Source of the DNA: an uncultured Thermoleophilia bacterium
Lineage (GTDB): Bacteria > Actinomycetota > Thermoleophilia > UBA2241
Assembly (NCBI GenBank): GCA_903927755.1
Contig: CAIYOD010000013.1
Coordinates: 1 to 64,000 of the forward strand
Reading direction: 5' to 3'
Length of the DNA: 64,000 bases
Notes under the pieces: generated by a model
Database searches by the model: none
Told to the model about the DNA's origin: nothing
Seen by the model: the letters and a program-made list of their open reading frames with translations, nothing else
Program-made: the position numbers and the translations under genes
Shown: piece after piece, positions 1 through 64,000 of the stretch
Layout of the letters: each line of letters begins with the position of its first letter
How positions within the stretch are numbered: position 1 is the stretch's first letter

Positions 1-1
1 G

Positions 2-88
2 CCGTCGCAGAGCCGAGAGACGGACTACGTGGGGGTCGTCGAAGAAGGCCAGTCGGCCGGCCGGAGCGAACGCGGAGAAGCGGCGTGA
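2..88 (+). CDS. C-terminal end of an unidentified CDS (start lies upstream of window)
   Basis: Frame starting at base 2 reads ...SRETDYVGVVEEGQSAGRSERGEAA* with stop TGA at 86-88; too short to identify. Confidence 0.3.
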   Translation, partial: PSQSRETDYVGVVEEGQSAGRSERGEAA

Positions 89-106
89 GCGTGCTGGACG
101 CGGAGG

Positions 107-607
107 CTAGCTCAGCTCGTCCGCCGCGAACCGCCGCGCGAACTGCCGCGCGGAGTCCAGCGCGTCCTCGGCCAGCGGACCCTTCATGCCCGTGACGAGG
201 CAGCGCAGCACGACCGGGTAGACGGCGAAGCCGGCGCCCGCGAGCTCGTCGCGGGTCTTGGCGCCTCCGCCGGGGAAGAGCCATTGATTGTCCTCACCGT
301 TCTTCGCAGGGTCCTCGTCGAGCGGACCCCAGGTATCGAAGCAGAAGGCTCGGATGTCGCCGAGCTTCGCGGGGTCGAGTTTCTTCGCGAAGCTCCGTGC
401 GCGGCGGCTCATGTTCTTGATGCGCGTGGGACCTCCGACACCGAGGAAGTCCGCGCCGGCCACCGGCGGCTTGCTCGGATCGAGCCTCTGCTTGTGGAGA
501 TTCACGACGGTGACGACGTTGCCGAGGGCGCGCAACTCCTCGGCCAGAGCCTCGGCGACCTGCCCCGTGTTCCCGTAGTAGCTGTCGTAAACGATGACGC
601 CGTTCAT
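107..607 (-). CDS. Flavodoxin family protein
   Basis: N-terminus VIVYDSYYGNTGQVAEALAEEL matches the flavodoxin FMN phosphate-binding loop. Confidence 0.85.
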   Translation of the reverse strand: MNGVIVYDSYYGNTGQVAEALAEELRALGNVVTVVNLHKQRLDPSKPPVAGADFLGVGGPTRIKNMSRRARSFAKKLDPAKLGDIRAFCFDTWGPLDEDPAKNGEDNQWLFPGGGAKTRDELAGAGFAVYPVVLRCLVTGMKGPLAEDALDSARQFARRFAADELS

Positions 608-619
608 GGCATCAGTATG

Positions 620-835
620 TCAGATCGTCGCGACCTCGTGCGCCGCGGCCGCAATGCGCTCCCTGAGCGCGCGACGCTCCGGCGACTCTGGATCGGCGTC
701 CACGGCGGCGCAGATCCCGGGATGGCGATGGCGCGCGTGCGCGAGGATGGCGATCTCGAGTCGCTCCAGTGAGTAGGCCATGAGGTCGAACTCGCAGTCG
801 GCGACGCCGAGATCCCGGCACGACACTTCGTACAT
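620..835 (-). CDS. DUF1059-like small protein
   Basis: 71 aa; MYEVSCRDLGVADCEFDLMAYSLERL... resembles the DUF1059 family. Confidence 0.65.
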   Translation of the reverse strand: MYEVSCRDLGVADCEFDLMAYSLERLEIAILAHARHRHPGICAAVDADPESPERRALRERIAAAAHEVATI

Positions 836-1052
836 GGCAGCCCCTTTCGCCGGCAGCGCGGTCGACGCCGGTTCGTGCGCACCGCCAGTATTCCCCCGCG
901 CAGGGAGCGGAAGGGGGGACTACGGTCGAATGGGGTGTCCGGGAGCCGCATTCTGGGGTGCTCACCCTACAGGGGGCAAAGCCGCGCCGCCGCGTGGTAG
1001 CGTGAGCTGTCGCTGACGAACGCCACCGCAGTGCGGGTGGGGAGGGAGACGA

Positions 1053-1337
1053 ATGGGCTGCTGTCTGATCATCGGTGTGCTGGCGGCGTCGCCGCGCTTC
1101 ATCCTGTTCGGCCTCTGGCTGTTCACCGACTACCTCAGTCGCATCGGTCTGCCGTTCATCTGGGGATTCATCGGGTTCCTGTTCGTGCCGTGCACGACGA
1201 TCGCGTACGCCATCGCCGAGAACTCGTTCGGTGGGCTGCAGGGGTGGGGGACCGTGGTGTTCGCCGCCGGGATCGTCCTGGACATCCTGCTCTACGCCGG
1301 TGGGCGAAGGGGACGGCAGGAGCAGCACGCGACCTGA
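1053..1337 (+). CDS. Small membrane protein
   Basis: 94 aa with three hydrophobic segments; GGGAGG-type RBS just upstream. Confidence 0.65.
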   Translation: MGCCLIIGVLAASPRFILFGLWLFTDYLSRIGLPFIWGFIGFLFVPCTTIAYAIAENSFGGLQGWGTVVFAAGIVLDILLYAGGRRGRQEQHAT

Positions 1338-1374
1338 GCGGCGGCGCTTCGCGACGGGTCGACTGCCGTGACGC

Positions 1375-2685
1375 TCACGCGCTCGTGTGGGGTGCGGCTC
1401 CGCCGGCGGGCGGCGCAGGAGGACCGGCTTCGCCGGACAGTATCGCCGCCGGCTGCAGACGCCACACGTCCTTGACGAGCAGCACCCAGTAGGCGGCCAG
1501 CAGCCCGAGGCCTCCGGTGACCCAGCACATGGTCGTCACCCCGAACCGCTCGGCGAGCGGGCCGGCGACCGCCAGTCCGACCGGCCACAGCGCCAGGGAC
1601 GACATCCAGTCCCATGCAGTGACACGGCCGAGCGACTCCTTGGCGATCTGCGTCTGCAGGGTCGTGTTCCACACCGCGACGAGGATGCCGACGGCCACGC
1701 CGCGGAGGATGTACACACCGCCGAGCACCCATGGGTTCCCGAAGAGGGCGAGCGCCAGCGGCGCCGCGACCGCGGTACTCCCGGTGAGCGTGACGGTGAT
1801 CATGGGCCGCTTGGGCCGGTAGCGCATGGCGATGGCCATCCCGATGATCATGCCGGCGCTGAAGACGGCCTGGAGCCAGCCCCAGGCCACTGCGCCGTAG
1901 CCTTCTTCGCGCAGCCCGAGCGGCCCCAGGATCTGGAACGGGGCGATGACGATGCAGAGCACGAGGCAGACGCGCAGCAGCATCACCCAGAGCCAGGTGC
2001 GCGACTTGACCTCGCGCCATCCGGCGCGCAGTTCCGCGCCGAAGCCGTGGACTGCGGCCGCGGCCTTGGTCACCGCAGGGACGTGCAGTCTGGCGAGGAA
2101 GGCGGCGCTGACGAGGAAGGTGGCGCTGTCGATCGCGATCGCGCCGCCGGGCCCGATGACGGCCACCAGCATGCCGGCCACCGCCGGCCCCACCATCCAG
2201 CCGAAGTTGTCGCTGATGCCCATGAGGGCGTTGGCCTGCTGCAGCTCCCCGGCCGGCACGATCTGCGGAAGGATGGCGCCGGCGGCCGGGCGGAAGAAGG
2301 CCTCGGCGGCGCCGTGACAGGCGGCGAGCACGGCGAGCTGCCAGATCTGCGCCGTGCCCGTCAGCAGCAGCACGGCGGCGGTGATCTGGACGGCCGCGCG
2401 GACGAGGTCGCTGGCCATCATGAGGGCGGCCCGCGGCAGTCTGTCCGCCCACACCCCCCCGACCAGCGCCAGCAGGACCAGTGGCACGCTCTGCGCCGCC
2501 AGCACGAGCCCGAGGTCGGTGCCGGAGCCGGTGAGGTCGAGCACGGCGAACGTGAGCGCCACCGGCGTGATGCCGTCGCCGAACACCGAGACGCTCTGCG
2601 CGAGGAACACGTTGCGGAAGTCTCGCCGGCGCAGCGCGCCGGCGCCTTCGCGAACGCGCGCGGGGATGAAGCGGGAGAGACTCAT
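1375..2685 (-). CDS. MFS transporter
   Basis: 436 aa, about 12 TM; FLAQSVSVFGDGITPVALTFAVLDLTGSGTDLGLVLAAQSVPLVLLALVGGVWADR is a typical MFS_3 N-terminus. Confidence 0.9.
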   Translation of the reverse strand: MSLSRFIPARVREGAGALRRRDFRNVFLAQSVSVFGDGITPVALTFAVLDLTGSGTDLGLVLAAQSVPLVLLALVGGVWADRLPRAALMMASDLVRAAVQITAAVLLLTGTAQIWQLAVLAACHGAAEAFFRPAAGAILPQIVPAGELQQANALMGISDNFGWMVGPAVAGMLVAVIGPGGAIAIDSATFLVSAAFLARLHVPAVTKAAAAVHGFGAELRAGWREVKSRTWLWVMLLRVCLVLCIVIAPFQILGPLGLREEGYGAVAWGWLQAVFSAGMIIGMAIAMRYRPKRPMITVTLTGSTAVAAPLALALFGNPWVLGGVYILRGVAVGILVAVWNTTLQTQIAKESLGRVTAWDWMSSLALWPVGLAVAGPLAERFGVTTMCWVTGGLGLLAAYWVLLVKDVWRLQPAAILSGEAGPPAPPAGGAAPHTSA

Positions 2686-2762
2686 GCGCCGAGTCTACAA
2701 GGGCGCGGGGCGTGCGCGACGCCCGGCCGTCAGAGGGCCGCGGCCGGCCGATCGCCCCCGCC

Positions 2763-3524
2763 TTACGACATCTTGGTGGCGCCGCGCGCCGCCCAGAGCG
2801 CCATGATCCCCGTCAGCGTCGCGAACCCGAGGGTCACGGCGAAGCCGACGATGAGGGATGTGCTGTCCCAGCCCGTGTTCAGCAGCGAGCGCATCGAGTC
2901 GAAGACGTAGGTCGTCGGGTTGATCGTCGCCGCTACCTTGAGCCAGCCGGCGGTGACGTACTCTTTGGGCACGAACGTGTAACTCAGGAAGATGAGCGGG
3001 AAGAAGGCGAAGGTCGCCGCCTGGGCCGCCGCCGCGTTCTTGGTCTTGAGCGCCATGAAGGCGGCGTAGCCCGCGAACGCCATGCCCCACAGGAAGGCGA
3101 GCACGACCACCAGGGCGAAGCCGAGCGGGCCTGCGGCGACCTTGAGGCCCAGCGCCAGGGCGATCAGCATGACGAGGACGACCTGGGCCGTGAGGACGAT
3201 CGCGCTCGCGATCATCGGCCCCCAGATCACCGAGAGCCTCCGCGTGGGCGTCAGGAGGAGCTTGGTGAAGTAGCCGTTGTCGATGTCCTTGATGAGCGTC
3301 TGCCCGGCGAGGCCGGCGCCGCCGACCGCCGCCGAGACGATGGCGACCGGGAGGATGAACCCCAGATACGTTCCCTGGAACCCCGGCAGTTCGGCGACCG
3401 ACGAGAGACCGCTGTTGTAGACGAAGAGGAAAAAGACGCTGATGGCGATGTTGGGGAGGATCGTCGCCGGCTCGCGCATGGTGTTGCGCAGCGAGCGGCC
3501 GATCAGGAGCACGGTGTCGTTCAT
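2763..3524 (-). CDS. ABC-2 type transporter permease
   Basis: 253 aa, 6 TM; overlaps the upstream ATPase stop by 4 nt; DrrB-like. Confidence 0.88.
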   Translation of the reverse strand: MNDTVLLIGRSLRNTMREPATILPNIAISVFFLFVYNSGLSSVAELPGFQGTYLGFILPVAIVSAAVGGAGLAGQTLIKDIDNGYFTKLLLTPTRRLSVIWGPMIASAIVLTAQVVLVMLIALALGLKVAAGPLGFALVVVLAFLWGMAFAGYAAFMALKTKNAAAAQAATFAFFPLIFLSYTFVPKEYVTAGWLKVAATINPTTYVFDSMRSLLNTGWDSTSLIVGFAVTLGFATLTGIMALWAARGATKMS

Positions 3525-4549
3525 GATCTCACCTCCGCGCCGGCGGGGACGTCGTCCGCACCCTCGTCCACCTCGTGTTCCAGCGCCTCGCCGGTGACGC
3601 GCAGGAAAACGTCGTCGAGGCTCGGCTGCTCGATCGTGAGGCCCTGAAGGCTGATGCCGGCGCCGTCGAGGACGCGCACCAGCTCGGGCACGTTCTCCGC
3701 GGCGCGTCCGAAGTACAGTCGCAGCTCGCGGTTGGAGCGCTGGCGGTTGGGCGCCACCGGCGCCAGCGCGTCCTGGGCGCGCTCTGCGTCATCAGACGAG
3801 CCGAACTGCAGCTCGACGACCTCGTCGCCGACCTGGCGCTTCAGCTCCTCGGGGGTGCCTTGGGCGACGATCGTACCCTTGTTGATGATGGCGATCTGAT
3901 CGGCGAGGCGGTCAGCCTCCTCGAGGTACTGCGTCGTCAGAAAGATCGTCATGCCGAAGTCGTCGTTGAGGCGCCGCACCTCCTCCCAGATGGCGGCGCG
4001 GCTGGCCGGATCGAGGCCTGTGGTCGGCTCGTCCAGGAACAGGATCCGCGGATCGTGGACGAGAGCGAGTGCGAGGTCGAGCCGGCGCTTCATGCCTCCG
4101 GAGTACGCGCCGGCCCGCTTCTTCGGGTCGACGTCGTCGAGGCCGACCGTCACGAGCAGCCGCTCCGCCGTCTTGCGCGCCTCGTCGCGTGGCGTGCCGA
4201 AGAGCTCGGTCTGGAGCATGAGCAGCTCTCGCGCCGTCATCAGCGGGTCGAGGCCGACGTCCTGGAGGGCGACGCCGATCGCCTCGCGCACCTTGCCGCC
4301 TTGCCGTTGGACGTCGTAGCCGCCCACCGAGGCGCGGCCGCTCGTCGGGTTCAGGATCGTCGTCAGGATCTTCACGAGCGTCGATTTGCCGGCTCCGTTC
4401 GGCCCCAGGAAGCCGAAGATCTGACCGCCTGGGACCTCGAGGTCGACGCCGTCGACGGCGTGCAGCTTCCCGAAGTCCCGGCGCAGCGCCTCCGCGGTGA
4501 TGCTCCGGTCGGCTCCGTCTCTGTCGGACACGGGACCCTCCCCCGTCAT
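3521..4549 (-). CDS. ABC transporter ATP-binding protein (DrrA/daunorubicin-resistance type)
   Basis: Walker A GPNGAGKST, signature YSGGMKRRLDLA, Walker B ILFLDEPTTGLDP; start placed at internal ATG (MTGEGP...). Confidence 0.92.
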   Translation of the reverse strand: MTGEGPVSDRDGADRSITAEALRRDFGKLHAVDGVDLEVPGGQIFGFLGPNGAGKSTLVKILTTILNPTSGRASVGGYDVQRQGGKVREAIGVALQDVGLDPLMTARELLMLQTELFGTPRDEARKTAERLLVTVGLDDVDPKKRAGAYSGGMKRRLDLALALVHDPRILFLDEPTTGLDPASRAAIWEEVRRLNDDFGMTIFLTTQYLEEADRLADQIAIINKGTIVAQGTPEELKRQVGDEVVELQFGSSDDAERAQDALAPVAPNRQRSNRELRLYFGRAAENVPELVRVLDGAGISLQGLTIEQPSLDDVFLRVTGEALEHEVDEGADDVPAGAEVRS

Positions 4550-4644
4550 GAAACACTTGCAGTGCGGTCGGGATTCCCTGCGCGGCCATCGGCTAACCTT
4601 GCGACGGCCCGGGTAAGAGGGCCTCACCAAGCAAGGAGGGTCCG

Positions 4645-6012
4645 ATGCCGATCTTCGAGTGGCGCAGCGTCATGCCGGCGTCCGCCGACGAGGTCTTCGC
4701 CTATCACGCGCGACCCGGAGCGTTTCGGCGTCTGGCGCCGCCGTGGCAGAAGATGCGGGTGATCGAGGAGACCGGCGACGTTACTGCGGGACGCGTCGCC
4801 TTCGACGTCTGGTTCGGACCCTTGAAGCGCCACTGGGTGGCGGAGATGGGCAGTGCGATGCCGGGCCGGCAGTTCGTTGATCGGCAGCTGGACGGGCCGT
4901 TCGCGGCGTGGGAGCACGTGCACCGGTTCATCCCAATCGACGACGAGCGCAGCGAGCTGCTCGATCACATCGAGTACAGCCTGCCGGCCGGCGGCCTCAC
5001 CGACTCCGTCGGTGAAGGCCCGGCCGGCAAGACTCTCTCGCGCCTCTTCCGCTTCCGTCACGAGCGCACGCGGCTGGATCTCGGGCGGCACGCGCTGTGG
5101 GCCGACCGTCCGCGGCTCACCGTGGCGATCGCCGGCGCCAGCGGTCTCGTCGGCTCGCACCTCACTGACTACCTGACCACCGCCGGCCACCGCGTGATCC
5201 GGCTGGTCCGGAACGCGGAGGCCGGGCCGGGCGAAGTCCCTTGGAACCCGGCCACCGCCGCCCTGGATCACGGCGCTCTCGAAGGCGTCGACGCGATCGT
5301 GAACTTCTCCGGCGTGACGCTCAGCGGCATCTGGACCTCCAGTCGCAAGAAGGCGATCCTGGAGAGCCGCGTGCAGGCGACGCGTACCCTCGCCGAGGCG
5401 ATCGCCCGCATGGACTCGCCGCCCTCGGTCTTCGTGAGCATCTCCGCGGTTGGGGCCTACGGGTCCCGCGGCGACGAGACCATCACCGAGCAGACGGAGC
5501 TCGGCGAGGGCTTCCTCGCCGACGTCTGCCACGCCTGGGAAGAGGCGGCGGCGCCGGTCGCGTCCGCGGGCGTCCGCCTCGTCACCCCGCGCCTCGGTAT
5601 CGTGGTCAGCGCAGCCGGCGGAGCGGTCGCCGCGATGCTCCCCGCCTTCAGGGCCGGCGCCGGGACCCGGCTCGGCAAGGGCGATCAGTTCTGGGCCTGG
5701 GTGGAGCTGGACGACGTGCTCGGCGCGATCGAGTGGGCGCTCCACGACGAGGGCCTCGAGGGCGTCGTCAACGTCACCGCGCCGGAGCCTGTCACGAACC
5801 GGGAGTTCACCAGGACCCTGGGGCACGTGCTGCACCGCCCCGCGGCGTTCGCGGCGCCGGCCTTCGTCCTGCGTCACGGCCTCGGCGGGATGGGCGACGA
5901 GATGCTTCTCGCCAGCCAGCGGGCGATCCCCGAGCGGCTGAAGGAGCGGGGCTTCCGCTTCGCCTTCCCGTCGCTGGCGGGCGCGTTGCGGTACGAGCTG
6001 GGCCGCACTTGA
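4645..6012 (+). CDS. TIGR01777-type SDR/epimerase with N-terminal SRPBCC domain
   Basis: N-term FEWRSVMPASADEVFAYHARPGAFRRLAPPW (SRPBCC), then VAIAGASGLVGSHLTDYL ... SAVGAYGSRGDE (TIGR01777). Confidence 0.9.
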   Translation: MPIFEWRSVMPASADEVFAYHARPGAFRRLAPPWQKMRVIEETGDVTAGRVAFDVWFGPLKRHWVAEMGSAMPGRQFVDRQLDGPFAAWEHVHRFIPIDDERSELLDHIEYSLPAGGLTDSVGEGPAGKTLSRLFRFRHERTRLDLGRHALWADRPRLTVAIAGASGLVGSHLTDYLTTAGHRVIRLVRNAEAGPGEVPWNPATAALDHGALEGVDAIVNFSGVTLSGIWTSSRKKAILESRVQATRTLAEAIARMDSPPSVFVSISAVGAYGSRGDETITEQTELGEGFLADVCHAWEEAAAPVASAGVRLVTPRLGIVVSAAGGAVAAMLPAFRAGAGTRLGKGDQFWAWVELDDVLGAIEWALHDEGLEGVVNVTAPEPVTNREFTRTLGHVLHRPAAFAAPAFVLRHGLGGMGDEMLLASQRAIPERLKERGFRFAFPSLAGALRYELGRT

Positions 6013-6050
6013 ATCGAGGGACTGTCGTGGCGGCCGCAGGCGGCCCGGTC

Positions 6051-6686
6051 TCAGTATGCGACAGCCACCGCGTGGCCGATCTCGTCCGTCAGCGTGAGCT
6101 GGTCGAGCATGTACTCGGCCACGTCCGCCCGGGCGATGCGACGACCGCCGGGGAGAGAGTAGCCCGGCTCGGCCCGGTAGACGCCTCGAGCCGGGCCGTC
6201 CGTCAGCGCTCCCGAGACGCGCACGATCGTCCAGTCCAGCTCGCTCTGGCGGACGCTCGTCTCCATGCGCCGCAGGTCTGCGTAGGCGGGTCCGAGCAGG
6301 ATCGGCTTGATGACGCGATCGAAGATCCACGGCAGGTTCTGGTCCCGTCCGGGCTGCGTCCCGCTGGCGGAGAGCACGATGAGCCGGCGCACCCGGTAGC
6401 GCTGCATCGAGCGGATGACGTTGAGCGTGCCGAGCGCGTTCACCGCCGGCGCGCTCTTCCGGTGCGCCGCACTGAGCGCCACGAGGACGGCGTCCTGGCC
6501 GTCGACCGCGTCGCTCACGATGCCGCCGTCGAGGACGTCACCGGGGACGACGCGGACGCGGCCGGCGAGGTCGCCGAGCTTCTCCGGGGCGCGGACCAGC
6601 GCGGTCACGGCGTGACCGCGCTCGAGCGCGCCCCTGGTCAGCAGCCGCCCGCTGCGGCCTGTGGCTCCGACGACGAGGACGTTCAT
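6051..6686 (-). CDS. NAD(P)H-binding SDR-like protein (NmrA/YwnB-like)
   Basis: MNVLVVGATGRSGRLLTRGALERGHAVTALVR. Confidence 0.88.
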   Translation of the reverse strand: MNVLVVGATGRSGRLLTRGALERGHAVTALVRAPEKLGDLAGRVRVVPGDVLDGGIVSDAVDGQDAVLVALSAAHRKSAPAVNALGTLNVIRSMQRYRVRRLIVLSASGTQPGRDQNLPWIFDRVIKPILLGPAYADLRRMETSVRQSELDWTIVRVSGALTDGPARGVYRAEPGYSLPGGRRIARADVAEYMLDQLTLTDEIGHAVAVAY

Positions 6687-7158
6687 GCTCGCATCGTACC
6701 CGGCCGGGGCATCGACGCACTCCCCCTGCCCGATCCGGTCTACTCGATGCGGCCGGGATGCGGGGGGAGACGACGAGAGGGACGGTCGTCCTGTGCACGA
6801 GCGCGTGACTGGCGGAGCCGACCAGCGCCCCTACGAATGCCGACTCGCCACTCGTGCCGATGGCGAGCAGGTCGGCGCAGCGCTCCTCGGCCAGCTTGAT
6901 GAGGCCATCCACGACCGGCCGCTCGGCGATGATCGCCTCCGACGGAACGCCGTGGTTCGCCGCCGCCATGAGCGCGCCCTTGGTGAGCTGCTGCGCTTCC
7001 TTGTGCAGTTCGGCGTCCATCATCGGGTCAGAGGCACTCTCGAGGAGATGGGCGACGATCACCTTGCCGTCCAGGCGCTCCGCAAGCCCCAGCGCGACGT
7101 CCAGCGCCGCCCTCGAGCCGGGCCTGCCGTCGTACCCGACGACCACTGTGAACGCCAT
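6538..7158 (-). CDS. Universal stress protein (probable C-terminal frameshift; expected end near 6740)
   Basis: MAFTVVVGYDGRPGSRAALDVALGLAERL... LLAIGTSGESAFVGALVGSASHALVHRTTVPLVVSP; frame runs on as Arg-rich sequence overlapping the next gene. Confidence 0.7.
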   Translation of the reverse strand: MAFTVVVGYDGRPGSRAALDVALGLAERLDGKVIVAHLLESASDPMMDAELHKEAQQLTKGALMAAANHGVPSEAIIAERPVVDGLIKLAEERCADLLAIGTSGESAFVGALVGSASHALVHRTTVPLVVSPRIPAASSRPDRAGGVRRCPGRVRCEHERPRRRSHRPQRAAADQGRARARSRRDRAGPRPGEARRPRRPRPRRPR

Positions 7159-7365
7159 CGTCACGCCCCCTTGTGCCGCGCGACCGTGCCTGCGTCCGAC
7201 TCTTACCCGCGCGGCGGCGGCTTCAGCGCCGTGGTCCGATGACCAGCGGGCGTCGGGGAATCGACCGCGGGTCCTGCCCCGTCGCTCCGAATGCGTAGTC
7301 TGTGGAGGCTGCGGCTCTGTGCTCCCGCGCGGCCGCCGACCACGCCTCCCGGGTAGCATGAGTGC

Positions 7366-8052
7366 GTGGGTACCGACCTCGCTGGGAAGAGCGTCCTCGT
7401 CACGGGGGCGAGCATCGGCATCGGGCGCGAGACAGCGCTGCGCTTCGCCGCGGCAGGATGCCGCGTGGCGCTCACCTACTTCGAGCATCGCGCCGAGGCC
7501 GAGGAAGTCGTGCAGCGGTGTCTCGGCCTCGGCGCCCCCGACGCCTTCGCCGTCTCACTGCAGCTCGCCGACGAGGACAGCATCTGCACGCTGCTGGAGC
7601 GGGTGATCGACCGGTACGGCGCCCTCGACATCCTGATCAACAACGCCGGCGTGATCAGCTGGAAGCCGCTCCTCGAGCAGGACTTCGGGGAACTCGACAC
7701 CCAGGTCAACGTGAATCTGCTGGGCGTCATGAAGCTCACGTGGTGCTTCCTGCCGCTGCTGACGGATGCGGTGATCACCGTCGGCAGCACCGCAACGCTG
7801 CATCAGTCGCGCACGCCGCCGCCGTACTGCGCGACCAAGTGGGGCCTGCGTGGCTTCGTCAAGGCCCTGGCCGTGGAGCATCCGGACAAGCTGATCGCGA
7901 GCGTGCACCCCACGGTGACCGCGACGCGCATGAACGACATGCAGGGCATGTCGCCGGAGCGCGTCGCCGACGTGATCTATCGCATCGCTGCCGGGGAGAT
8001 CGAGGTCGAGCCCGGCGGCGACGTGGACCTGCGGGACTACCCGAACGAGTGA
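7366..8052 (+). CDS. SDR family oxidoreductase
   Basis: GTG start; VLVTGASIGIGRETALRFAAAG, NNAGV, and YCATKWG catalytic motifs. Confidence 0.9.
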   Translation: MGTDLAGKSVLVTGASIGIGRETALRFAAAGCRVALTYFEHRAEAEEVVQRCLGLGAPDAFAVSLQLADEDSICTLLERVIDRYGALDILINNAGVISWKPLLEQDFGELDTQVNVNLLGVMKLTWCFLPLLTDAVITVGSTATLHQSRTPPPYCATKWGLRGFVKALAVEHPDKLIASVHPTVTATRMNDMQGMSPERVADVIYRIAAGEIEVEPGGDVDLRDYPNE

Positions 8053-8086
8053 AAGGGCCGGGGCGGCTGACGCCGCCCCGGCCCTT
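8053..8086. terminator. Strong hairpin (15-bp perfect stem, TGAC loop) between convergent genes
   Basis: AAGGGCCGGGGCGGC-TGAC-GCCGCCCCGGCCCTT. Confidence 0.8.
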
Positions 8087-8094
8087 GCTGACGA

Positions 8095-8129
8095 GCGGGC
8101 CGGCCCCCAAGGGGACGGAGCCGGCCCGC
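8095..8129. terminator. Second hairpin (10-bp stem) between convergent genes
   Basis: GCGGGCCGGC ... GCCGGCCCGC. Confidence 0.6.
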
Positions 8130-8149
8130 CTCGCCGTCTCTCCCGAGGC

Positions 8150-10693
8150 CTATTCGTACTGGATCGCCTCGAGGATCCGCGTGTTGGCGGCGCGGCGCGC
8201 CGGGAGCACCGCCGCGACCACTCCGACCACCACGGCCAGCACCAGGAAGATGCCCAGCTGCATCCACGGCAGGCTGAACACGAGGCCGTCGCCGCCGAGC
8301 TGCGTGACCAGCACGTAGCCCATGGCGATGCCGACCAGCGTGCCGAGCACGCCGCCGATCACGGCGGTGATCACGCTCTCGTACCGGACCATCTGGCCGA
8401 GCTGCCGCCGTGTGGCGCCGATGGCGCGCAGCATGCCGATCTCGCGAGTGCGCTCGTGTACGCTCAGGACCAGCGTGTTGACGATCCCGAAGATCGAGAT
8501 GATCACGCTCATGGCCAGCAGGCCGTAGAACATCATCAGGATCTGGTCGACCTGCTTGTTGATGGCGTCGAGGTACTCGGTCTTGGTCTGGACCTTCTGC
8601 GTCGGGAACTCCGCCAGGGCCTTCTGGACCGCGGCCTGGGCCCCCTCGCTGCCGTCGGTGCGCACCAGCATCATGCCGGCCGCCGTCGGGACGTCGAGCT
8701 TCTCGAGCGTGTCGAGGCTGACCATCATTCCGGTGTAGGCCATCTGGTCGCGGTAGAACCCGAGCACCTTGAGCTTGGCCCTCTCGCCGCTCTGGGCGGT
8801 GACGGAGATCGTGTCGCCGGTCTTGACCTTGGCGGCCATGGGCGAGCCGTCCTCGAGGATCACGCTGCCTGCGTCGAGCTTGGCGAACAGCTCATCGCCG
8901 CCGCCGCGCCGCCACTCGTGGCCCCAGACCTCGGTCCACACGGCGGGATCCACGGCGTTGGCGGTGAGGACGCCGCCGCCCTTGACCTTGAGGGCCGCGA
9001 ACGCGACGCCGGCGGCGGATTTGACGCCGGGCACGTCCTCGAGGCCGCGCACCGTCTTCTGGGGCACGGTGAGGAACGCGCTCTGGTCCTGCGCCACGAG
9101 GTCGGCGCGCGTGGACTTGCTGATCGCGTCGCCGAACGAGCCCTTCATCGCCTGGGCGAACACGGCGACGAAGACGACCATGGCGAGGCCGATCATGAGC
9201 GCGGCGGCCGTGGCGGCCGTGCGGCTCGGGTTGCGGCCGGCGTTGTCGCGGGCCAGGCGGCCGCTGGTGGGCGCGAGCTTCTCCATCGGCCAGCCGATGA
9301 TCCGGCTCGCCGGCCGGACGACGAACTTCGCCAGCATGGCGATGGCGACGAAGAGCAGCAGCGCGCCCAGGCCCATGAAGAGCAGGCGACCGTTGGTCCC
9401 GCCGTCGCTGAAGATGCCGAAGGCGAGCGCGCCGGCGCCGAGGGCCGTGACGGCCAGGGCGCTGACGGTGCTGAACTTCGTGAAGCGCGTCGGCGGCAGG
9501 GTCGAGCCCTCCTGGAGGGCCGCCACCGGCGGCACGCGCGTGGCGCGCAGGGCCGGGGCCAGCGCCGAGAGGAGCGTGACGCCCACGCCGACGAGCACGG
9601 CGATGAGGATCGTCCGGGGTTCGAGGGCGATGCCCGCCGTGGGGATGTCGGCGCCGACGGCCTTGAAGAGTGCGTTGATGCCCTTGGCGACGCCGAGGCC
9701 GGCCGCGATACCGATGGCCGAGGCCAGTACGCCGAGCGTGAGTGCCTCGGCGACCACGGAGACGAGCACCTGGCGGCGGCTGGCGCCGAGGGCGCGCAGC
9801 ATCGCGAACTCGCGCCGCCGCTGGGCGACGGTGATGCTGAAGGCGTTGAAGATGATGAACGCGCCGACGAAGACGGAGACACCGGCGAACGCCAGGAGCA
9901 CCGGCGTCAGGAACGAGCCGATCGCGTCGGCCGTCTCGGCGGTCGCGTCGGCGGCGGCCTGCTCGCCGGTCTTGACGCTGATACCGGCCGGCATGGCGGC
10001 CTTGACGTCCGCGGCGAGCTCCTTGGGTGTCACGCCGGGATCGGCGGACACGGAGATGCCGCTGATCCTGCCGGGCTCGCCGCCCCAGCGCTGCACGTCT
10101 TGCAGGCGGCCGGCGACGACGATGGTGCCGCCCATGGAGCCGGACTCGCCCCACTCGAAGACGCCGGCGACCTTGACCTCTTCGAGGCCGGCCGGGCCGG
10201 CCACTGTGAAGCTGTCGCCGGGCTGGAGGCCGGCCTTGTCGGCGAAGCTCTTGATGATCGCGACTTCGTTGCGACCCTGGATCTCGCCGCCGGCGACGAG
10301 GGTCGCCTGGTTGAAGGGCTCACCGGTGCTGGTCGTCAGCAGGGTGGGGGCGCCGCCGGTCTCGACGGGCTTGCCGTCGACGATCGCGGCGCCCATCGTC
10401 TCGTACACCCCGGCGGCCTTGTCGACGCCGGGGACGGCGAGCACCTTGGCGACGAGGTCGTCGCTCAGCGTCTGGGCCGCGTCGCCCTCCATGCTGGTGA
10501 ACGAGGTCTTCGGCTCGACCTGCACAGCCGTGCCCTTGAACGAGGTCTCGAAGATGTTGGCGAACCCGTTGTCGATCTGGTCGGTCAGCACGTACGTGCC
10601 GGTGATCATCGCCACGCCCAGCAGGATCGCGAGGAGCGTGAGGACGGTCCGGAGCGGCCGGCTGGCGAGGTTGCGGAAGGCGAGGCGGGTCAT
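8150..10693 (-). CDS. FtsX-like ABC transporter permease (MacB/LolC type, large)
   Basis: 847 aa; [29 protein letters not shown]; two FtsX domains with [19 protein letters not shown]. Confidence 0.92.
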
Positions 10694-11532
10694 CGGGGAA
10701 CCTCGAGGTTCTTGATGGTGTCGTAGATGGCGTCACGGGTCATGCGGTCCTCGTCCAGCTCGATGCGGCCGTCCTTGAGGAAGACGACGCGGTCGGCGAT
10801 GCTGGCGGCGTTGGCGTCGTGCGTGACCATGATCACGGTCTGGCCGAACTCGTCGACGCTGCGGCGCAGCAGATCCAGGACCTCGCCGCCGGTGCGGGAG
10901 TCGAGGTTGCCGGTCGGCTCGTCGGCGAACAGCACGGCCGGCCGGGTGATGAGCGCCCGGGCGACGGCCACGCGCTGCTGCTGGCCGCCGGAGAGCTCGG
11001 CCGGGCGGTGCGTGAGGCGGTCCTGCAGACCGACGGCCTCGATGACCGCGCGCCGCCAGGACTCGTCGGCGCGGCGACGGGCGAGCGAGAGCGGCAGCAC
11101 GATGTTCTCGTCGGCGGTCAGGGTCGCGAGCAGGTTGAAGCTCTGGAAGATGAAGCCGATCTTGTCGCGGCGCAGCTGCGTCAGCTTCTTCTCCTTGAGC
11201 CGGGTGATCTCGACGCCGTCGATGCTGACCCGGCCGCCGGTGGGCTGGTCGAGTCCGGCGAGGATGTGCATGAGCGTGCTCTTGCCGGAGCCGGAGGGGC
11301 CCATGATGGCCGTGAGCCGGCCCTCGGTGATGTCGATGTCGACGTCGCGCAGGGCGTGCACGGTGGCGTCGCCCTTGCCGTAGGTGCGCGAGAGGCCGCG
11401 CGCCATGACAACGGCGCGGCCGGGGCCGCGCTCGGTGAACAGTGACTCGCCGGTGAACTCGCGCTCGAGCCGGGCGAGCGTCTCGCTCGTCTGATCCAGT
11501 CGTTCGCGCTCCGAAATGGTGGTGGTCCGCAT
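10690..11532 (-). CDS. ABC transporter ATP-binding protein (LolD/MacB type)
   Basis: Walker [37 protein letters not shown]; 4-nt overlap with the permease; start at internal [12 protein letters not shown]. Confidence 0.92.
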
Positions 11533-11892
11533 GATCTCTCCTCCTGGGTGACTTGCCTGAGAGGAGGCTACGGCCGGGGTCTCGACGGCGAATCGCCCGA
11601 GGGTGGTGGATGCGCGAGCGCGGAGGAGGGATATTCGGGCACCGCCGCGGGCCACCGTGGGGGGAGGCTACGACTACTCCCACACCCCGGCTCGTCACCC
11701 GGTGGAGGTAGACGCCGCGACGCGCCGCCGGCCGGCCGCTCCCGGTCGAGCCTGCGGCAGCGCCGGTGGCTCTACCCCGGCGGGGGTACCGCGTCCGGGC
11801 CGCAAGGCCTGCGGCCGCCGACCCCAGGCCCGCGAGGCATCTCTCTGGCACCGACGATGCCATTCCCGGCGCAGAGCGGCTATGCTTTTGCC

Positions 11893-12435
11893 ATGTGCGC
11901 ATCGGCAGCAAACGACCAGCCCGGCGACACGCGCCCGGCATCGTTCTCGGCCAAGCCCGACGGTCGCAAGCACCGTGGCCGCGGCAAGCGCGTGAGCGAG
12001 ATCCAGCCGCCGCCGCGCATCCGCGCCGGCCATCGCGTCTTCTTCCACGAGCAGGGCGAGCCGCTGTTCGGACCGGGGACCTTCGATCTGCTCGTACTGG
12101 TCGAGGAGACCGGATCGCTGCACCAGGCCGCCAAGCTCATGGGCATGTCGTACAACAAGGCGTGGCGCGCCATGCGGCAGGCGGAGGATCACCTCGGCCT
12201 CAAGCTCATGACGCGCCGCACCGGCGGGTCGGACGGCGGCGGCTCGGTACTCACGGACGACGGGCATCGCCTCATGGAGCGCTTCCGTGCGTTCCTCGAT
12301 GAGGCCGATGCGGATCTCGCCCGCCTTTATCAGAAGTACTTCGGAGACGCCTCGTTCGCCCAGCCGGAAGGCGCCTCTCCCCAGGCAGGCGGCCCCGCCG
12401 CCAGCGACGTCCCTTCGAGCGAAGACGGCGCCTGA
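11893..12435 (+). CDS. ModE-like winged-helix regulator (LysR-type HTH; no TOBE domain seen)
   Basis: FGPGTFDLLVLVEETGSLHQAAKLMGMSYNKAWRAMRQAEDHLGLKLMTRRTGGSDGGGSVLTDDG is the typical ModE N-domain. Confidence 0.85.
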   Translation: MCASAANDQPGDTRPASFSAKPDGRKHRGRGKRVSEIQPPPRIRAGHRVFFHEQGEPLFGPGTFDLLVLVEETGSLHQAAKLMGMSYNKAWRAMRQAEDHLGLKLMTRRTGGSDGGGSVLTDDGHRLMERFRAFLDEADADLARLYQKYFGDASFAQPEGASPQAGGPAASDVPSSEDGA

Positions 12436-12485
12436 CGGCTCTCGCGACCGCGGGCCGACAGGCTGAGACGCCGACCTCTCCCTCC

Positions 12486-13097
12486 ATGACTCCCGACCCT
12501 TGCAGAGGCAGCACGGGCGTGCCGCCTGTCCGCGGCCCGGCGGGTTCGCGCATCCTCGTGCTCACGGGGCCTTCCCGCGCCGGCAAGACGACCGTCTGCC
12601 GGCGGGTGGTCGCCGAGGCACGTTCGCGAGGTCTCAGCGTCGCCGGCGTTCTCACTGAGGACGGGACGACGAGCGACGGCGCCCGGCTGCAGTACGTGCT
12701 GGACCTGCGGACTGGGCGGCGCCGGCTGCTGGCGGTCGCGCGACCCGGCGGCTCTTCCTCACCGTCTGGTGTCCCCGACTTCGGGTGGTCGTTCGACGAG
12801 GAGGGGATGGCCTTCGGGCGGCTCGTGCTCGAGGCCTGCGCCGGCAGTGGCTGCGACTGCGACGTACTCGTGATCGATCAGCTCGGCCCGCTGGAGGTGC
12901 TGGAGGGGCGCGGCTGGACGGTGGCGTTCGACCTGATCGGCCGTGGCGGCTATGGCCTTGCCCTCGCAGTCGTCAACCCCCGGGTCCTCGATGAGGTCCG
13001 GTCCCGACTCGGCGACTGCGAGACGATCGTCGTCACCAGCGGCGACCGGGACGACCTGCCCGCGATCATCTGCTCTGCTCATCTCCCGGCCGGATAG
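12486..13097 (+). CDS. THEP1/DUF2478-like P-loop NTPase
   Basis: ILVLTGPSRAGKTTVCRRVVAEARSRGLSVAGVLTEDGTTSDGARLQYVLDLRTGRRRLLA; DVLVIDQLGPLE as Walker B. Confidence 0.7.
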   Translation: MTPDPCRGSTGVPPVRGPAGSRILVLTGPSRAGKTTVCRRVVAEARSRGLSVAGVLTEDGTTSDGARLQYVLDLRTGRRRLLAVARPGGSSSPSGVPDFGWSFDEEGMAFGRLVLEACAGSGCDCDVLVIDQLGPLEVLEGRGWTVAFDLIGRGGYGLALAVVNPRVLDEVRSRLGDCETIVVTSGDRDDLPAIICSAHLPAG

Positions 13098-13139
13098 CCT
13101 GCCTGCCGGGAAGGCCGTATCACGTTGGGTGCACCACGA

Positions 13140-14858
13140 TCACGCAGGTCGCGCGGCTTCCCGTTGGCCGTCATCGGTCTGGCGGGTATTTTCCTGGACC
13201 TCGCGCACGAGGATCGGGATGAACAGGTCTTCGGAGCGGAAGTCGCCGTGTTCGCCCGTGACCGCGCCGGTGGCCGCGTCCTCGGCCGCGTGCTGGCCGT
13301 GGTCGGCCACGACGATCACGCGGCCCTGCCAGCTCTCGAGCAACTCTCCGACCATTGAGTCCTGCTTCGCGATCACACGCCGCGCGGCCTCGGAGTGAGG
13401 CCCCGAGGCGTGGGCGGTGTCGTCGATCCCGTGGAGGTGGATCAGCATGAAGTCCGGCTGCCCCTGGGCGAGCCGGTCCTTCGCCGCGGCGAGAACCTCG
13501 TCGTCGGTCAGGCCGTCGCCGTCGACATCTACGTTCAGCACGGTGCTCCGCGTGAGGGCGAGGATCTGCAGGTTGCCCTCGATGAGACTGGTGGACAGGC
13601 CCCGTTCCTCCGCCCACTCGAAGATGCTCGGGCAGTCGAGCCGGTGCCTGGACCGATCGTGCACTCCCGTGCCGCTCGGATCCTGCCCGCTGACCATTGC
13701 GGCATAGGTCACCGGTGTGATCGTCGGGTAGACGGTGAGCGCCTCGCGCGCCTCGAGCGATGCCATCTCGGGGATCAGGCCCGCCTCCGCGGCGGCGAGG
13801 TACTGATCGTAGCCGAACCCGTCGAGGTAGATCACCAGTGTCTTGCCGCCGCCGGCGAGCTCCTGCCGCGCGAGCCGGTAGGCGTCGGTGATCGTCGCCC
13901 TTGGCGGATCGACGACCACGCCGGTCACGGCTCCTCGCTCGCCGCCGTCCACGAGGAGCTCTCCTGAAGGCGTCAGCGAGCAGCCGGTAGCCGGCAGCCG
14001 CAGCAGCGAGCCGTCCGCCAGGTACACGGCGATCCGCTCCGCCGGCTCGATGCCGGCGGCGGCCAAGGTGTCCGCCAGCGACATCTGTCCTGCGCCGTCC
14101 TCGGCGCCTGCGAAGGCGTCGCCGAGGGACAGGGTGCCGTTCTCTCCCGTCACCCCCTGGACGACGGCGATGGACGCGTCCGCGGCCGGCGCGCCGGCGC
14201 TGCCGCCCGCAGCAGTCCCGGACGAACAGGCCGCGGCGCCGAGGGCGACGACCACGGTGAAGGCGGCGACCGCGAGCAGCGCCGAGCCGGTCGCCGCCCG
14301 TCCGGTCGCCACACCGATGTGGTAGCGGCGGAGCGCCTTGATCACCTGCCAGGCCAGGATGCCGCCGACGCCGCCCGAAAGCGCCGCCGTGCAGAGCGTG
14401 AGCGCCATCGGGATCGGCGGCAGGCGGAAGAAGATGAAGCTCACCATGAGGGTGCCGGTGACGTTGGCCAGGATGCCCGCGAGGAAGCAGCAGCGCAGGC
14501 AGCACGCGCGGTGGCCGGTGAGCCACAGGCCGAGGTCCAGCACGATGCCCGGCAAGGTGTAGCTGATGAGCGAGATCGCCCCGTGCGAGCCGACCACGCC
14601 GGTCAGCATCACGAGCAGCGCCTGCACGAGCGCGATGAGCGTCGCCGTCCCGCGCTTGCCGACGATCCCCATGCCGACCACCAGCCACATCATGTAGAGG
14701 CCGCCGGCCAAGGCGCCGGCAGGGATGAACAGCGGCGCCGCCACGAGGTGCGCCAGCGGCACGACCACCGGCTTGACGGCGATGCCGAGCGCCGCCAGCA
14801 CGGCGATGATGACCAGGTCGCGCGTGGTGAACCCGCGCAGCGCCCGCGAGATCCTCAT
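13140..14858 (-). CDS. ECF transporter S-component fused to a linker/SUOX-like segment and a type I phosphodiesterase (alkaline phosphatase superfamily)
   Basis: N-term TTRDLVIIAVLAALGIAVKPVVVPLAHLVAAPLFIPAGALAGGLYMMWLV (S-component); C-term VIYLDGFGYDQYL, YPTITPVTYAAMVSG, HLHGIDDTAHASGPHS, VVADHGQH, GEHGDF metal-site motifs. Confidence 0.82.
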   Translation of the reverse strand: MRISRALRGFTTRDLVIIAVLAALGIAVKPVVVPLAHLVAAPLFIPAGALAGGLYMMWLVVGMGIVGKRGTATLIALVQALLVMLTGVVGSHGAISLISYTLPGIVLDLGLWLTGHRACCLRCCFLAGILANVTGTLMVSFIFFRLPPIPMALTLCTAALSGGVGGILAWQVIKALRRYHIGVATGRAATGSALLAVAAFTVVVALGAAACSSGTAAGGSAGAPAADASIAVVQGVTGENGTLSLGDAFAGAEDGAGQMSLADTLAAAGIEPAERIAVYLADGSLLRLPATGCSLTPSGELLVDGGERGAVTGVVVDPPRATITDAYRLARQELAGGGKTLVIYLDGFGYDQYLAAAEAGLIPEMASLEAREALTVYPTITPVTYAAMVSGQDPSGTGVHDRSRHRLDCPSIFEWAEERGLSTSLIEGNLQILALTRSTVLNVDVDGDGLTDDEVLAAAKDRLAQGQPDFMLIHLHGIDDTAHASGPHSEAARRVIAKQDSMVGELLESWQGRVIVVADHGQHAAEDAATGAVTGEHGDFRSEDLFIPILVREVQENTRQTDDGQREAARPA

Positions 14859-15742
14859 CAGAGCACGGTGATGGAGATGACGCTTCTGACCCAGTACTGG
14901 CGGTTGTAGTCGCCCTCGACGGCCTGGCCCATGACGAGCCGGAACGGGTGGTCGCCCGTGGACGCGACTCCGTCCTCCGACCAGGCGATGATCATCGGCA
15001 GGGTGACGCCGGGGCGGGTCTCGTCGAGGTAGTCCGCCCCCACCTGGCGCATGGAGAAGGAGGCGCTGTAGTCGTCGGCGGCGAGGATGGCGACCCTGGA
15101 GGCGGTCTGCTTGACGCCGGCCGCCTTCAGGATGTCGGTGAGGCGGACACCGACGAAGGCGTTCGTTGCCGTGGGCTCGGGCTCCTTGCCCCGTGAGAAG
15201 TAGTCGCCCGAGACCGTGCGCAGCTTCTTGAGCTGTCTGAGCGTGAAATAGGCGGTGTCGGCCACCTTGCCCTTGACCACGAGGTGGGCGGCGGTGGGGA
15301 CCGCCGACGCCGTCCGGGTCGGCTTGGGCGTCGGGGTTGGGGTACGCGTGGGCTTGCGCGTCTTCGTCGGCTTGGGCGTCGGCGTCGTGGCGGAGGCGGT
15401 GGCCCTGGCGGCCGGAGTGGAGCTGGAACGCGGCGTGGGCGTGGGAGCCGACAGAGCAACCGGCTCTGCCTGGTCGGCCGGCGCAACAGGCGTCGGCTCG
15501 GGAGTGGGTTTGGCTGCGGGAGACTCCGATGTCCCGGCCGCGGGCGTCTGCTCCACCACCGCCGCCAGCTTCTGCAGCGAAGGAGCCGGGCTCGCGGAGG
15601 CGGATGCGGCCGCCGGTTCCGCCGACTCGGGCGCCCGCCCCGCCGCCCACGCGGCGCCGGCGAACACGGCCAGCACGACGACGGCCGCGACCACCACCAC
15701 CACTCGCTCTCTCTTCATGATCCGATCCGGCGAAGCTGCCAC
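14858..15742 (-). CDS. Membrane-anchored/secreted SUOX-like (molybdopterin-oxidoreductase fold) protein with Pro/Thr-rich linker
   Basis: GTG start with GGAGG RBS; N-terminal TM; linker TPKPTKTRKPTRTPTPTPKPTRT; domain FTLRQLKKLRTVSGDYFSRG...FVGVRLTDILKAAGV...DYSASFSM...YNRQYWVRSVISITV. Confidence 0.72.
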   Translation of the reverse strand: MAASPDRIMKRERVVVVVAAVVVLAVFAGAAWAAGRAPESAEPAAASASASPAPSLQKLAAVVEQTPAAGTSESPAAKPTPEPTPVAPADQAEPVALSAPTPTPRSSSTPAARATASATTPTPKPTKTRKPTRTPTPTPKPTRTASAVPTAAHLVVKGKVADTAYFTLRQLKKLRTVSGDYFSRGKEPEPTATNAFVGVRLTDILKAAGVKQTASRVAILAADDYSASFSMRQVGADYLDETRPGVTLPMIIAWSEDGVASTGDHPFRLVMGQAVEGDYNRQYWVRSVISITVL

Positions 15743-15757
15743 GGCTGATGCCCTCCG

Positions 15758-16906
15758 TCAGCGGACGGTGACGCGGCAGGTCGCCGTCTTCCCAGTGCTC
15801 GTGCGCACGGTGACGGTGACCTTGCCCTCGCGGACGCCGGTGACCCTGCCGGCACGGTCGACGGTCGCGACCTTCGGGTTCGAGCTCTTCCACGAGATCG
15901 TGCACGTGGCTCCTGAGGGGCACAGCCGCGCCGCGAGATGGGCGCTCGAACCGGCGGAGAGCGTCTTGGTCTTCGTAAGCGTGACTCGGGTGGCCTTGAC
16001 CGCCCTGGACACCACCTTGACCGTGAAGGCCACGACGTGCGTCCCGCTGGTCGCCCGGACCACTACCGTGCCGGCCTTCTTCGCCGTCACGGTGCCCGTC
16101 TGGGCGACGGTGGCGATCGCGCCGTCGGCGCTGGTCCACACGATGGCCTCGGCGGCCGGCGCGGTGGGCTCTTGGGTCGCCACCGCGCGCAGCGCGAGTC
16201 GTGACCCCTTGGCCACGTTGGCTCGCGTCTGCGAAGCCGTCGGCGACGTCACGACAAGCCCGGCCGTCCGGGGCGCGGCGATCTCGTGGCTGCCGGCGTC
16301 GAGCACGGTCATCGAGCCGGCGGTGGAGACCATTCTGGCGGGGAAGGCCGTGTTGCCGTAGTCGCCGTTGGTGCAGATGCGGACGTAGGAGGGGTCGTAC
16401 CAGAGCGTCGCCGCCGCGGGATCCTCGGCGTTGCATCCCCGCACGGGGTCCATAGCCAGCAGGTAGTTGTTGGCGGCGTCCTGGACGTCGCCGACGAAGA
16501 GCCCAGCGGCATACCCGTCCGTGGTGGAGACCCTGAGCCTCCAGTCGCCGTCCAGGGTGATGCCGGATCTCGTCTCCAGGTCGCCGAGGACGCGCCGCAG
16601 CCAGATCCCCGTCCAGTCCTGAGGAGTCTCCTTGAGGTACGACTGGGTGACAGTGGAGCCGAGTCTCCCGACGCCGCTGACGTCCGCCCACGTGTAGGCA
16701 TAGGCCGCCCCCGCGAGTGACACGCTGAAGACCTGCGCCGTCGGCGCCGGCGTCGGTATGGGGGTCGATCCGCTCTTGGCGGCCGCGCCGCTCGCGCTCC
16801 CGAGCAGCGCAAGGCACGCCGCGCCGATGAACGCGGCGGCAAGGACCCCGCGCCTGGAGAGACTCCTGGTGCTCTCCCCTGCCCGTGTACCGTGCAGCCC
16901 GCCCAT
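15758..16906 (-). CDS. Tat-signal SUOX-like fold protein with C-terminal Big_2 (bacterial Ig-like) domains
   Basis: N-term RSLSRRGVLAAAFIGAACLALL (twin-Arg); WTGIWLRRVLGDLETRSGITLDGDWRLRVSTTDGYAAG; Big_2 motifs TSADGAIATVAQTGTVTAKKAGTVVV and WKSSNPKVATVDRAGRVTGVREGKVTVTV. Confidence 0.72.
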   Translation of the reverse strand: MGGLHGTRAGESTRSLSRRGVLAAAFIGAACLALLGSASGAAAKSGSTPIPTPAPTAQVFSVSLAGAAYAYTWADVSGVGRLGSTVTQSYLKETPQDWTGIWLRRVLGDLETRSGITLDGDWRLRVSTTDGYAAGLFVGDVQDAANNYLLAMDPVRGCNAEDPAAATLWYDPSYVRICTNGDYGNTAFPARMVSTAGSMTVLDAGSHEIAAPRTAGLVVTSPTASQTRANVAKGSRLALRAVATQEPTAPAAEAIVWTSADGAIATVAQTGTVTAKKAGTVVVRATSGTHVVAFTVKVVSRAVKATRVTLTKTKTLSAGSSAHLAARLCPSGATCTISWKSSNPKVATVDRAGRVTGVREGKVTVTVRTSTGKTATCRVTVR

Positions 16907-16967
16907 AGCTCCTCCAGCGACTTGTGTCCTCGCTCCGCGCACTGGTTGTCAGGACCCGTACCGGAAC

Positions 16968-16991
16968 CGTTATACTGCGTGAAACATAACG
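16968..16991. promoter_or_regulatory. ModE-box-like inverted repeat in divergent promoter region
   Basis: CGTTAT-N12-ATAACG, 24 bp, between divergent SUOX-like genes. Confidence 0.55.
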
Positions 16992-17042
16992 AGCGGACGC
17001 CACCGCGGTCAAGCGGCGGCGCGCGGCAGCGAAAGGACCGGG

Positions 17043-17555
17043 GTGCGAAAGGGGACACACGTAGCGATCGTCGTCGCCGTCCTCGTGGTGCTCGGCGGGG
17101 CGGTCGTCGCCCTCGCACAGGCCAACCGCTCGGACGCGACGGTCGTGGACGGGTCGGTCGCCATCACGCGCGGAGGCTCCACGCTCACGACCCTCGACAT
17201 GAAGCTGGTGCGGGCACTGCCGTCCGTGAGCGAGAAGAAGACCATCCAGTCGTCCGGCCATGCGGACGAGACGGCGGTGTTCACCGGCGTCCCGCTGCGC
17301 GTCCTCCTGGACGCCGTCGAGCCCGGCCTCCTGGACGGGGCGACCATGGTCGTGATTCGAGCCTCGGACGGGTACGTCTCGTCGCTCGCCGCCGAGGAGG
17401 CGACCGCCGACGGCGTCCTGCTCGTCTACGCCAAGGACGGCGAGAGCCTCGGCACCGCCGCGGACGGGGGCACCGGTCCGTTCCGCATCATCATTCTCAC
17501 AGACACGTACGGGAACCGCTGCACCAAGTGGGTCAACGAGATCGAGATCCGATGA
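17043..17555 (+). CDS. SUOX-like (molybdopterin-oxidoreductase fold) anchored/secreted protein, first gene of ECF operon
   Basis: N-term TM; FTGVPLRVLLDAVEPGLLDGATMVVIRASDGYVSSLAAEEA...ILTDTYGNRCTKWVNEIEI. Confidence 0.75.
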   Translation: MRKGTHVAIVVAVLVVLGGAVVALAQANRSDATVVDGSVAITRGGSTLTTLDMKLVRALPSVSEKKTIQSSGHADETAVFTGVPLRVLLDAVEPGLLDGATMVVIRASDGYVSSLAAEEATADGVLLVYAKDGESLGTAADGGTGPFRIIILTDTYGNRCTKWVNEIEIR

Positions 17556-18307
17556 GCGCGGCCGGCGGAGGCTCCGCCGCGCCGGCCGTACGCGTGAACG
17601 GACTCTCGTATGCGTACGGCGTTGCCGGGTACGTGCTGCACGACGTGAGCTTCAGCGTCCCGGCCGGCGAGACGGTGGTCGTCACCGGCTCCTCCGGGTG
17701 CGGCAAGACCACCCTGTGCCACTGCCTCACCGGCCTGGCTCCCAAGGCGCTCGGGGGCGCGATGACCGGCACCGTGAGCATCCTTGGGGACGACATCGAG
17801 CCTCTCGCCGTGCCGGCCGTCTCGAAGCGGATCGGCATGGTGTTCCAGGACCCGGACAACCAGCTCGTCATGACCACGGTGGAGGACGAGCTGGCGTTCG
17901 GGCCCGAGAACCTCGCGGTCGAGCCGGAAGAGATCCGTCGGCGGGTCGACCGCGAGCTGGGGCGGTTCGGCCTCGAGCGGTTCGCCCTCCGCTCTCCGGG
18001 AGAGCTGTCCGGCGGTGAGAAGCGCCTCGTGGCCCTCGCTGCCGTGCTCACGCTCGACCCGCCGGTGCTCATCCTCGACGAGCCGTTCGCGCACCTCGAC
18101 GAGCGCGGCCGCGACCGCGTCCGCGCGGCGGTCCTCGACCTGAGCGCGTCGGGCAGGACCCTTCTGATCGTGGAGCACGACCTGGCGCTCGTGGACTTCG
18201 CCGGCCGCTACCTGGTGCTCGAGCAGGGCCGGCTGGTCGCCGACACGGCGACCCCTCCGGCCCTCCCCGCATACGCGGCGCCACCCCGCCTCGAGGTCCC
18301 CGCTTGA
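17552..18307 (+). CDS. ECF transporter ATPase A (EcfA-like)
   Basis: Walker A GSSGCGKTT, Q-loop GMVFQDPDNQLVMTTVEDELAFGPENL (typical EcfA), LSGGEKR, ILDEPFAHLD. Confidence 0.92.
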   Translation: MSAAGGGSAAPAVRVNGLSYAYGVAGYVLHDVSFSVPAGETVVVTGSSGCGKTTLCHCLTGLAPKALGGAMTGTVSILGDDIEPLAVPAVSKRIGMVFQDPDNQLVMTTVEDELAFGPENLAVEPEEIRRRVDRELGRFGLERFALRSPGELSGGEKRLVALAAVLTLDPPVLILDEPFAHLDERGRDRVRAAVLDLSASGRTLLIVEHDLALVDFAGRYLVLEQGRLVADTATPPALPAYAAPPRLEVPA

Positions 18308-18948
18308 TCGCCGTCGAGGACGTCGGTTTCCGCTACCGCAAGGCGAGCCGGCCGGTCGTCGACGGCTTCTCGGCGGTCTTCCCCTCCGGCGCGGTGACCG
18401 CCGTCACGGGGTCCAACGGGTGCGGCAAGACGACGCTGGTCAAGCTGCTCACAGGCATCGAGCGCCCCGGCTCCGGCCGGGTTCTCGTGGACGGCGCGGA
18501 CCTGCGGCCGCTCTCGCTCGCTGAGATCGGCCGCAAGGTCGGCTGCGTCTTCCAGAACCCGGCGCGTCAGCTCTTCTGCACCTCCGTCCGTGAGGAGATG
18601 GCCTACGGCCTCCGCGCCCAAGGTCTCGACGACGCCGAGATTGCCCGACGCACCGAGCAGCAGCTCGATTTCTTCGGCCTGCTCGGTCACCTGGACGACT
18701 TCCCCCTGCACCTGAGCCACGGCGAGAAGCAGCGGCTCATGCTGGCCGTGGTGCTCGCCATGGACCCGGAGTATCTCCTGCTGGACGAGCCGACGACGGG
18801 ACTGGACCTCCCGCGACGCCGGGCGCTCGGCGAGGAACTCCGCGCACTCGCCGGCGCCGGCCGCGGCGTCGTGGTCGTCAGCCACGAGCGCGCGTTCGTC
18901 ACCGCCTACGCCGACACGGAGGTGCGCATGGGCGAGGCCTCAGTCTGA
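18304..18948 (+). CDS. ECF transporter ATPase A' (EcfA'-like)
   Basis: GSNGCGKTTLVKLLTG, VGCVFQNPARQLFCTSVREEMAYGL, LLDEPTTGLDLPRR. Confidence 0.92.
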   Translation: MIAVEDVGFRYRKASRPVVDGFSAVFPSGAVTAVTGSNGCGKTTLVKLLTGIERPGSGRVLVDGADLRPLSLAEIGRKVGCVFQNPARQLFCTSVREEMAYGLRAQGLDDAEIARRTEQQLDFFGLLGHLDDFPLHLSHGEKQRLMLAVVLAMDPEYLLLDEPTTGLDLPRRRALGEELRALAGAGRGVVVVSHERAFVTAYADTEVRMGEASV

Positions 18949-19685
18949 TGAGCCTCGCCCGCCTGGACCCGCGGCCTAAGCTGCTGTTCGTGCTCTGCGT
19001 CTCCACGCTCGCCGTGCTGTGGCGCGACCCCGCGTGGCTGGCCGCGCTCCTGGGGCTCACGATCGTCGTGCTGCTCGCCGGTGGAGTAGACCCGCGCAGC
19101 ACGTGGAGCCAGGTACGCGGCGTGCTCCAGGTGGTGGCCATCCTCTTCGTGGTGCAGTGTGTCTTCGTCCGCTCCGGAGAGCCGGTCGTCTCCGTGGCCG
19201 GCTTCACCCTGGTCACCACAGGCGGCCTCACCATGGCGCTTGGCGTGACCCTGCGGCTGCTGATCGTCGTCTGCTCGGCGCTGGTGCTCCTCACCGGTCA
19301 CGCGCGCGACTATTTGCTGGCGCTCGTCCAGTGCCGCGTGCCCTACGAGATCGCCTTCATGGTGATGACGGCGGTCCACTTCCTCCCGATCCTGCGCGAG
19401 GAGGCCCTGGACGTGTACCACGCCGTGCAGATGCGCGGCACGGAGGTCGCCAAGGCCGGCGTGCGCGAGAGAGTCGCTGTATATGCACACATCGCGCTGC
19501 CGGTGGTGGCCGGGGCGCTCAGGCGCGCCGAGCAGGTCTCTCTGGCGATGGAGGCGCGCGCCTTCCGCGCGCTGCCCCGGCGCACCTCGATGCGGCGGTT
19601 GACGCTGAGGGCCCGTGACGCGGCGAGTCTGGCCGCCGTCGCCGTGGCGACGGCGGCGGCGCTCGCCGCGCCGCACGTTCTTTGA
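18948..19685 (+). CDS. ECF transporter T-component (EcfT-like)
   Basis: DPRPKLLFVLCVSTLAVLW; conserved MEARAFRA coupling-helix motif; 5-6 TM. Confidence 0.88.
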   Translation: MSLARLDPRPKLLFVLCVSTLAVLWRDPAWLAALLGLTIVVLLAGGVDPRSTWSQVRGVLQVVAILFVVQCVFVRSGEPVVSVAGFTLVTTGGLTMALGVTLRLLIVVCSALVLLTGHARDYLLALVQCRVPYEIAFMVMTAVHFLPILREEALDVYHAVQMRGTEVAKAGVRERVAVYAHIALPVVAGALRRAEQVSLAMEARAFRALPRRTSMRRLTLRARDAASLAAVAVATAAALAAPHVL

Positions 19686-19743
19686 CGGCCGCACCGTGAG
19701 CACGCCCGCCGCCGTGCGGTTCTCCGATCAGCGCGAAGAAGAC

Positions 19744-19779
19744 GACGGGCGGCGAGGCTCTCCGGCCTCGCCGCCCGTC
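19744..19779. terminator. Hairpin (15-bp perfect stem) between convergent ecfT and fdh genes
   Basis: GACGGGCGGCGAGGC-TCTCCG-GCCTCGCCGCCCGTC. Confidence 0.8.
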
Positions 19780-19820
19780 GGGTCCGTGCGTCATCTGGCA
19801 CCGCCTCGCGGTGCGCGTTT

Positions 19821-22553
19821 CTACTTCGCGGCGGCTCCGTGCGACTCCGCCGCCGGTTCCTTCTCCATGCGGACGGCGCAGACCTTGAACTCCGCCGTCA
19901 TCGTCACGGGATCGCCCTCGGCGTTGGTCAGCTCGTTGACCGGGGACTCCTTGAAGTGGAACGTCATGAACATCGTCCCCGGGGGCACCTTCTCCGTGAG
20001 GGTGATCCGGGTCGTGATGGAGCCGCGCCGTGAGCTCACGCGGATCAGCTCGTCCTCGACGACGCCGAGCCGCTCGGCGTCCGCCGGGTTGACCTCGGCC
20101 AGTTCGTAGGGCCGCAGCCACTCCAGGTTCTGCGAGAGCCGGGTCATGATGTTGTAGTGGTACAGCATGCGCCCGGTGGTGAGCAGCATCGGGTACTCGT
20201 CGTCGACGAGCTCCGCGGGCTCTTGGAACGGGATGCCCTGCAGCAGGCCTTTGCCGCGCGTGAACCGGCCCTCGTGCAGGAACGGTGTGCCGGGATGGTC
20301 CTCGGTCGGGACCGGCCACTGCAGGCCGACGGTCCCGAGCCGCTCGTAGGTCATGCCCGCGTACTGCGGCACCGCCGTGCGGATCTCCTCGAAGATCGCC
20401 TCCGGCGAGTCGTAGTCCCAGTCCATGCCCATGCGCTTGCCGAGCTCCAGGATGATCTCCCAGTCCGGCTTCGTGTCGCCCGGGGGCTCGACGGCCTTGC
20501 GCACGCGCTGGACGCGGCGCTCGGTGTTGGTGAACGTGCCGTCCTTCTCCGCGTACAGCGCCGCCGGCAGGAACACGTCGGCGTACTTGGCCGTCTCGGT
20601 CATGAAGATGTTCTGCACCACGAGGAAGTCGAGGTTCTCGAGCGCCTTGCGCACGTGGTTGGCGTCGGCGTCGGTGAGCGCCGGATCCTCGCCCATGATG
20701 AACATCGCCTTGAGCGTGCCGTGCACGGCGAGCTCGAACATCTCGGGGATGCGCAGGCCCATGTCCTGCGGCATCTGCACGCCGTAGGCCTCGCTGAACT
20801 TCTTCTGCGCCTCGAAGTCGAGCACGCTCGGGTAGCCCGGGAAGGAGTTGGGCAGCGCGCCCATGTCGCACGAGCCCTGCACGTTGTTCTGGCCGCGCAT
20901 GGGGTTCACGCCCGCGTTCGGGAAGCCGATGTGGCCGGTGACCATGCCGAGGTTGGCGAGGTTCATCACGTTGGCCGTGCCGACGGTGTGCTCGGTGATG
21001 CCGAGTGTGTAGAAGATGCCGGCCTTGCGCGTCGTCGCGTAGAGCTCCGCCGCCGCGACGATCGTCTCCACCGGCACCCCGGTGATCTCCGCGGCGCGCT
21101 CCGCCGGGTAGTCCTTGACGGTCGCCCAGAGATCGTCGAAGCCCTCGGTGCGCTCGTCGATGTATTCCTTGGCGTGCCAGCCGTTGCTGATGATGGTGTG
21201 CAGCATGCCGTTGACAAGCGCGTTGTCCGTGCCGGGCTTGAGCCGCAGCCAGAGGTGCGCGTGCTCGGCGAGCTCGGTGCGTCGCGGGTCGACGACGATG
21301 AGCTTGGCGCCGCGCAGATGTGCCTGCTTCATCTTGTTGCCGATGATCGGGTGCGCCTCGGTGGCGTTGGACCCGATGATGAACAGCACGTCGTTGCCGA
21401 CGATGTCGGCGATCGAGTTGGTCATAGCACCTGAACCCAGCGTGGTCGCCAGACCGGCGACCGTTGGAGCGTGTCAGGTACGGGCGCAGTGATCTATGGA
21501 GTTCGTATTGAGGCCCGCCCGCGTGAGGCGCTGCAGCAGGTAGTTCTCCTCGTTGGTGCAGCGCGCCGAGCTGAGCACGCCCACGGAGAGGTTGCCGTGC
21601 TCGCCGCGGATCTCGAGGAGCCGCCCGGCGACCAGCTCGAGGGCCTCGTCCCAGGTCGCCTTCTCCCAGACGCCGTCCTTCTTGATCAGCGGCGTGGTGA
21701 TGCGGTCCGGGCTGTAGATGAGGTCGGTGTGGAAGCGGCCCTTGACGCAGAGCGAGCCCTGGTTGGCCGGCGCGTCGTAGGCGGCGGTGACGCCGACGAT
21801 CTTGTCGCCGGCGACGTTGAGGTCGAAGTTGCAGCCGACGCCGCAGAACGGGCACGTGGTGCGGACCTTCTTGCGGTCCCACGTGCGCACGCCCTTGATC
21901 TGCTTGTTGGCGATCGCGCCAGTTGGGCAGATGTCGGCACACTGGCCGCAGAAGCGGCAGAAGTCCGACGCGAGCGGATTGTCGAACGAGGCGGCGATCT
22001 GCGACTCGAAGCCGCGCTCGGTGAAGTCGATGGCGTTGGTGACCTGTACCTCCGCGCAGACGCGCACGCACTTGCCGCAGAGGATGCACTTGTTCATGTC
22101 CCGCTCGATCATCGGGTTGTCGCTCTCGATCGGCAGCTGACGCTTGTCGCCCTCGAACGTGCTCGCCTCGACGCCGTAGCGGTAGCAGTAGTCCTGGAGG
22201 GTGCAGCCGCCCGACTGCTCGCAGGTGATGCAGCCCTGCGGGTGGTCGGAGAGGAGCAGGTCGAGGATGAGCGTGCGCGCCTCGATGACCGCCTGCGACT
22301 CGGTCTGGAGGACCATGCCGTCGAGCAGTTCCGTGGCGCACGCCGGCATGAGGTTGGGCCGGCCCTCCACCTCGACCACGCACAGCCGGCAGGACGCGGC
22401 CGGGCTGAGCGTCTCGTGGTGACACAGGGTCGGGATGTCGATGCCGAGGTCGCGTGCGGCGTCGAGGATGGTCGTGCCGGCAGGCACCGTCACCTCGCGG
22501 CCGTCGATGGTCGCCTGGATGGTCGCCGTCTCTGCGCCTGCAGGTCCGGTCAT
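19821..22553 (-). CDS. fdhA: Selenocysteine-containing formate dehydrogenase alpha subunit with NuoG-like N-terminal Fe-S domains (UGA=Sec at 21474-21476)
   Basis: The two track ORFs (21474-22619 and 19821-21425) join in the same frame through TGA: ...[52 protein letters not shown]...; 2Fe-2S and 4Fe-4S motifs CRLCVVEVEG, CILCGKCVRVC, CRFCGQCADICPTGA, CPFCGVGC; GGAGG RBS before ATG at 22553. Confidence 0.9.
21444..21462 (-). promoter_or_regulatory. SECIS-like hairpin 11 nt downstream of the UGA codon
   Basis: mRNA GGUCGCC-GGUCU-GGCGACC, perfect 7-bp stem with 5-nt GGUCU loop. Confidence 0.8.
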
Positions 22554-22765
22554 GCCGCCTCCGTTCGCTTGCTCCACTGCTGCGTGATGGGCCGCACCCT
22601 GCGCGGCCCGAGCCTCCACTGCGGCGTCGCGCGGTCAGGAGTGCGCGCCGCCGCCTCTACGGACGGTCCCCCCCGCGCGAACCGGGAGGGAGACCGAGTG
22701 TACAACGAGGCGGCGAGGCGGCGAAAGCCGGGCGCCTGCGTGCGGCAGCGCCCGTCCGCGCGACC

Positions 22766-23656
22766 TCAGATGGGCGCGAGGAAGCGCGCCGCCTCCCGGC
22801 GGAACCCGCGCCTGTCCGTCCACATGGCAGGGTGGCCGCCGCGGGCCGTCACCCACAGGCGGCAGTCCGCGATCTCCGTGGCCAGGTGCTGGTGCTGGCC
22901 GACGACGGACGGAAGCTCCTCGTCGCCGAGGCTCGAGGTCAGGAGCACCGGGCAGCGGATGTCGTCGAGGCGGCCGGCGAGCGGGTCCCAGCCGCCGCGG
23001 TCCGCCAGCTCGAGGTGCAGGGCGGCGTCGGCGGCGAGCACGTCGGGCCAGTCGTCGCCGTGAGCCTGCTTCCAGAAGGTGCGCTGAGACGGGCTGACGA
23101 GCTTGCGGAGCAGGCGAGGCCCCTCTCGCCACATGACCTCGACGATCGAGCCGGGGAACGGCTGCTCGGCGATGCCGGCGTCGCCGGCCGTCTGCGCGCC
23201 GCCGGCTTGCTCTCCGTCCGCGCCCGTCGCCGGACGGCCGATGCGACCGCCGACGATCCTGCGCAGGTCGGCGGGCTCGAGCTTCTCCGGGCAGCTGTCC
23301 GCGACGACGGCCGCGACCTCATCGGGGTGATCGGCGGCTGCCAGAAGGGCCGTCGTGCCGCCGCCGCTGCAGCCCATGAGGGCGTAGCGCCCGGCGCCGA
23401 GGTGGGCGGCAAGCGCCGCCGCCTGCTCGGCGCCGCTCTCCCACCAGTCGAGCGGCCAGGGCGCGATGCGATCGGAGCCACCCGTGCCGAGGAAGTCCAG
23501 GGCGGCCACGTGATGCGTGCGTGCGAAGTACTCGAGCTCTCTGCCGTGGCTCGCCGACGAGGCGGTGCTGCCGGGCAGGATGACGAGGAGAGGCGCACTC
23601 ACCTCGCCGCTCCGGCGGTAGTGCAGCCGGTGTCCCTGCCAGGTGAACGACGGCAT
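22766..23656 (-). CDS. Alpha/beta hydrolase
   Basis: LLVILPGSTASSASHGRELEYFARTHHVAALDFLGTGGSD; nucleophile elbow GCSGGG. Confidence 0.88.
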   Translation of the reverse strand: MPSFTWQGHRLHYRRSGEVSAPLLVILPGSTASSASHGRELEYFARTHHVAALDFLGTGGSDRIAPWPLDWWESGAEQAAALAAHLGAGRYALMGCSGGGTTALLAAADHPDEVAAVVADSCPEKLEPADLRRIVGGRIGRPATGADGEQAGGAQTAGDAGIAEQPFPGSIVEVMWREGPRLLRKLVSPSQRTFWKQAHGDDWPDVLAADAALHLELADRGGWDPLAGRLDDIRCPVLLTSSLGDEELPSVVGQHQHLATEIADCRLWVTARGGHPAMWTDRRGFRREAARFLAPI

Positions 23657-23670
23657 CGCGGCCCTCCGTC

Positions 23671-24351
23671 TCAGCCGCCGGTCGCGGCTCGTTCGGCCCG
23701 GTCGCGTATGCCGCGCAGCATGCCCTCTTCCATGATGAAGTGGGCCGGCTCGAGCCCGAACGCCTGGGCGAACGCCGCGGGGGCGGTGCGCCGCCAGCAG
23801 GCGCGGGAGCGGATGACGAGCCGGGTCTCCACGGGGCCGTCCGGCTCGAGGTAGAAGCCCCACGTCCACGCCATCTCCCCGCGGAACAGACTGCCGGCCT
23901 CCTGCGGCGGCTCTCCGGGGGCGCCGCTGCGGACGACGAACGCCCGCGGCGGCTCGATCACGGCCACCGCCATCTTCATGGTCTCGTCGGGGTCGAGCGT
24001 CAGGTAGTCCACGCCGGCGCGCAGGTCCTGCCACTCCGGATGCACGCGATCGGCGCTCTGGACGTTGAGCCCTGCGAGGTTCTCGAGCGCGTCGTAGGTG
24101 TAGAAGCCGCCACGGTTCTGGCCGATCTGCACCAGCCACGGCCAGACCGCTTCGGCGGACGCGCGCACCGTGATGGCGTGCGTCGTCGTGTACAGCGGGT
24201 CGGGGACGAGCTCGTCGCCGGGGAGCGGGCGCGACATCTCGTCGTCCGTCGCGCCCCAGCGCCGCAGGCGCGGCAGAAGCGCGAACCAGTAGGCCGCGCC
24301 CAGCGCTTCCAGCGCGACCGCCGCCAGGGCGACCTTGTGACGGCGCTTCAT
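23671..24351 (-). CDS. SRPBCC-like protein with N-terminal TM segment
   Basis: [36 protein letters not shown]...; start ATG 24351 overlaps the next stop. Confidence 0.75.
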
Positions 24352-24935
24352 TCGGCCTCGAGCTCCGCGATGACCGCGGCGAAGGCGCCGGCCACCACCT
24401 CGGCGCCGGCGTCGGTGAAGTGGACGCCGTCGGTGGTGAACGGGCCGTCTCCTTCCTCGGCCGCTGCGGCGAACGCCGGCTGCAGGTCGAGCACGCGGCA
24501 GGAGCTGCGCCCGGCCGCGATCCGTGCGATCGCCTCCGCCACCTCCGTCGCCCGTTCCTCCCAGACGGAGCCCTCGGACTCGAGGACGAGCGGGCGCACC
24601 ACGACGATCCGCGGCGTCCGCGCCTCGGTCCACTCGAGGAGTTCCTCGTAGTCGCCGGCCAGGCGCATGAGCCGCTCCGGCCACGTCCATCCGCTACCGG
24701 CCTCGGACGCGTCCCAGGCGCCCATGACGGCGTCGTTGGCTCCGACCCAGATGAAGGCGCAGTCGACCGGCTCGAGCCCCTGGTAGCGCATCCGAGAGAG
24801 GAGGTCCGCCACGGTGTCACCGGCCCGGCCCCGGTTGAGCAGCCCGTGCTGCGACAGCCGTCGGTCGAGCAGCGGGAAGTAGGCGGCGCCGGGCCACCCC
24901 TCGGTCAGACTGTCTCCCAGGAAGACGATCAGCAT
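24348..24935 (-). CDS. SGNH/GDSL hydrolase
   Basis: MLIVFLGDSLTEGWPGAAYFPLL; block V TTDGVHFTDAG. Confidence 0.9.
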   Translation of the reverse strand: MLIVFLGDSLTEGWPGAAYFPLLDRRLSQHGLLNRGRAGDTVADLLSRMRYQGLEPVDCAFIWVGANDAVMGAWDASEAGSGWTWPERLMRLAGDYEELLEWTEARTPRIVVVRPLVLESEGSVWEERATEVAEAIARIAAGRSSCRVLDLQPAFAAAAEEGDGPFTTDGVHFTDAGAEVVAGAFAAVIAELEAE

Positions 24936-25060
24936 GGACCAAGTCTATGCGGTCGCAGCCGCCCGCGATACGCTCGTCCAGAGAGGACGCGACGGTCCCG
25001 ACCGGGGGGAGCGATGAAGCAGACGGTTCTGGGCGAGCAGGCGGCTGGGGCCGGTGCGCG

Positions 25061-25666
25061 ATGAGCGCCGAGCACGACGGGCGGCCCGGCCCGCCGCCGG
25101 AGCCGGGCCGCGCCGAAGCGTTCGCGGCCCGGCTGTTCACCAACCTGCTTCTCAGCCCGCTCTATCGCCGCTACGTGGACGAGATGGATCTGCGCGGCGA
25201 CGAGCTCGTCCTCGACTACGGCTGCGGGAGCGGGGCGGCCGCCCGCCATCTGGCGAAGCGCCTTCGGCCTGGCGGCGGCCACCTGACGTGCATGGACGTC
25301 TCCGAGCGCTGGCAGCGCACCGCGAAGAAGGCGCTTCGCGCCTATCCGGACGTCGAGTTCCGGCGCGGCGATGTGCGCACGCTGGGTCTGCCGGCAGCGA
25401 GCTTCGACGTCGTGCTCGTCCATTGGATGCTGCACGACATCCATCCGCGGGACCGGCCTTCGGTCGTCGCGGAGCTCGCGCGACTGCTGCGCCCGGGAGG
25501 ACGCCTGTTCTCGCGCGAGCCGACGGCCGCCAAGCACGGTATGCCGGCGGCGCGGGCGCGCGAGGTGTACGCCGCTGCCGGCCTGTGCGAATCGCTCGCG
25601 AGCGAGGGCAGGCTGCCGATCATCGGCGAGTACTACCGCGCCGTCTGGACCAGGCCGGTGGGCTGA
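25061..25666 (+). CDS. Class I SAM-dependent methyltransferase
   Basis: VLDYGCGSGAAARHLAKRL; FDVVLVHWMLHDIHP. Confidence 0.9.
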   Translation: MSAEHDGRPGPPPEPGRAEAFAARLFTNLLLSPLYRRYVDEMDLRGDELVLDYGCGSGAAARHLAKRLRPGGGHLTCMDVSERWQRTAKKALRAYPDVEFRRGDVRTLGLPAASFDVVLVHWMLHDIHPRDRPSVVAELARLLRPGGRLFSREPTAAKHGMPAARAREVYAAAGLCESLASEGRLPIIGEYYRAVWTRPVG

Positions 25667-25887
25667 CTTCCAGCCTGCGTCGCCGGTCCGTCCGCCTGGC
25701 CGCGCCGGCCGGGGCCGTACGCGAGAAGGCCGGCGGCGCTTGCCGTCGGCCATCCCGACCTCCACCTCTCAGGGGCTCGCCAGAGACCCCCCTGACTCCG
25801 GATCAGGTATCTGCTTAACGAAGGAGAGGGGGTGAACCTTTCGCGGGGCCCGTCACGGCGACACCTGCACCGTCGGATCGCGCCTCT

Positions 25888-26904
25888 CTACGCCACCGGC
25901 TGCTGCTGGGTGACGCAGTGGACGTTGCCGTCGGCCTTGGCGAGTTCGAGCGTCGGGACGGGGACGACGGTCCGCTTGGGGAAGAGTCGCGTGAGCACGT
26001 CGCGCGCCACGTCGTCGGCAGGGTCGCCGAAGGCCGGCATGATGACGGCTCCGTTCGCGACGTAGAAGTTGACGTAGCTGGGTGAGAGCCGGCGCCCCAG
26101 GAACTCAGGGCGCGCCGGCATGGGCAGCTCGACCACCTCGAGCGCGCGGCCGCGAGCATCGGTCGCCGCGCGCAGCCGTGCCAGGTTCTCCTGCACCGCG
26201 GCGTACTGCGAGTCGGCAGGGTCCGCGCAGCCAAGGGCCACCACGACGCCTGGGGCCGCGAAGCAGGCGAGGTTGTCGACGTGGCCGCCGGTGTTGTCGT
26301 GGTCGAGCGCCGAGTTGAGCCAGAGCACCTTCTCGGCGCCGAGGTACTCGCAGAGCAGCCGCTCCGCCTCGTCGCGCTCGAGACCGGGATTGCGGCGGGG
26401 ATCGAGCACCACCTCGGCGGTGGTCAGGACGGTCCCCTCGCCGTCCACGTGCACCGCTCCGCCCTCGAGCACGAGCGGCGCGGCGAAGCGCCTCGTCCCG
26501 AGCAGATCGAGGATCCGTTTGGCCATGGTGCGCGTGCGGCCGTACTCCTCGTAGATGCCGCCGTAGGCGTTGAAGCGCCAGTCGACGCCGCCCAGACCGC
26601 CGCGACCGTCGGTGACGAACGTCGGCGCCGTGTCCCGCGCCCAGGAGTCGTCGCTGGGGACGACGACCACCTCGGCGCCTGCGACGCCGGCGAGCTCGGC
26701 GCGCGTCGCGCCGGCGTCTTCCTTGTTGGCGGTCATCGTCAGCGGCTCGAAGGGGGCGATCGCGCGCGCGACCTCTGCGTACGTCGCGCGCGCCTTCTCG
26801 AGGTCGTCCCAGTTCTCCGGCCGGCATGGCCAGGCCATCCAGCAGCCGGCGTGCGCCGCCCACTCCGCAGGCATGCGGAAGCCGGCCTCACGCGGAGTCT
26901 TCAT
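25888..26904 (-). CDS. aguA: Agmatine deiminase / porphyromonas-type peptidyl-arginine deiminase family
   Basis: MPAEWAAHAGCWMAWPCRPENW; ALDHDNTGGHVDNLACFAAPG; C-term NVHCVTQQ. Confidence 0.9.
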   Translation of the reverse strand: MKTPREAGFRMPAEWAAHAGCWMAWPCRPENWDDLEKARATYAEVARAIAPFEPLTMTANKEDAGATRAELAGVAGAEVVVVPSDDSWARDTAPTFVTDGRGGLGGVDWRFNAYGGIYEEYGRTRTMAKRILDLLGTRRFAAPLVLEGGAVHVDGEGTVLTTAEVVLDPRRNPGLERDEAERLLCEYLGAEKVLWLNSALDHDNTGGHVDNLACFAAPGVVVALGCADPADSQYAAVQENLARLRAATDARGRALEVVELPMPARPEFLGRRLSPSYVNFYVANGAVIMPAFGDPADDVARDVLTRLFPKRTVVPVPTLELAKADGNVHCVTQQQPVA

Positions 26905-27008
26905 GGCTGCTGGCACGCGGTCGTCAGGGTCCACCTCCAGGTCCCCGGCAGCATATCGCAGCGCCGGCGCGGCACGGGGTAGAGTAGCGAGGTCGACCGG
27001 GAGGGACC

Positions 27009-27608
27009 ATGCGCGCCGAACCGCAGCTCCTCAGCGCTCGCTCCGTGCGCTGGCTCGACGCGGGCGTCGTCGTCTGGATCGTCGTCTGGATCGTGCTCGG
27101 CGCTCTCATCTGGCACGACATCGGCGCCCAGGCGCAGCTCAGCGCCGACGTGATCAAGGTCGGCACGGCGGTCAAGGACACGGGCCAGGCGCTCGGGGTC
27201 GTCGGCGGTCTGCCGCTCGTCGGCGGGCAGATCGGCGACTTCGCCGACAGGATCGAGGCGATGGGCGCCGAGGTCGAGGCCAGCGGGCAGGACAGCCGCA
27301 GCAGCATCCGTCGCACGGCGGTGATCGCCGGCCTCGGCGTGGGGATCCTGCCGGCCGCGCTCGTCCTGCTGCTCTATCTGCCGGCGCGAATCCGCTGGAA
27401 GCGCTACGTGGGGGCGATCGCGGGGGCGCTGCCGGGCGCCGCAGGCGACCCGGCATTCGAGCAGTACTTGGCACGCCGGGCCATCGACGCCCTCCCGTGG
27501 GATTCGCTGCGGGCGATCACGCCGGACCCGTGGGGCGACGTCCGGCGCGGCGAGTGCCGGGCGCTCGCCGACGCCGAGCTCGAGCGCGTAGGACTGCGCC
27601 GCCCCTGA
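27009..27608 (+). CDS. Membrane protein of unknown function
   Basis: 199 aa, two TM segments (VVVWIVVWIVLGALIW; AVIAGLGVGILPAALVLLLYL). Confidence 0.7.
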   Translation: MRAEPQLLSARSVRWLDAGVVVWIVVWIVLGALIWHDIGAQAQLSADVIKVGTAVKDTGQALGVVGGLPLVGGQIGDFADRIEAMGAEVEASGQDSRSSIRRTAVIAGLGVGILPAALVLLLYLPARIRWKRYVGAIAGALPGAAGDPAFEQYLARRAIDALPWDSLRAITPDPWGDVRRGECRALADAELERVGLRRP

Positions 27609-27641
27609 TCGGGCGGGCGCTCTGCCCCTGTCGCCCGCCCG

Positions 27642-28940
27642 CTACCGCACCGTCAGGCGATTGCTGCCGAGCGGCGCCCGGGCGGCGTTGCCGCTCAGGT
27701 CACGCGCCTCCACCACGTAGCGGTACACGCCGCGCGCCAGCTTGCAGGTGAAGTGCACGCGGCGCTCGGGGCCGGTGCCTTTGAGGCCGAGCGTCAGGGT
27801 CTTCTTGAGCGCGCCCGCGCGCGAGCGGATGCGGATCGCCACCGTGGCGCTCGCGGAACCTTCGTCGGTCACGCGGTAGTACAGGGTGGCCCGCTGGCCC
27901 TTGCGGACCGAGGCCGGGTGCGGCGCGAACGTCCTCGGCCCCACGGTGTCGCCGCCGCCGTTGCCGGCCCACGCGTTGTACGCTGCGTTGAGGAGCGGGA
28001 CGAACTCGGCCGTGGCCTTCTGGTCGCCGGTGGCGTTCGGGTGGCTGTCTCCGCCGCTCGGGTAGGCGAGGCGGTCGGCGCCGTCGTCGGTCTTGTGCTG
28101 GACCGCGCCGTTCCAGACGCGATGGTGGTTGCCCCCTACGCTTCCCAGGTCGCTGGCGCCGCCCGGGGCGCTGCTGCTCAGCACGTTGTAGAAGTCGAAG
28201 ACGAGCACGTTGCCCGCGGTGTAGCCGGCGTCCTGCAGCCAGTGGTCGACGAGCCAGCTCGCGAGCGCACGGCCGCCGGGAGTGTCCGAGCCCGCCACCG
28301 GAGGCGCCACGACGGCGACGAACAGTTTCTCGGGATGGGCGCCGAAGTAGGGGAGCAGGTCGACGTAGATGCCCTTGGCGTTGGCGACCGTGAAGTCGTC
28401 GCCACCCCACGACTGACCCTTCATCGGGTTGTCGGCGATCGCCGGCACCGGCGAGTTCGGCCCGTTCAGCTGCGAGTTGGGGAAGCAGCTCTTGAACATG
28501 ATGATCTCGTTGGCACCGCCGGGGTCGCCGGCCAGGCGTGAGTAGCTGGAGTGCTGGCCGTTCTCGGCGTAGAGGGCCGTCAGGTACGTGGCCGACGATG
28601 AGCCGCGGAACCAGGTCCACCAGTGACCGATGTCGGTGCTGTCGCCGATCGAGCCCGGGCCCCAGTCGTAGTTGGTGTCGCTGACGAAGTAGTTGTTGTC
28701 GCGCAGGGCGATGCCGAGTCCGCCGTGACCGTCCTCCAGCCAGGCCTGGCCTGTGGAGTGATGGATGAAGACGAGCTTGACGGGAGAGGCCGGCGGCGCC
28801 GTGTTCACGGCCGCGCCCGCCGGGAGCGGGCGCGCGGCAACCACGGCCAGCACCGCGGCGACGGCGAGGCAGACACCGAGCAGGCGCGTGATCCGCAGTC
28901 GCGAGAGGCCGGCGCCGGCGCCGGCGGATGGATGGCTCAT
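27642..28940 (-). CDS. Secreted protein of unknown function, SGNH-like fold suggested, with C-terminal Ig/FlgD-like region
   Basis: Signal peptide; VKLVFIHHSTGQAWLEDGHGGLGIALRDNNYFVSDTNYDWGP; C-term VTDEGSASATVAIRIRSRAG. Confidence 0.7.
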   Translation of the reverse strand: MSHPSAGAGAGLSRLRITRLLGVCLAVAAVLAVVAARPLPAGAAVNTAPPASPVKLVFIHHSTGQAWLEDGHGGLGIALRDNNYFVSDTNYDWGPGSIGDSTDIGHWWTWFRGSSSATYLTALYAENGQHSSYSRLAGDPGGANEIIMFKSCFPNSQLNGPNSPVPAIADNPMKGQSWGGDDFTVANAKGIYVDLLPYFGAHPEKLFVAVVAPPVAGSDTPGGRALASWLVDHWLQDAGYTAGNVLVFDFYNVLSSSAPGGASDLGSVGGNHHRVWNGAVQHKTDDGADRLAYPSGGDSHPNATGDQKATAEFVPLLNAAYNAWAGNGGGDTVGPRTFAPHPASVRKGQRATLYYRVTDEGSASATVAIRIRSRAGALKKTLTLGLKGTGPERRVHFTCKLARGVYRYVVEARDLSGNAARAPLGSNRLTVR

Positions 28941-29146
28941 GACTCCTCCTGGTCGCGGGGTCGCATGAGCTTAGAACGGCCGAAGCGGGAGGACCATGAG
29001 GCCGGACCGGCCATATCCGTCGTCCGGCCCGGCAACGCGGCACGCCGCGGGGGCACCGATGGGCGCCCCACCGATGCGTCTGCGAGGCCCCGTATCGCCC
29101 GCCGTCCGATAGGAGGGTCCTCCCATCGGATGGTAGAGTCATCCGC

Positions 29147-31069
29147 ATGAACGAAGCCGGCAGGAGCAGCGGGACGCCCCGAGTCACCTCCCGGGCGCAG
29201 CGGCTGCTGCTCGCGCTCGTCGTGTTCGTCGTCGCGGCCGCCGGAGCGGCCGCTCTGGCGGCCGGCCCCGCGGCGGCCAAGGACTTCTCGATCGCCAGCG
29301 TTGCCGTCGACGCGCAGGTCATGCCCAATGGCGACGTGCGCATCACCGACACGCGGACCCTCGACTTCTCCGGCGTCTTCCACTTCGTGTACTGGGACCT
29401 CTCGACCGAAGGCGCCGACGCCATCAAGGTCCTCGGGGCGACAGGGCCGTCGACGTCCGACCCCGCGACCACTGTGCCGTACAGCCTCTCGGACTACGCG
29501 ATCGTCGGGATGGCGAGCGGGACGTTCGATACGTACGCCGTCGAGGACCGCGGCGGCGTCGTCCGCGTCCAGCTCAACTTCGAGGTCGGCGACACGACCG
29601 CGACCTTCAGCGTGCGCTACGTCGCCAAGGGCGCCGCCAGGCGCTTCACCGATACCGCCGAGCTCTATTGGCAGTTCGTCGGCGCCGACACCGCGGTCGA
29701 GGCGCAGAACGTGAGCGTCACCGTGCGCCTTCCGGAGGGCGTGACCCGCGACCAGGTGCGCGCCTGGGCTCACGGGCCCCTGTGGGGCACGGTGACCATC
29801 GAGCCGGACGCCAGCGTGCTGATGAAGGTCGACCCGCTGCCGGCGTACACGTTCGTCGAGGGCCGCATCCTGTTCCCGGCGGCCGCTCTGAGCAAGGCGC
29901 CCGAGCAGCCGGCAGCCAGGCTGGCCGAGGTGCTGGCCGAGGAGAAGAAGCTCGCCGACGAGGCCAACCGCTCGCGCACCTGGGCGCGTATCAAGGTCGG
30001 CCTGTGGGGGATCCTCGGCGTCGGGGTGCCGGTCATCGCTCTGGTCCTCGTCTTCGTGCTGTACTTCCGCTATGGCCGCGAGCCGAAGACCCAGTTCCAG
30101 GCGCAGTACCTGCGCGACATCCCGGAGCCGCAGCTGCCGCCGGCGCTCGTCGCCTTCATCTGGCGCATGGGCAGCGTGGGCAGTGGCGACGTCACCGCCA
30201 CCCTGCTCGATCTCGTCAACCGCAAGGTCATCGACCTCGAGCGGGTCACCGTCCAGAAGGACAAGCTGTTCGGGCCCGACGAGACGACGACGTACAAGCT
30301 GACGCTCCACGACGAGCGTCTCGAGGAGCTGCTCGACCACGAGCGGCAGCTCTGCAAGTTCCTCTTCCACCAGATCGCCGACGGCAACGAGCTGGTCCTG
30401 AGCGAGCTCAAGGACCTGGCCAAGACGCACCGCACCGCCTTCGCCAAGGGCTTCCAGACGTGGAAGAGCAAGGTGGAGAAGGAGGGTGCGAAGCGCGGTT
30501 TCCTCGACCCGAAGGCCGACAGGATGGCCTTCGGGGCGTCGGCATTCGCCTTCGTCGCCATCGTCGCCGCGGGTGCGGCCGCGGTCTTCAGCGGCTTCTG
30601 GTGGTTCTTCCTTGGCATCCCGGTCGGCCTCGTGCTGATCTACGTCGCGCGCGCCGTCAAGCGCCGCTCGCAGGAGGCCGCGGAGCTGCACGCCCAGTAC
30701 GCGGCCCTCGAGCGGTACCTCAAGGATTTCGGCCGCCTCGACGAGAAGCCGCCGGACGCGATCGTGCTGTGGGAGCAGTTCCTCATCTTCGCCGTGGTGT
30801 TCGGCATCGCCGACCAGGTCGCCAAGGCGATGACCGTCAAGATCCCGGAGGTCGTCAACGACCCGGGCTTCCGCACGCCGTACATCCTCTGGTGGGGGAT
30901 GCCTGGCGGCGGGGGCGGGCTCTCCGCTTTCAATGAGATGCACCAGAGCTTCAGCCAGGCCGTCTCGGTGGCGACATCCTCGTCGTCCTCGGGGTCCGGA
31001 GGCGGCGGCGGATTCTCTGGCGGAGGAGGCGGCGGCGGCGGCGGCGGCGGAGGCTTCGGCGCCGGCTGA
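29147..31069 (+). CDS. DUF2207-like membrane protein with Gly-rich C-terminus
   Basis: N-term signal; DFSIASVAVDAQVMPNGDVRITDTRTLDFSGVFHFVYWDL; tail FSGGGGGGGGGGGGFGAG. Confidence 0.85.
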   Translation: MNEAGRSSGTPRVTSRAQRLLLALVVFVVAAAGAAALAAGPAAAKDFSIASVAVDAQVMPNGDVRITDTRTLDFSGVFHFVYWDLSTEGADAIKVLGATGPSTSDPATTVPYSLSDYAIVGMASGTFDTYAVEDRGGVVRVQLNFEVGDTTATFSVRYVAKGAARRFTDTAELYWQFVGADTAVEAQNVSVTVRLPEGVTRDQVRAWAHGPLWGTVTIEPDASVLMKVDPLPAYTFVEGRILFPAAALSKAPEQPAARLAEVLAEEKKLADEANRSRTWARIKVGLWGILGVGVPVIALVLVFVLYFRYGREPKTQFQAQYLRDIPEPQLPPALVAFIWRMGSVGSGDVTATLLDLVNRKVIDLERVTVQKDKLFGPDETTTYKLTLHDERLEELLDHERQLCKFLFHQIADGNELVLSELKDLAKTHRTAFAKGFQTWKSKVEKEGAKRGFLDPKADRMAFGASAFAFVAIVAAGAAAVFSGFWWFFLGIPVGLVLIYVARAVKRRSQEAAELHAQYAALERYLKDFGRLDEKPPDAIVLWEQFLIFAVVFGIADQVAKAMTVKIPEVVNDPGFRTPYILWWGMPGGGGGLSAFNEMHQSFSQAVSVATSSSSSGSGGGGGFSGGGGGGGGGGGGFGAG

Positions 31070-31234
31070 CGCTCCGCCTGGGCGCCGCCGGGACCTACCC
31101 GTCCCGCGCGCCCAGAGGTTTACACCTCTTCTGTAGTGTTTACTCGCCTCTCCTCGAGGGAAAGAGCGTCGCGGAAGCGAGCATCGCCCCCATGGCTCCG
31201 GAAGGCTCACGGGGAGTGCACGAGGAGGGTCATC

Positions 31235-31663
31235 ATGGCGCGTCCCAACCCTGCCGAGTTCGGCGAGAAATATCGAAGGGTCCAGAAGGCAGCCGAGGCA
31301 GCGCTGAGCGCCGACCGCCATCACTTCGACTTCACCGGTGAGGTAGCGCCCGGCGTCCGGCTCGTCCTCAGCGAGGCAGGCGACAGGCCGCTGGCGTTCT
31401 CGCTCTGGAGTCTCCCGCAGGACATCGCCGAGCTGTGCAGCGACGCGAGCGTGCCGGCGACGGCTGCGCTGCTCGCGATCGACGCCCAGCAGGCCCGGGC
31501 GGCCGCGGTCGCGGGCCTCCGCGTCGATCTGACGCAGTTCACGCGCAGCCAGTCTCGCCCCGACGTCTACTACACGCTCTTCGACCATGCGAGCCGGCGC
31601 CAGATCCACACGGTGCTGCACCGGCTCGTGCCGTCCCTGGGAACCCACACAGCCGCCGCCTGA
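31235..31663 (+). CDS. Hypothetical protein
   Basis: 142 aa, ATG preceded by GAGGAGG-type RBS. Confidence 0.6.
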   Translation: MARPNPAEFGEKYRRVQKAAEAALSADRHHFDFTGEVAPGVRLVLSEAGDRPLAFSLWSLPQDIAELCSDASVPATAALLAIDAQQARAAAVAGLRVDLTQFTRSQSRPDVYYTLFDHASRRQIHTVLHRLVPSLGTHTAAA

Positions 31664-31924
31664 CTCTGCTGCCCTCCATCATCGGTCTCAGGACCGTGTC
31701 ACAGTCTTCGACCTGCCTTCCGGCAGCCAGGCGGCCGCGCCCCGCGAGAGCGGGCGCGCGGCCGCCAAGCGCTTCACCTGCGGCCGCCCAGGGCTGCCTC
31801 ACGTCACCAAACGGCGACCGCCGTAACCACTGCTAGCATAGGGGTCCGCTCTACCGACCCACAGGGAACCGGGCGCGCCGCATCCGCCGGCCGCGCCTCC
31901 GTCAACAAGGAGGAGCACCAGAAG

Positions 31925-32470
31925 ATGGCCGAACCTTTCAAGAACACGCCGCCCGCACCAGAGGCGAAGGGCGAGATGACTGCCGCGAACATCGCCGCCG
32001 CGCTGGCCGGTGAGAGCCAGGCGTCGCAGAAGTACCTCGCGTTCGCCGACGTCGCCGAGGCAGAGGGCTATCCGAACGTCTCTCGCCTGTTCCGCGCCGT
32101 GGCCTACGCCGAGAGCACGCATGCACGCAACCACCTGAGCGTGCTCGGCGCCATCGGCACCACCGAAGAGAACCTCAAGGCCGCCTGGGGCGGCGAGACG
32201 TTCGAGATCGACGAGATGTATGCGGCCTACGACGCGGTCGCGAAGCTGCAGGAGAACAAGAGCGCGCAGACCAGCATCCGTTACGCCCTCACGGCCGAGA
32301 AGGACCACCAGGCCATCTACGACGCCGTGAGCAAGGGCGTCGCGGGCAAGCAGGACTGCGGCACCGACGCCGTGCGCGTCTGCCCCATCTGTGGCCACAC
32401 CGTCATCGGCGACGCGCCGGACGAGTGCCCCGTGTGTGGCACCGCCGGCTCGTACTTCAAGGAGTTCTGA
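31925..32470 (+). CDS. Rubrerythrin
   Basis: NIAAALAGESQASQKYLAFADVAEAEGYPNVSRLFRAVAYAESTHARNHL; C-term rubredoxin CPICGHTVIGDAPDECPVCG. Confidence 0.93.
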   Translation: MAEPFKNTPPAPEAKGEMTAANIAAALAGESQASQKYLAFADVAEAEGYPNVSRLFRAVAYAESTHARNHLSVLGAIGTTEENLKAAWGGETFEIDEMYAAYDAVAKLQENKSAQTSIRYALTAEKDHQAIYDAVSKGVAGKQDCGTDAVRVCPICGHTVIGDAPDECPVCGTAGSYFKEF

Positions 32471-32471
32471 G

Positions 32472-33017
32472 ATGGACGAAGCCCTCGAGAAGCGCCTCCC
32501 CAAGCCGGAAGAGCTCAGCGCGATGACGAAGGAGAGCCTCGCGGCTGCCTTCGCCGGCGAGAGCCAGGCGGCCGAGAAGTACCTCGTCTGGGCCGAGCAG
32601 GCCGAGGACGAAGGCTATCCCAACGTGGCCAAGCTCTTCCGCGCCATCTCATTCGCCGAGTCGCGGCACGCGCGCAACCACCTGCGCGTGATGGGCGGCA
32701 TCAGCAGCACGGCAGACAACCTCGCCGCGGCGTTCGGCGGCGAGAGCTTCGAGGTCGACGAGATGTACCCGGCCTACCACGAGATCGCCAAGCTCCAGGG
32801 CAACAACCAGGCCGTGCGCAGCATCAACTACGCGCTCAGGTCCGAGGTGGACCACAAGGGCCAGTACACGGCCGCCCGCGAGCAGGTCGTCGCCGGCAAG
32901 GACATCGCCGACGGGCCCGTGAACGTGTGCCTCGCCTGTGGCCACACGATCATCGGCGACGCGCCGGACAAGTGCCCCTACTGCGGCGCGACGCCGGAGC
33001 TGTACAAGACCTTCTGA
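32472..33017 (+). CDS. Rubrerythrin (tandem paralog)
   Basis: SLAAAFAGESQAAEKYLVWAEQAEDEGYPNVAKLFRAISFAESRHARNHL; CLACGHTIIGDAPDKCPYCG. Confidence 0.93.
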   Translation: MDEALEKRLPKPEELSAMTKESLAAAFAGESQAAEKYLVWAEQAEDEGYPNVAKLFRAISFAESRHARNHLRVMGGISSTADNLAAAFGGESFEVDEMYPAYHEIAKLQGNNQAVRSINYALRSEVDHKGQYTAAREQVVAGKDIADGPVNVCLACGHTIIGDAPDKCPYCGATPELYKTF

Positions 33018-33043
33018 GTCTCGGGAAGAGACCGCGCGACCCC

Positions 33044-33083
33044 GGACGGGGCCGGCCCGCCGTAGCGGCGGCCGGCCCCGTCC
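33044..33083 (+). terminator. Hairpin terminator after rubrerythrin pair
   Basis: GGACGGGGCCGGCC ... GCCGGCCCCGTCC. Confidence 0.75.
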
Positions 33084-33112
33084 GTCCCTTCACAATGAGG
33101 CGGAGCTCTGTG

Positions 33113-33841
33113 TCAGCCCGCGGGCGACGCCGACGCCGAGGCGCTCAGGGTCGAGGGGTCGTAGCCGACGGCGTACTGCACTCCGAGCAGCTTGGAGCGC
33201 TCGAGGATCCATGCCGCCCAGAGCTGCTGCTGCTTGGCCGAGAGCAGCGTCTGCTTGATGGTCGTCTTGGCCTTCGCCAGCGTGGCCGTCTTCTTCGACT
33301 TGGCGAGCTGCGTCTTGTGCGCATCCCAGTACGCCTGGATCTCCGCGTCGCTGATCGCCGCCTTCTTGGTGACGACCTCGGCGGCGCGGGACGACAGCGT
33401 CTGGCTGCGGATCGAGCGCTTGAGCAGGTCCAGGGTCATGCCCTGCTCCTTGAGCAACTCCTGGACCTTCGTCTCGCCGCCGTAGGCCTGCTGCAGCTGC
33501 GCTATCTGGTCGCTCACTTCCTTGTCGGTGACCTGGACGCCCAGCTCCTTGGCGCTCTGCGCGACGATCTGCTCCTCCACCAGATACTTGACGATCTGGC
33601 CCGTGTAATGGTCGTAGCTGTCGCTGCCCTCCTTGGGAACGGCCATCCCCTGGGCCTCCATCTGCGTCCGGGCCTGATCCATCAGCTGCTGGAAGTCGGT
33701 CTTGGTCACCGTGGCATCGCCGACGGTCGCGACGGCGTCGCTCGGCACGCTGCTGCCACCGCAACCGGCGGCGACGAGCCCTGCGGCGGCGATGCCCAGG
33801 AGCGCCACAGCGGCGATCAGGACGGTGGTGACGCGTCTCAT
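33113..33841 (-). CDS. SurA N-domain-like lipoprotein (peptidyl-prolyl isomerase/chaperone family)
   Basis: Lipobox-like LVAAGCGG; VATVGDATVTKTDFQQLMDQA; VEEQIVAQSAKELGVQVTDKEVSDQI. Confidence 0.82.
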   Translation of the reverse strand: MRRVTTVLIAAVALLGIAAAGLVAAGCGGSSVPSDAVATVGDATVTKTDFQQLMDQARTQMEAQGMAVPKEGSDSYDHYTGQIVKYLVEEQIVAQSAKELGVQVTDKEVSDQIAQLQQAYGGETKVQELLKEQGMTLDLLKRSIRSQTLSSRAAEVVTKKAAISDAEIQAYWDAHKTQLAKSKKTATLAKAKTTIKQTLLSAKQQQLWAAWILERSKLLGVQYAVGYDPSTLSASASASPAG

Positions 33842-34087
33842 ATACGTGATCCTCTCTCGGGTTGCTGCGCTCGGGTGGCGGCCGGCGGGGAACGCGCACA
33901 CGGCTGCGCTCCAACGCTATCCGGCCAGACTGAGTGTGTCCTGAGCCCGGCCTGAGAGCAACCTGAGCGCTTTCGTCGCGCCTTGTCGCGAGCGCTCACA
34001 GCCAGGATTCAGGCTCAGCACAGGTCACCCAAAGGGGCGGGTGGCAGACTGCCCCCAGAGACTCGGTGAGCGAATGGAGGGAGGCGG

Positions 34088-34441
34088 GTGATGCGCAGAG
34101 CGATCGTCGTCATGGCCGTCGTCGCGGCCCCCGCCACCCTCTTCGCCACGAGCGCCACGAGCGCCGCCGTGGGCCGGCCTGCCCCGCCGTCCGCGTCCGG
34201 CGCTCCGGCCGCCGTGCCCGCAACCGCCGTCGCCCCGGCCGACGTCACCAGGAAGGCGCGCCCGGCCGTCGCACCGACCGAGTCCCAGCGCGGCACGGGG
34301 CTGCGAGCAGACGACGCCGCCACGCCGCCGTCCTTGGGGACGGCGCCGGCGATGTCCGCGAGCCCGCAACTCAGCCGCACGACCGGTGGCGCCCGCGCCG
34401 TCGCTCGCGCGATGCCGGGGGCGAGAGCGCCACCGGCCTGA
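34088..34441 (+). CDS. Putative secreted Ala/Pro-rich protein
   Basis: Signal-peptide-like MMRRAIVVMAVVAAPATLFATSATSAA and upstream GGGAGG; low complexity, weak call. Confidence 0.35.
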   Translation: MMRRAIVVMAVVAAPATLFATSATSAAVGRPAPPSASGAPAAVPATAVAPADVTRKARPAVAPTESQRGTGLRADDAATPPSLGTAPAMSASPQLSRTTGGARAVARAMPGARAPPA

Positions 34442-34572
34442 CGACGACGGACGACTGCGTGCGCCCAGGCGGCGCGGGGCCCTGATCGGGCGAGGCCCCG
34501 CGCCTTCCTTTGATACACTTCCTCCTGCTCTCGCGCGGGCGCAGCCCGCGTCACCGTCAGGAGGTTCCCGTC

Positions 34573-35025
34573 GTGGGATACGACTTCGGTGTCGGCCGCG
34601 AAGCGCCGACCTTCACTCTCAGCGCCGTCGACGGCAGCGAGATCAGGCTCAATCAGTACCGGGGAGACTGGTTCACGGTGCTGGCCTTCATCCCGACCCA
34701 GACTCCCGCCGCAGTCGAGACTCTCGAGCGCCTCAGCAAGGCTGCGGGCACCATCTGGGGTCTGCGCGGCCAGCTGGTCGGCCTCTGCGACGCCGGCCGC
34801 GACGAGTGCCTGGCCCTCGCGGCGCAGGTCCCCGGTCTCGCATTCCCCCTGCTGCCGGACGACGGCGCCGTCGCCCGGCAGTATGGCGCGCTCCGCAAGG
34901 ACGGCACCGTCCGGCCCATGGCCTTCATCGTCGACCGTGCCGGCAAGATCGTCTGGACCGGCGAGGGTGAGGCGGCGCTCAAGGCTCCCAAGCTGATCGC
35001 CGCCTTCCGCGACGTCGTCCGCTGA
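34573..35025 (+). CDS. AhpC/TSA-family peroxiredoxin-like protein lacking the peroxidatic Cys
   Basis: GTG start after CAGGAGG; VGYDFGVGREAPTFTLSAVDGSEIRLNQYRGDWFTVLAFIPTQTPAAVETLERL; C-term AFIVDRAGKIVWTGEGEA. Confidence 0.8.
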   Translation: MGYDFGVGREAPTFTLSAVDGSEIRLNQYRGDWFTVLAFIPTQTPAAVETLERLSKAAGTIWGLRGQLVGLCDAGRDECLALAAQVPGLAFPLLPDDGAVARQYGALRKDGTVRPMAFIVDRAGKIVWTGEGEAALKAPKLIAAFRDVVR

Positions 35026-35157
35026 CCGGGCGTTCGTGACGGATAGGGCGGCGGGCCGTTCGCACCACCGCCCACCCGCGCCGTCAGAGGCGCTCCGTTC
35101 CATCCCGGCTCACACGGGTACAACAGGCTATGCAGTCTCCGTGAAGGAGTGAGCCAG

Positions 35158-35526
35158 ATGTTGATCGGACAGACCATGTTCAGCGTTCGTCACGGCACCG
35201 AGCATCGGGCCGAGCGGGCGCTTCAGGAGCTCGCCGGACTCCTCCGGGGGTCGGCGGGACACACCAGCCATCGAGTCTTGCGCTCGTTCGGCATGTCGCC
35301 GCTCGGCAGCGCCCTGCGGGACGAGGGACGCGAAGTGACGCTCAGCGACGTCCACTTCGTCTTCGAGACGGAGTGGGAGTCGCTCGAGAAGCACGACGAG
35401 TTCTACAAGAGCCGGCCGGTCCAGACGATCTACGGCACCTTGCAGTCGATCTTCACCAGCGGGCCGTTCGAGGTCCTCTACGACGCCGTCGTCGAGGAAC
35501 CACAGCACGACAGCGCCACCGTCTGA
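35158..35526 (+). CDS. Hypothetical protein (ferredoxin-like alpha/beta-barrel fold suggested)
   Basis: 122 aa; MLIGQTMFSVRHGTEHRAERALQEL...FVFETEWESLEKHDEFYKS. Confidence 0.6.
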   Translation: MLIGQTMFSVRHGTEHRAERALQELAGLLRGSAGHTSHRVLRSFGMSPLGSALRDEGREVTLSDVHFVFETEWESLEKHDEFYKSRPVQTIYGTLQSIFTSGPFEVLYDAVVEEPQHDSATV

Positions 35527-35537
35527 CGGGCGCGCAG

Positions 35538-35900
35538 ATGTGGCCGTTCAGCAGGGGTGCCAAGCCCGCGGGAGTCGCGACGCCGGTAGAGGTACCGACG
35601 ATCGACGTGAAGCAGGCGTTCGCGCGCTCGAAGCGAGGCGCGAAGCTCGTCGACGTGCGCTCGTCGCGTGAGTTCGCGCACTCCGGCCACCCCAAGGGCG
35701 CCGTGAGCGTCCCGCCCCAGCTCATCAAGAAGGACCAGACGGGCCTCGGGCGCGACGACGACATCCTCGTGATCTGTCTCAGCGGGCATCGCAGCCCCCG
35801 GCAGGCGCACGCGCTCGCCGGCATGGGCTTCACGAAGGTGACGAACGTCCACGGCGGTCTCATGGCCTGGAAGAAGGCCGGGCTGCCGGTCAAGCGCTGA
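35538..35900 (+). CDS. Rhodanese-like domain protein
   Basis: KLVDVRSSREFAHSGHPKGAVSVPPQ; active-site loop ICLSGHRS. Confidence 0.92.
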   Translation: MWPFSRGAKPAGVATPVEVPTIDVKQAFARSKRGAKLVDVRSSREFAHSGHPKGAVSVPPQLIKKDQTGLGRDDDILVICLSGHRSPRQAHALAGMGFTKVTNVHGGLMAWKKAGLPVKR

Positions 35901-35952
35901 CCGCCGGGCCGTGAGTGCTGCTGGGGCGCGTCACGCGCGCCCGTCAGATGCC

Positions 35953-36165
35953 TCAGCCGCCTCCGGCGGCGATGCGGATCTCGCCGTCTTCCTCGACGAT
36001 CACCGGCACCACGTTCATGCCTCCGGTGAGTTCGGCGAGCTCCTCGCGGGCGCCCGGCGACGTGTACACGTCGATCTCGACGAAGTCGACGGCGCGAGCC
36101 TCCAGATCCTGCTTGGCCGCGGCGCAGTACGGGCAGCCGGGCTTGGTGTAGATGATGATGGGCAC
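35953..36165 (-). CDS. Glutaredoxin family protein
   Basis: MPIIIYTKPGCPYCAAAKQDLEARAVDFVEIDV. Confidence 0.92.
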   Translation of the reverse strand: MPIIIYTKPGCPYCAAAKQDLEARAVDFVEIDVYTSPGAREELAELTGGMNVVPVIVEEDGEIRIAAGGG

Positions 36166-36209
36166 GTCGCCTCCTCATTGAAGACCCGGACCGCCGGGCC
36201 TCTGTCATC

Positions 36210-38747
36210 CTACTGCCCGGCAGACGCCCGGGGCGGCTGGTCTCCCTGGCGGGCCGCGGTCTGCGGGAGCGCGAAGTAGAACGCGGCGCCGTTGCCGACC
36301 TCGCCCTCGGCCCACCACGTTCCGCCGAGTTGCTCGAGCACGCGCGCGACCGTGGCCAGACCGACTCCGGTGCCCGGGAACTCGTCCGCCGCGTGCAGCC
36401 GCTGGAACGGGCTGAACAGCTTGTCGACGTAGGCGGGGTCGAAGCCGGCGCCGTCGTCGCGGACCAGGAACGCCCTGCCGTCGTCGTGCTCGACCTCCCG
36501 AAACTCGATGTGCGCCTCAGGGCGAGCCGAGGTGAACTTCCACGCGTTCCCGAGGAGGTTCGTGAGGACGATGTCCAGGATGGCGACGTCCCCGGCCACG
36601 ACGAGACCGTCCTGGACGGCGATCTCGACCTGCCGGGCCGGGTCGGCGTCGCGGAGTCGCGCGACCACGCGCCGGGCAATCGCCGAGAGGTCGACCTGCG
36701 CGAGTTGCACGTCCAGACGCCCGACGCGCGAGAGTGAGAGGAGTGCGTCGATGAGCTGCCCCATGGACTGCGCCGCCGCGCGTACGCGCTGCAGGTCGCT
36801 CCGTCCCTGCTCGGCGATGACGTCGCCGTAGTCCTCCAGGACCGTGAGGCTGAAGCCGTCGACGGCGCGCAAGGGAGTTCTCAGATCATGGGCGACGGAG
36901 TAGACGAACTCCTGCAGTTCCCGATTGGCTGCGTCGAGCTCGCGTGTGCGCTCGGCGACGCGACGCTCGAGACCGGCGTTCAGCGCGCGGATCTCCTCCT
37001 CGGCGCGCTTGAGCTCGCCGACGTCGCGCGCCGCGGCGAAGACGCCCGCCACCTCGCCGTCGCTGCCGCGATACGGGGACGCGTTGTAGAGGACCGACGT
37101 GAGGCTGCCGTCGCGATGCCTGATCTCGAGCGGGTAATCGCGCACGGCGCCGTCCCGGAAGACCCGCCGGTAGCTCGCCCGGGCCCTTTCCGGCTCCGTG
37201 AAGTACTCGGCGAAGTCGGTGCCGACGAGCTCCTCGCGCGAGCGGCCGGTGGCCGTCACGGTCGCCTCGTTGACGTCGGTGATCATGCCGGCGGGACCTA
37301 TGGTCACAAAGGGGTCGAGGCTGGCTTCGAGCAGGCTGCGATTGTAGGCGCTGGTGCGGCGCAGTTCCGCCGCGGCTCTGCGCCGGCGAGTCTCCTCCTG
37401 CACCTCCGCCTCGACTTTGGCGGTGATGTCGCGGCCCGCCGCGATGATGAGCTGGCCCTCGAAGCGTGTCAGGCTCCACTCGATGAGCCGGTACGAGCCG
37501 TCGCGATGGCGCTGCCGGTTCACGAAGTCGACGAGCGGCCGGTCCTTGGTGAGGTGGGTGATGGCCTCTCGCGTCTTCTGGACGTCGTCCGGATGGATGA
37601 ACTCGTAGGCGGCGTGGCCCTCCGTCTCGGCCACAGGATGGCCGAGTGTCGCCTCCCATGCCGGACTCACGCGGTGGATGAGGCCCTCGGTGTCGGTGAT
37701 ACCGAGGATGTCCGCCGACAGCGCGAAGAGCGTATCGATCTGTTCGGTCTGACGCGCCAGGTCGACCTCCGCCCGGCGCCGGCGCAGCGAGACGGCGGCG
37801 AGGCTGGCGAACGTCGCCAGCTCTTCTCGCGGGGGATCGGGGACATCTTGTCTCAGGGCGATGACCGAGGTGCCGTAGAGGGCGCCTTCGATGACGTAGG
37901 CGACGCCGATGAACCGGTCGACGCCGAGAAGCTTGCGCACGGTGGCGTCGACTGCGGGTGGGATGGCGCCGAAGCTCGCTTCCGTGAGCGTCGCCCGCGT
38001 CGCGTTCGAGCTGGCGAGGATCTCCCTGTAGTCGTCCTCGCTGACCGGGGAACGCGTCCCTGTCAGGCGTCGCGCGAGCGGCCTGGTGAGCGTCTTCACG
38101 GCGCCCGGCTGGAACTCGATCGCCCGCGTGGCCAGGACCCGGTCCTTGGGGTCGTACTCGCTGAACGCCACGGCGACCGCCCCCGTCAGCTCGCGCAGTC
38201 TCGCTCCGAGGAACCTGCCTAGGTCGACATCGCCCGGGAGCGCGGCGAGGTCGACCGCCAGGTCGCTGATCGCGACGAGCCAACGGGACCGCTCCGCGAG
38301 GGCGGCGTCGGTGCGGCGCCGCTCGGTGATGTCGCGGACGATGTGCACGGCCCCCACGATCTCGCCACGCTCGCCGAAGAAGGGGTCGGCCGTCACCTGG
38401 TACCAGTGGTCGCCGAGCGCGAGTTCGAAGCTCTCGCGCCGGCCCGTACGCAGCATCTCTTGATACGGGCATCTCTCGAAGAACGTGCGGGAGCCGTGCA
38501 TGAGCTCGTAGCACTTCTTGCCGGCGAGCTCTTCCGACCCCCGACCGAGGAACTCCGTCATGCTGCGGTTGCAGCGGACGACCGTCCCGTCGCGATCCAG
38601 CAGACAGACCATGTCGAAGATCGCGTCGAAGGTGGCCGACCACTGATCGGACGACTCGCCGGGTGTCGGGCCCCGTACGCGCAATGGCGCGCCCTGACTT
38701 CGCGAGGGCGCGCTGTCCTCGGGGGGCATGTGGTCGTGGCCGCGCAT
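36210..38747 (-). CDS. PAS/GAF sensor histidine kinase
   Basis: Multiple PAS segments; HisKA YSVAHDLRTPLRAVDGFS; HATPase NLLGNAWKFTS...DDGAGFDPAY...GTGVGLATV. Confidence 0.92.
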   Translation of the reverse strand: MRGHDHMPPEDSAPSRSQGAPLRVRGPTPGESSDQWSATFDAIFDMVCLLDRDGTVVRCNRSMTEFLGRGSEELAGKKCYELMHGSRTFFERCPYQEMLRTGRRESFELALGDHWYQVTADPFFGERGEIVGAVHIVRDITERRRTDAALAERSRWLVAISDLAVDLAALPGDVDLGRFLGARLRELTGAVAVAFSEYDPKDRVLATRAIEFQPGAVKTLTRPLARRLTGTRSPVSEDDYREILASSNATRATLTEASFGAIPPAVDATVRKLLGVDRFIGVAYVIEGALYGTSVIALRQDVPDPPREELATFASLAAVSLRRRRAEVDLARQTEQIDTLFALSADILGITDTEGLIHRVSPAWEATLGHPVAETEGHAAYEFIHPDDVQKTREAITHLTKDRPLVDFVNRQRHRDGSYRLIEWSLTRFEGQLIIAAGRDITAKVEAEVQEETRRRRAAAELRRTSAYNRSLLEASLDPFVTIGPAGMITDVNEATVTATGRSREELVGTDFAEYFTEPERARASYRRVFRDGAVRDYPLEIRHRDGSLTSVLYNASPYRGSDGEVAGVFAAARDVGELKRAEEEIRALNAGLERRVAERTRELDAANRELQEFVYSVAHDLRTPLRAVDGFSLTVLEDYGDVIAEQGRSDLQRVRAAAQSMGQLIDALLSLSRVGRLDVQLAQVDLSAIARRVVARLRDADPARQVEIAVQDGLVVAGDVAILDIVLTNLLGNAWKFTSARPEAHIEFREVEHDDGRAFLVRDDGAGFDPAYVDKLFSPFQRLHAADEFPGTGVGLATVARVLEQLGGTWWAEGEVGNGAAFYFALPQTAARQGDQPPRASAGQ

Positions 38748-38864
38748 CGGGCGGTCACCTCTTCCGATGGCTCTGGTCCGACTATCCCCCCGGGGGAGGG
38801 AAAGTCAAGGAAGCCGCGTCGACAGGTCTGGCGGGCCGTCGTGCGCTCGGCAGGGCGTCCGGGC

Positions 38865-41510
38865 TCAGCGCCGGTAGAGCCGCAGCCCGTTGGCGGTGAC
38901 GAGCAGCGAGGTGCCCATGTCGGCGAACACGGCGAGCCACAGGCTGACCAGGCCGAGCGGGGCGAGCACCAGGAAGATCGCCTTGATGACGATCGAGAAG
39001 ACCATGTTCTGCCAGATGACGCGTGTGGTACGACGGGCCAGACGGATCGTCTCGGGGATCGCCGAGAGGTCGTCGCCCATGAGGGCGATGTCGGCGGTCT
39101 CGAGGGCGGCGTCGGTGCCGGCGGCGCCCATGGCGATGCCGAGGGTGGCGGCCGCCAGGGCCGGGGCGTCGTTGACACCGTCGCCGACCATCGCGACCGC
39201 GCCGGCGCGGTCGCGCAGCCCGGCGACGGCCGCGACCTTCTGCTCGGGGAGGAGGCCGGCGCGGACGTCGGTGACGCCGGCCTCGGCGGCGACCGGCGCC
39301 GCCGTGTCCGGGTTGTCGCCGGTCAGCATCGCCACGTCCTTGACGCCGAGCGCGCGCAGCTGCTCGACGGTCTCGCGGGCGCCGGCGCGCAGCGGGTCGC
39401 TGACGGCGATCACGCCGAGCGCGCCGTCCTCGTCGCCGACCACCACGGCGGTCTTGCCCTGGCGCTCGAGCCCCTCCACCGCCCGGACGAGCGCCGGATC
39501 CGCGGCGTGCGGGCCGAGGAGATCCGGTCGGCCGATGAAGTGGAGCCGGCCGTCCAGCTCGGCCCGCACGCCGCGTCCGGGGATGGCGCGGAAGCGCTCG
39601 ACGTCCGGGCCGTGCCCGCCGGGATGGCGCGCCGCGTCGTCGTTGGGCATCGAGTGATCGCGTGCGCCGTGGTCGCGCCCGTCGTGATCGCGTCGGCTGT
39701 CCGGCTTCCCGGCGCCCGTGCTCGCCGAGCAGCAGCCGGGTGTGGAGCAGGAGCAGGCGGCGACCGGAGCCTCGACCGGAGTCGCGGCGGGGACGGCAAA
39801 CGCAGCGACCGTGCCGACCTGGCCACCGCCCGCGTCCGCGCGCGCAATGATCGCCCGCGCCAGCGGGTGCTCGCTGTAGCGCTCGAGCGCTGCGGCGATC
39901 TGCAGCACCTGCTCCTCCGACGCTCCGCTCAGCGGCACGACGTCCGTCACCTGGGGGCGGCCCAGCGTGAGGGTCCCCGTCTTGTCGAAGGCAACTGCCT
40001 TCAGGCCGGCCATCTGCTCCAGGTAGGCGCCGCCCTTGATCAGGACGCCGTTCCTGGTCGCCCGGGCGAGAGCCGCGAGGATGCTCACCGGAGTCGAGAT
40101 GACGAGCGCGCAGGGGCAGCTGATGATGAGCAGCGCGAGGCCGCGGTAGAACCACGTGTCGAACGAGGCGCCGAAGAGCGGCGGGATGAAGGCGACGGCC
40201 GCGGCGAGCGTCACGACGACCGGGGTGTAGCGGCTGGCGAAGCGGTCGACGATGGTCTCAGCGGGTGCGCGCTGCGCCTGCGCCTCCTCGACCATGTGGA
40301 CGATCTTGGCGATGGTCGTGTCCGCGGCCGCCGCGGTGGCGCGCACGCGAAGGGTACCGCCCTCGATGATCGAGCCGGCGAAGACCTGGTCGCCCGGTGC
40401 TTTGGCGACCGGGATGGACTCGCCGGTGACCGGCGCCTGGTCGGCCGCGGCGGCGCCCTCGAGGACAACCCCGTCGATCGCCGCGCGCTCTCCCGGCCGC
40501 ACGATCACGACGTCGCCGACGACGATGTCCCCGACGTCGATCGTCTTCTCCTCCAGCTCGCCGTCGTCCTCGCAGGGACGAAGCACCGTCGCCGTCGGAG
40601 GCGCCAGGCTCATCAGCCCGCTGATCGCCCGCCGCGTCCGCTCCAGCGTCGCCGCCTGAAGCACCGTCCCGAGGCTGAACAGGAACGCGACCAGGGCCGC
40701 TTCGCTCCACTGCCCGATTGCGGCGGCGCCGATCATCGCAAGTGTCATGAGGACATTCATGTCGATCTGGCGCGCGCGCAGGCTGAACAGGGCCGCGCGC
40801 GCCACGAACACGCCGCCGCTGACCACGGCGGCGCCGAAGAGCCAGGGCGCCGCCGTGGGGGCGATGACGCCCGCGATGAACCCGGCCACCGTCAGGAGGC
40901 CGGAGACGAGTGTGGCCAGAGCGCGGGGCTCTGAGAGCCAGAAGGCGCGCGACGCACCCGCTGCGGCCGCGCCGCGCGTGCCGGCCGCCTCGTCCTGTGA
41001 GCGCCGCTCCACGGTGTCGTAGCCGAGGCGGCGCACGGCGCGGTAGACGTCCGGCAGTGCAGTCTGGCCGGGGTCGATCGCGATGGCCAGGGTGGCCGCA
41101 CCGAAGTTGACGTCCGCGCTGCGCACGCCGCGCTCCTTGCGCAGCGCGGACTGCAGCTTGACGGCGCAGTCGGCGCAGTCCATGCCGGTGACGTGCAGCA
41201 CCCGCCGGTCGCCGCCCTCCTCGCCGGGCAGCGGTCGCGTGAGGTCCAGCGCTCCGTGTTCGTGGGTGGCGAGCGGGCAGTGTTCCTGGCAGTGGGCCTG
41301 GGCACCGGCGCGGCGGGCGAACGTCTCCACGGCGTCGCCGCTCAGGGCCTCCTCATCGAACCTCACGAGGACGAGACCGCGAGTGACGTCCGGCTCGACT
41401 CCGTGGATGCCGTCGAGCCGCAGCAACTCGCTGCCGACCTCGTCCACGCAGCCCCCGCACTCGGCGGCTCGGGGGAGCAGGAGGGCGAGCTCGAGGACGC
41501 GCCCGGTCAC
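38865..41510 (-). CDS. Heavy-metal translocating P1B-type ATPase (Zn/Cd/Pb type)
   Basis: CPC in SCPCALVIS, DKTGTLT, GDGVNDAPALA; N-terminal HMA-like motifs ECGGCVDEV and GMDCADCAVKL. Confidence 0.93.
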   Translation of the reverse strand: MTGRVLELALLLPRAAECGGCVDEVGSELLRLDGIHGVEPDVTRGLVLVRFDEEALSGDAVETFARRAGAQAHCQEHCPLATHEHGALDLTRPLPGEEGGDRRVLHVTGMDCADCAVKLQSALRKERGVRSADVNFGAATLAIAIDPGQTALPDVYRAVRRLGYDTVERRSQDEAAGTRGAAAAGASRAFWLSEPRALATLVSGLLTVAGFIAGVIAPTAAPWLFGAAVVSGGVFVARAALFSLRARQIDMNVLMTLAMIGAAAIGQWSEAALVAFLFSLGTVLQAATLERTRRAISGLMSLAPPTATVLRPCEDDGELEEKTIDVGDIVVGDVVIVRPGERAAIDGVVLEGAAAADQAPVTGESIPVAKAPGDQVFAGSIIEGGTLRVRATAAAADTTIAKIVHMVEEAQAQRAPAETIVDRFASRYTPVVVTLAAAVAFIPPLFGASFDTWFYRGLALLIISCPCALVISTPVSILAALARATRNGVLIKGGAYLEQMAGLKAVAFDKTGTLTLGRPQVTDVVPLSGASEEQVLQIAAALERYSEHPLARAIIARADAGGGQVGTVAAFAVPAATPVEAPVAACSCSTPGCCSASTGAGKPDSRRDHDGRDHGARDHSMPNDDAARHPGGHGPDVERFRAIPGRGVRAELDGRLHFIGRPDLLGPHAADPALVRAVEGLERQGKTAVVVGDEDGALGVIAVSDPLRAGARETVEQLRALGVKDVAMLTGDNPDTAAPVAAEAGVTDVRAGLLPEQKVAAVAGLRDRAGAVAMVGDGVNDAPALAAATLGIAMGAAGTDAALETADIALMGDDLSAIPETIRLARRTTRVIWQNMVFSIVIKAIFLVLAPLGLVSLWLAVFADMGTSLLVTANGLRLYRR

Positions 41511-41986
41511 GGCCGTCCGCCTCCGGCGGCGGCCGACTTGCGTGCCGGCTCGCCGTCCGCCCCGACGGAGAGATCCTCGGGCCCGTGCTCGATGTGCTCA
41601 CGCGTGATGTCCAGCAGCACGCGGATATGCGCGTCGTCGGGTGAGTAGAAGACCATCTTGCCCGCCCGGCGCGCGCGCACGAGCCCGTTGGCACGCAGCA
41701 CCCGCAGGTGGTGGCTGACGTTGCTCTCGCTCATCTCGACGGTGGCGGCCAGGTCGCAGACGCACAGCTCCCCGGCCTCGATGATGGCCGCCATCAGGCG
41801 ACAGCGACTCTGGTCGGCCAGGACCTTGAAGACCGTGGCCATCTGGCCGGCCACACTCGGTGACACCAGGCGGGCGCGCACTGCGGTGACCCGCTCCGGG
41901 TCGACGACGTGCACGTCACAGTGGTCCAGCAGATCCTCGTCGTCCTTGCCGCAGATCACCGGGGGATCGGGCGGAGTCCTCACCAC
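41507..41986 (-). CDS. ArsR/SmtB family metalloregulator (start corrected to GTG at 41986)
   Basis: FKVLADQSRCRLMAAIIEAGELCVCDLAATVEMSESNVSHHLRVLRANGLV; AGAGGAG RBS lies inside the ORF-track N-terminus, directly before GTG. Confidence 0.9.
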   Translation of the reverse strand: MVRTPPDPPVICGKDDEDLLDHCDVHVVDPERVTAVRARLVSPSVAGQMATVFKVLADQSRCRLMAAIIEAGELCVCDLAATVEMSESNVSHHLRVLRANGLVRARRAGKMVFYSPDDAHIRVLLDITREHIEHGPEDLSVGADGEPARKSAAAGGGRP

Positions 41987-42004
41987 TTCGTCTCCTCTTC
42001 TGAA

Positions 42005-42026
42005 CATATGAGCAAGTGTTCAGATG
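42005..42026. promoter_or_regulatory. SmtB/ArsR-like operator palindrome
   Basis: CATATGAGCA-AG-TGTTCAGATG (8/10 positions symmetric) just upstream of the ArsR gene. Confidence 0.6.
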
Positions 42027-42119
42027 TTACCCCGGATGCGAGGACGTGACAAGACGTGCCGTTCTGGTGGTCCGGCCACCCTCGAGCAGGCGGTCTACCG
42101 CAGGCCTGCTGCCGAGCGG

Positions 42120-42917
42120 TCAGGCATCGTCGTGCGGAGGCGGCGCTTCGCCGGAGGCGGGGCTCGGCTCAGCCGGCGGAGCGGCTGCGCTCTCGCCGCG
42201 AGTGCGGTACACGCGCATCCCGGGGCGCCGCGTGCGCCGGGCCCCGAGCACCGTTCGGCGCACGTGGTGGGGAAGGTCAACCGGCTCCGGCGCCTTGATG
42301 CCGTACTTCAGCGCCAGCATGCGCAGTCCGAACACGATGGCGATGGTGACCCACTCGGAGATCACCTTGTCGATGCCGGCCCACTCGACCATGCCCACGT
42401 AGATGATCGCGCCGAGGATCGCCGCCAGGTAGTTGATGGGGCCGGGGAGGACGAGCTGAGGCGTCTCCCCGGCCAGCAGGTCGCGCAGCACGGCCCCCCC
42501 GAACGCGGAGATGCAGCCGACCAGGATGGCGGCGAAGCTGCCGAGGTCGGCGTTGAGTGTCTGCTGCGCACCGATGACGGCGAACAGGCCCATCCAGATC
42601 GGGTCCAGGATGTTGAGGAGCAGTGCCCCCCGATGGACGAGCGAGGCGAAGAAGAAACCGATGAAGGCTGCGCCCACGACAAGCGGCAGGTACGAGGGAT
42701 CGGTGAGTGCCACCGGGGTGTGGCCCAGCAGCAGGTCGCGGATGATTCCGCCGCCGAGCCCGGTCGCGATCGCGATCGCCAGCACGCCGGTCACGGCGAA
42801 TTTGCGCTGCACCGAGAAGATGGCGCCGCTGAGGCCGCCGAGGAACACGGCCGCGAGGCTGATGGCGAGCGGTGGTTCGACGACCGCGCCCACCAGCGTG
42901 AGTGGGAAGAGGCTCAT
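42120..42917 (-). CDS. UPF0126/TRIC-family membrane protein
   Basis: FLGGLSGAIFSVQRKFAVTGVLAIAIATGLGGGIIRDLLLG repeated as VGCISAFGGAVLRDLLAGETP. Confidence 0.88.
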   Translation of the reverse strand: MSLFPLTLVGAVVEPPLAISLAAVFLGGLSGAIFSVQRKFAVTGVLAIAIATGLGGGIIRDLLLGHTPVALTDPSYLPLVVGAAFIGFFFASLVHRGALLLNILDPIWMGLFAVIGAQQTLNADLGSFAAILVGCISAFGGAVLRDLLAGETPQLVLPGPINYLAAILGAIIYVGMVEWAGIDKVISEWVTIAIVFGLRMLALKYGIKAPEPVDLPHHVRRTVLGARRTRRPGMRVYRTRGESAAAPPAEPSPASGEAPPPHDDA

Positions 42918-43051
42918 GCCGGTGACCTATTCCCGGCCGTCCGCCCGACTTCCTCCGGGGCGGCCCGCCGCCGGAGGGCTTCGACGCCCGCCTCCGGTCG
43001 GTCGACCGGAGTCTCCGGCGCCCGACGTCGGCGGGCCGCAGTGCCCGCGGC

Positions 43052-43216
43052 TCAGCTCTTCGTCTTGCCGCACTCGTTGCAGTTGCCGCTGCAGCCGAGC
43101 GGGATCGTGGCGAGGCAGCGTGGACAGCGGAGCAGGAGCGTCTCCAGCTGGAGGCCGCAGTCGGGGCAGGTGAGCAGGCCGCAGCTCCGCGGGGCCACCA
43201 GTTCCGGCGCTTTCAC
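43052..43216 (-). CDS. Small Cys-rich (zinc-ribbon-like) protein coupled to feoB
   Basis: GTG start overlapping feoB stop (GTGA); VKAPELVAPRSCGLLTCPDCGLQLETLLLRCPRCLATIPLGCSGNCNECGKTKS. Confidence 0.7.
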   Translation of the reverse strand: MKAPELVAPRSCGLLTCPDCGLQLETLLLRCPRCLATIPLGCSGNCNECGKTKS

Positions 43217-45075
43217 AGGACACCCGCGACGCGCGCGACGACCCCGCCGACGGCGAACGCCAGGCCGACGCTGCCGAACCACACGGCGGCGGTGAACAGC
43301 CTGCCGCGCTCCTTCATGATGATGAGGACCGAGGCGATGCACGGCACGAACAGCGTGATCGTCACGAGGGCGACCAGGATCTGGGTGCCGCTGAGGCCGA
43401 GCTCGAAGAGCCCGGCCGCGCCGAAGTCACGCCGCACGAACCCCATGACGAAGGCGTTCGACGCCGCCGCGGGGAGTTCCAGCCAGCCCACGGTGAGGGG
43501 CGCGAGGAGGCCCTGCAGGGCCTGGAGCGCGCCCGTCAGCTCGAGCACGCTGAGCAGCAGCGCGCCGGCGACGAAGTACAGGGTCACCTCCTTCAGGAAC
43601 ATGACGGTCTTGTGGTAGGTCTTGGTGAGCACGTTGCGCGGTCGCGGCAGGCGCAGCGGCGGCAGGTCGATGAGCAGATCGGTCGACTTTCCTGGAAGGA
43701 CGCGGTCCAGGGCCAGACCGATCAGGCCGAAGATGAAGACCATGATGACGCCGTAGGCGATGGCGATCGTGCCGCCTCCCGCGGCCGCGAGCAGCGCGAC
43801 GACGACGCCGAGCTGGGCGGAGCAGGGGATCGCGAAGGCCATGAGCGCCGTCGCGATCCGTCGCTCGCGCTCGTTGCCCAGGATCCGCGTCGTCATGGTC
43901 GCCATGGTGATGCAGCCGAAGCCGAGGATCATGGGGATGATGGCGCGGCCGTTGAGGCCGATGCCGGACATCAGGCGATCGGAGAGCGCGGCGATGCGCG
44001 GCAGGTAGCCCGAGTCCTCCAGCGTGGACATCAGCAGGTAGAAGGCGACGACCAGCGGCAGCAACAGGCCGAAGATGTAGGTCACCGTCATGGTGACGAC
44101 GCCGAACTCGCCGGCGAGGATGCTGTAGGGGACGCCGGACGAGCCGGTCACCTGCTCGATCGCGCCACGAAGGAACGGCTCCACGTAGCCCTGCATGATC
44201 GTGCCCTCCGTGAAGCCCACCACCGTCCCGGCCACGAACACGCCGATGACTTCGTACATGACGAACAGCGTGAAGGCGAGCACCGGGATGCCGACGAGTG
44301 GGCGGACCAGGGCGCGGCCGAGCCGGGCGCCGAAGTCGGCCCGGCCCTGCGGCCGGTGGACTACGGCGGCGGTCACGTCGTTCACCCGCCGCCGCCGGTC
44401 CTGGTACACACCGTCTCTCTGTCCGTCGACGCTCACGCCGGTGCGCTCGGACACGAACGGGTCCGCCTCCAGCACGAGCAGCGCCTCGGGGCGAGTGTCC
44501 ACGCGGTCGAGCAGTTCGGTCAGGCGCTCCTGCAACTCACGGTCGGAGCGCCCGACGCGCGCCTCGTCGAGTGCCTCGCGCACCTCGTCGAACCCTTCGC
44601 GGCGGACCGCGACGGTAGAGATCACGGGGACGTCGAGGAGCCGGGAGAGCTGCTCGACGTCGATGTCCACGCCCTTGGCCGCCGCCTCGTCGATCATGTT
44701 GAGGGCCACGACCACGGGGATGCCCATGTCGATGACCTGCTGCGTGAGGAAGAGGTCGCGCTCCAGATGCACGGCGTCGACGACGTTGAGGATCACGTCG
44801 GCCTCCATGACGATGTCGCGCGCCACTGTCTCCTCGTCGTTGAACGAGGACACGCCGTAGATGCCCGGGGTGTCCAGCACGACGTCGTCGCCCATGCGCC
44901 CACTGGAGACGGCGACAGTCGTGCCGGGGTAGTTGGAGACGTCGACGTACAGGCCGGTGAACGCGTTGAAGAAGAGCGACTTGCCGACGTTGGGGTTGCC
45001 GACGAGGACGATCCTTCGGGCCGCGGCCGGCGCCTCGACGGTCGTCGGCTCGCAGCACGCCGCTGTGGCGCTCAC
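43213..45075 (-). CDS. feoB: Ferrous iron transport protein B
   Basis: G1 GNPNVGKS, NYPGTTV, DTPGIYG, two Gate domains. Confidence 0.95.
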   Translation of the reverse strand: MSATAACCEPTTVEAPAAARRIVLVGNPNVGKSLFFNAFTGLYVDVSNYPGTTVAVSSGRMGDDVVLDTPGIYGVSSFNDEETVARDIVMEADVILNVVDAVHLERDLFLTQQVIDMGIPVVVALNMIDEAAAKGVDIDVEQLSRLLDVPVISTVAVRREGFDEVREALDEARVGRSDRELQERLTELLDRVDTRPEALLVLEADPFVSERTGVSVDGQRDGVYQDRRRRVNDVTAAVVHRPQGRADFGARLGRALVRPLVGIPVLAFTLFVMYEVIGVFVAGTVVGFTEGTIMQGYVEPFLRGAIEQVTGSSGVPYSILAGEFGVVTMTVTYIFGLLLPLVVAFYLLMSTLEDSGYLPRIAALSDRLMSGIGLNGRAIIPMILGFGCITMATMTTRILGNERERRIATALMAFAIPCSAQLGVVVALLAAAGGGTIAIAYGVIMVFIFGLIGLALDRVLPGKSTDLLIDLPPLRLPRPRNVLTKTYHKTVMFLKEVTLYFVAGALLLSVLELTGALQALQGLLAPLTVGWLELPAAASNAFVMGFVRRDFGAAGLFELGLSGTQILVALVTITLFVPCIASVLIIMKERGRLFTAAVWFGSVGLAFAVGGVVARVAGVL

Positions 45076-45299
45076 GCGCCCGCCGCGTCTTCGATGAGGA
45101 CGCGGCGGGCGAGCTTGCGGCCCATGCAGATCTCCTGCTGGCAGTGACGCACGAGCACCGGTCCGAACGGGAGCTTCTCAGCCGACTCGACGACCGTGCC
45201 TTCACCGATGCCGAACCGCACGCACTGCGCGCGGGCCCTTTCGTCATCGATCTTGAGGATCCGTACCGGCCTGCCCGGCCGGGCGTCGAGCAGCGTCAT
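45072..45299 (-). CDS. feoA: Ferrous iron transport protein A
   Basis: 75 aa SH3-like FeoA, 4-nt overlap with feoB. Confidence 0.88.
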   Translation of the reverse strand: MTLLDARPGRPVRILKIDDERARAQCVRFGIGEGTVVESAEKLPFGPVLVRHCQQEICMGRKLARRVLIEDAAGA

Positions 45300-45335
45300 G
45301 CAGCATCCTTTAGAAGGGGGTACGACAGAGAGTAG

Positions 45336-45349
45336 TTAGGGAACCCTAA
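45336..45349. promoter_or_regulatory. DtxR/IdeR-family-like operator upstream of feoA
   Basis: TTAGGG-AA-CCCTAA, perfect 6-bp arms, 37 bp upstream of feoA start. Confidence 0.6.
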
Positions 45350-45464
45350 TCACAGGCAATAGGATAGCCTTCTACCAGAGCGACGTCAACGCGCCGGGGA
45401 TGCCGTCTTGGGAAAGCCCCTCATCGCGTGACGGAATCCCGAAGACCGAAGCGAAGGAACGACA

Positions 45465-45860
45465 ATGGACAACTTGATCGTCTGGGCCGACGTCCCAGTA
45501 CTGGATCTGGACCGCGCCATGAGATTCTACGGCGCTGTCTTGCAGCGGCCGTTCGTCACGATGGAGGGCATGGATGGGGTCGCGTTGCCCGGCCCGAACG
45601 AAGGGGAAGACCCGTCCGGGCAGGACATGTCCGTCGCTTTCGACCTCGTCCAGCGCCAGGAGGTGACGCCGAGTCACGAGGGCTGCACCATCTACCTGGA
45701 GGCCGGTGACGACGCGCGGGGGATGCTCCAACGGGCGGCGGAGGCCGGAGGCGAGATCCTCTCGCCGGCGGCGTTCATGGGGGAGATGGTCGGCACCATC
45801 GGCTTCTTCCAGGACAGCGAGGGCAACCGCATCGGCGTGCACCAGCAGGGCGGTGCTTGA
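45465..45860 (+). CDS. VOC family (glyoxalase-like) protein
   Basis: VWADVPVLDLDRAMRFYGAVLQRPF ... IGFFQDSEGNRIGVHQ. Confidence 0.9.
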   Translation: MDNLIVWADVPVLDLDRAMRFYGAVLQRPFVTMEGMDGVALPGPNEGEDPSGQDMSVAFDLVQRQEVTPSHEGCTIYLEAGDDARGMLQRAAEAGGEILSPAAFMGEMVGTIGFFQDSEGNRIGVHQQGGA

Positions 45861-45875
45861 CGCCGACGCCGGGGG

Positions 45876-46352
45876 TCAGCCCTTGACGGACGGCGGGCGG
45901 CGCCCTCGACCTTCCCTCCGGAGGTCCAGAGCGGCGATCTGATCCAGCACGTCGTCGACCTGGCGCTCCACCAGCGCCGGGTCGACGACGTGCTCCTTCA
46001 GCGCGCCGAGCGCGTGGGCCACGGCGGCGTCGTAGTCGCGGCGGTAGCGTCTGTTGAGGTCGTGCCAGGGGACGCCGGCCATGGCGGAGACGGCGTCCGA
46101 GTCTGCGTGCAGCTCGCCACGCTCCAGCAACACCGCGAGGATGGGATAGCCGAGGTAGCCCTGCCAGTAGGAGGCGTTGTCGTTGGCGGTGATCGAGCGC
46201 CCGTCCGCGGACCACTCGACGTCGTAGGTCTTGTCGCCGCCGGAGGAGACGACCGTCGCGGAGCCGGGCCCGGTGAGCTGCACCCGGCCGTCGGCGACCG
46301 CGGTGAACGCCTCGAAGACCTTTGCCCTGGGCGGCAGTCTCCAGGGAGCCAT
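45876..46352 (-). CDS. Hypothetical protein
   Basis: MAPWRLPPRAKVFEAFTAVADGRVQL... 158 aa; plausible composition and start. Confidence 0.7.
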   Translation of the reverse strand: MAPWRLPPRAKVFEAFTAVADGRVQLTGPGSATVVSSGGDKTYDVEWSADGRSITANDNASYWQGYLGYPILAVLLERGELHADSDAVSAMAGVPWHDLNRRYRRDYDAAVAHALGALKEHVVDPALVERQVDDVLDQIAALDLRREGRGRRPPSVKG

Positions 46353-46529
46353 CGTCACCTCCACGCGCCGGCCGGCCCGTCGGCCGGGCGGTCATCACGA
46401 CTGTACCCGGCCGCCGGGCGTCCCCCACGGCAGGCCGTCGTCACTCCGGGTCCGCAGGGCCTAGAATGGCGCTGGGACTGACGCGCCGTGAGGGTGACGG
46501 CGAGAGTGGCGAGACCAGCGGAGGGTCAC

Positions 46530-47738
46530 ATGAGCGACGACGTGAGACGGCAGGACGGCGAGGCGCCGGACCTCTCGCCCGCCACCCTTGCGGTGCGGGC
46601 AGGCGAGGACGAGGCGCGGGCGCACCGCGGCACGCAGGTGCCGATCGTGTACAGCGCCGCGTTCGGCTACGAGGACGTGGACTCGTGGGTGGACGCGGCT
46701 CTCGGCCGCACCGAGGGCCACATCTACACGCGCAACACCAATCCCACGGTCGCGGCGTTCGAGGAGAAGGTCAGGATCCTCGAGGGAGCCGCGGCGGCCA
46801 CGAGCTTCTCCACCGGCATGGCCGCCGTCAGCAACACGCTCTTCGCGCTGGTCGCGCCGGGCGACCGCGTCGTCTCGGTCAAGGACACCTACGGCGGCAC
46901 CAACCAGATGTTCGTCGACTTCCTGCCGCGCATCGGCGTCGAGGTGGAGCTCTGCGACACCACGGACTTCGAGCAGATCGAGGCTGCCGTCGCCCGTGGC
47001 TGCCGCCTCCTCTACCTCGAGTCGCCCACCAACCCGACGCTCAAGGTCATGGACATCGCCCGCCTCTCCGCGGCGGCTCACGAGGTCGGCGCGCTCGTGG
47101 TCGCCGACAACACCTTCGCGACGCCGATCAACCAGAACCCGCTCGCGCTGGGCACGGACCTCGTGCTGCACAGCGCCACCAAGTTCCTCGGCGGCCACGC
47201 GGACGCGCTCGGCGGCGTGCTCTGCGGCCCCGCCGAGCTCATCAAGATGGTCTACCACTATCGCGAGATCACCGGCGCGTCACTCGACCCGATGGCCGCG
47301 TACCTGTTCGTGCGCAGCCTCAAGACCCTCGCGCTGCGCGTGCGGCAGCAGAACGAGAACGCGATGACGATCGCCCGCTGGCTGCAAGGGCAGCCGGTCG
47401 TCGACGTGGTCAACTATCCGGGGCTCGAGTCGCACCTGCATCACGACGTGGCGGCGCGGCAGATGCGCGGTTACGGCGGCATGCTGAGCTTCTCGCTGGG
47501 CGGCGGCTTCGACGCGGTCAAGCGCGTGCTGCCGCGCCTGCGGCTCGCGCACCTGGCCGCCAACCTTGGGGCGGTCGAGACGCTTGCCGGCGTGCCGGCC
47601 ACGACCAGCCATGTCGAGTGCACCGCGGAGGAGCGCGCCGCCATGGGCATCCCGGAGGGGCTGGTGCGCTATTCGGTCGGCATCGAGGACGCACAGGACC
47701 TGATCGCCGACCTCGAGCAGGCGTTCACGGCGGCGTAG
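46530..47738 (+). CDS. Cys/Met metabolism PLP-dependent enzyme (cystathionine gamma-synthase/lyase, methionine gamma-lyase family)
   Basis: TRNTNPTVAAFEEKVRILEGA...LESPTNPTLKVMDI...DNTFATPINQNPLALGTDLVLHSATKFLGGHADALGG (PLP Lys). Confidence 0.92.
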   Translation: MSDDVRRQDGEAPDLSPATLAVRAGEDEARAHRGTQVPIVYSAAFGYEDVDSWVDAALGRTEGHIYTRNTNPTVAAFEEKVRILEGAAAATSFSTGMAAVSNTLFALVAPGDRVVSVKDTYGGTNQMFVDFLPRIGVEVELCDTTDFEQIEAAVARGCRLLYLESPTNPTLKVMDIARLSAAAHEVGALVVADNTFATPINQNPLALGTDLVLHSATKFLGGHADALGGVLCGPAELIKMVYHYREITGASLDPMAAYLFVRSLKTLALRVRQQNENAMTIARWLQGQPVVDVVNYPGLESHLHHDVAARQMRGYGGMLSFSLGGGFDAVKRVLPRLRLAHLAANLGAVETLAGVPATTSHVECTAEERAAMGIPEGLVRYSVGIEDAQDLIADLEQAFTAA

Positions 47739-47803
47739 GCTTTCCCCCGGAGACGGGGAATGTGTCACCGACTGGTAACGCGAGCACTCAGGGAGGGCCG
47801 GCC

Positions 47804-49306
47804 GTGGCCGACAAGCAGCGCAAGAACGGTACGACCGGCGCTCCGGAGCCGGACGAAGTCACGGCGGTCACCCAGGTGTCTGCGCCGGTCGAGGGCGAAC
47901 CGGCGGCCGCGGAGGCGGCGGAGGCGGCGAGCGCCGCAGCGGACGACGAGTCCACGGCGGTCATGACGACCCCCGACGACGAGGTCACGCAGGTGGCCGC
48001 CGGCGGCGCCGGCGGCGACGAGGCGACTGCGATCGTCACGACGGAGCGGCATCCCAGCCGTCTGCGTCGTCTCCTCATCGGCCTCCTCATCGTCCTCGCG
48101 TGTCTCGGCGTGGTCGTCAGCGGCCTGACGATGTGGACGCACTACACCGTCATGGACACCGACGGCTACATGCGGATCGTCGGACCGATCGGCAAGGATC
48201 CGCAGGCCATCCAGAGCCTGAGCGCCTACATCGCCGGCCAGGCGGTGGCCGCCACCGACCTGCAGCAGCGCGTGGGCGACGCCCTGCCGGACAAGGCGAA
48301 GCTCTTCGCCGGCCCCATCACCGGCGTCATCGAGGACTTCATCATCAAGGGCACCGACAAGGTGCTGAGCTCGCCCAAGGCCTACGAGCTCTGGCTCAAG
48401 ATCAACGAGATCGGCCACGAGAAGATCGTCGCGCTGCTGCGCGGTGAATCGACGACCGCCTACATCGCCGGCAGCGACGTGAAGCTCAACCTGCTGCCGC
48501 TCGTCAGCCAGGTGCTGGTGTGGGTTGACGGCAAGCTGCCGGGTGGGCTCTCGAGCCGCTTGTCGCCGCCCGTCATCGCCCCCGGCACCGACCCGGCGGC
48601 CTCCATCCAGGAGGTCGCGAACTGGTCGGGCAAGCCGCTCCCGTCCGACTTCGGGCAGATCACCCTGATCCAGTCCGATGCGCTCGGGCCGGCGCAGGAG
48701 GCCGTCAAGTGGTTCGACCGGCTCGTGTGGATCGTCCCGTTCGTCACCGCCGCGCTGATCGCCCTGGCGATCTGGCTCTCGCGCCGACGCGGGCGGACGG
48801 CGATCGCCATCGGCATCGGCGCCGCGATCGCCATCTTCCTGACGCGCGTGATCATCAAGCGCGCGTCCGTGTACCTCACCGATCAACTCAGGGAAGGCGG
48901 CGGCCTTCGCCTCGCCAAGGACGTGGTGAACGCGTCGCTGGAGCCGCTCACGACGATCACCATCTGGATCTGCGTGATCGGTGTCGTGGCGGCCGTCCTC
49001 GTCTGGCTGCTCGGCCGCCGCGACGTGCGCGCCGGCGTGGTCGCGGTCGGCAAGCGCGCCGCCGGCCAAGCCGTCGAGGTCAGGATCCCGGATTCGCCCG
49101 TCACCTCCTGGATCGGCAACCACGTCGTGGCCGTGCGCTGGGGCCTGGTCGTCGTCGGGTTGATCGTCCTGTCGATCGTGGCGTCCTCGTGGCTCGGGAT
49201 CATCCTCGTGGTGGTGATCGTCCTGCTGCTGCAGGGTGTGCTCAGCCTGCTCGCCGGGCAGTGGCCGTTCGCCGAGCCGGACAGCAACGAGGCGGCGCCC
49301 GTCTGA
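47804..49306 (+). CDS. Membrane protein with acidic, Thr-repeat cytosolic N-terminus
   Basis: GTG start after AGGGAGGG; about 5 TM segments; N-term DEVTAVTQV...DESTAVMTT..DEVTQVAAG..DEATAIVTTE. Confidence 0.75.
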   Translation: MADKQRKNGTTGAPEPDEVTAVTQVSAPVEGEPAAAEAAEAASAAADDESTAVMTTPDDEVTQVAAGGAGGDEATAIVTTERHPSRLRRLLIGLLIVLACLGVVVSGLTMWTHYTVMDTDGYMRIVGPIGKDPQAIQSLSAYIAGQAVAATDLQQRVGDALPDKAKLFAGPITGVIEDFIIKGTDKVLSSPKAYELWLKINEIGHEKIVALLRGESTTAYIAGSDVKLNLLPLVSQVLVWVDGKLPGGLSSRLSPPVIAPGTDPAASIQEVANWSGKPLPSDFGQITLIQSDALGPAQEAVKWFDRLVWIVPFVTAALIALAIWLSRRRGRTAIAIGIGAAIAIFLTRVIIKRASVYLTDQLREGGGLRLAKDVVNASLEPLTTITIWICVIGVVAAVLVWLLGRRDVRAGVVAVGKRAAGQAVEVRIPDSPVTSWIGNHVVAVRWGLVVVGLIVLSIVASSWLGIILVVVIVLLLQGVLSLLAGQWPFAEPDSNEAAPV

Positions 49307-49418
49307 GGCCGGCCTGCGGCGGAGCACGGCCGGCCGGGTCATCCGTGGAGCAGGGCGCCGGCCTCACTTACGCCGGCGTGCAGGCGCCGGGGCCGACGCA
49401 GGGTAGAGTGTCGCCAGG

Positions 49419-50798
49419 ATGACCGGCGACGCGCACAACAAGTCCGAGGCGAAGGCGAGAGGGGCCGGGCGGGCGCAGCCTGACCCGGCCTCCGCCACGC
49501 CACTCGAGAAGCCGCTGGAGCCGCCGGCCGACCTGGAGGCCGACTCCCGGCCGAACGGAGCCGCCGACTTCGTCCGCGATCTGTTCTCGCGCGAGCTGCT
49601 CCGCTATCTGGGCCCCGGGTTCATCGTCACCATCGGCTTCATCGACCCCGGCAACTGGGCGACCAACATCGCCGGCGGGTCGGAGTTCGGCTACACGCTG
49701 CTGTGGGTCGTCTCGCTCAGCACGCTCATGCTCATCTTCCTGCAGCACCTCTCGGCCAAGCTGGGCATCGTCACCGGCCACTCCCTGGCCGCGAACGTCC
49801 GCTCGCAGCTGCCCAAGCCCGTGGTCTGGATCGCTGGCGTGACCATCGTGCTGGCCTGCATGGCGACCGACCTGGCGGAGTACCTCGGCGCCGCCCTCGG
49901 CTTCTACCTGCTCTTCGGCTTGCCGCTCTGGCTCGGCGCCCCGCTGACCGTCGGCATCGTCTTCGTCGCCATCCTCGGGCAGCAGTACCACCGCCTCGAG
50001 CGCATGATCGTCGTCTTCCTCGCGATCATCGCCGGCTGCTACATCGTCGAGCTCTTCCTCGTCAAGCCCGACTGGGCGGCGGCTGCGCCGCGCTGGGTCA
50101 TCCCCTCCGTGGACGGCGCCAGCATCCTCGTCGCGCTCGGCATGCTCGGCGCCATCGTCATGCCGCACAACATCTACGTGCACTCGAACGTCATTCTGTC
50201 TCGTGATTGGGATCTCGCTCCCGACCGCCGCCGCCGTCTGATGAACTTCGAACTGATCGACACGAGCATGGCGATGGGCGTGGGGTGGCTGGTCAACTCG
50301 GCGATGATCATCGTCGCGGCGGCCGTGTTCTTCACCGCCGGCGTCACGGTCACGAGCATCGAACAGGCGTCCGAGACGCTCGAGCCGCTGGTGGGGTCGC
50401 TGTCGCAGTTCCTCTTCGGCATGGCGCTGCTGGTGGCGGGGATCGCCTCGTCGATCACCTCCTCGCTCGCCGAGGCCAACGTCGTCACCGGCTACCTCGG
50501 CAAGCCCGAGGATCCGCGCACACGCGCCTACAAGATCGGCCTTGTCGTCACTTCGCTTCCCGCGATGCTGGTCATCGCCCTGGGGGTCGACTCCTTCAAG
50601 GCTCTGATCGTGAGCCAGGTGCTGCTCAGCATCCAGTTGCCGTTCACGGTCATCCCGCTGCTCTGGCTCTCGCGCAGCCGCCGCGTGATGGGCGCCGACC
50701 GCATGAACACGATCCAGCTCGGCGTGGGCGTGCTGCTGGCCGCGATCATCATCGGACTGAACGCGTTCCTCCTCTACCAGATCTTCTTCGGAGGCTAA
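49419..50798 (+). CDS. NRAMP family divalent metal transporter
   Basis: GPGFIVTIGFIDPGNWATNIAGGSEFGY; IGAIVMPHNIYVHS-type motif (LGAIVMPHNIYVHSNVILSR). Confidence 0.95.
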   Translation: MTGDAHNKSEAKARGAGRAQPDPASATPLEKPLEPPADLEADSRPNGAADFVRDLFSRELLRYLGPGFIVTIGFIDPGNWATNIAGGSEFGYTLLWVVSLSTLMLIFLQHLSAKLGIVTGHSLAANVRSQLPKPVVWIAGVTIVLACMATDLAEYLGAALGFYLLFGLPLWLGAPLTVGIVFVAILGQQYHRLERMIVVFLAIIAGCYIVELFLVKPDWAAAAPRWVIPSVDGASILVALGMLGAIVMPHNIYVHSNVILSRDWDLAPDRRRRLMNFELIDTSMAMGVGWLVNSAMIIVAAAVFFTAGVTVTSIEQASETLEPLVGSLSQFLFGMALLVAGIASSITSSLAEANVVTGYLGKPEDPRTRAYKIGLVVTSLPAMLVIALGVDSFKALIVSQVLLSIQLPFTVIPLLWLSRSRRVMGADRMNTIQLGVGVLLAAIIIGLNAFLLYQIFFGG

Positions 50799-50800
50799 GC

Positions 50801-51217
50801 ATGGGCGTCTACGACCACATCCTGGTGCCGCTCGAGGGCAGCGAGACCGACGCGTCGGTGCTGGAGCACGTCGGCCGGCTCGCCGAGGACTGCGGCGCGA
50901 GCGTCACACTCCTGCGCGTGGCGCATTTCCACACGCGCGACCAGCGCGCCTGCGAGCTCGAGGGCGGAGAGGACGGCTTGATGCGAGCCGCGGAGCAGCT
51001 GCGCGGCCGCGGCATCGAGGTGCGCACGCTCCTCATCTCCGGCGAGCCCCAGGAGGTCATCGTGCGGCAGGCCGAGGAGCTGCGACCGGACCTGATCGCC
51101 ATGGCCACGCACGGGCACGGCTGGGCGAAGCGCATCGTGCTGGGCAGCGTGGCCGACCACGTGCGTCACAACACCGACGTGCCGCTGCTGCTGCTCAAGG
51201 GCGCCGCCGGGAGCTGA
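50801..51217 (+). CDS. Universal stress protein
   Basis: YDHILVPLEGSETDASVLEHVGRLAEDCGASVTLLRV; ATHGHGWAKRIVLGSVADHVRHNTDVPLLLLK. Confidence 0.92.
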   Translation: MGVYDHILVPLEGSETDASVLEHVGRLAEDCGASVTLLRVAHFHTRDQRACELEGGEDGLMRAAEQLRGRGIEVRTLLISGEPQEVIVRQAEELRPDLIAMATHGHGWAKRIVLGSVADHVRHNTDVPLLLLKGAAGS

Positions 51218-51242
51218 CCTCTCCGCCCGGTATACTCGGGCC

Positions 51243-51923
51243 ATGCCCGATCGCCTCGTCCTCTTCGATATCGACTGCACTCTGATCGACGCCCACGGCG
51301 CGGGCGGGCGAGCCATCCTCCGCGCCATCAAGGACGTGTACGGGGTCGAGGGCGAGCTCGGCGACTACTCGTTCCACGGACGTACAGACCCGGGCATCAT
51401 CGCCGACCTCGCGGCTCTCTGGGGCGCGGACGGCCGCGGTGACGTCGACGAGTGCATCACGCGCTACGTGGATCTGCTGCGCCGCGAGATCGACGGCGGC
51501 GAGGTCGAGACCCTGCCGGGCATCCGCGAGCTGGTGACGGCGCTCGCGGCCGACCGCCGCGCCCTCGTCGGCCTGCTCACCGGCAACATCGAGGAGGGGG
51601 CCCGTCTCAAGCTCGAGCCGACGGGCCTGTACTCGCTGTTCAAGGTCGGGGCCTACGGCTCGGACTCGGCGCTGCGCGCCGATCTGCCGGCGGTCGCCGT
51701 GGCCCGCGCCGAGACGCTCACCGGCCGGCGCTACGCCGGCAAGGACGTGGTCGTCATCGGCGACACGCCGGCCGACGTGGAGTGCGGCGCGTCGCTGGGC
51801 GTCACCGCCGTCGCCGTCGCCACCGGCCGTCACAGCGTGGACGAGCTCGCCGCTCACGCGCCGGATCACCTCTTCGCCGACTTCTCCGGCTGGCGCGCCG
51901 CCTACGACGCCATCATCGGCTGA
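51243..51923 (+). CDS. HAD-family hydrolase (phosphoglycolate phosphatase-like)
   Basis: LVLFDIDCTLIDAHGAG; VVIGDTPADVECGASLG. Confidence 0.9.
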   Translation: MPDRLVLFDIDCTLIDAHGAGGRAILRAIKDVYGVEGELGDYSFHGRTDPGIIADLAALWGADGRGDVDECITRYVDLLRREIDGGEVETLPGIRELVTALAADRRALVGLLTGNIEEGARLKLEPTGLYSLFKVGAYGSDSALRADLPAVAVARAETLTGRRYAGKDVVVIGDTPADVECGASLGVTAVAVATGRHSVDELAAHAPDHLFADFSGWRAAYDAIIG

Positions 51924-52052
51924 CCCGGCGCTCCGCGGCGAATACGGCAACAACATCGCCGCCGACGGCAAGGTGACGTCCGACCCTGCTCTCGCAGATC
52001 CGACGCTCCCGTCACACGAGCGCACTTACGGAGGCGACCAGTCCGGCCGGCC

Positions 52053-53333
52053 CTACGCGAAGCGCTGCACCGCGAGCGGCGCCAGGTCGATCTCCGGCCT
52101 GGCGCCGCTCGCCACTTGCGCCACGAGGCGGCCGGTGGCCGGACCGAGCGAGAGGCCGAGCATGCAGTGGCCGGTCGCGAGGATCACGCGGTCGCGGCCG
52201 GGGACGCGGCCGATGACCGGCAGGCCGTCCGGAGTGACCGGGCGCGGCCCGCGCCAGAGCTGCCGGACGGGACCATCCGCGGGCACCCCGATGGCGCGCT
52301 CGCCGCCGGCACGCAGGTACGCGACGCGTTTGGGGCGCACACGCATGTCCCACCCTGAGAGCTCCATCGTGCTGCCCAGCCGTAGCGAGTCGCCAAGCGG
52401 CGTGAGCACCACGTGGGCGTCGCCCAGGTAGAGCGGCAGCTCTGGGAAGTCGGGTGGGCGGTCGACGTCGACGCTGTAGCCCTTGGCGGGCTCGATGGGC
52501 AGGCGCAGGCCCAGATCGCGGGCGAGGAAGGGCGACCAGGCGCCGGCCGCCAGCACGACCTGGCCGGCCGCGAAGGACCCGCGAGTGGTGACGGCGCTCA
52601 CCCCGTCGGGCGCCGGCTCCAGCGCCAGCACCTCGGCGCCGGTGACCACGGCCGCCCCGGCCTCCCCGGCCATGCGTGCGACCGCACGCGTGAAGAGCAT
52701 GGGGTCGAGATGGCCGTCCTCCGGGAAGTAGTAGGCCCCGGCTACGTCGCAGCGCAGGCCGGGGAAGAGCCGCCGGGCTTCTGCCTCCGTCACGTCGTCC
52801 ACGCGCACGCCCATGGCCCGCGACTGCTCCACCTCTTCGCCGGCGGCCGCGAGCCCGGCCGGCGTCTCGTAGAGCTGCAGCTCGCCGGTGTGATGGAACC
52901 GCCATTCGTCGCCACGTCCGTCTGCGTACTCGTCGTGCAGGCGCGCGCTCAGCACGTGCAGGCCGCGCAGCACCGGCGCGGCGGCAGCGGCGCGCTCCGC
53001 GGAGCAGGCCGCCCGGAACGCCAGGAGCCAGCGTGCGAGCGCCGGACTTGGCCGGGGCGCGATGTAGAACGGGCTGGAGGCGTCCAACATCCAGCGCAGA
53101 CCCTGGCCGAGCACGCCGGGCGCCGCGAGGGGCGTCGCGTCGCTGGGTACCAGCAGTCCACAGTTGGCGTATGCGCCGCTCGCCGGTGGGCAGATCTCGA
53201 GCTCTCTCTCGAGCAGGGTGACGGCCGCTCCGGCCCGAGCCAGCTCGAGCGCGCAACAGGCGCCGACGGGGCCTCCCCCTACGACGATGATGTCCCCGGG
53301 GTCGTTCAGGGTACTCACCTCCTGGGCGGCCAT
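52053..53333 (-). CDS. FAD-dependent oxidoreductase (D-amino-acid dehydrogenase DadA-like)
   Basis: DIIVVGGGPVGACCALELARAGAAVTLLERE; C-term ATGHCMLGLSLGPATGRLVA. Confidence 0.88.
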   Translation of the reverse strand: MAAQEVSTLNDPGDIIVVGGGPVGACCALELARAGAAVTLLERELEICPPASGAYANCGLLVPSDATPLAAPGVLGQGLRWMLDASSPFYIAPRPSPALARWLLAFRAACSAERAAAAAPVLRGLHVLSARLHDEYADGRGDEWRFHHTGELQLYETPAGLAAAGEEVEQSRAMGVRVDDVTEAEARRLFPGLRCDVAGAYYFPEDGHLDPMLFTRAVARMAGEAGAAVVTGAEVLALEPAPDGVSAVTTRGSFAAGQVVLAAGAWSPFLARDLGLRLPIEPAKGYSVDVDRPPDFPELPLYLGDAHVVLTPLGDSLRLGSTMELSGWDMRVRPKRVAYLRAGGERAIGVPADGPVRQLWRGPRPVTPDGLPVIGRVPGRDRVILATGHCMLGLSLGPATGRLVAQVASGARPEIDLAPLAVQRFA

Positions 53334-53359
53334 CGGCCGGTCGCCGGTGTGCCGCTATG

Positions 53360-53375
53360 CTAACGAAGAACTAAC
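53360..53375 (+). promoter_or_regulatory. PHO-box-like direct repeat upstream of response regulator
   Basis: CTAACGAAGAACTAAC, CTAAC repeated at 11-bp spacing. Confidence 0.6.
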
Positions 53376-53449
53376 ATCGCGGCACTAGGCTGCACAGGAC
53401 CGCCCGAGATCCGGGACCGCGCCCGCTGCGCGCACCCGACGGAACGGAT

Positions 53450-54157
53450 GTGACCTTGGCCAGAGAGAACGTGCTCGTCGTCGACGACGAGAGGGACATC
53501 CTCGAGCTCGTCAAGTACAATCTCGACAAAGAGGGCTACCGCGTGACGGTCGTGGCCAGCGGCGAAGACGCCCTGGCGGCCACGCGCGCCAAGATGCCCG
53601 ACCTCATCGTCCTCGACCTGATGCTCCCGGGAGTGGACGGCCTCGAGGTCTGCCGCCGGCTCAAGTCCGACTCCAAGACGCGGGGCATCCCCATCGTGAT
53701 GCTCACCGCCAAGGGCAGTGAGGCCGACGTCGTCGCAGGCCTGGAGCTCGGAGCCTCCGACTACGTGACCAAGCCCTTCAGCCCGCGGGTGCTCACGGCG
53801 CGCATCCGCGCCGTGCTGCGCCGCGGCGACGACGCCGCCGACGACGAGGCGACGGTCCACATCAAGGAGCTCACCATCCATCCGGGCCGGCATCAGGTAC
53901 TGGTGTGCGACAAGCCCACTGAGCTCACTGCGACCGAGTTCCGTATCCTCTTGTATCTGGCCAAGCGGCCAGGCTGGGTGTTCACTAGACAGCAGATCGT
54001 CGATGCCGCCCAAGGGGACGACTCATTCGTCAACGACCGCTTCGTGACCGATCGCTCGGTCGACGTGCACATCGTCTCGCTTCGCCGCAAGCTCGGATGC
54101 TGCGGGGCGTACATCGAGACGGTCCGCGGCGTGGGGTATCGCCTGCAGGACCAATGA
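53450..54157 (+). CDS. phoB: OmpR/PhoB-family response regulator
   Basis: VLVVDDERDILELVKYNLDKEGYRVTVV; wHTH C-domain; followed by PhoR-like kinase and pst genes; GTG start. Confidence 0.9.
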   Translation: MTLARENVLVVDDERDILELVKYNLDKEGYRVTVVASGEDALAATRAKMPDLIVLDLMLPGVDGLEVCRRLKSDSKTRGIPIVMLTAKGSEADVVAGLELGASDYVTKPFSPRVLTARIRAVLRRGDDAADDEATVHIKELTIHPGRHQVLVCDKPTELTATEFRILLYLAKRPGWVFTRQQIVDAAQGDDSFVNDRFVTDRSVDVHIVSLRRKLGCCGAYIETVRGVGYRLQDQ

Positions 54158-54160
54158 ATC

Positions 54161-55957
54161 ATGCGTAGGCCGCGGCTCTTCTGGCGTCTCTACGCCACCT
54201 ATCTCATCATCGTCATCCTGTGTACGGCGGCGGTGGGGTTCTACGCGGTCCGGTCGGTGCGCGACTTCTACTACGACCAGACAGAGCGGGAACTGCAGGC
54301 ACGCGGTGCGCTCATCCGCGAGCAGCTCGTCACCGCCATGGACGTCGACTCGCCGCAGCAGTTGGAGGACCTCCTGCGCCGCCTCGGAGAGGCGTCCGGC
54401 ACGCGCATCACCCTCATCGCGGCTGACCGGCCCGAGGCGGCGCGCGGTAAGGTGCTGGCCGATTCCGACTCCGATCCCGCGACGATGGAGAACCACGCCG
54501 ACCGGAAGGAGTTCCTGTTGGCGCTGCTCGGCCGCCCCGCGCGCACGATCCACTTCAGCGACACGCTCGGCGAGGACATGATGTACGTGGCCATCCCCGT
54601 CCGGGAGGACGGCCGCATCACGACGGTCTTGCGGACGGCCATGCCGCTCACCCGCATGAACGACGCCCTCGGCGTCCTGTACGGCAGCATCGCCGTCAGC
54701 GCCCTGGTCGTGGCAGTGATCGCCGCCGCCATCGGCTTCTACGTCTCTCGCCGCATCAGCGGCCAGATGCGAGCGATCAAGGCGGGGGCCGAGCGACTTG
54801 CGGCCGGCGACTTCTCGCACAAGCTCTTCGTCCCGCAGGTCGAGGAGTTCGCGGTGGTGGCCGAGAGCATCAACCGCATGGCGGAGGAGCTCGACGACAA
54901 GCTGCGCACGCTCACCCACGAGCGCAACGAGCGCGAGGCGGTGCTCTCCAGCATGGTCGAGGGCGTGCTGGCGGTGGACATCGACGAGCGGGTGATCGCC
55001 GTGAACGCGGCCGCCGCACGTCTTCTGGACACCGACCCCGCAGCGGCCGAGGGCAAGTCGATCCAGGAGGTCGTCCGCAACCCCGACCTCCAGCACGTGG
55101 TCGCGCAGACGCTGGGCGGCCACCGCCCCGTGGAGGCGGACATCGTGATGCGCGTGGGTGCGGAGGAGCGCAACCTCCAGGCAAACGGCACCCTGCTTCA
55201 CGGGGACGACGACGGGAGCGACGTCGGCGCCGTCGTCGTCCTCAACGACGTGACGCGCCTCAAGAGGCTCGAGGCGGTGCGGCGCGACTTCGTCGCGAAC
55301 GTCTCCCACGAGCTCAAGACGCCGGTCACCTCCATCAAGGGCTTCGCCGAGACACTCGAGGACGGCGCCTTGGACGACCCGGAGGCGGCCCGCCGCTTCG
55401 TGCGGATCATCGCGGGCCAGGCCGACCGGTTGAACTCGATCATCGAGGACCTCCTGGCGCTGTCGACGCTGGAGCAGTCTGGCGACAGCCCGCTCCTGCA
55501 GCTCGAGGAGGCCGACCTCTGTGACGTGGTGGCCGTGGCGCTCGAAGTCTGCGGCCCCAAAGCGGAGGCCAAGAGCATCGAGCTCCGCGAGGACTGCCCC
55601 GGATGTCTGCTCGCGCGCGTGAGCCCACCCCTCCTCGAGCAGGCGGTCGTCAATCTCATCGACAACGCGACGAAGTACAGCGCCGAGGGCAGCGCGGTCG
55701 TCGTCACGATCGAGGAGCGGGGCGATGAGGTCGTCGTGAGCGTGGCCGACGAGGGGCAGGGAGTCGCGCGCGAGCACCTGCCCAGGCTCTTCGAGCGCTT
55801 CTACCGCGTCGACAAGGCCCGCAGCCGCGACCTCGGCGGCACCGGCCTGGGCCTCGCGATCGTCAAGCACGTGGCGCAGATCCACGGCGGCCGCGTCTCG
55901 GTCGACAGCGTGGTCGGCCGCGGCAGCACCTTCCGCATCCACCTCCCTCGAGGCTGA
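54161..55957 (+). CDS. phoR: PhoR-like sensor histidine kinase (HAMP, PAS, HisKA, HATPase)
   Basis: FVANVSHELKTPVTSIKGFAETLEDGALDD; NLIDNATKYSAEG; GTGLGLAIVKHVAQIHGG. Confidence 0.9.
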   Translation: MRRPRLFWRLYATYLIIVILCTAAVGFYAVRSVRDFYYDQTERELQARGALIREQLVTAMDVDSPQQLEDLLRRLGEASGTRITLIAADRPEAARGKVLADSDSDPATMENHADRKEFLLALLGRPARTIHFSDTLGEDMMYVAIPVREDGRITTVLRTAMPLTRMNDALGVLYGSIAVSALVVAVIAAAIGFYVSRRISGQMRAIKAGAERLAAGDFSHKLFVPQVEEFAVVAESINRMAEELDDKLRTLTHERNEREAVLSSMVEGVLAVDIDERVIAVNAAAARLLDTDPAAAEGKSIQEVVRNPDLQHVVAQTLGGHRPVEADIVMRVGAEERNLQANGTLLHGDDDGSDVGAVVVLNDVTRLKRLEAVRRDFVANVSHELKTPVTSIKGFAETLEDGALDDPEAARRFVRIIAGQADRLNSIIEDLLALSTLEQSGDSPLLQLEEADLCDVVAVALEVCGPKAEAKSIELREDCPGCLLARVSPPLLEQAVVNLIDNATKYSAEGSAVVVTIEERGDEVVVSVADEGQGVAREHLPRLFERFYRVDKARSRDLGGTGLGLAIVKHVAQIHGGRVSVDSVVGRGSTFRIHLPRG

Positions 55958-56159
55958 GAGGGCCGACCCGGCGGCGCACAGGCGCCTGCGACCGGCCTCG
56001 CTGTGGCCGATTCGCGGCCCTCATGCGGGGCTCACATTCCTCTCATCACCCGCGAACCGCGAGCGCGCAGACTTGCTCCGGACGGCCCAGCTCGTCGTGG
56101 CCTGCCGGTCAAGGCTCGGCGGCCTGCGTCGTCTGGCCTCGCGGCACCCACATCGTGCG

Positions 56160-56175
56160 CTAACGAGTCGCTAAC
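56160..56175 (+). promoter_or_regulatory. PHO-box-like direct repeat upstream of pstS
   Basis: CTAACGAGTCGCTAAC, 11-bp spacing. Confidence 0.65.
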
Positions 56176-56299
56176 ACTGGCTGGGGAACATTGACCGTGC
56201 TCTGCGGGCAACGGCCGGGGAGGCGACTCCACCAGCGCTCGGCGCGAGTCTCGAGAGGCCGCCCAAGGACCGCTACCACGAAGAGTCACAGGAGGAAGA

Positions 56300-57280
56300 A
56301 TGAAGCGCATACGGTGGATCGCGATGGTCGCAGCTGTGATGGCGATCGCGCTGGTAGGCGTGGCGTGCGGAGGGGACGAGCCTTCGGACGGCGCCGGTGG
56401 TGACGGGACGGCGGCCCTCTCGGGCGACATCCGCATCGACGGTTCGAGCACGGTCGGCCCGCTCACCGAGGCCGCGGCGGAGTTCTTCCAAGGGGAGAAT
56501 CCCGACGTGCGCGTGACGGTCGGCATCTCGGGGACCGGCGGCGGATTCGAGAAGTTCTGCGCCGGCGAGACCGACGCCAACGACGCCTCCCGCCAGATCG
56601 AGACGGATGAGGAAGAGCTGTGCACGACCGCGGGCGTCGAGTGGGTCGAGATGCAGGTGGCGAACGACGGTATCGCGGTCGTCATCAACCCTGAGAACGA
56701 CTGGGCGGACAACCTCACGGTCGAGCAGTTGAAGATGATCTGGAACGAGGGCAGCACGATCGACAACTGGAACCAGGTCGACCCGAGCTTCCCGGATGTC
56801 CCCCTCGAGCTCTTCGGCCCCGGCACGGACTCCGGCACGTTCGACTACTTCACCGATGCCATCAACGGTGAGGAGGGCGTCAGCCGGACCGACTACCAGG
56901 CCACCGAGGACGACAACGTCGCGGTGCAGGGCGTGGCCGGCTCCAAGGGCGGAATGGCCTATTTCGGTCTCTCCTATTACGAGCAGAACGCCGCCCAGCT
57001 GAAGGTCGTGGCGGTCGACGGCGGCAGCGGTCCCGTGACCCCGTCTCTCGAGACGGTGCAGTCCGGCGAGTACACGCCGCTCAGCAGGCCGCTCTTCATC
57101 TATCCGTCGGCCGAGGCCCTGCAGCGCCCGGAGATGGCGGCGTTCATGCAGTTCTACCTGGACAACGCGCAGAGCATCGCCGAGCAGGCCCTGTTCGTGC
57201 CGATCACCGCCGAGCAGACCGCGGCCGCGCAGGCCGTGCTCGACGGGATCGTCGGCGGAGCATCGCCGAGCGCCGAGTAA
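56300..57280 (+). CDS. pstS: Phosphate ABC transporter substrate-binding protein
   Basis: [55 protein letters not shown]; lipobox VGVACGG. Confidence 0.95.
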
Positions 57281-57287
57281 GGAAGAC

Positions 57288-58235
57288 ATGGCGGCTGTAA
57301 CGACAGAGAGGCCCGTCTCCAGACCCCTCCAGGGGCTGGAGTCGGGTCGCCGCCGCTACCGCGAGAAGATCATCGTCGGCAGTCTGTTCCTGTGCGCGGC
57401 GCTCTCGATCGTCCTCACGGTCGGCATCGTGCTCGCGCTGCTGATCCCGAGCCTCGAGTTCTTCGGGCAGGTCAGCCCGGTCGAGTTCTTCACCGGGACG
57501 GAGTGGGCGCCCCTGTTCAAGAACTCGCAGTTCGGCGTCCTGCCGCTGCTCGGGGGCACGCTCGTCGTCACGCTCATCGCCGCGGCCATCTGCCTGCCAC
57601 TCGGCCTGCTGGCGGCCATCTACCTGAGCGAGTACGCCGCCCGGAGGACGAGAAGCTTCGTCAAGCCCATCCTCGAGATCCTCGCCGGTATCCCCACAGT
57701 GGTCTACGGGTTCTTCGCCCTGACGTTCATCACGCCGCTGCTTCGGGAGAACTGGCTGTTCGGAACCCCCCCGGGGGTGTTCAACGCCCTCTCAGCCGGT
57801 CTGGTGATGGGCATCATGATCCTCCCGACCGTCGCCTCCATCTCCGAGGACGCCATGTACGCGGTGCCGCAGTCCCTGCGCGCCGGTGCGGCCGCCCTCG
57901 GCGCTACGAAGTATGAGATCTCCACACGCGTCGTCGTGCCGGCGGGTCTCTCGGGGATCATCGCCGCCTTCGTCCTGGGCATCAGCCGCGCGGTCGGCGA
58001 GACGATGATCGTGCTCATCGCCGCCGGCGGCATGCCCAACCTCACGTTCAACCCTGTGGAGGCCATGCAGACGATGACGGCCTTCATCGGGGCCGCGGGG
58101 CTCGGGGACCAGGCCACAGGCAGCATCGGCTACAAGACCATCTTCGCCGTCGGCATCAGCCTGTTCGTCATGACCCTGATCATGAACATCATCAGCATCC
58201 GGCTGGTGAGGAAGTACCGCGAGGTCTACGATTGA
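57288..58235 (+). CDS. pstC: Phosphate ABC transporter permease PstC
   Basis: [56 protein letters not shown]. Confidence 0.94.
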
Positions 58236-59139
58236 GCACCCTGAGGACGCAGAAGGACGCATCCACGACCCCGCCGGTCTCGCTGACCAGCCGGCGTGGG
58301 TGGTGGCACCGCACCAGAGACGGGGCGTTCCGCGGCGCCGTCACGGGGAGCGTGCTGGTCGGCCTCGCCGTTCTCGTCGCGCTCATCGTGCAGAGTCTCG
58401 TCGAGGGCTGGCCCAAGCTCAACTGGAACCTCATCACGAGCTTCCCCTCGAGTTTCCCGGAGAAGGCCGGCATCCAGTCGGCCATCTTCGGGACGTTCTG
58501 GATGGTGGGCATCGTGCTCGTCGTCGCCATCCCCATCGGCGTGGGGGCGGCCATCTACATGGAGCAGTTCGCGGACACCGAGGCATGGTACAACCGGTTC
58601 ATCGACGTCATCATCCAGAACCTCGCGGCCGTGCCGTCCATCGTGTACGGCATCTTGGGGCTGGCGTTCCTGGCGCGAGGCTTCCTGAACCTGGGTCCGG
58701 TCGTGCTCACCGCGGGCCTGACCCTGTCGTTCCTGGTCCTGCCGGTGGTCATCATCGCGTCGCGTGAGGCCCTCCGCGCGGTGCCGAGCTCCATCCTGGA
58801 CGGCGCGCTGGCGCTCGGCGCGACGCGCTGGCAGGGGGTCAGCAGACAGGTGTTGCCGGCGGCCATCCCGGGCATCGCCACGGGCTCGATCCTCGCCGTG
58901 TCACGTGCGATCGGCGAGGCGGCGCCGCTGCTGCTGCTCGGAGCGCTGCAGTTCATCACCTTCAACCCGACGGGGTTGAACAGCTCGTTCACGGCGCTCC
59001 CCATCCAGATCTTCAACTGGGTCTCACGACCGAATGTGGGGTTCCACGTCGCCGCCGCGGCCGCCATCATCGTGCTCCTGTGCATCACCCTGCTGATGAA
59101 CGCCGTGGCCATCTGGCTCCGTAATCGCTTCCAGCAGAC

Positions 59140-59146
<7 letters not shown>
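58232..59146 (+). CDS. pstA: Phosphate ABC transporter permease PstA
   Basis: [65 protein letters not shown] overlap with pstC. Confidence 0.94.
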
Positions 59147-60123
<977 letters not shown>

Positions 60124-60167
60124 GACGAGGCTCTCGCGGCGGGGAGCGCCCGGTCGTGCGTGCGCCG

Positions 60168-60878
60168 TCAGGTCTGATCTGGGCCTGACCCCTCGTCGCG
60201 AGAGCGCGGCTCATCGGAGAGCTCGCGCAGCTCGCCCGTCACGAGGAACACGGTCTGCTCGGCCACATCGACGGTGTTGTCGCCGATGCGCTCGAGCGCG
60301 CGCGCGATGAGCACCATGAACATCGCCCACTCACGCAGCTCGGCGTCGTCACCGATGTCGACGGCGCGCCGGAACACCTGACGGTTGAGCTGGTCGACCG
60401 CGGAGTCTTGCAGAGCGAGGTCTTCGGCGAGTTCGACGTTGCGAGAGATGTATGTCTCCCTGGCCTGGGCGATCTGCCGGCCGACGAGCCGCCCCATGGC
60501 CTCGATCGTCGCCACCATCTCCTCGTCCCGCGGCGACTCGTAGCCGGAGAGCGGCACCAGCGTGGCGACGTTCACACACTGGTCGCCCATCCGCTCCAGG
60601 CACCAGACGATGTGCAGCAGGGCTGCGACCAGGCGCAGGTCGCCGGCCACGGGGGCCTGACTGGCCAGGAGCGCGATCGCCTCATGGTGGATGTCGAGGT
60701 AGCGCAGGTTGATGGGGCGATCGGCGGCCACGACAAGGGCCGCAAGGCCCGCGTCGCAGCGACTCACGGCGTCCATGGCGCGGACGAGCTGTTCAGTGAC
60801 CTCGTCGAAGCCGCCCAGGGTACGCCGCTCGAGCTCCTCAAGCCGGCCGATGAAGGCTTGCCGAGTCTGGTGCACCAT
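60168..60878 (-). CDS. phoU: PhoU-family phosphate regulator
   Basis: TRQAFIGRLEELERRTLGGFDEVTEQLVRAMDAV...LHIVWCLERMGDQCVNVATL...RALERIGDNTVDVAEQTVFLVTGE. Confidence 0.9.
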   Translation of the reverse strand: MVHQTRQAFIGRLEELERRTLGGFDEVTEQLVRAMDAVSRCDAGLAALVVAADRPINLRYLDIHHEAIALLASQAPVAGDLRLVAALLHIVWCLERMGDQCVNVATLVPLSGYESPRDEEMVATIEAMGRLVGRQIAQARETYISRNVELAEDLALQDSAVDQLNRQVFRRAVDIGDDAELREWAMFMVLIARALERIGDNTVDVAEQTVFLVTGELRELSDEPRSRDEGSGPDQT

Positions 60879-61096
60879 GGGTCTGGCCTTACCCTTGCGA
60901 GCCGAACGGCACGCCCAGGCGAGCGCTCCACTTCCGCGCCGCTGATCGCCTTGCACCCATGTACACCTCCACGGAGAGGACGAGGCTCAAGGATAAGCGG
61001 CGCCTGTTTGCGTCGCATGAGGCTGGAGCCGCTGGTCGCCCCCTGCCCTCGCGCTACCACGCGGCTTGCCTGCGACCCGGTGTGCCGCCTTCCATC

Positions 61097-61451
61097 GCGC
61101 CATGGGCTTCGCTCCTCTGCAGGGCGACACGGTGGTCGACGGCCTGCAGATGAGGCGGGATCACGTCGGCGAAGACGGCCACCGCATCGTCTTCCGTGGC
61201 CGGGTCGGCCTCAACGCCGCAGAGGCCGACGCGGAGGCTGTGGCGGTAGCTGCCGCACGACGGGCAGTCGACGCCGCATGGCGCGCCCTGCCGCGGGGAA
61301 CCGCTACGAGCAGTTCCTCGTGGCACGCCTCACAGGCGAGCCGGACGGTCAAGGATGTTCCCGCCGCGGAGGCCGGCGGCGGGCCGGCGTCACTCTCTGA
61401 TGACACCGGCCCGCTCGGCCCCTGCTTCGAGGGGCCTCGGCTTGCCGTCAT
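61097..61451 (-). pseudogene. Candidate zinc-ribbon protein interrupted by an apparent 1-nt frameshift near 61295-61298
   Basis: Frame 1 SLTVRLACEACHEELLVAVP continues in the next frame as RQGAPCGVDCPSCGSYRHSLRVGLCGVEADPATEDDAVAVFADVIPPHL. Confidence 0.4.
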
Positions 61452-61732
61452 CGTCCGCGGTCACGGGGGGACGCCACGGACTCGGCCGGCTCTTCGCGAT
61501 CGTGCGCGCCTCTCGCCTCGGCCTCGCGCAGCTCACGCCGGCGCTCCTGCTCTGTCAGCGCGGAGGTACGGACGCTGCGGAGCTGACGCCGGATCTTCAT
61601 GCTTCTGGTGATCATGGCCACAGTCTGCCCGCGCCCTGTTAGGAAGACGTGAGCGGGGCGATTCAACGCTGCGAACGCGGCCGCATTCGCCTGGAGCCGT
61701 CGCCGCACGGCTCGTCGACGGCTGACGCTGCG

Positions 61733-61748
61733 CTAACCGTCCGCTAAC
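61733..61748 (+). promoter_or_regulatory. PHO-box-like direct repeat upstream of second phoU
   Basis: CTAACCGTCCGCTAAC, 11-bp spacing. Confidence 0.6.
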
Positions 61749-61858
61749 ACCCGGGAGGTACGTTTCTCCACGCGGCGGCGTGTACGCGCGACGCTGGCCT
61801 TCAACGGTCGCGACAGTCTGTCGGCCGAGGTGGGCATCTGCCGAGGCCCGAGGGGACG

Positions 61859-62581
61859 ATGAGACATCTGCAGCGTGAGATAGACCGGCTCAAGCGCAAA
61901 GTCCTGGCGCTGGGCGCGCTCGTGGAAGAGAACCTGCGCCTCGCCTTCCAGGCAATCGAGCAGCGCGACTCGGCGAAGGCGCGGCGCGTGATCGCGACCG
62001 ACGAGCTGATCGACCAGAGCGAGGTCGACGTCGAGGAGGAGTGCCTCAAGATCCTCGCGCTCTACCAGCCGGTGGCCGGCGACCTGCGCTTCGTGGCCGC
62101 GGTCATCAAGATCAACAGCGAGCTGGAGCGCATCGGAGACCTCTCCGCCAACATCGCCGAGCGCGCTCTCCAACTCGTGGACGAACACCCGGTGGCCGTG
62201 CCTCTTCGCGTCGCCGTGATGGCTGATCGCACGCGGGCGATTCTCGAGAGGGCGCTCGATGCCCTCGTCCGCCAGGATGCGGTGATGGCGCGTGAGGTCC
62301 TGGTCGCGGATGACGAGGTCGATGAGCTCTACGCTGAACTCATCGACGAGCTCAAGGGCGTGATCCGCGGGGACCTCGAACATCTCGACGCGATCGTGCT
62401 GCTGTTCAGCGTTGCGCGCTATCTCGAGCGGCTGGCGGATCACGCCACCAACATCGCCGAGGACGTCCTCTATATGGTCGAGGGCGAGATCCAGCGGCAC
62501 AACCAGGCGGCGGTGGCGCCGGGGACCGCCGAGGAACTCCTGGAGCTCGGCGACCTGGGGTGCGGCGACCAGCCCGACTGA
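61859..62581 (+). CDS. phoU: PhoU-family phosphate regulator (second copy)
   Basis: MRHLQREIDRLKRKVLALGALVEENLRLAFQAI...INSELERIGDLSANIAERAL...RYLERLADHATNIAEDVLYMVEGE. Confidence 0.92.
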   Translation: MRHLQREIDRLKRKVLALGALVEENLRLAFQAIEQRDSAKARRVIATDELIDQSEVDVEEECLKILALYQPVAGDLRFVAAVIKINSELERIGDLSANIAERALQLVDEHPVAVPLRVAVMADRTRAILERALDALVRQDAVMAREVLVADDEVDELYAELIDELKGVIRGDLEHLDAIVLLFSVARYLERLADHATNIAEDVLYMVEGEIQRHNQAAVAPGTAEELLELGDLGCGDQPD

Positions 62582-62634
62582 CGTTTGGCCAGCCTTCCCG
62601 GCACGCCGGTCCTCCGGCGCTTGGCGGGCAGAGG

Positions 62635-62666
62635 CGGCCCGGGCCTTCCCTACCAGGCCCGGGCCG
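62635..62666. terminator. Hairpin between convergent phoU and spoIID-like genes
   Basis: CGGCCCGGGCC-TTCCCTACCA-GGCCCGGGCCG. Confidence 0.7.
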
Positions 62667-62680
62667 TCGCTCGTACGGAG

Positions 62681-64000
62681 CTACTTGACCTTGACGGTCG
62701 TGACTGGTGACTTCGCCTTGAAGCTGGAGAAGTAGTACTTGGTCGTCGCGATGGGGCTCACCGTCTCGCTGTAGGCCGAGTAGTGCGCCTTGTAGCCGCC
62801 GGGCAGGCTCTCCGACTTGCGGGTGGTGGTGACGCCGCGAGTCTGCCATTTGCCGCCGTAGTAGGAATGCAGGTACACCTTGCCGCCCTCGGCGAGGGCT
62901 GGGTAGATGCGCCCGCTCAGCGTGACACTCCCACCCGAAGCGATGCTGGCGCCGTCGCGAGCCGCGGGAGTGATCCCCATACTCGTGGAGATGACCCAAG
63001 CGCTGTTGAGTCCGAGCTTGACACGCAGGGAGCCGCCGTCGATGAACCTGGTGCCGCCGCTGCCGATGATCGCGGCCTTGACGATGCGCGGCGAGGTGCC
63101 GCGCTTGAGCGTGTACACCGCGCGCAGCGAGCCGGCCGCGCCGAGAGGGCCGCCGACTTGGGCGGGTGTGCGGCGCAGCGGACCCCAGTCGTGCAGCGTG
63201 CCGTAGTGGTCGTAGGGGTCGTCGACGCCCTTGAGGTATGGGTAGGTGCCACCCCACACGTACTTGACGTCCTCCGTCTCCCCGCCGGAGCAGGAGAAGT
63301 ACACGGCCACGATGGGCTTGCCTTTGTAGGTGGGGCACACGCCGGCAGTCTCCTTGACTGCCGTGCTCGTGCGGGTCTTCTCGATGCCGATGCCCATGTA
63401 CGCCTGATCGCGCACGTCGCAGTAGACGTCCCACGACTTGCCGGGCTGCTTGTTGCCGAGGGCGAAGGCGCGCGCGGCGCAGGCCTGCGCCTTGAGCGCG
63501 TCCATCGGCCAGGTGTAGGGCACCTCGTGCGGGACGACGCCCCGGAGGTAGCTCTCGAGCGGCACGTGGTTGATCATCATGAGCCCGCCGCCGCCGCTCA
63601 CCACGCGGATCGCGCCGCGGTAGGCGCCGTCGTCGCCGAGGTCGGTCGTGGTGATGAGCTTGAGCGCGCCGGAGGAGGGCGTGAAGGTCGGCGCGCCGGT
63701 GTACGTCTTGCGCAGGGACCCCGCAGCGACCTTGTAGCCGAGGCTGGAGGAGGTGACCGTGGCCGTGGTGCCGCCGGGGATCGTGGTGGCGGCGCCCGTG
63801 CCCTCCACGGTGTAGTCGCTGGCGCACGTGAGCCTGACGGCGCTGAGGCCACTGCGAAGGTTGACGCGGACCACCGAGTCGTCGACGGTCGTGAAGCCGA
63901 TGCCGGTGTAGTAGTGCTTGAGGATGGCCTTGTACTCCCAGCCGTGCTTGGCATAGCCGTAGGCGCCCCACTGCGACATGCCGACGCCATGACCCCAGCC
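62681..64000 (-). CDS. SpoIID/LytB domain protein (5' end truncated by window)
   Basis: GWGHGVGMSQWGAYGYAKHGWEYKAILKHYYTGIGF; NHVPLESYLRGVVPHEVPYTWPMDALKAQACAARAFAL; frame open to window edge. Confidence 0.9.
   Translation of the reverse strand, partial: GWGHGVGMSQWGAYGYAKHGWEYKAILKHYYTGIGFTTVDDSVVRVNLRSGLSAVRLTCASDYTVEGTGAATTIPGGTTATVTSSSLGYKVAAGSLRKTYTGAPTFTPSSGALKLITTTDLGDDGAYRGAIRVVSGGGGLMMINHVPLESYLRGVVPHEVPYTWPMDALKAQACAARAFALGNKQPGKSWDVYCDVRDQAYMGIGIEKTRTSTAVKETAGVCPTYKGKPIVAVYFSCSGGETEDVKYVWGGTYPYLKGVDDPYDHYGTLHDWGPLRRTPAQVGGPLGAAGSLRAVYTLKRGTSPRIVKAAIIGSGGTRFIDGGSLRVKLGLNSAWVISTSMGITPAARDGASIASGGSVTLSGRIYPALAEGGKVYLHSYYGGKWQTRGVTTTRKSESLPGGYKAHYSAYSETVSPIATTKYYFSSFKAKSPVTTVKVK

Follow-up and report, generated by a model that had tools for sequence, protein, structure and literature searches.

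The window analysed here, a stretch of 64,000 nt of contig CAIYOD010000013.1, encodes a cassette that is probably (we put it at about 0.72) a dedicated group I ECF importer for salvage of the pterin part of the molybdenum/tungsten (Mo/W) cofactor. On the computational evidence, the best reading of its cargo is the Mo/W-pterin cofactor itself (molybdopterin), which may be taken up in a metal-free, dephospho- or metallated form after extracellular trimming of the dinucleotide. This cofactor is generally taken to be made by each cell for itself, because its free form is labile. Our literature searches turned up no bacterial importer for it, and no ECF importer for it (PMC9674144, PMC13119186 and PMC3766115 included); a nematode is reported to take up the cofactor from a dietary source (PMC9793310). 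If correct, our reading would show how the Mo/W pterin cofactor can be transported, would account for the running of AOR and formate dehydrogenases in anaerobes without MoaA and MoaC, would assign a function to numerous Cys-less SUOX-like proteins as well as to orphan ECF S-components, and would predict cofactor cross-feeding in anaerobic communities. The cofactor may be scavenged much as a vitamin is, and relatives of the cassette are found in many anaerobes, including users of Mo/W enzymes that lack the synthesis genes.

A conserved cassette, encoded in divergent operons in the window

A preliminary description of this DNA had proposed two divergent ECF operons with a shared intergenic region and gene overlaps of 1-4 nt. 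All of its genes were found in place, and gene coordinates and Pfam assignments agree with it. The features of the locus are as follows.

11548..12435, plus strand: ModE-type HTH regulator (TIGR00637, E=1e-17; HTH at residues 175-249; N-terminal start uncertain)
12486..13097, plus strand: THEP1/NTPase_1-type P-loop NTPase with weak MobB/DUF2478 similarity (PF03266, E=1.6e-14)
13140..14858, minus strand: S-component/phosphodiesterase fusion (PF09819, E=2e-16, and PF01663, E=2e-17; Pfam)
14858..15742, minus strand: membrane-anchored SUOX-like protein with a Pro/Thr-rich stalk and no Cys (PF00174, E=3.5e-6; local SUOX HMM)
15758..16906, minus strand: Tat-signal secreted protein with a weak SUOX-like domain and two Big_2 domains (Big_2, E=3.8e-21)
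16907..17042, no strand: divergent intergenic region common to both operons (from gene coordinates; no Rfam match)
17043..17555, plus strand: anchored SUOX-like (PruR-like) domain protein (PF00174, E=3.6e-14; model pLDDT 90)
17552..18307, plus strand: EcfA ATPase (PF00005; best model TIGR04520, 190 bits, under cut-off)
18304..18948, plus strand: EcfA' ATPase (PF00005; best model TIGR04521, 158 bits, under cut-off)
18948..19685, plus strand: EcfT transmembrane coupling protein (PF02361, CbiQ/EcfT, E=8e-28)
19821..22619, minus strand: formate dehydrogenase alpha-type selenoprotein (PF00384/PF01568; TIGR01591/NuoG models)

Genes of the plus operon overlap by 4, 4 and 1 nt, and the last two of the minus operon by 1 nt. 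All parts of a group I ECF transporter are present (PF09819, PF02361 and two PF00005 genes, for which ECF models score best), and the module is encoded with its own S-component, in adjacent divergent operons in the window and in a single operon in a Bacillota MAG (L007) and most other relatives. On one side the ModE-like gene adjoins the cassette and the THEP1-type NTPase gene is convergent with that of the S-component; on the other, the plus operon is adjoined by the gene for formate dehydrogenase, a Mo/W-bisMGD enzyme, whose in-frame TGA corresponds to residue 382 and is accompanied by a SECIS_3 match. Neither operon of the window holds a MobB or kinase gene, and Pfam revealed no Mo/W-binding protein or BPD_transp_1 permease among the cassette genes. 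The metal transporters ModABC, WtpABC and TupABC resemble the cassette in their Moco riboswitch or ModE regulatory context, and sometimes adjoin it, but their architecture of binding protein and BPD_transp_1 permease is unrelated and they carry the metal.

The L007 locus presents the same gene set in collinear order, with the same S-component/phosphodiesterase fusion, and profile searches recovered the set from dozens of genomes; the combination seen in the window is therefore not due to chance, and the cassette is both conserved and widespread. (A pattern-based contig scan found a single relative and was insensitive, as the profile searches showed.) Among 36 annotated Bacillota loci SUOX-like genes are present in 31, MobB in 26 and a small APH-like kinase in 17. 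MobB adjoins EcfT in most relatives, and genes for MoeA, ModE, THEP1 and the kinase recur; for example, ModE-like genes lie near the cassettes of L114 and L123, and a THEP1-type NTPase adjoins that of L138. Three genomes carry two paralogous cassettes each, which raises the possibility that cassette subtypes carry different cargo. Three f30 S-component matches (L048-L050) were rejected as cassette members, being YkoE-like transporters of the ordinary kind with no SUOX genes, and were used as the outgroup.

Putative binding and processing domains

In the fusion protein a YkoE/PF09819-type S-component (residues 1-180) is joined to an NPP-type phosphodiesterase (residues ~320-550) through a seventh helix and a short beta-rich stretch. 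The structure model places this hydrophobic helix at residues ~190-211, between the two halves, and the phosphodiesterase would therefore sit outside the cell. Foldseek matched the modelled phosphodiesterase half to ENPP1, ENPP3 and Xac NPP (PF01663), and the bimetal ligands and Thr nucleophile (D346, T381, D479, H483, D519, H520 and H537) are conserved in the aligned phosphodiesterases. The NPP active site and fold are complete; unlike these known enzymes, with which it shares all metal and nucleophile residues, the cassette enzyme is tethered to an S-component or membrane anchor and encoded in a transport operon.

The closest parallel to the transporter is YkoEDC, the thiamine ECF transporter of Bacillus subtilis, which likewise has a PF09819 S-component encoded at one locus with its own EcfT and a pair of ATPases. 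YkoE binds thiamine through Trp49, Glu77 and Gln95 (PMC5037267). Mapping these positions through L048 onto the YkoE structure (PDB 5EDL) showed that in 42 aligned cassette S-components they are replaced by Y55, V83 (V/I/M/A) and P103, respectively. The S-component falls by Pfam in a known vitamin family, an outcome that the preliminary description had held against its own proposal, yet its three main thiamine-coordinating positions are gone. K29, Q79, Y100, P103 and N132 are invariant, and position 145 is mostly R or K; a search of the S-component profile against PDB sequences gave no match. The cassette also departs from YkoEDC in the fusion or linkage of its S-component to an ectophosphodiesterase and in the addition of SUOX-like capture proteins.

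For the domain encoded at 17043-17555, the best PDB matches found by Foldseek were the PruR pterin-binding proteins (PDB 7KOS, 7KOU, 7KOM and 7RKB). PruR has a small secreted SUOX fold without a Mo-ligating Cys, binds reduced pterins, and prefers tetrahydromonapterin (PMC13259868). Similarly, no Mo-ligating Cys is conserved among 24 aligned cassette relatives, and the 14858-15742 product contains no Cys at all and the 17043-17555 product a single C-terminal one. A nearly invariant DGY motif aligns with the NDY of PruR, which supplies its pocket Tyr, and many SUOX-like copies, though not all, have a Trp near the C-terminus, which may correspond to the PruR pocket Trp. PruR works in signalling with a DcpA/DTB receptor partner, whereas the cassette domains are anchored, often multi-copy, and partnered with an ECF importer; no DcpA/DTB receptor gene occurs in the window locus or the annotated cassette operons. 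The pocket of PruR is reported to be too small to take Moco (PMC13259868), so a small pterin would fit better than the full cofactor. The preliminary description had called three proteins of the locus SUOX-like. PF00174 upholds this for 17043-17555 and 14858-15742; for the 15758-16906 product, whose signal is twin-arginine-like, the assignment is marginal (E of roughly 0.003-0.008 against a local family HMM). The fold and family profile are also those of the molybdoenzymes SorA, SoxC and YedY (PF00174), but the cassette proteins are short, lack the Cys ligand and have no redox partners, and to judge by their sequences they are not expected to be catalytic molybdoenzymes.

Regulation, cofactor synthesis and the choice of cargo

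A Moco/Tuco riboswitch (RF01055) was detected at the cassette operon in 20/43 scanned relative loci, mostly 20-120 nt upstream of the first gene; L007 is among the 20, and 12 belong to genomes without MoaA. No TPP riboswitch was found at cassette loci, another difference from YkoEDC, and the window has no Rfam riboswitch of either the Moco or the TPP type. These results bear on whether the cassette might transport another pterin (monapterin, folate or a folate precursor), or thiamine/HMP as YkoEDC does. Membership of PF09819, the ligand preference of PruR and the folate genes found around the cassette of a single genome (G372) would suit such a cargo, but the riboswitch class is neither THF nor TPP, the cassette partners are MobB and MoeA, the thiamine-coordinating residues are replaced, and the cassette correlates with MoaA loss and Mo/W enzymes; we regard this as highly improbable.

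MoaA and MoaC are both missing from 21 cassette genomes, every one of which still encodes bis-MGD or AOR enzymes, as compared to 8/25 MoaA-less genomes without the cassette that have Mo/W-pterin enzymes (Fisher p=9e-7, kinship ignored). The contrast between cassette and MoaA is weak within f12 alone; only conditioning on Mo/W enzymes, together with the inclusion of Bacillota, made the test strong. MoaE was discarded as a marker of cofactor synthesis, since the f12 genomes lack it even when they carry MoaA. MoaA status changed at least four times, with good support, on the S-component tree, where the clade of the window includes MoaA-positive genomes only; the window's own genome carries MoaA, MoaC and MoaE. 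Some genomes (G104, G063 and G447) have Mo/W enzymes with neither MoaA nor the cassette, so that MoaA absence has other explanations too.

MoeA is retained beside the cassette in two MoaA-less genomes (G372 and G330), which suggests that metal is inserted after import. This, like the missing Cys ligand of the SUOX-like domains and the reported size of the PruR pocket, argues against a version in which the metallated cofactor (Moco/Tuco) is imported whole and those domains hold its metal form. SUOX-fold domains do natively hold metal-MPT, extracellular trimming of MGD would leave metal-MPT, and MoaA-less G427 yielded no metal-binding protein of the PF13531 type; overall we consider this version unlikely. 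The G427 result would also fit an ECF importer of tungstate or molybdate, in which the SUOX-like proteins and the phosphodiesterase would work on metal-pterin outside the cell or have some other role. Regulation by ModE-like proteins or riboswitches would be in keeping with a metal transporter too, as would the MobB/MoeA neighbours, and the invariant Lys and frequent Arg/His of the S-component could bind an anion. However, tungstate genes of the TupABC type adjoin the cassette in L114 (TupA, 230 bits) and, judging by sequence, in L126 and L138, and those of L126 have their own riboswitch, making oxyanion transport less likely; it would also leave unexplained why carriers that still have Mo/W enzymes have lost MoaA/MoaC, and why the cassette has pyrophosphatase and pterin-binding folds. 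We therefore rate the oxyanion as improbable. The preliminary description had named a Moco-like compound, a pterin or an oxyanion as cargo, with capture by the SUOX-like proteins and trimming of a dinucleotide form by the phosphodiesterase: the cofactor/pterin branch is favoured by the Moco riboswitches, MobB and MoeA, the MoaA/MoaC-less carriers with Mo/W enzymes and the PruR-like domain, and the oxyanion branch is disfavoured by the TupABC neighbours.

A candidate salvage route

For import of the cofactor's pterin moiety, we envisage that the anchored extracellular Cys-less SUOX-like domains capture the pterin, by analogy with PruR, and that the phosphodiesterase, which in the window is joined to the S-component, splits the pyrophosphate of MGD/MCD-type dinucleotides, presumably releasing molybdopterin and NMP beside the S-component binding site. 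The pterin would then bind in the remodelled YkoE pocket, and EcfT-EcfA-EcfA' would drive uptake, as is established for ECF transporters in general. In the cytoplasm MoeA would insert Mo or W and MobB/MobA rebuild the dinucleotide; more speculatively, the small APH-like kinase of many relatives may re-phosphorylate a dephospho-pterin. Control would lie with the Moco/Tuco riboswitch in many relatives and perhaps with the ModE-like regulator alongside the cassette in the window. In MoaA/MoaC-less cells the cassette would be the only cofactor source detected, while in the window's genome, which is predicted to make the cofactor itself, it would act as a backup or serve salvage.

Several findings count against salvage: the window's genome is MoaA/MoaC-positive, the window lacks a riboswitch and its operons MobB or a kinase, free Moco/MPT is labile, the PruR pocket is reportedly too small for Moco, and paralogous cassettes exist. 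That all the steps form one bacterial pathway, from extracellular MGD/MCD hydrolysis, Cys-less SUOX capture and import of (dephospho-)molybdopterin to the APH-like kinase, MoeA re-metallation and Moco/Tuco riboswitch control, we propose tentatively, as falling somewhat short of probable. If so, many anaerobes would be molybdopterin auxotrophs relying on their neighbours, and anaerobic communities would share the cofactor as a vitamin. An earlier sighting of the cassette system is possibly on record for S. wolfei, in which Moco RNAs lacking P3 were described as adjacent to putative sulphite oxidases and to an operon of seven genes, among them transport and unknown ones (PMC2408646).

Genes of the locus and features of their products

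All genes that the preliminary description placed at 13140-19685 were confirmed as stated, and by every feature tested the system that they encode is an ECF transporter. Pfam/NCBIfam assignments for the locus are given here together with three flanking genes lying outside that set.

11548-12435: ModE-like HTH gene (flank)
12486-13097: THEP1-type NTPase (flank)
13140-14858: S-component plus phosphodiesterase (PF09819 + PF01663)
14858-15742: SUOX-like protein (PF00174)
15758-16906: Big_2 protein (Big_2 match)
17043-17555: SUOX-like protein (PF00174)
19821-22619, minus strand: formate dehydrogenase alpha, selenoprotein (flank)

Three proteins had been called SUOX-like; PF00174 bears this out for two, while the call for the Big_2 protein is marginal. 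The same models assign two ATPases to the ECF type and EcfT to the CbiQ type. The flanking genes fit a Mo/W theme. Codon 382 of formate dehydrogenase alpha is an in-frame TGA (DHCART-U-HAPTVAGLA), and SECIS_3 matches at 21421-21479; simple ORF calling presents this gene as two pieces.

The structure model of the anchored SUOX-like protein (pLDDT 90) found its best PDB matches among PruR pterin-binding proteins and sulfite dehydrogenases, and the family profile recovered PruR entries by sequence too. The cassette domains have no Cys to ligate Mo; neither has PruR, a SUOX-fold protein that binds reduced pterins (PMC13259868). The fold of the phosphodiesterase is that of NPPs, the NPP active site being kept in aligned relatives, and since it is placed after the seventh helix of the window fusion it is predicted to be extracellular. 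In the S-component, the residues that hold thiamine in YkoE (Trp49, Glu77 and Gln95; PMC5037267) are replaced by Y, V and P, whereas K29, Y100, P103 and mostly R/K145 are family-wide and absent from the YkoE-like outgroup.

Conservation of the cassette and its riboswitch

In locus L007, from a Bacillota MAG, the cassette lies on a single strand; like the window it fuses S-component and phosphodiesterase, and it further encodes a SUOX-like protein, an anchored SUOX, EcfA, EcfA', EcfT and MobB. In f12, a family of the window's phylum, S-component and phosphodiesterase are encoded by separate adjoining genes, after which come an anchored SUOX, the ECF module, MobB and a small kinase of APH/RIO-like type; two f12 genomes carry MoeA on the cassette contig. 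An S-component profile matched 65 of 399 genomes in the phylum of L007, about 25 very closely. In 36 annotated loci where the S-component is clear, partners were SUOX-like proteins (31), each ECF gene (29-30), MobB (26, directly after EcfT in most loci), the kinase (17) and the phosphodiesterase (14). Other recurrent neighbours are ModE-like genes, MoeA, THEP1 NTPases and genes of the TupABC type. Many of the genomes analysed are fragmented or incomplete.

The Moco riboswitch RF01055 was found at the cassette operon in 20 of 43 scanned relative loci (42-78 bits; gathering score 36), mostly 20-120 nt upstream of the first gene; these include L007 and 11 more from MoaA-less genomes. The P3 stem was absent in all five alignments inspected, and P3-less Moco RNAs have been linked with the tungsten cofactor (PMC2408646). 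A scan of the 64-kb window gave no RF01055.

Co-occurrence with cofactor synthesis genes

Searches for MoaA (TIGR02666) covered 37 and later 80 genomes, and a single set of 80 was screened for MoaC, AOR (PF02730) and bis-MGD enzymes (PF01568); throughout that set MoaA and MoaC were concordant. At least one Mo/W-pterin enzyme was present in all 21 cassette-bearing genomes lacking MoaA and MoaC, as against 8 of 25 such genomes without the cassette (seven f12, one Bacillota; Fisher's test, p=9e-7 overall, 1.5e-7 within Bacillota, uncorrected for relatedness). Two of the 21 (G522, G739) are apparently single-contig assemblies. The cassette was scored from the S-component match alone in G725, G710, G756 and G777, and in G214 a contig end truncates it ahead of the S-component. 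Three genomes (G104, G063, G447; the first two rated 98% complete) have AOR genes without detected MoaA, MoaC or cassette. On the S-component tree MoaA status changes at least nine times, four of which well-supported branches force. In G077, which has intact MoaA, a decayed remnant (L047, contig C27:16123-16316) retains S-component fragments with a stop.

Proposed cargo and distant relatives

With gene content, conservation, riboswitch, co-occurrence, folds and active-site residues established computationally, we propose that SUOX-like domains would capture the pterin, the phosphodiesterase would trim dinucleotides, the S-component would carry molybdopterin or a close form, and the kinase would re-phosphorylate it after import. 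A literature search found no description of this ECF cargo class or accessory set. A separate TupABC adjoins the cassette at three loci, recognised by family models in L114 and from sequence in L126 and L138, which speaks against the oxyanion as ECF cargo. Retention of MoeA next to the cassette in G372 and G330, both MoaA-less, tentatively favours a metal-free form. Because the window's genome carries MoaA, MoaC and MoaE and its S-component clade holds MoaA-positive genomes only, the function suggested for the window is extrapolated from sister clades and L007, the latter having the same gene fusion.

Three genomes hold two paralogous cassettes each (L119/L138 in G805, L132/L139 in G758, L128/L152 in G811), one canonical with MobB and the other of a different subtype, so subtypes may differ in cargo. 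In G372, two broken halves of a cassette region (L042/L043) are flanked, by sequence, by folE, folP and folB-folK. S-component relatives at L142, L147, L148 and L149 are paired with MobB, and sometimes an APH-like kinase, with no ECF module or SUOX genes nearby. In L008 (5161-6162, 8031-9123) and L010 (6477-7052), from relatives of the window's family, a diverged S-component-like protein adjoins a secreted SUOX-like-looking protein and a regulator combining an ArsR-type HTH with a PBP_like domain (PF12727), which resembles the C-terminus of a MoeA-type protein. More distant S-component relatives, at L146 (9212-14395) and L150 (5629-9021), lie beside ModE-like, THEP1-like and methyltransferase-like genes, in surroundings that by eye hold molybdenum hydroxylase genes and their maturation genes.
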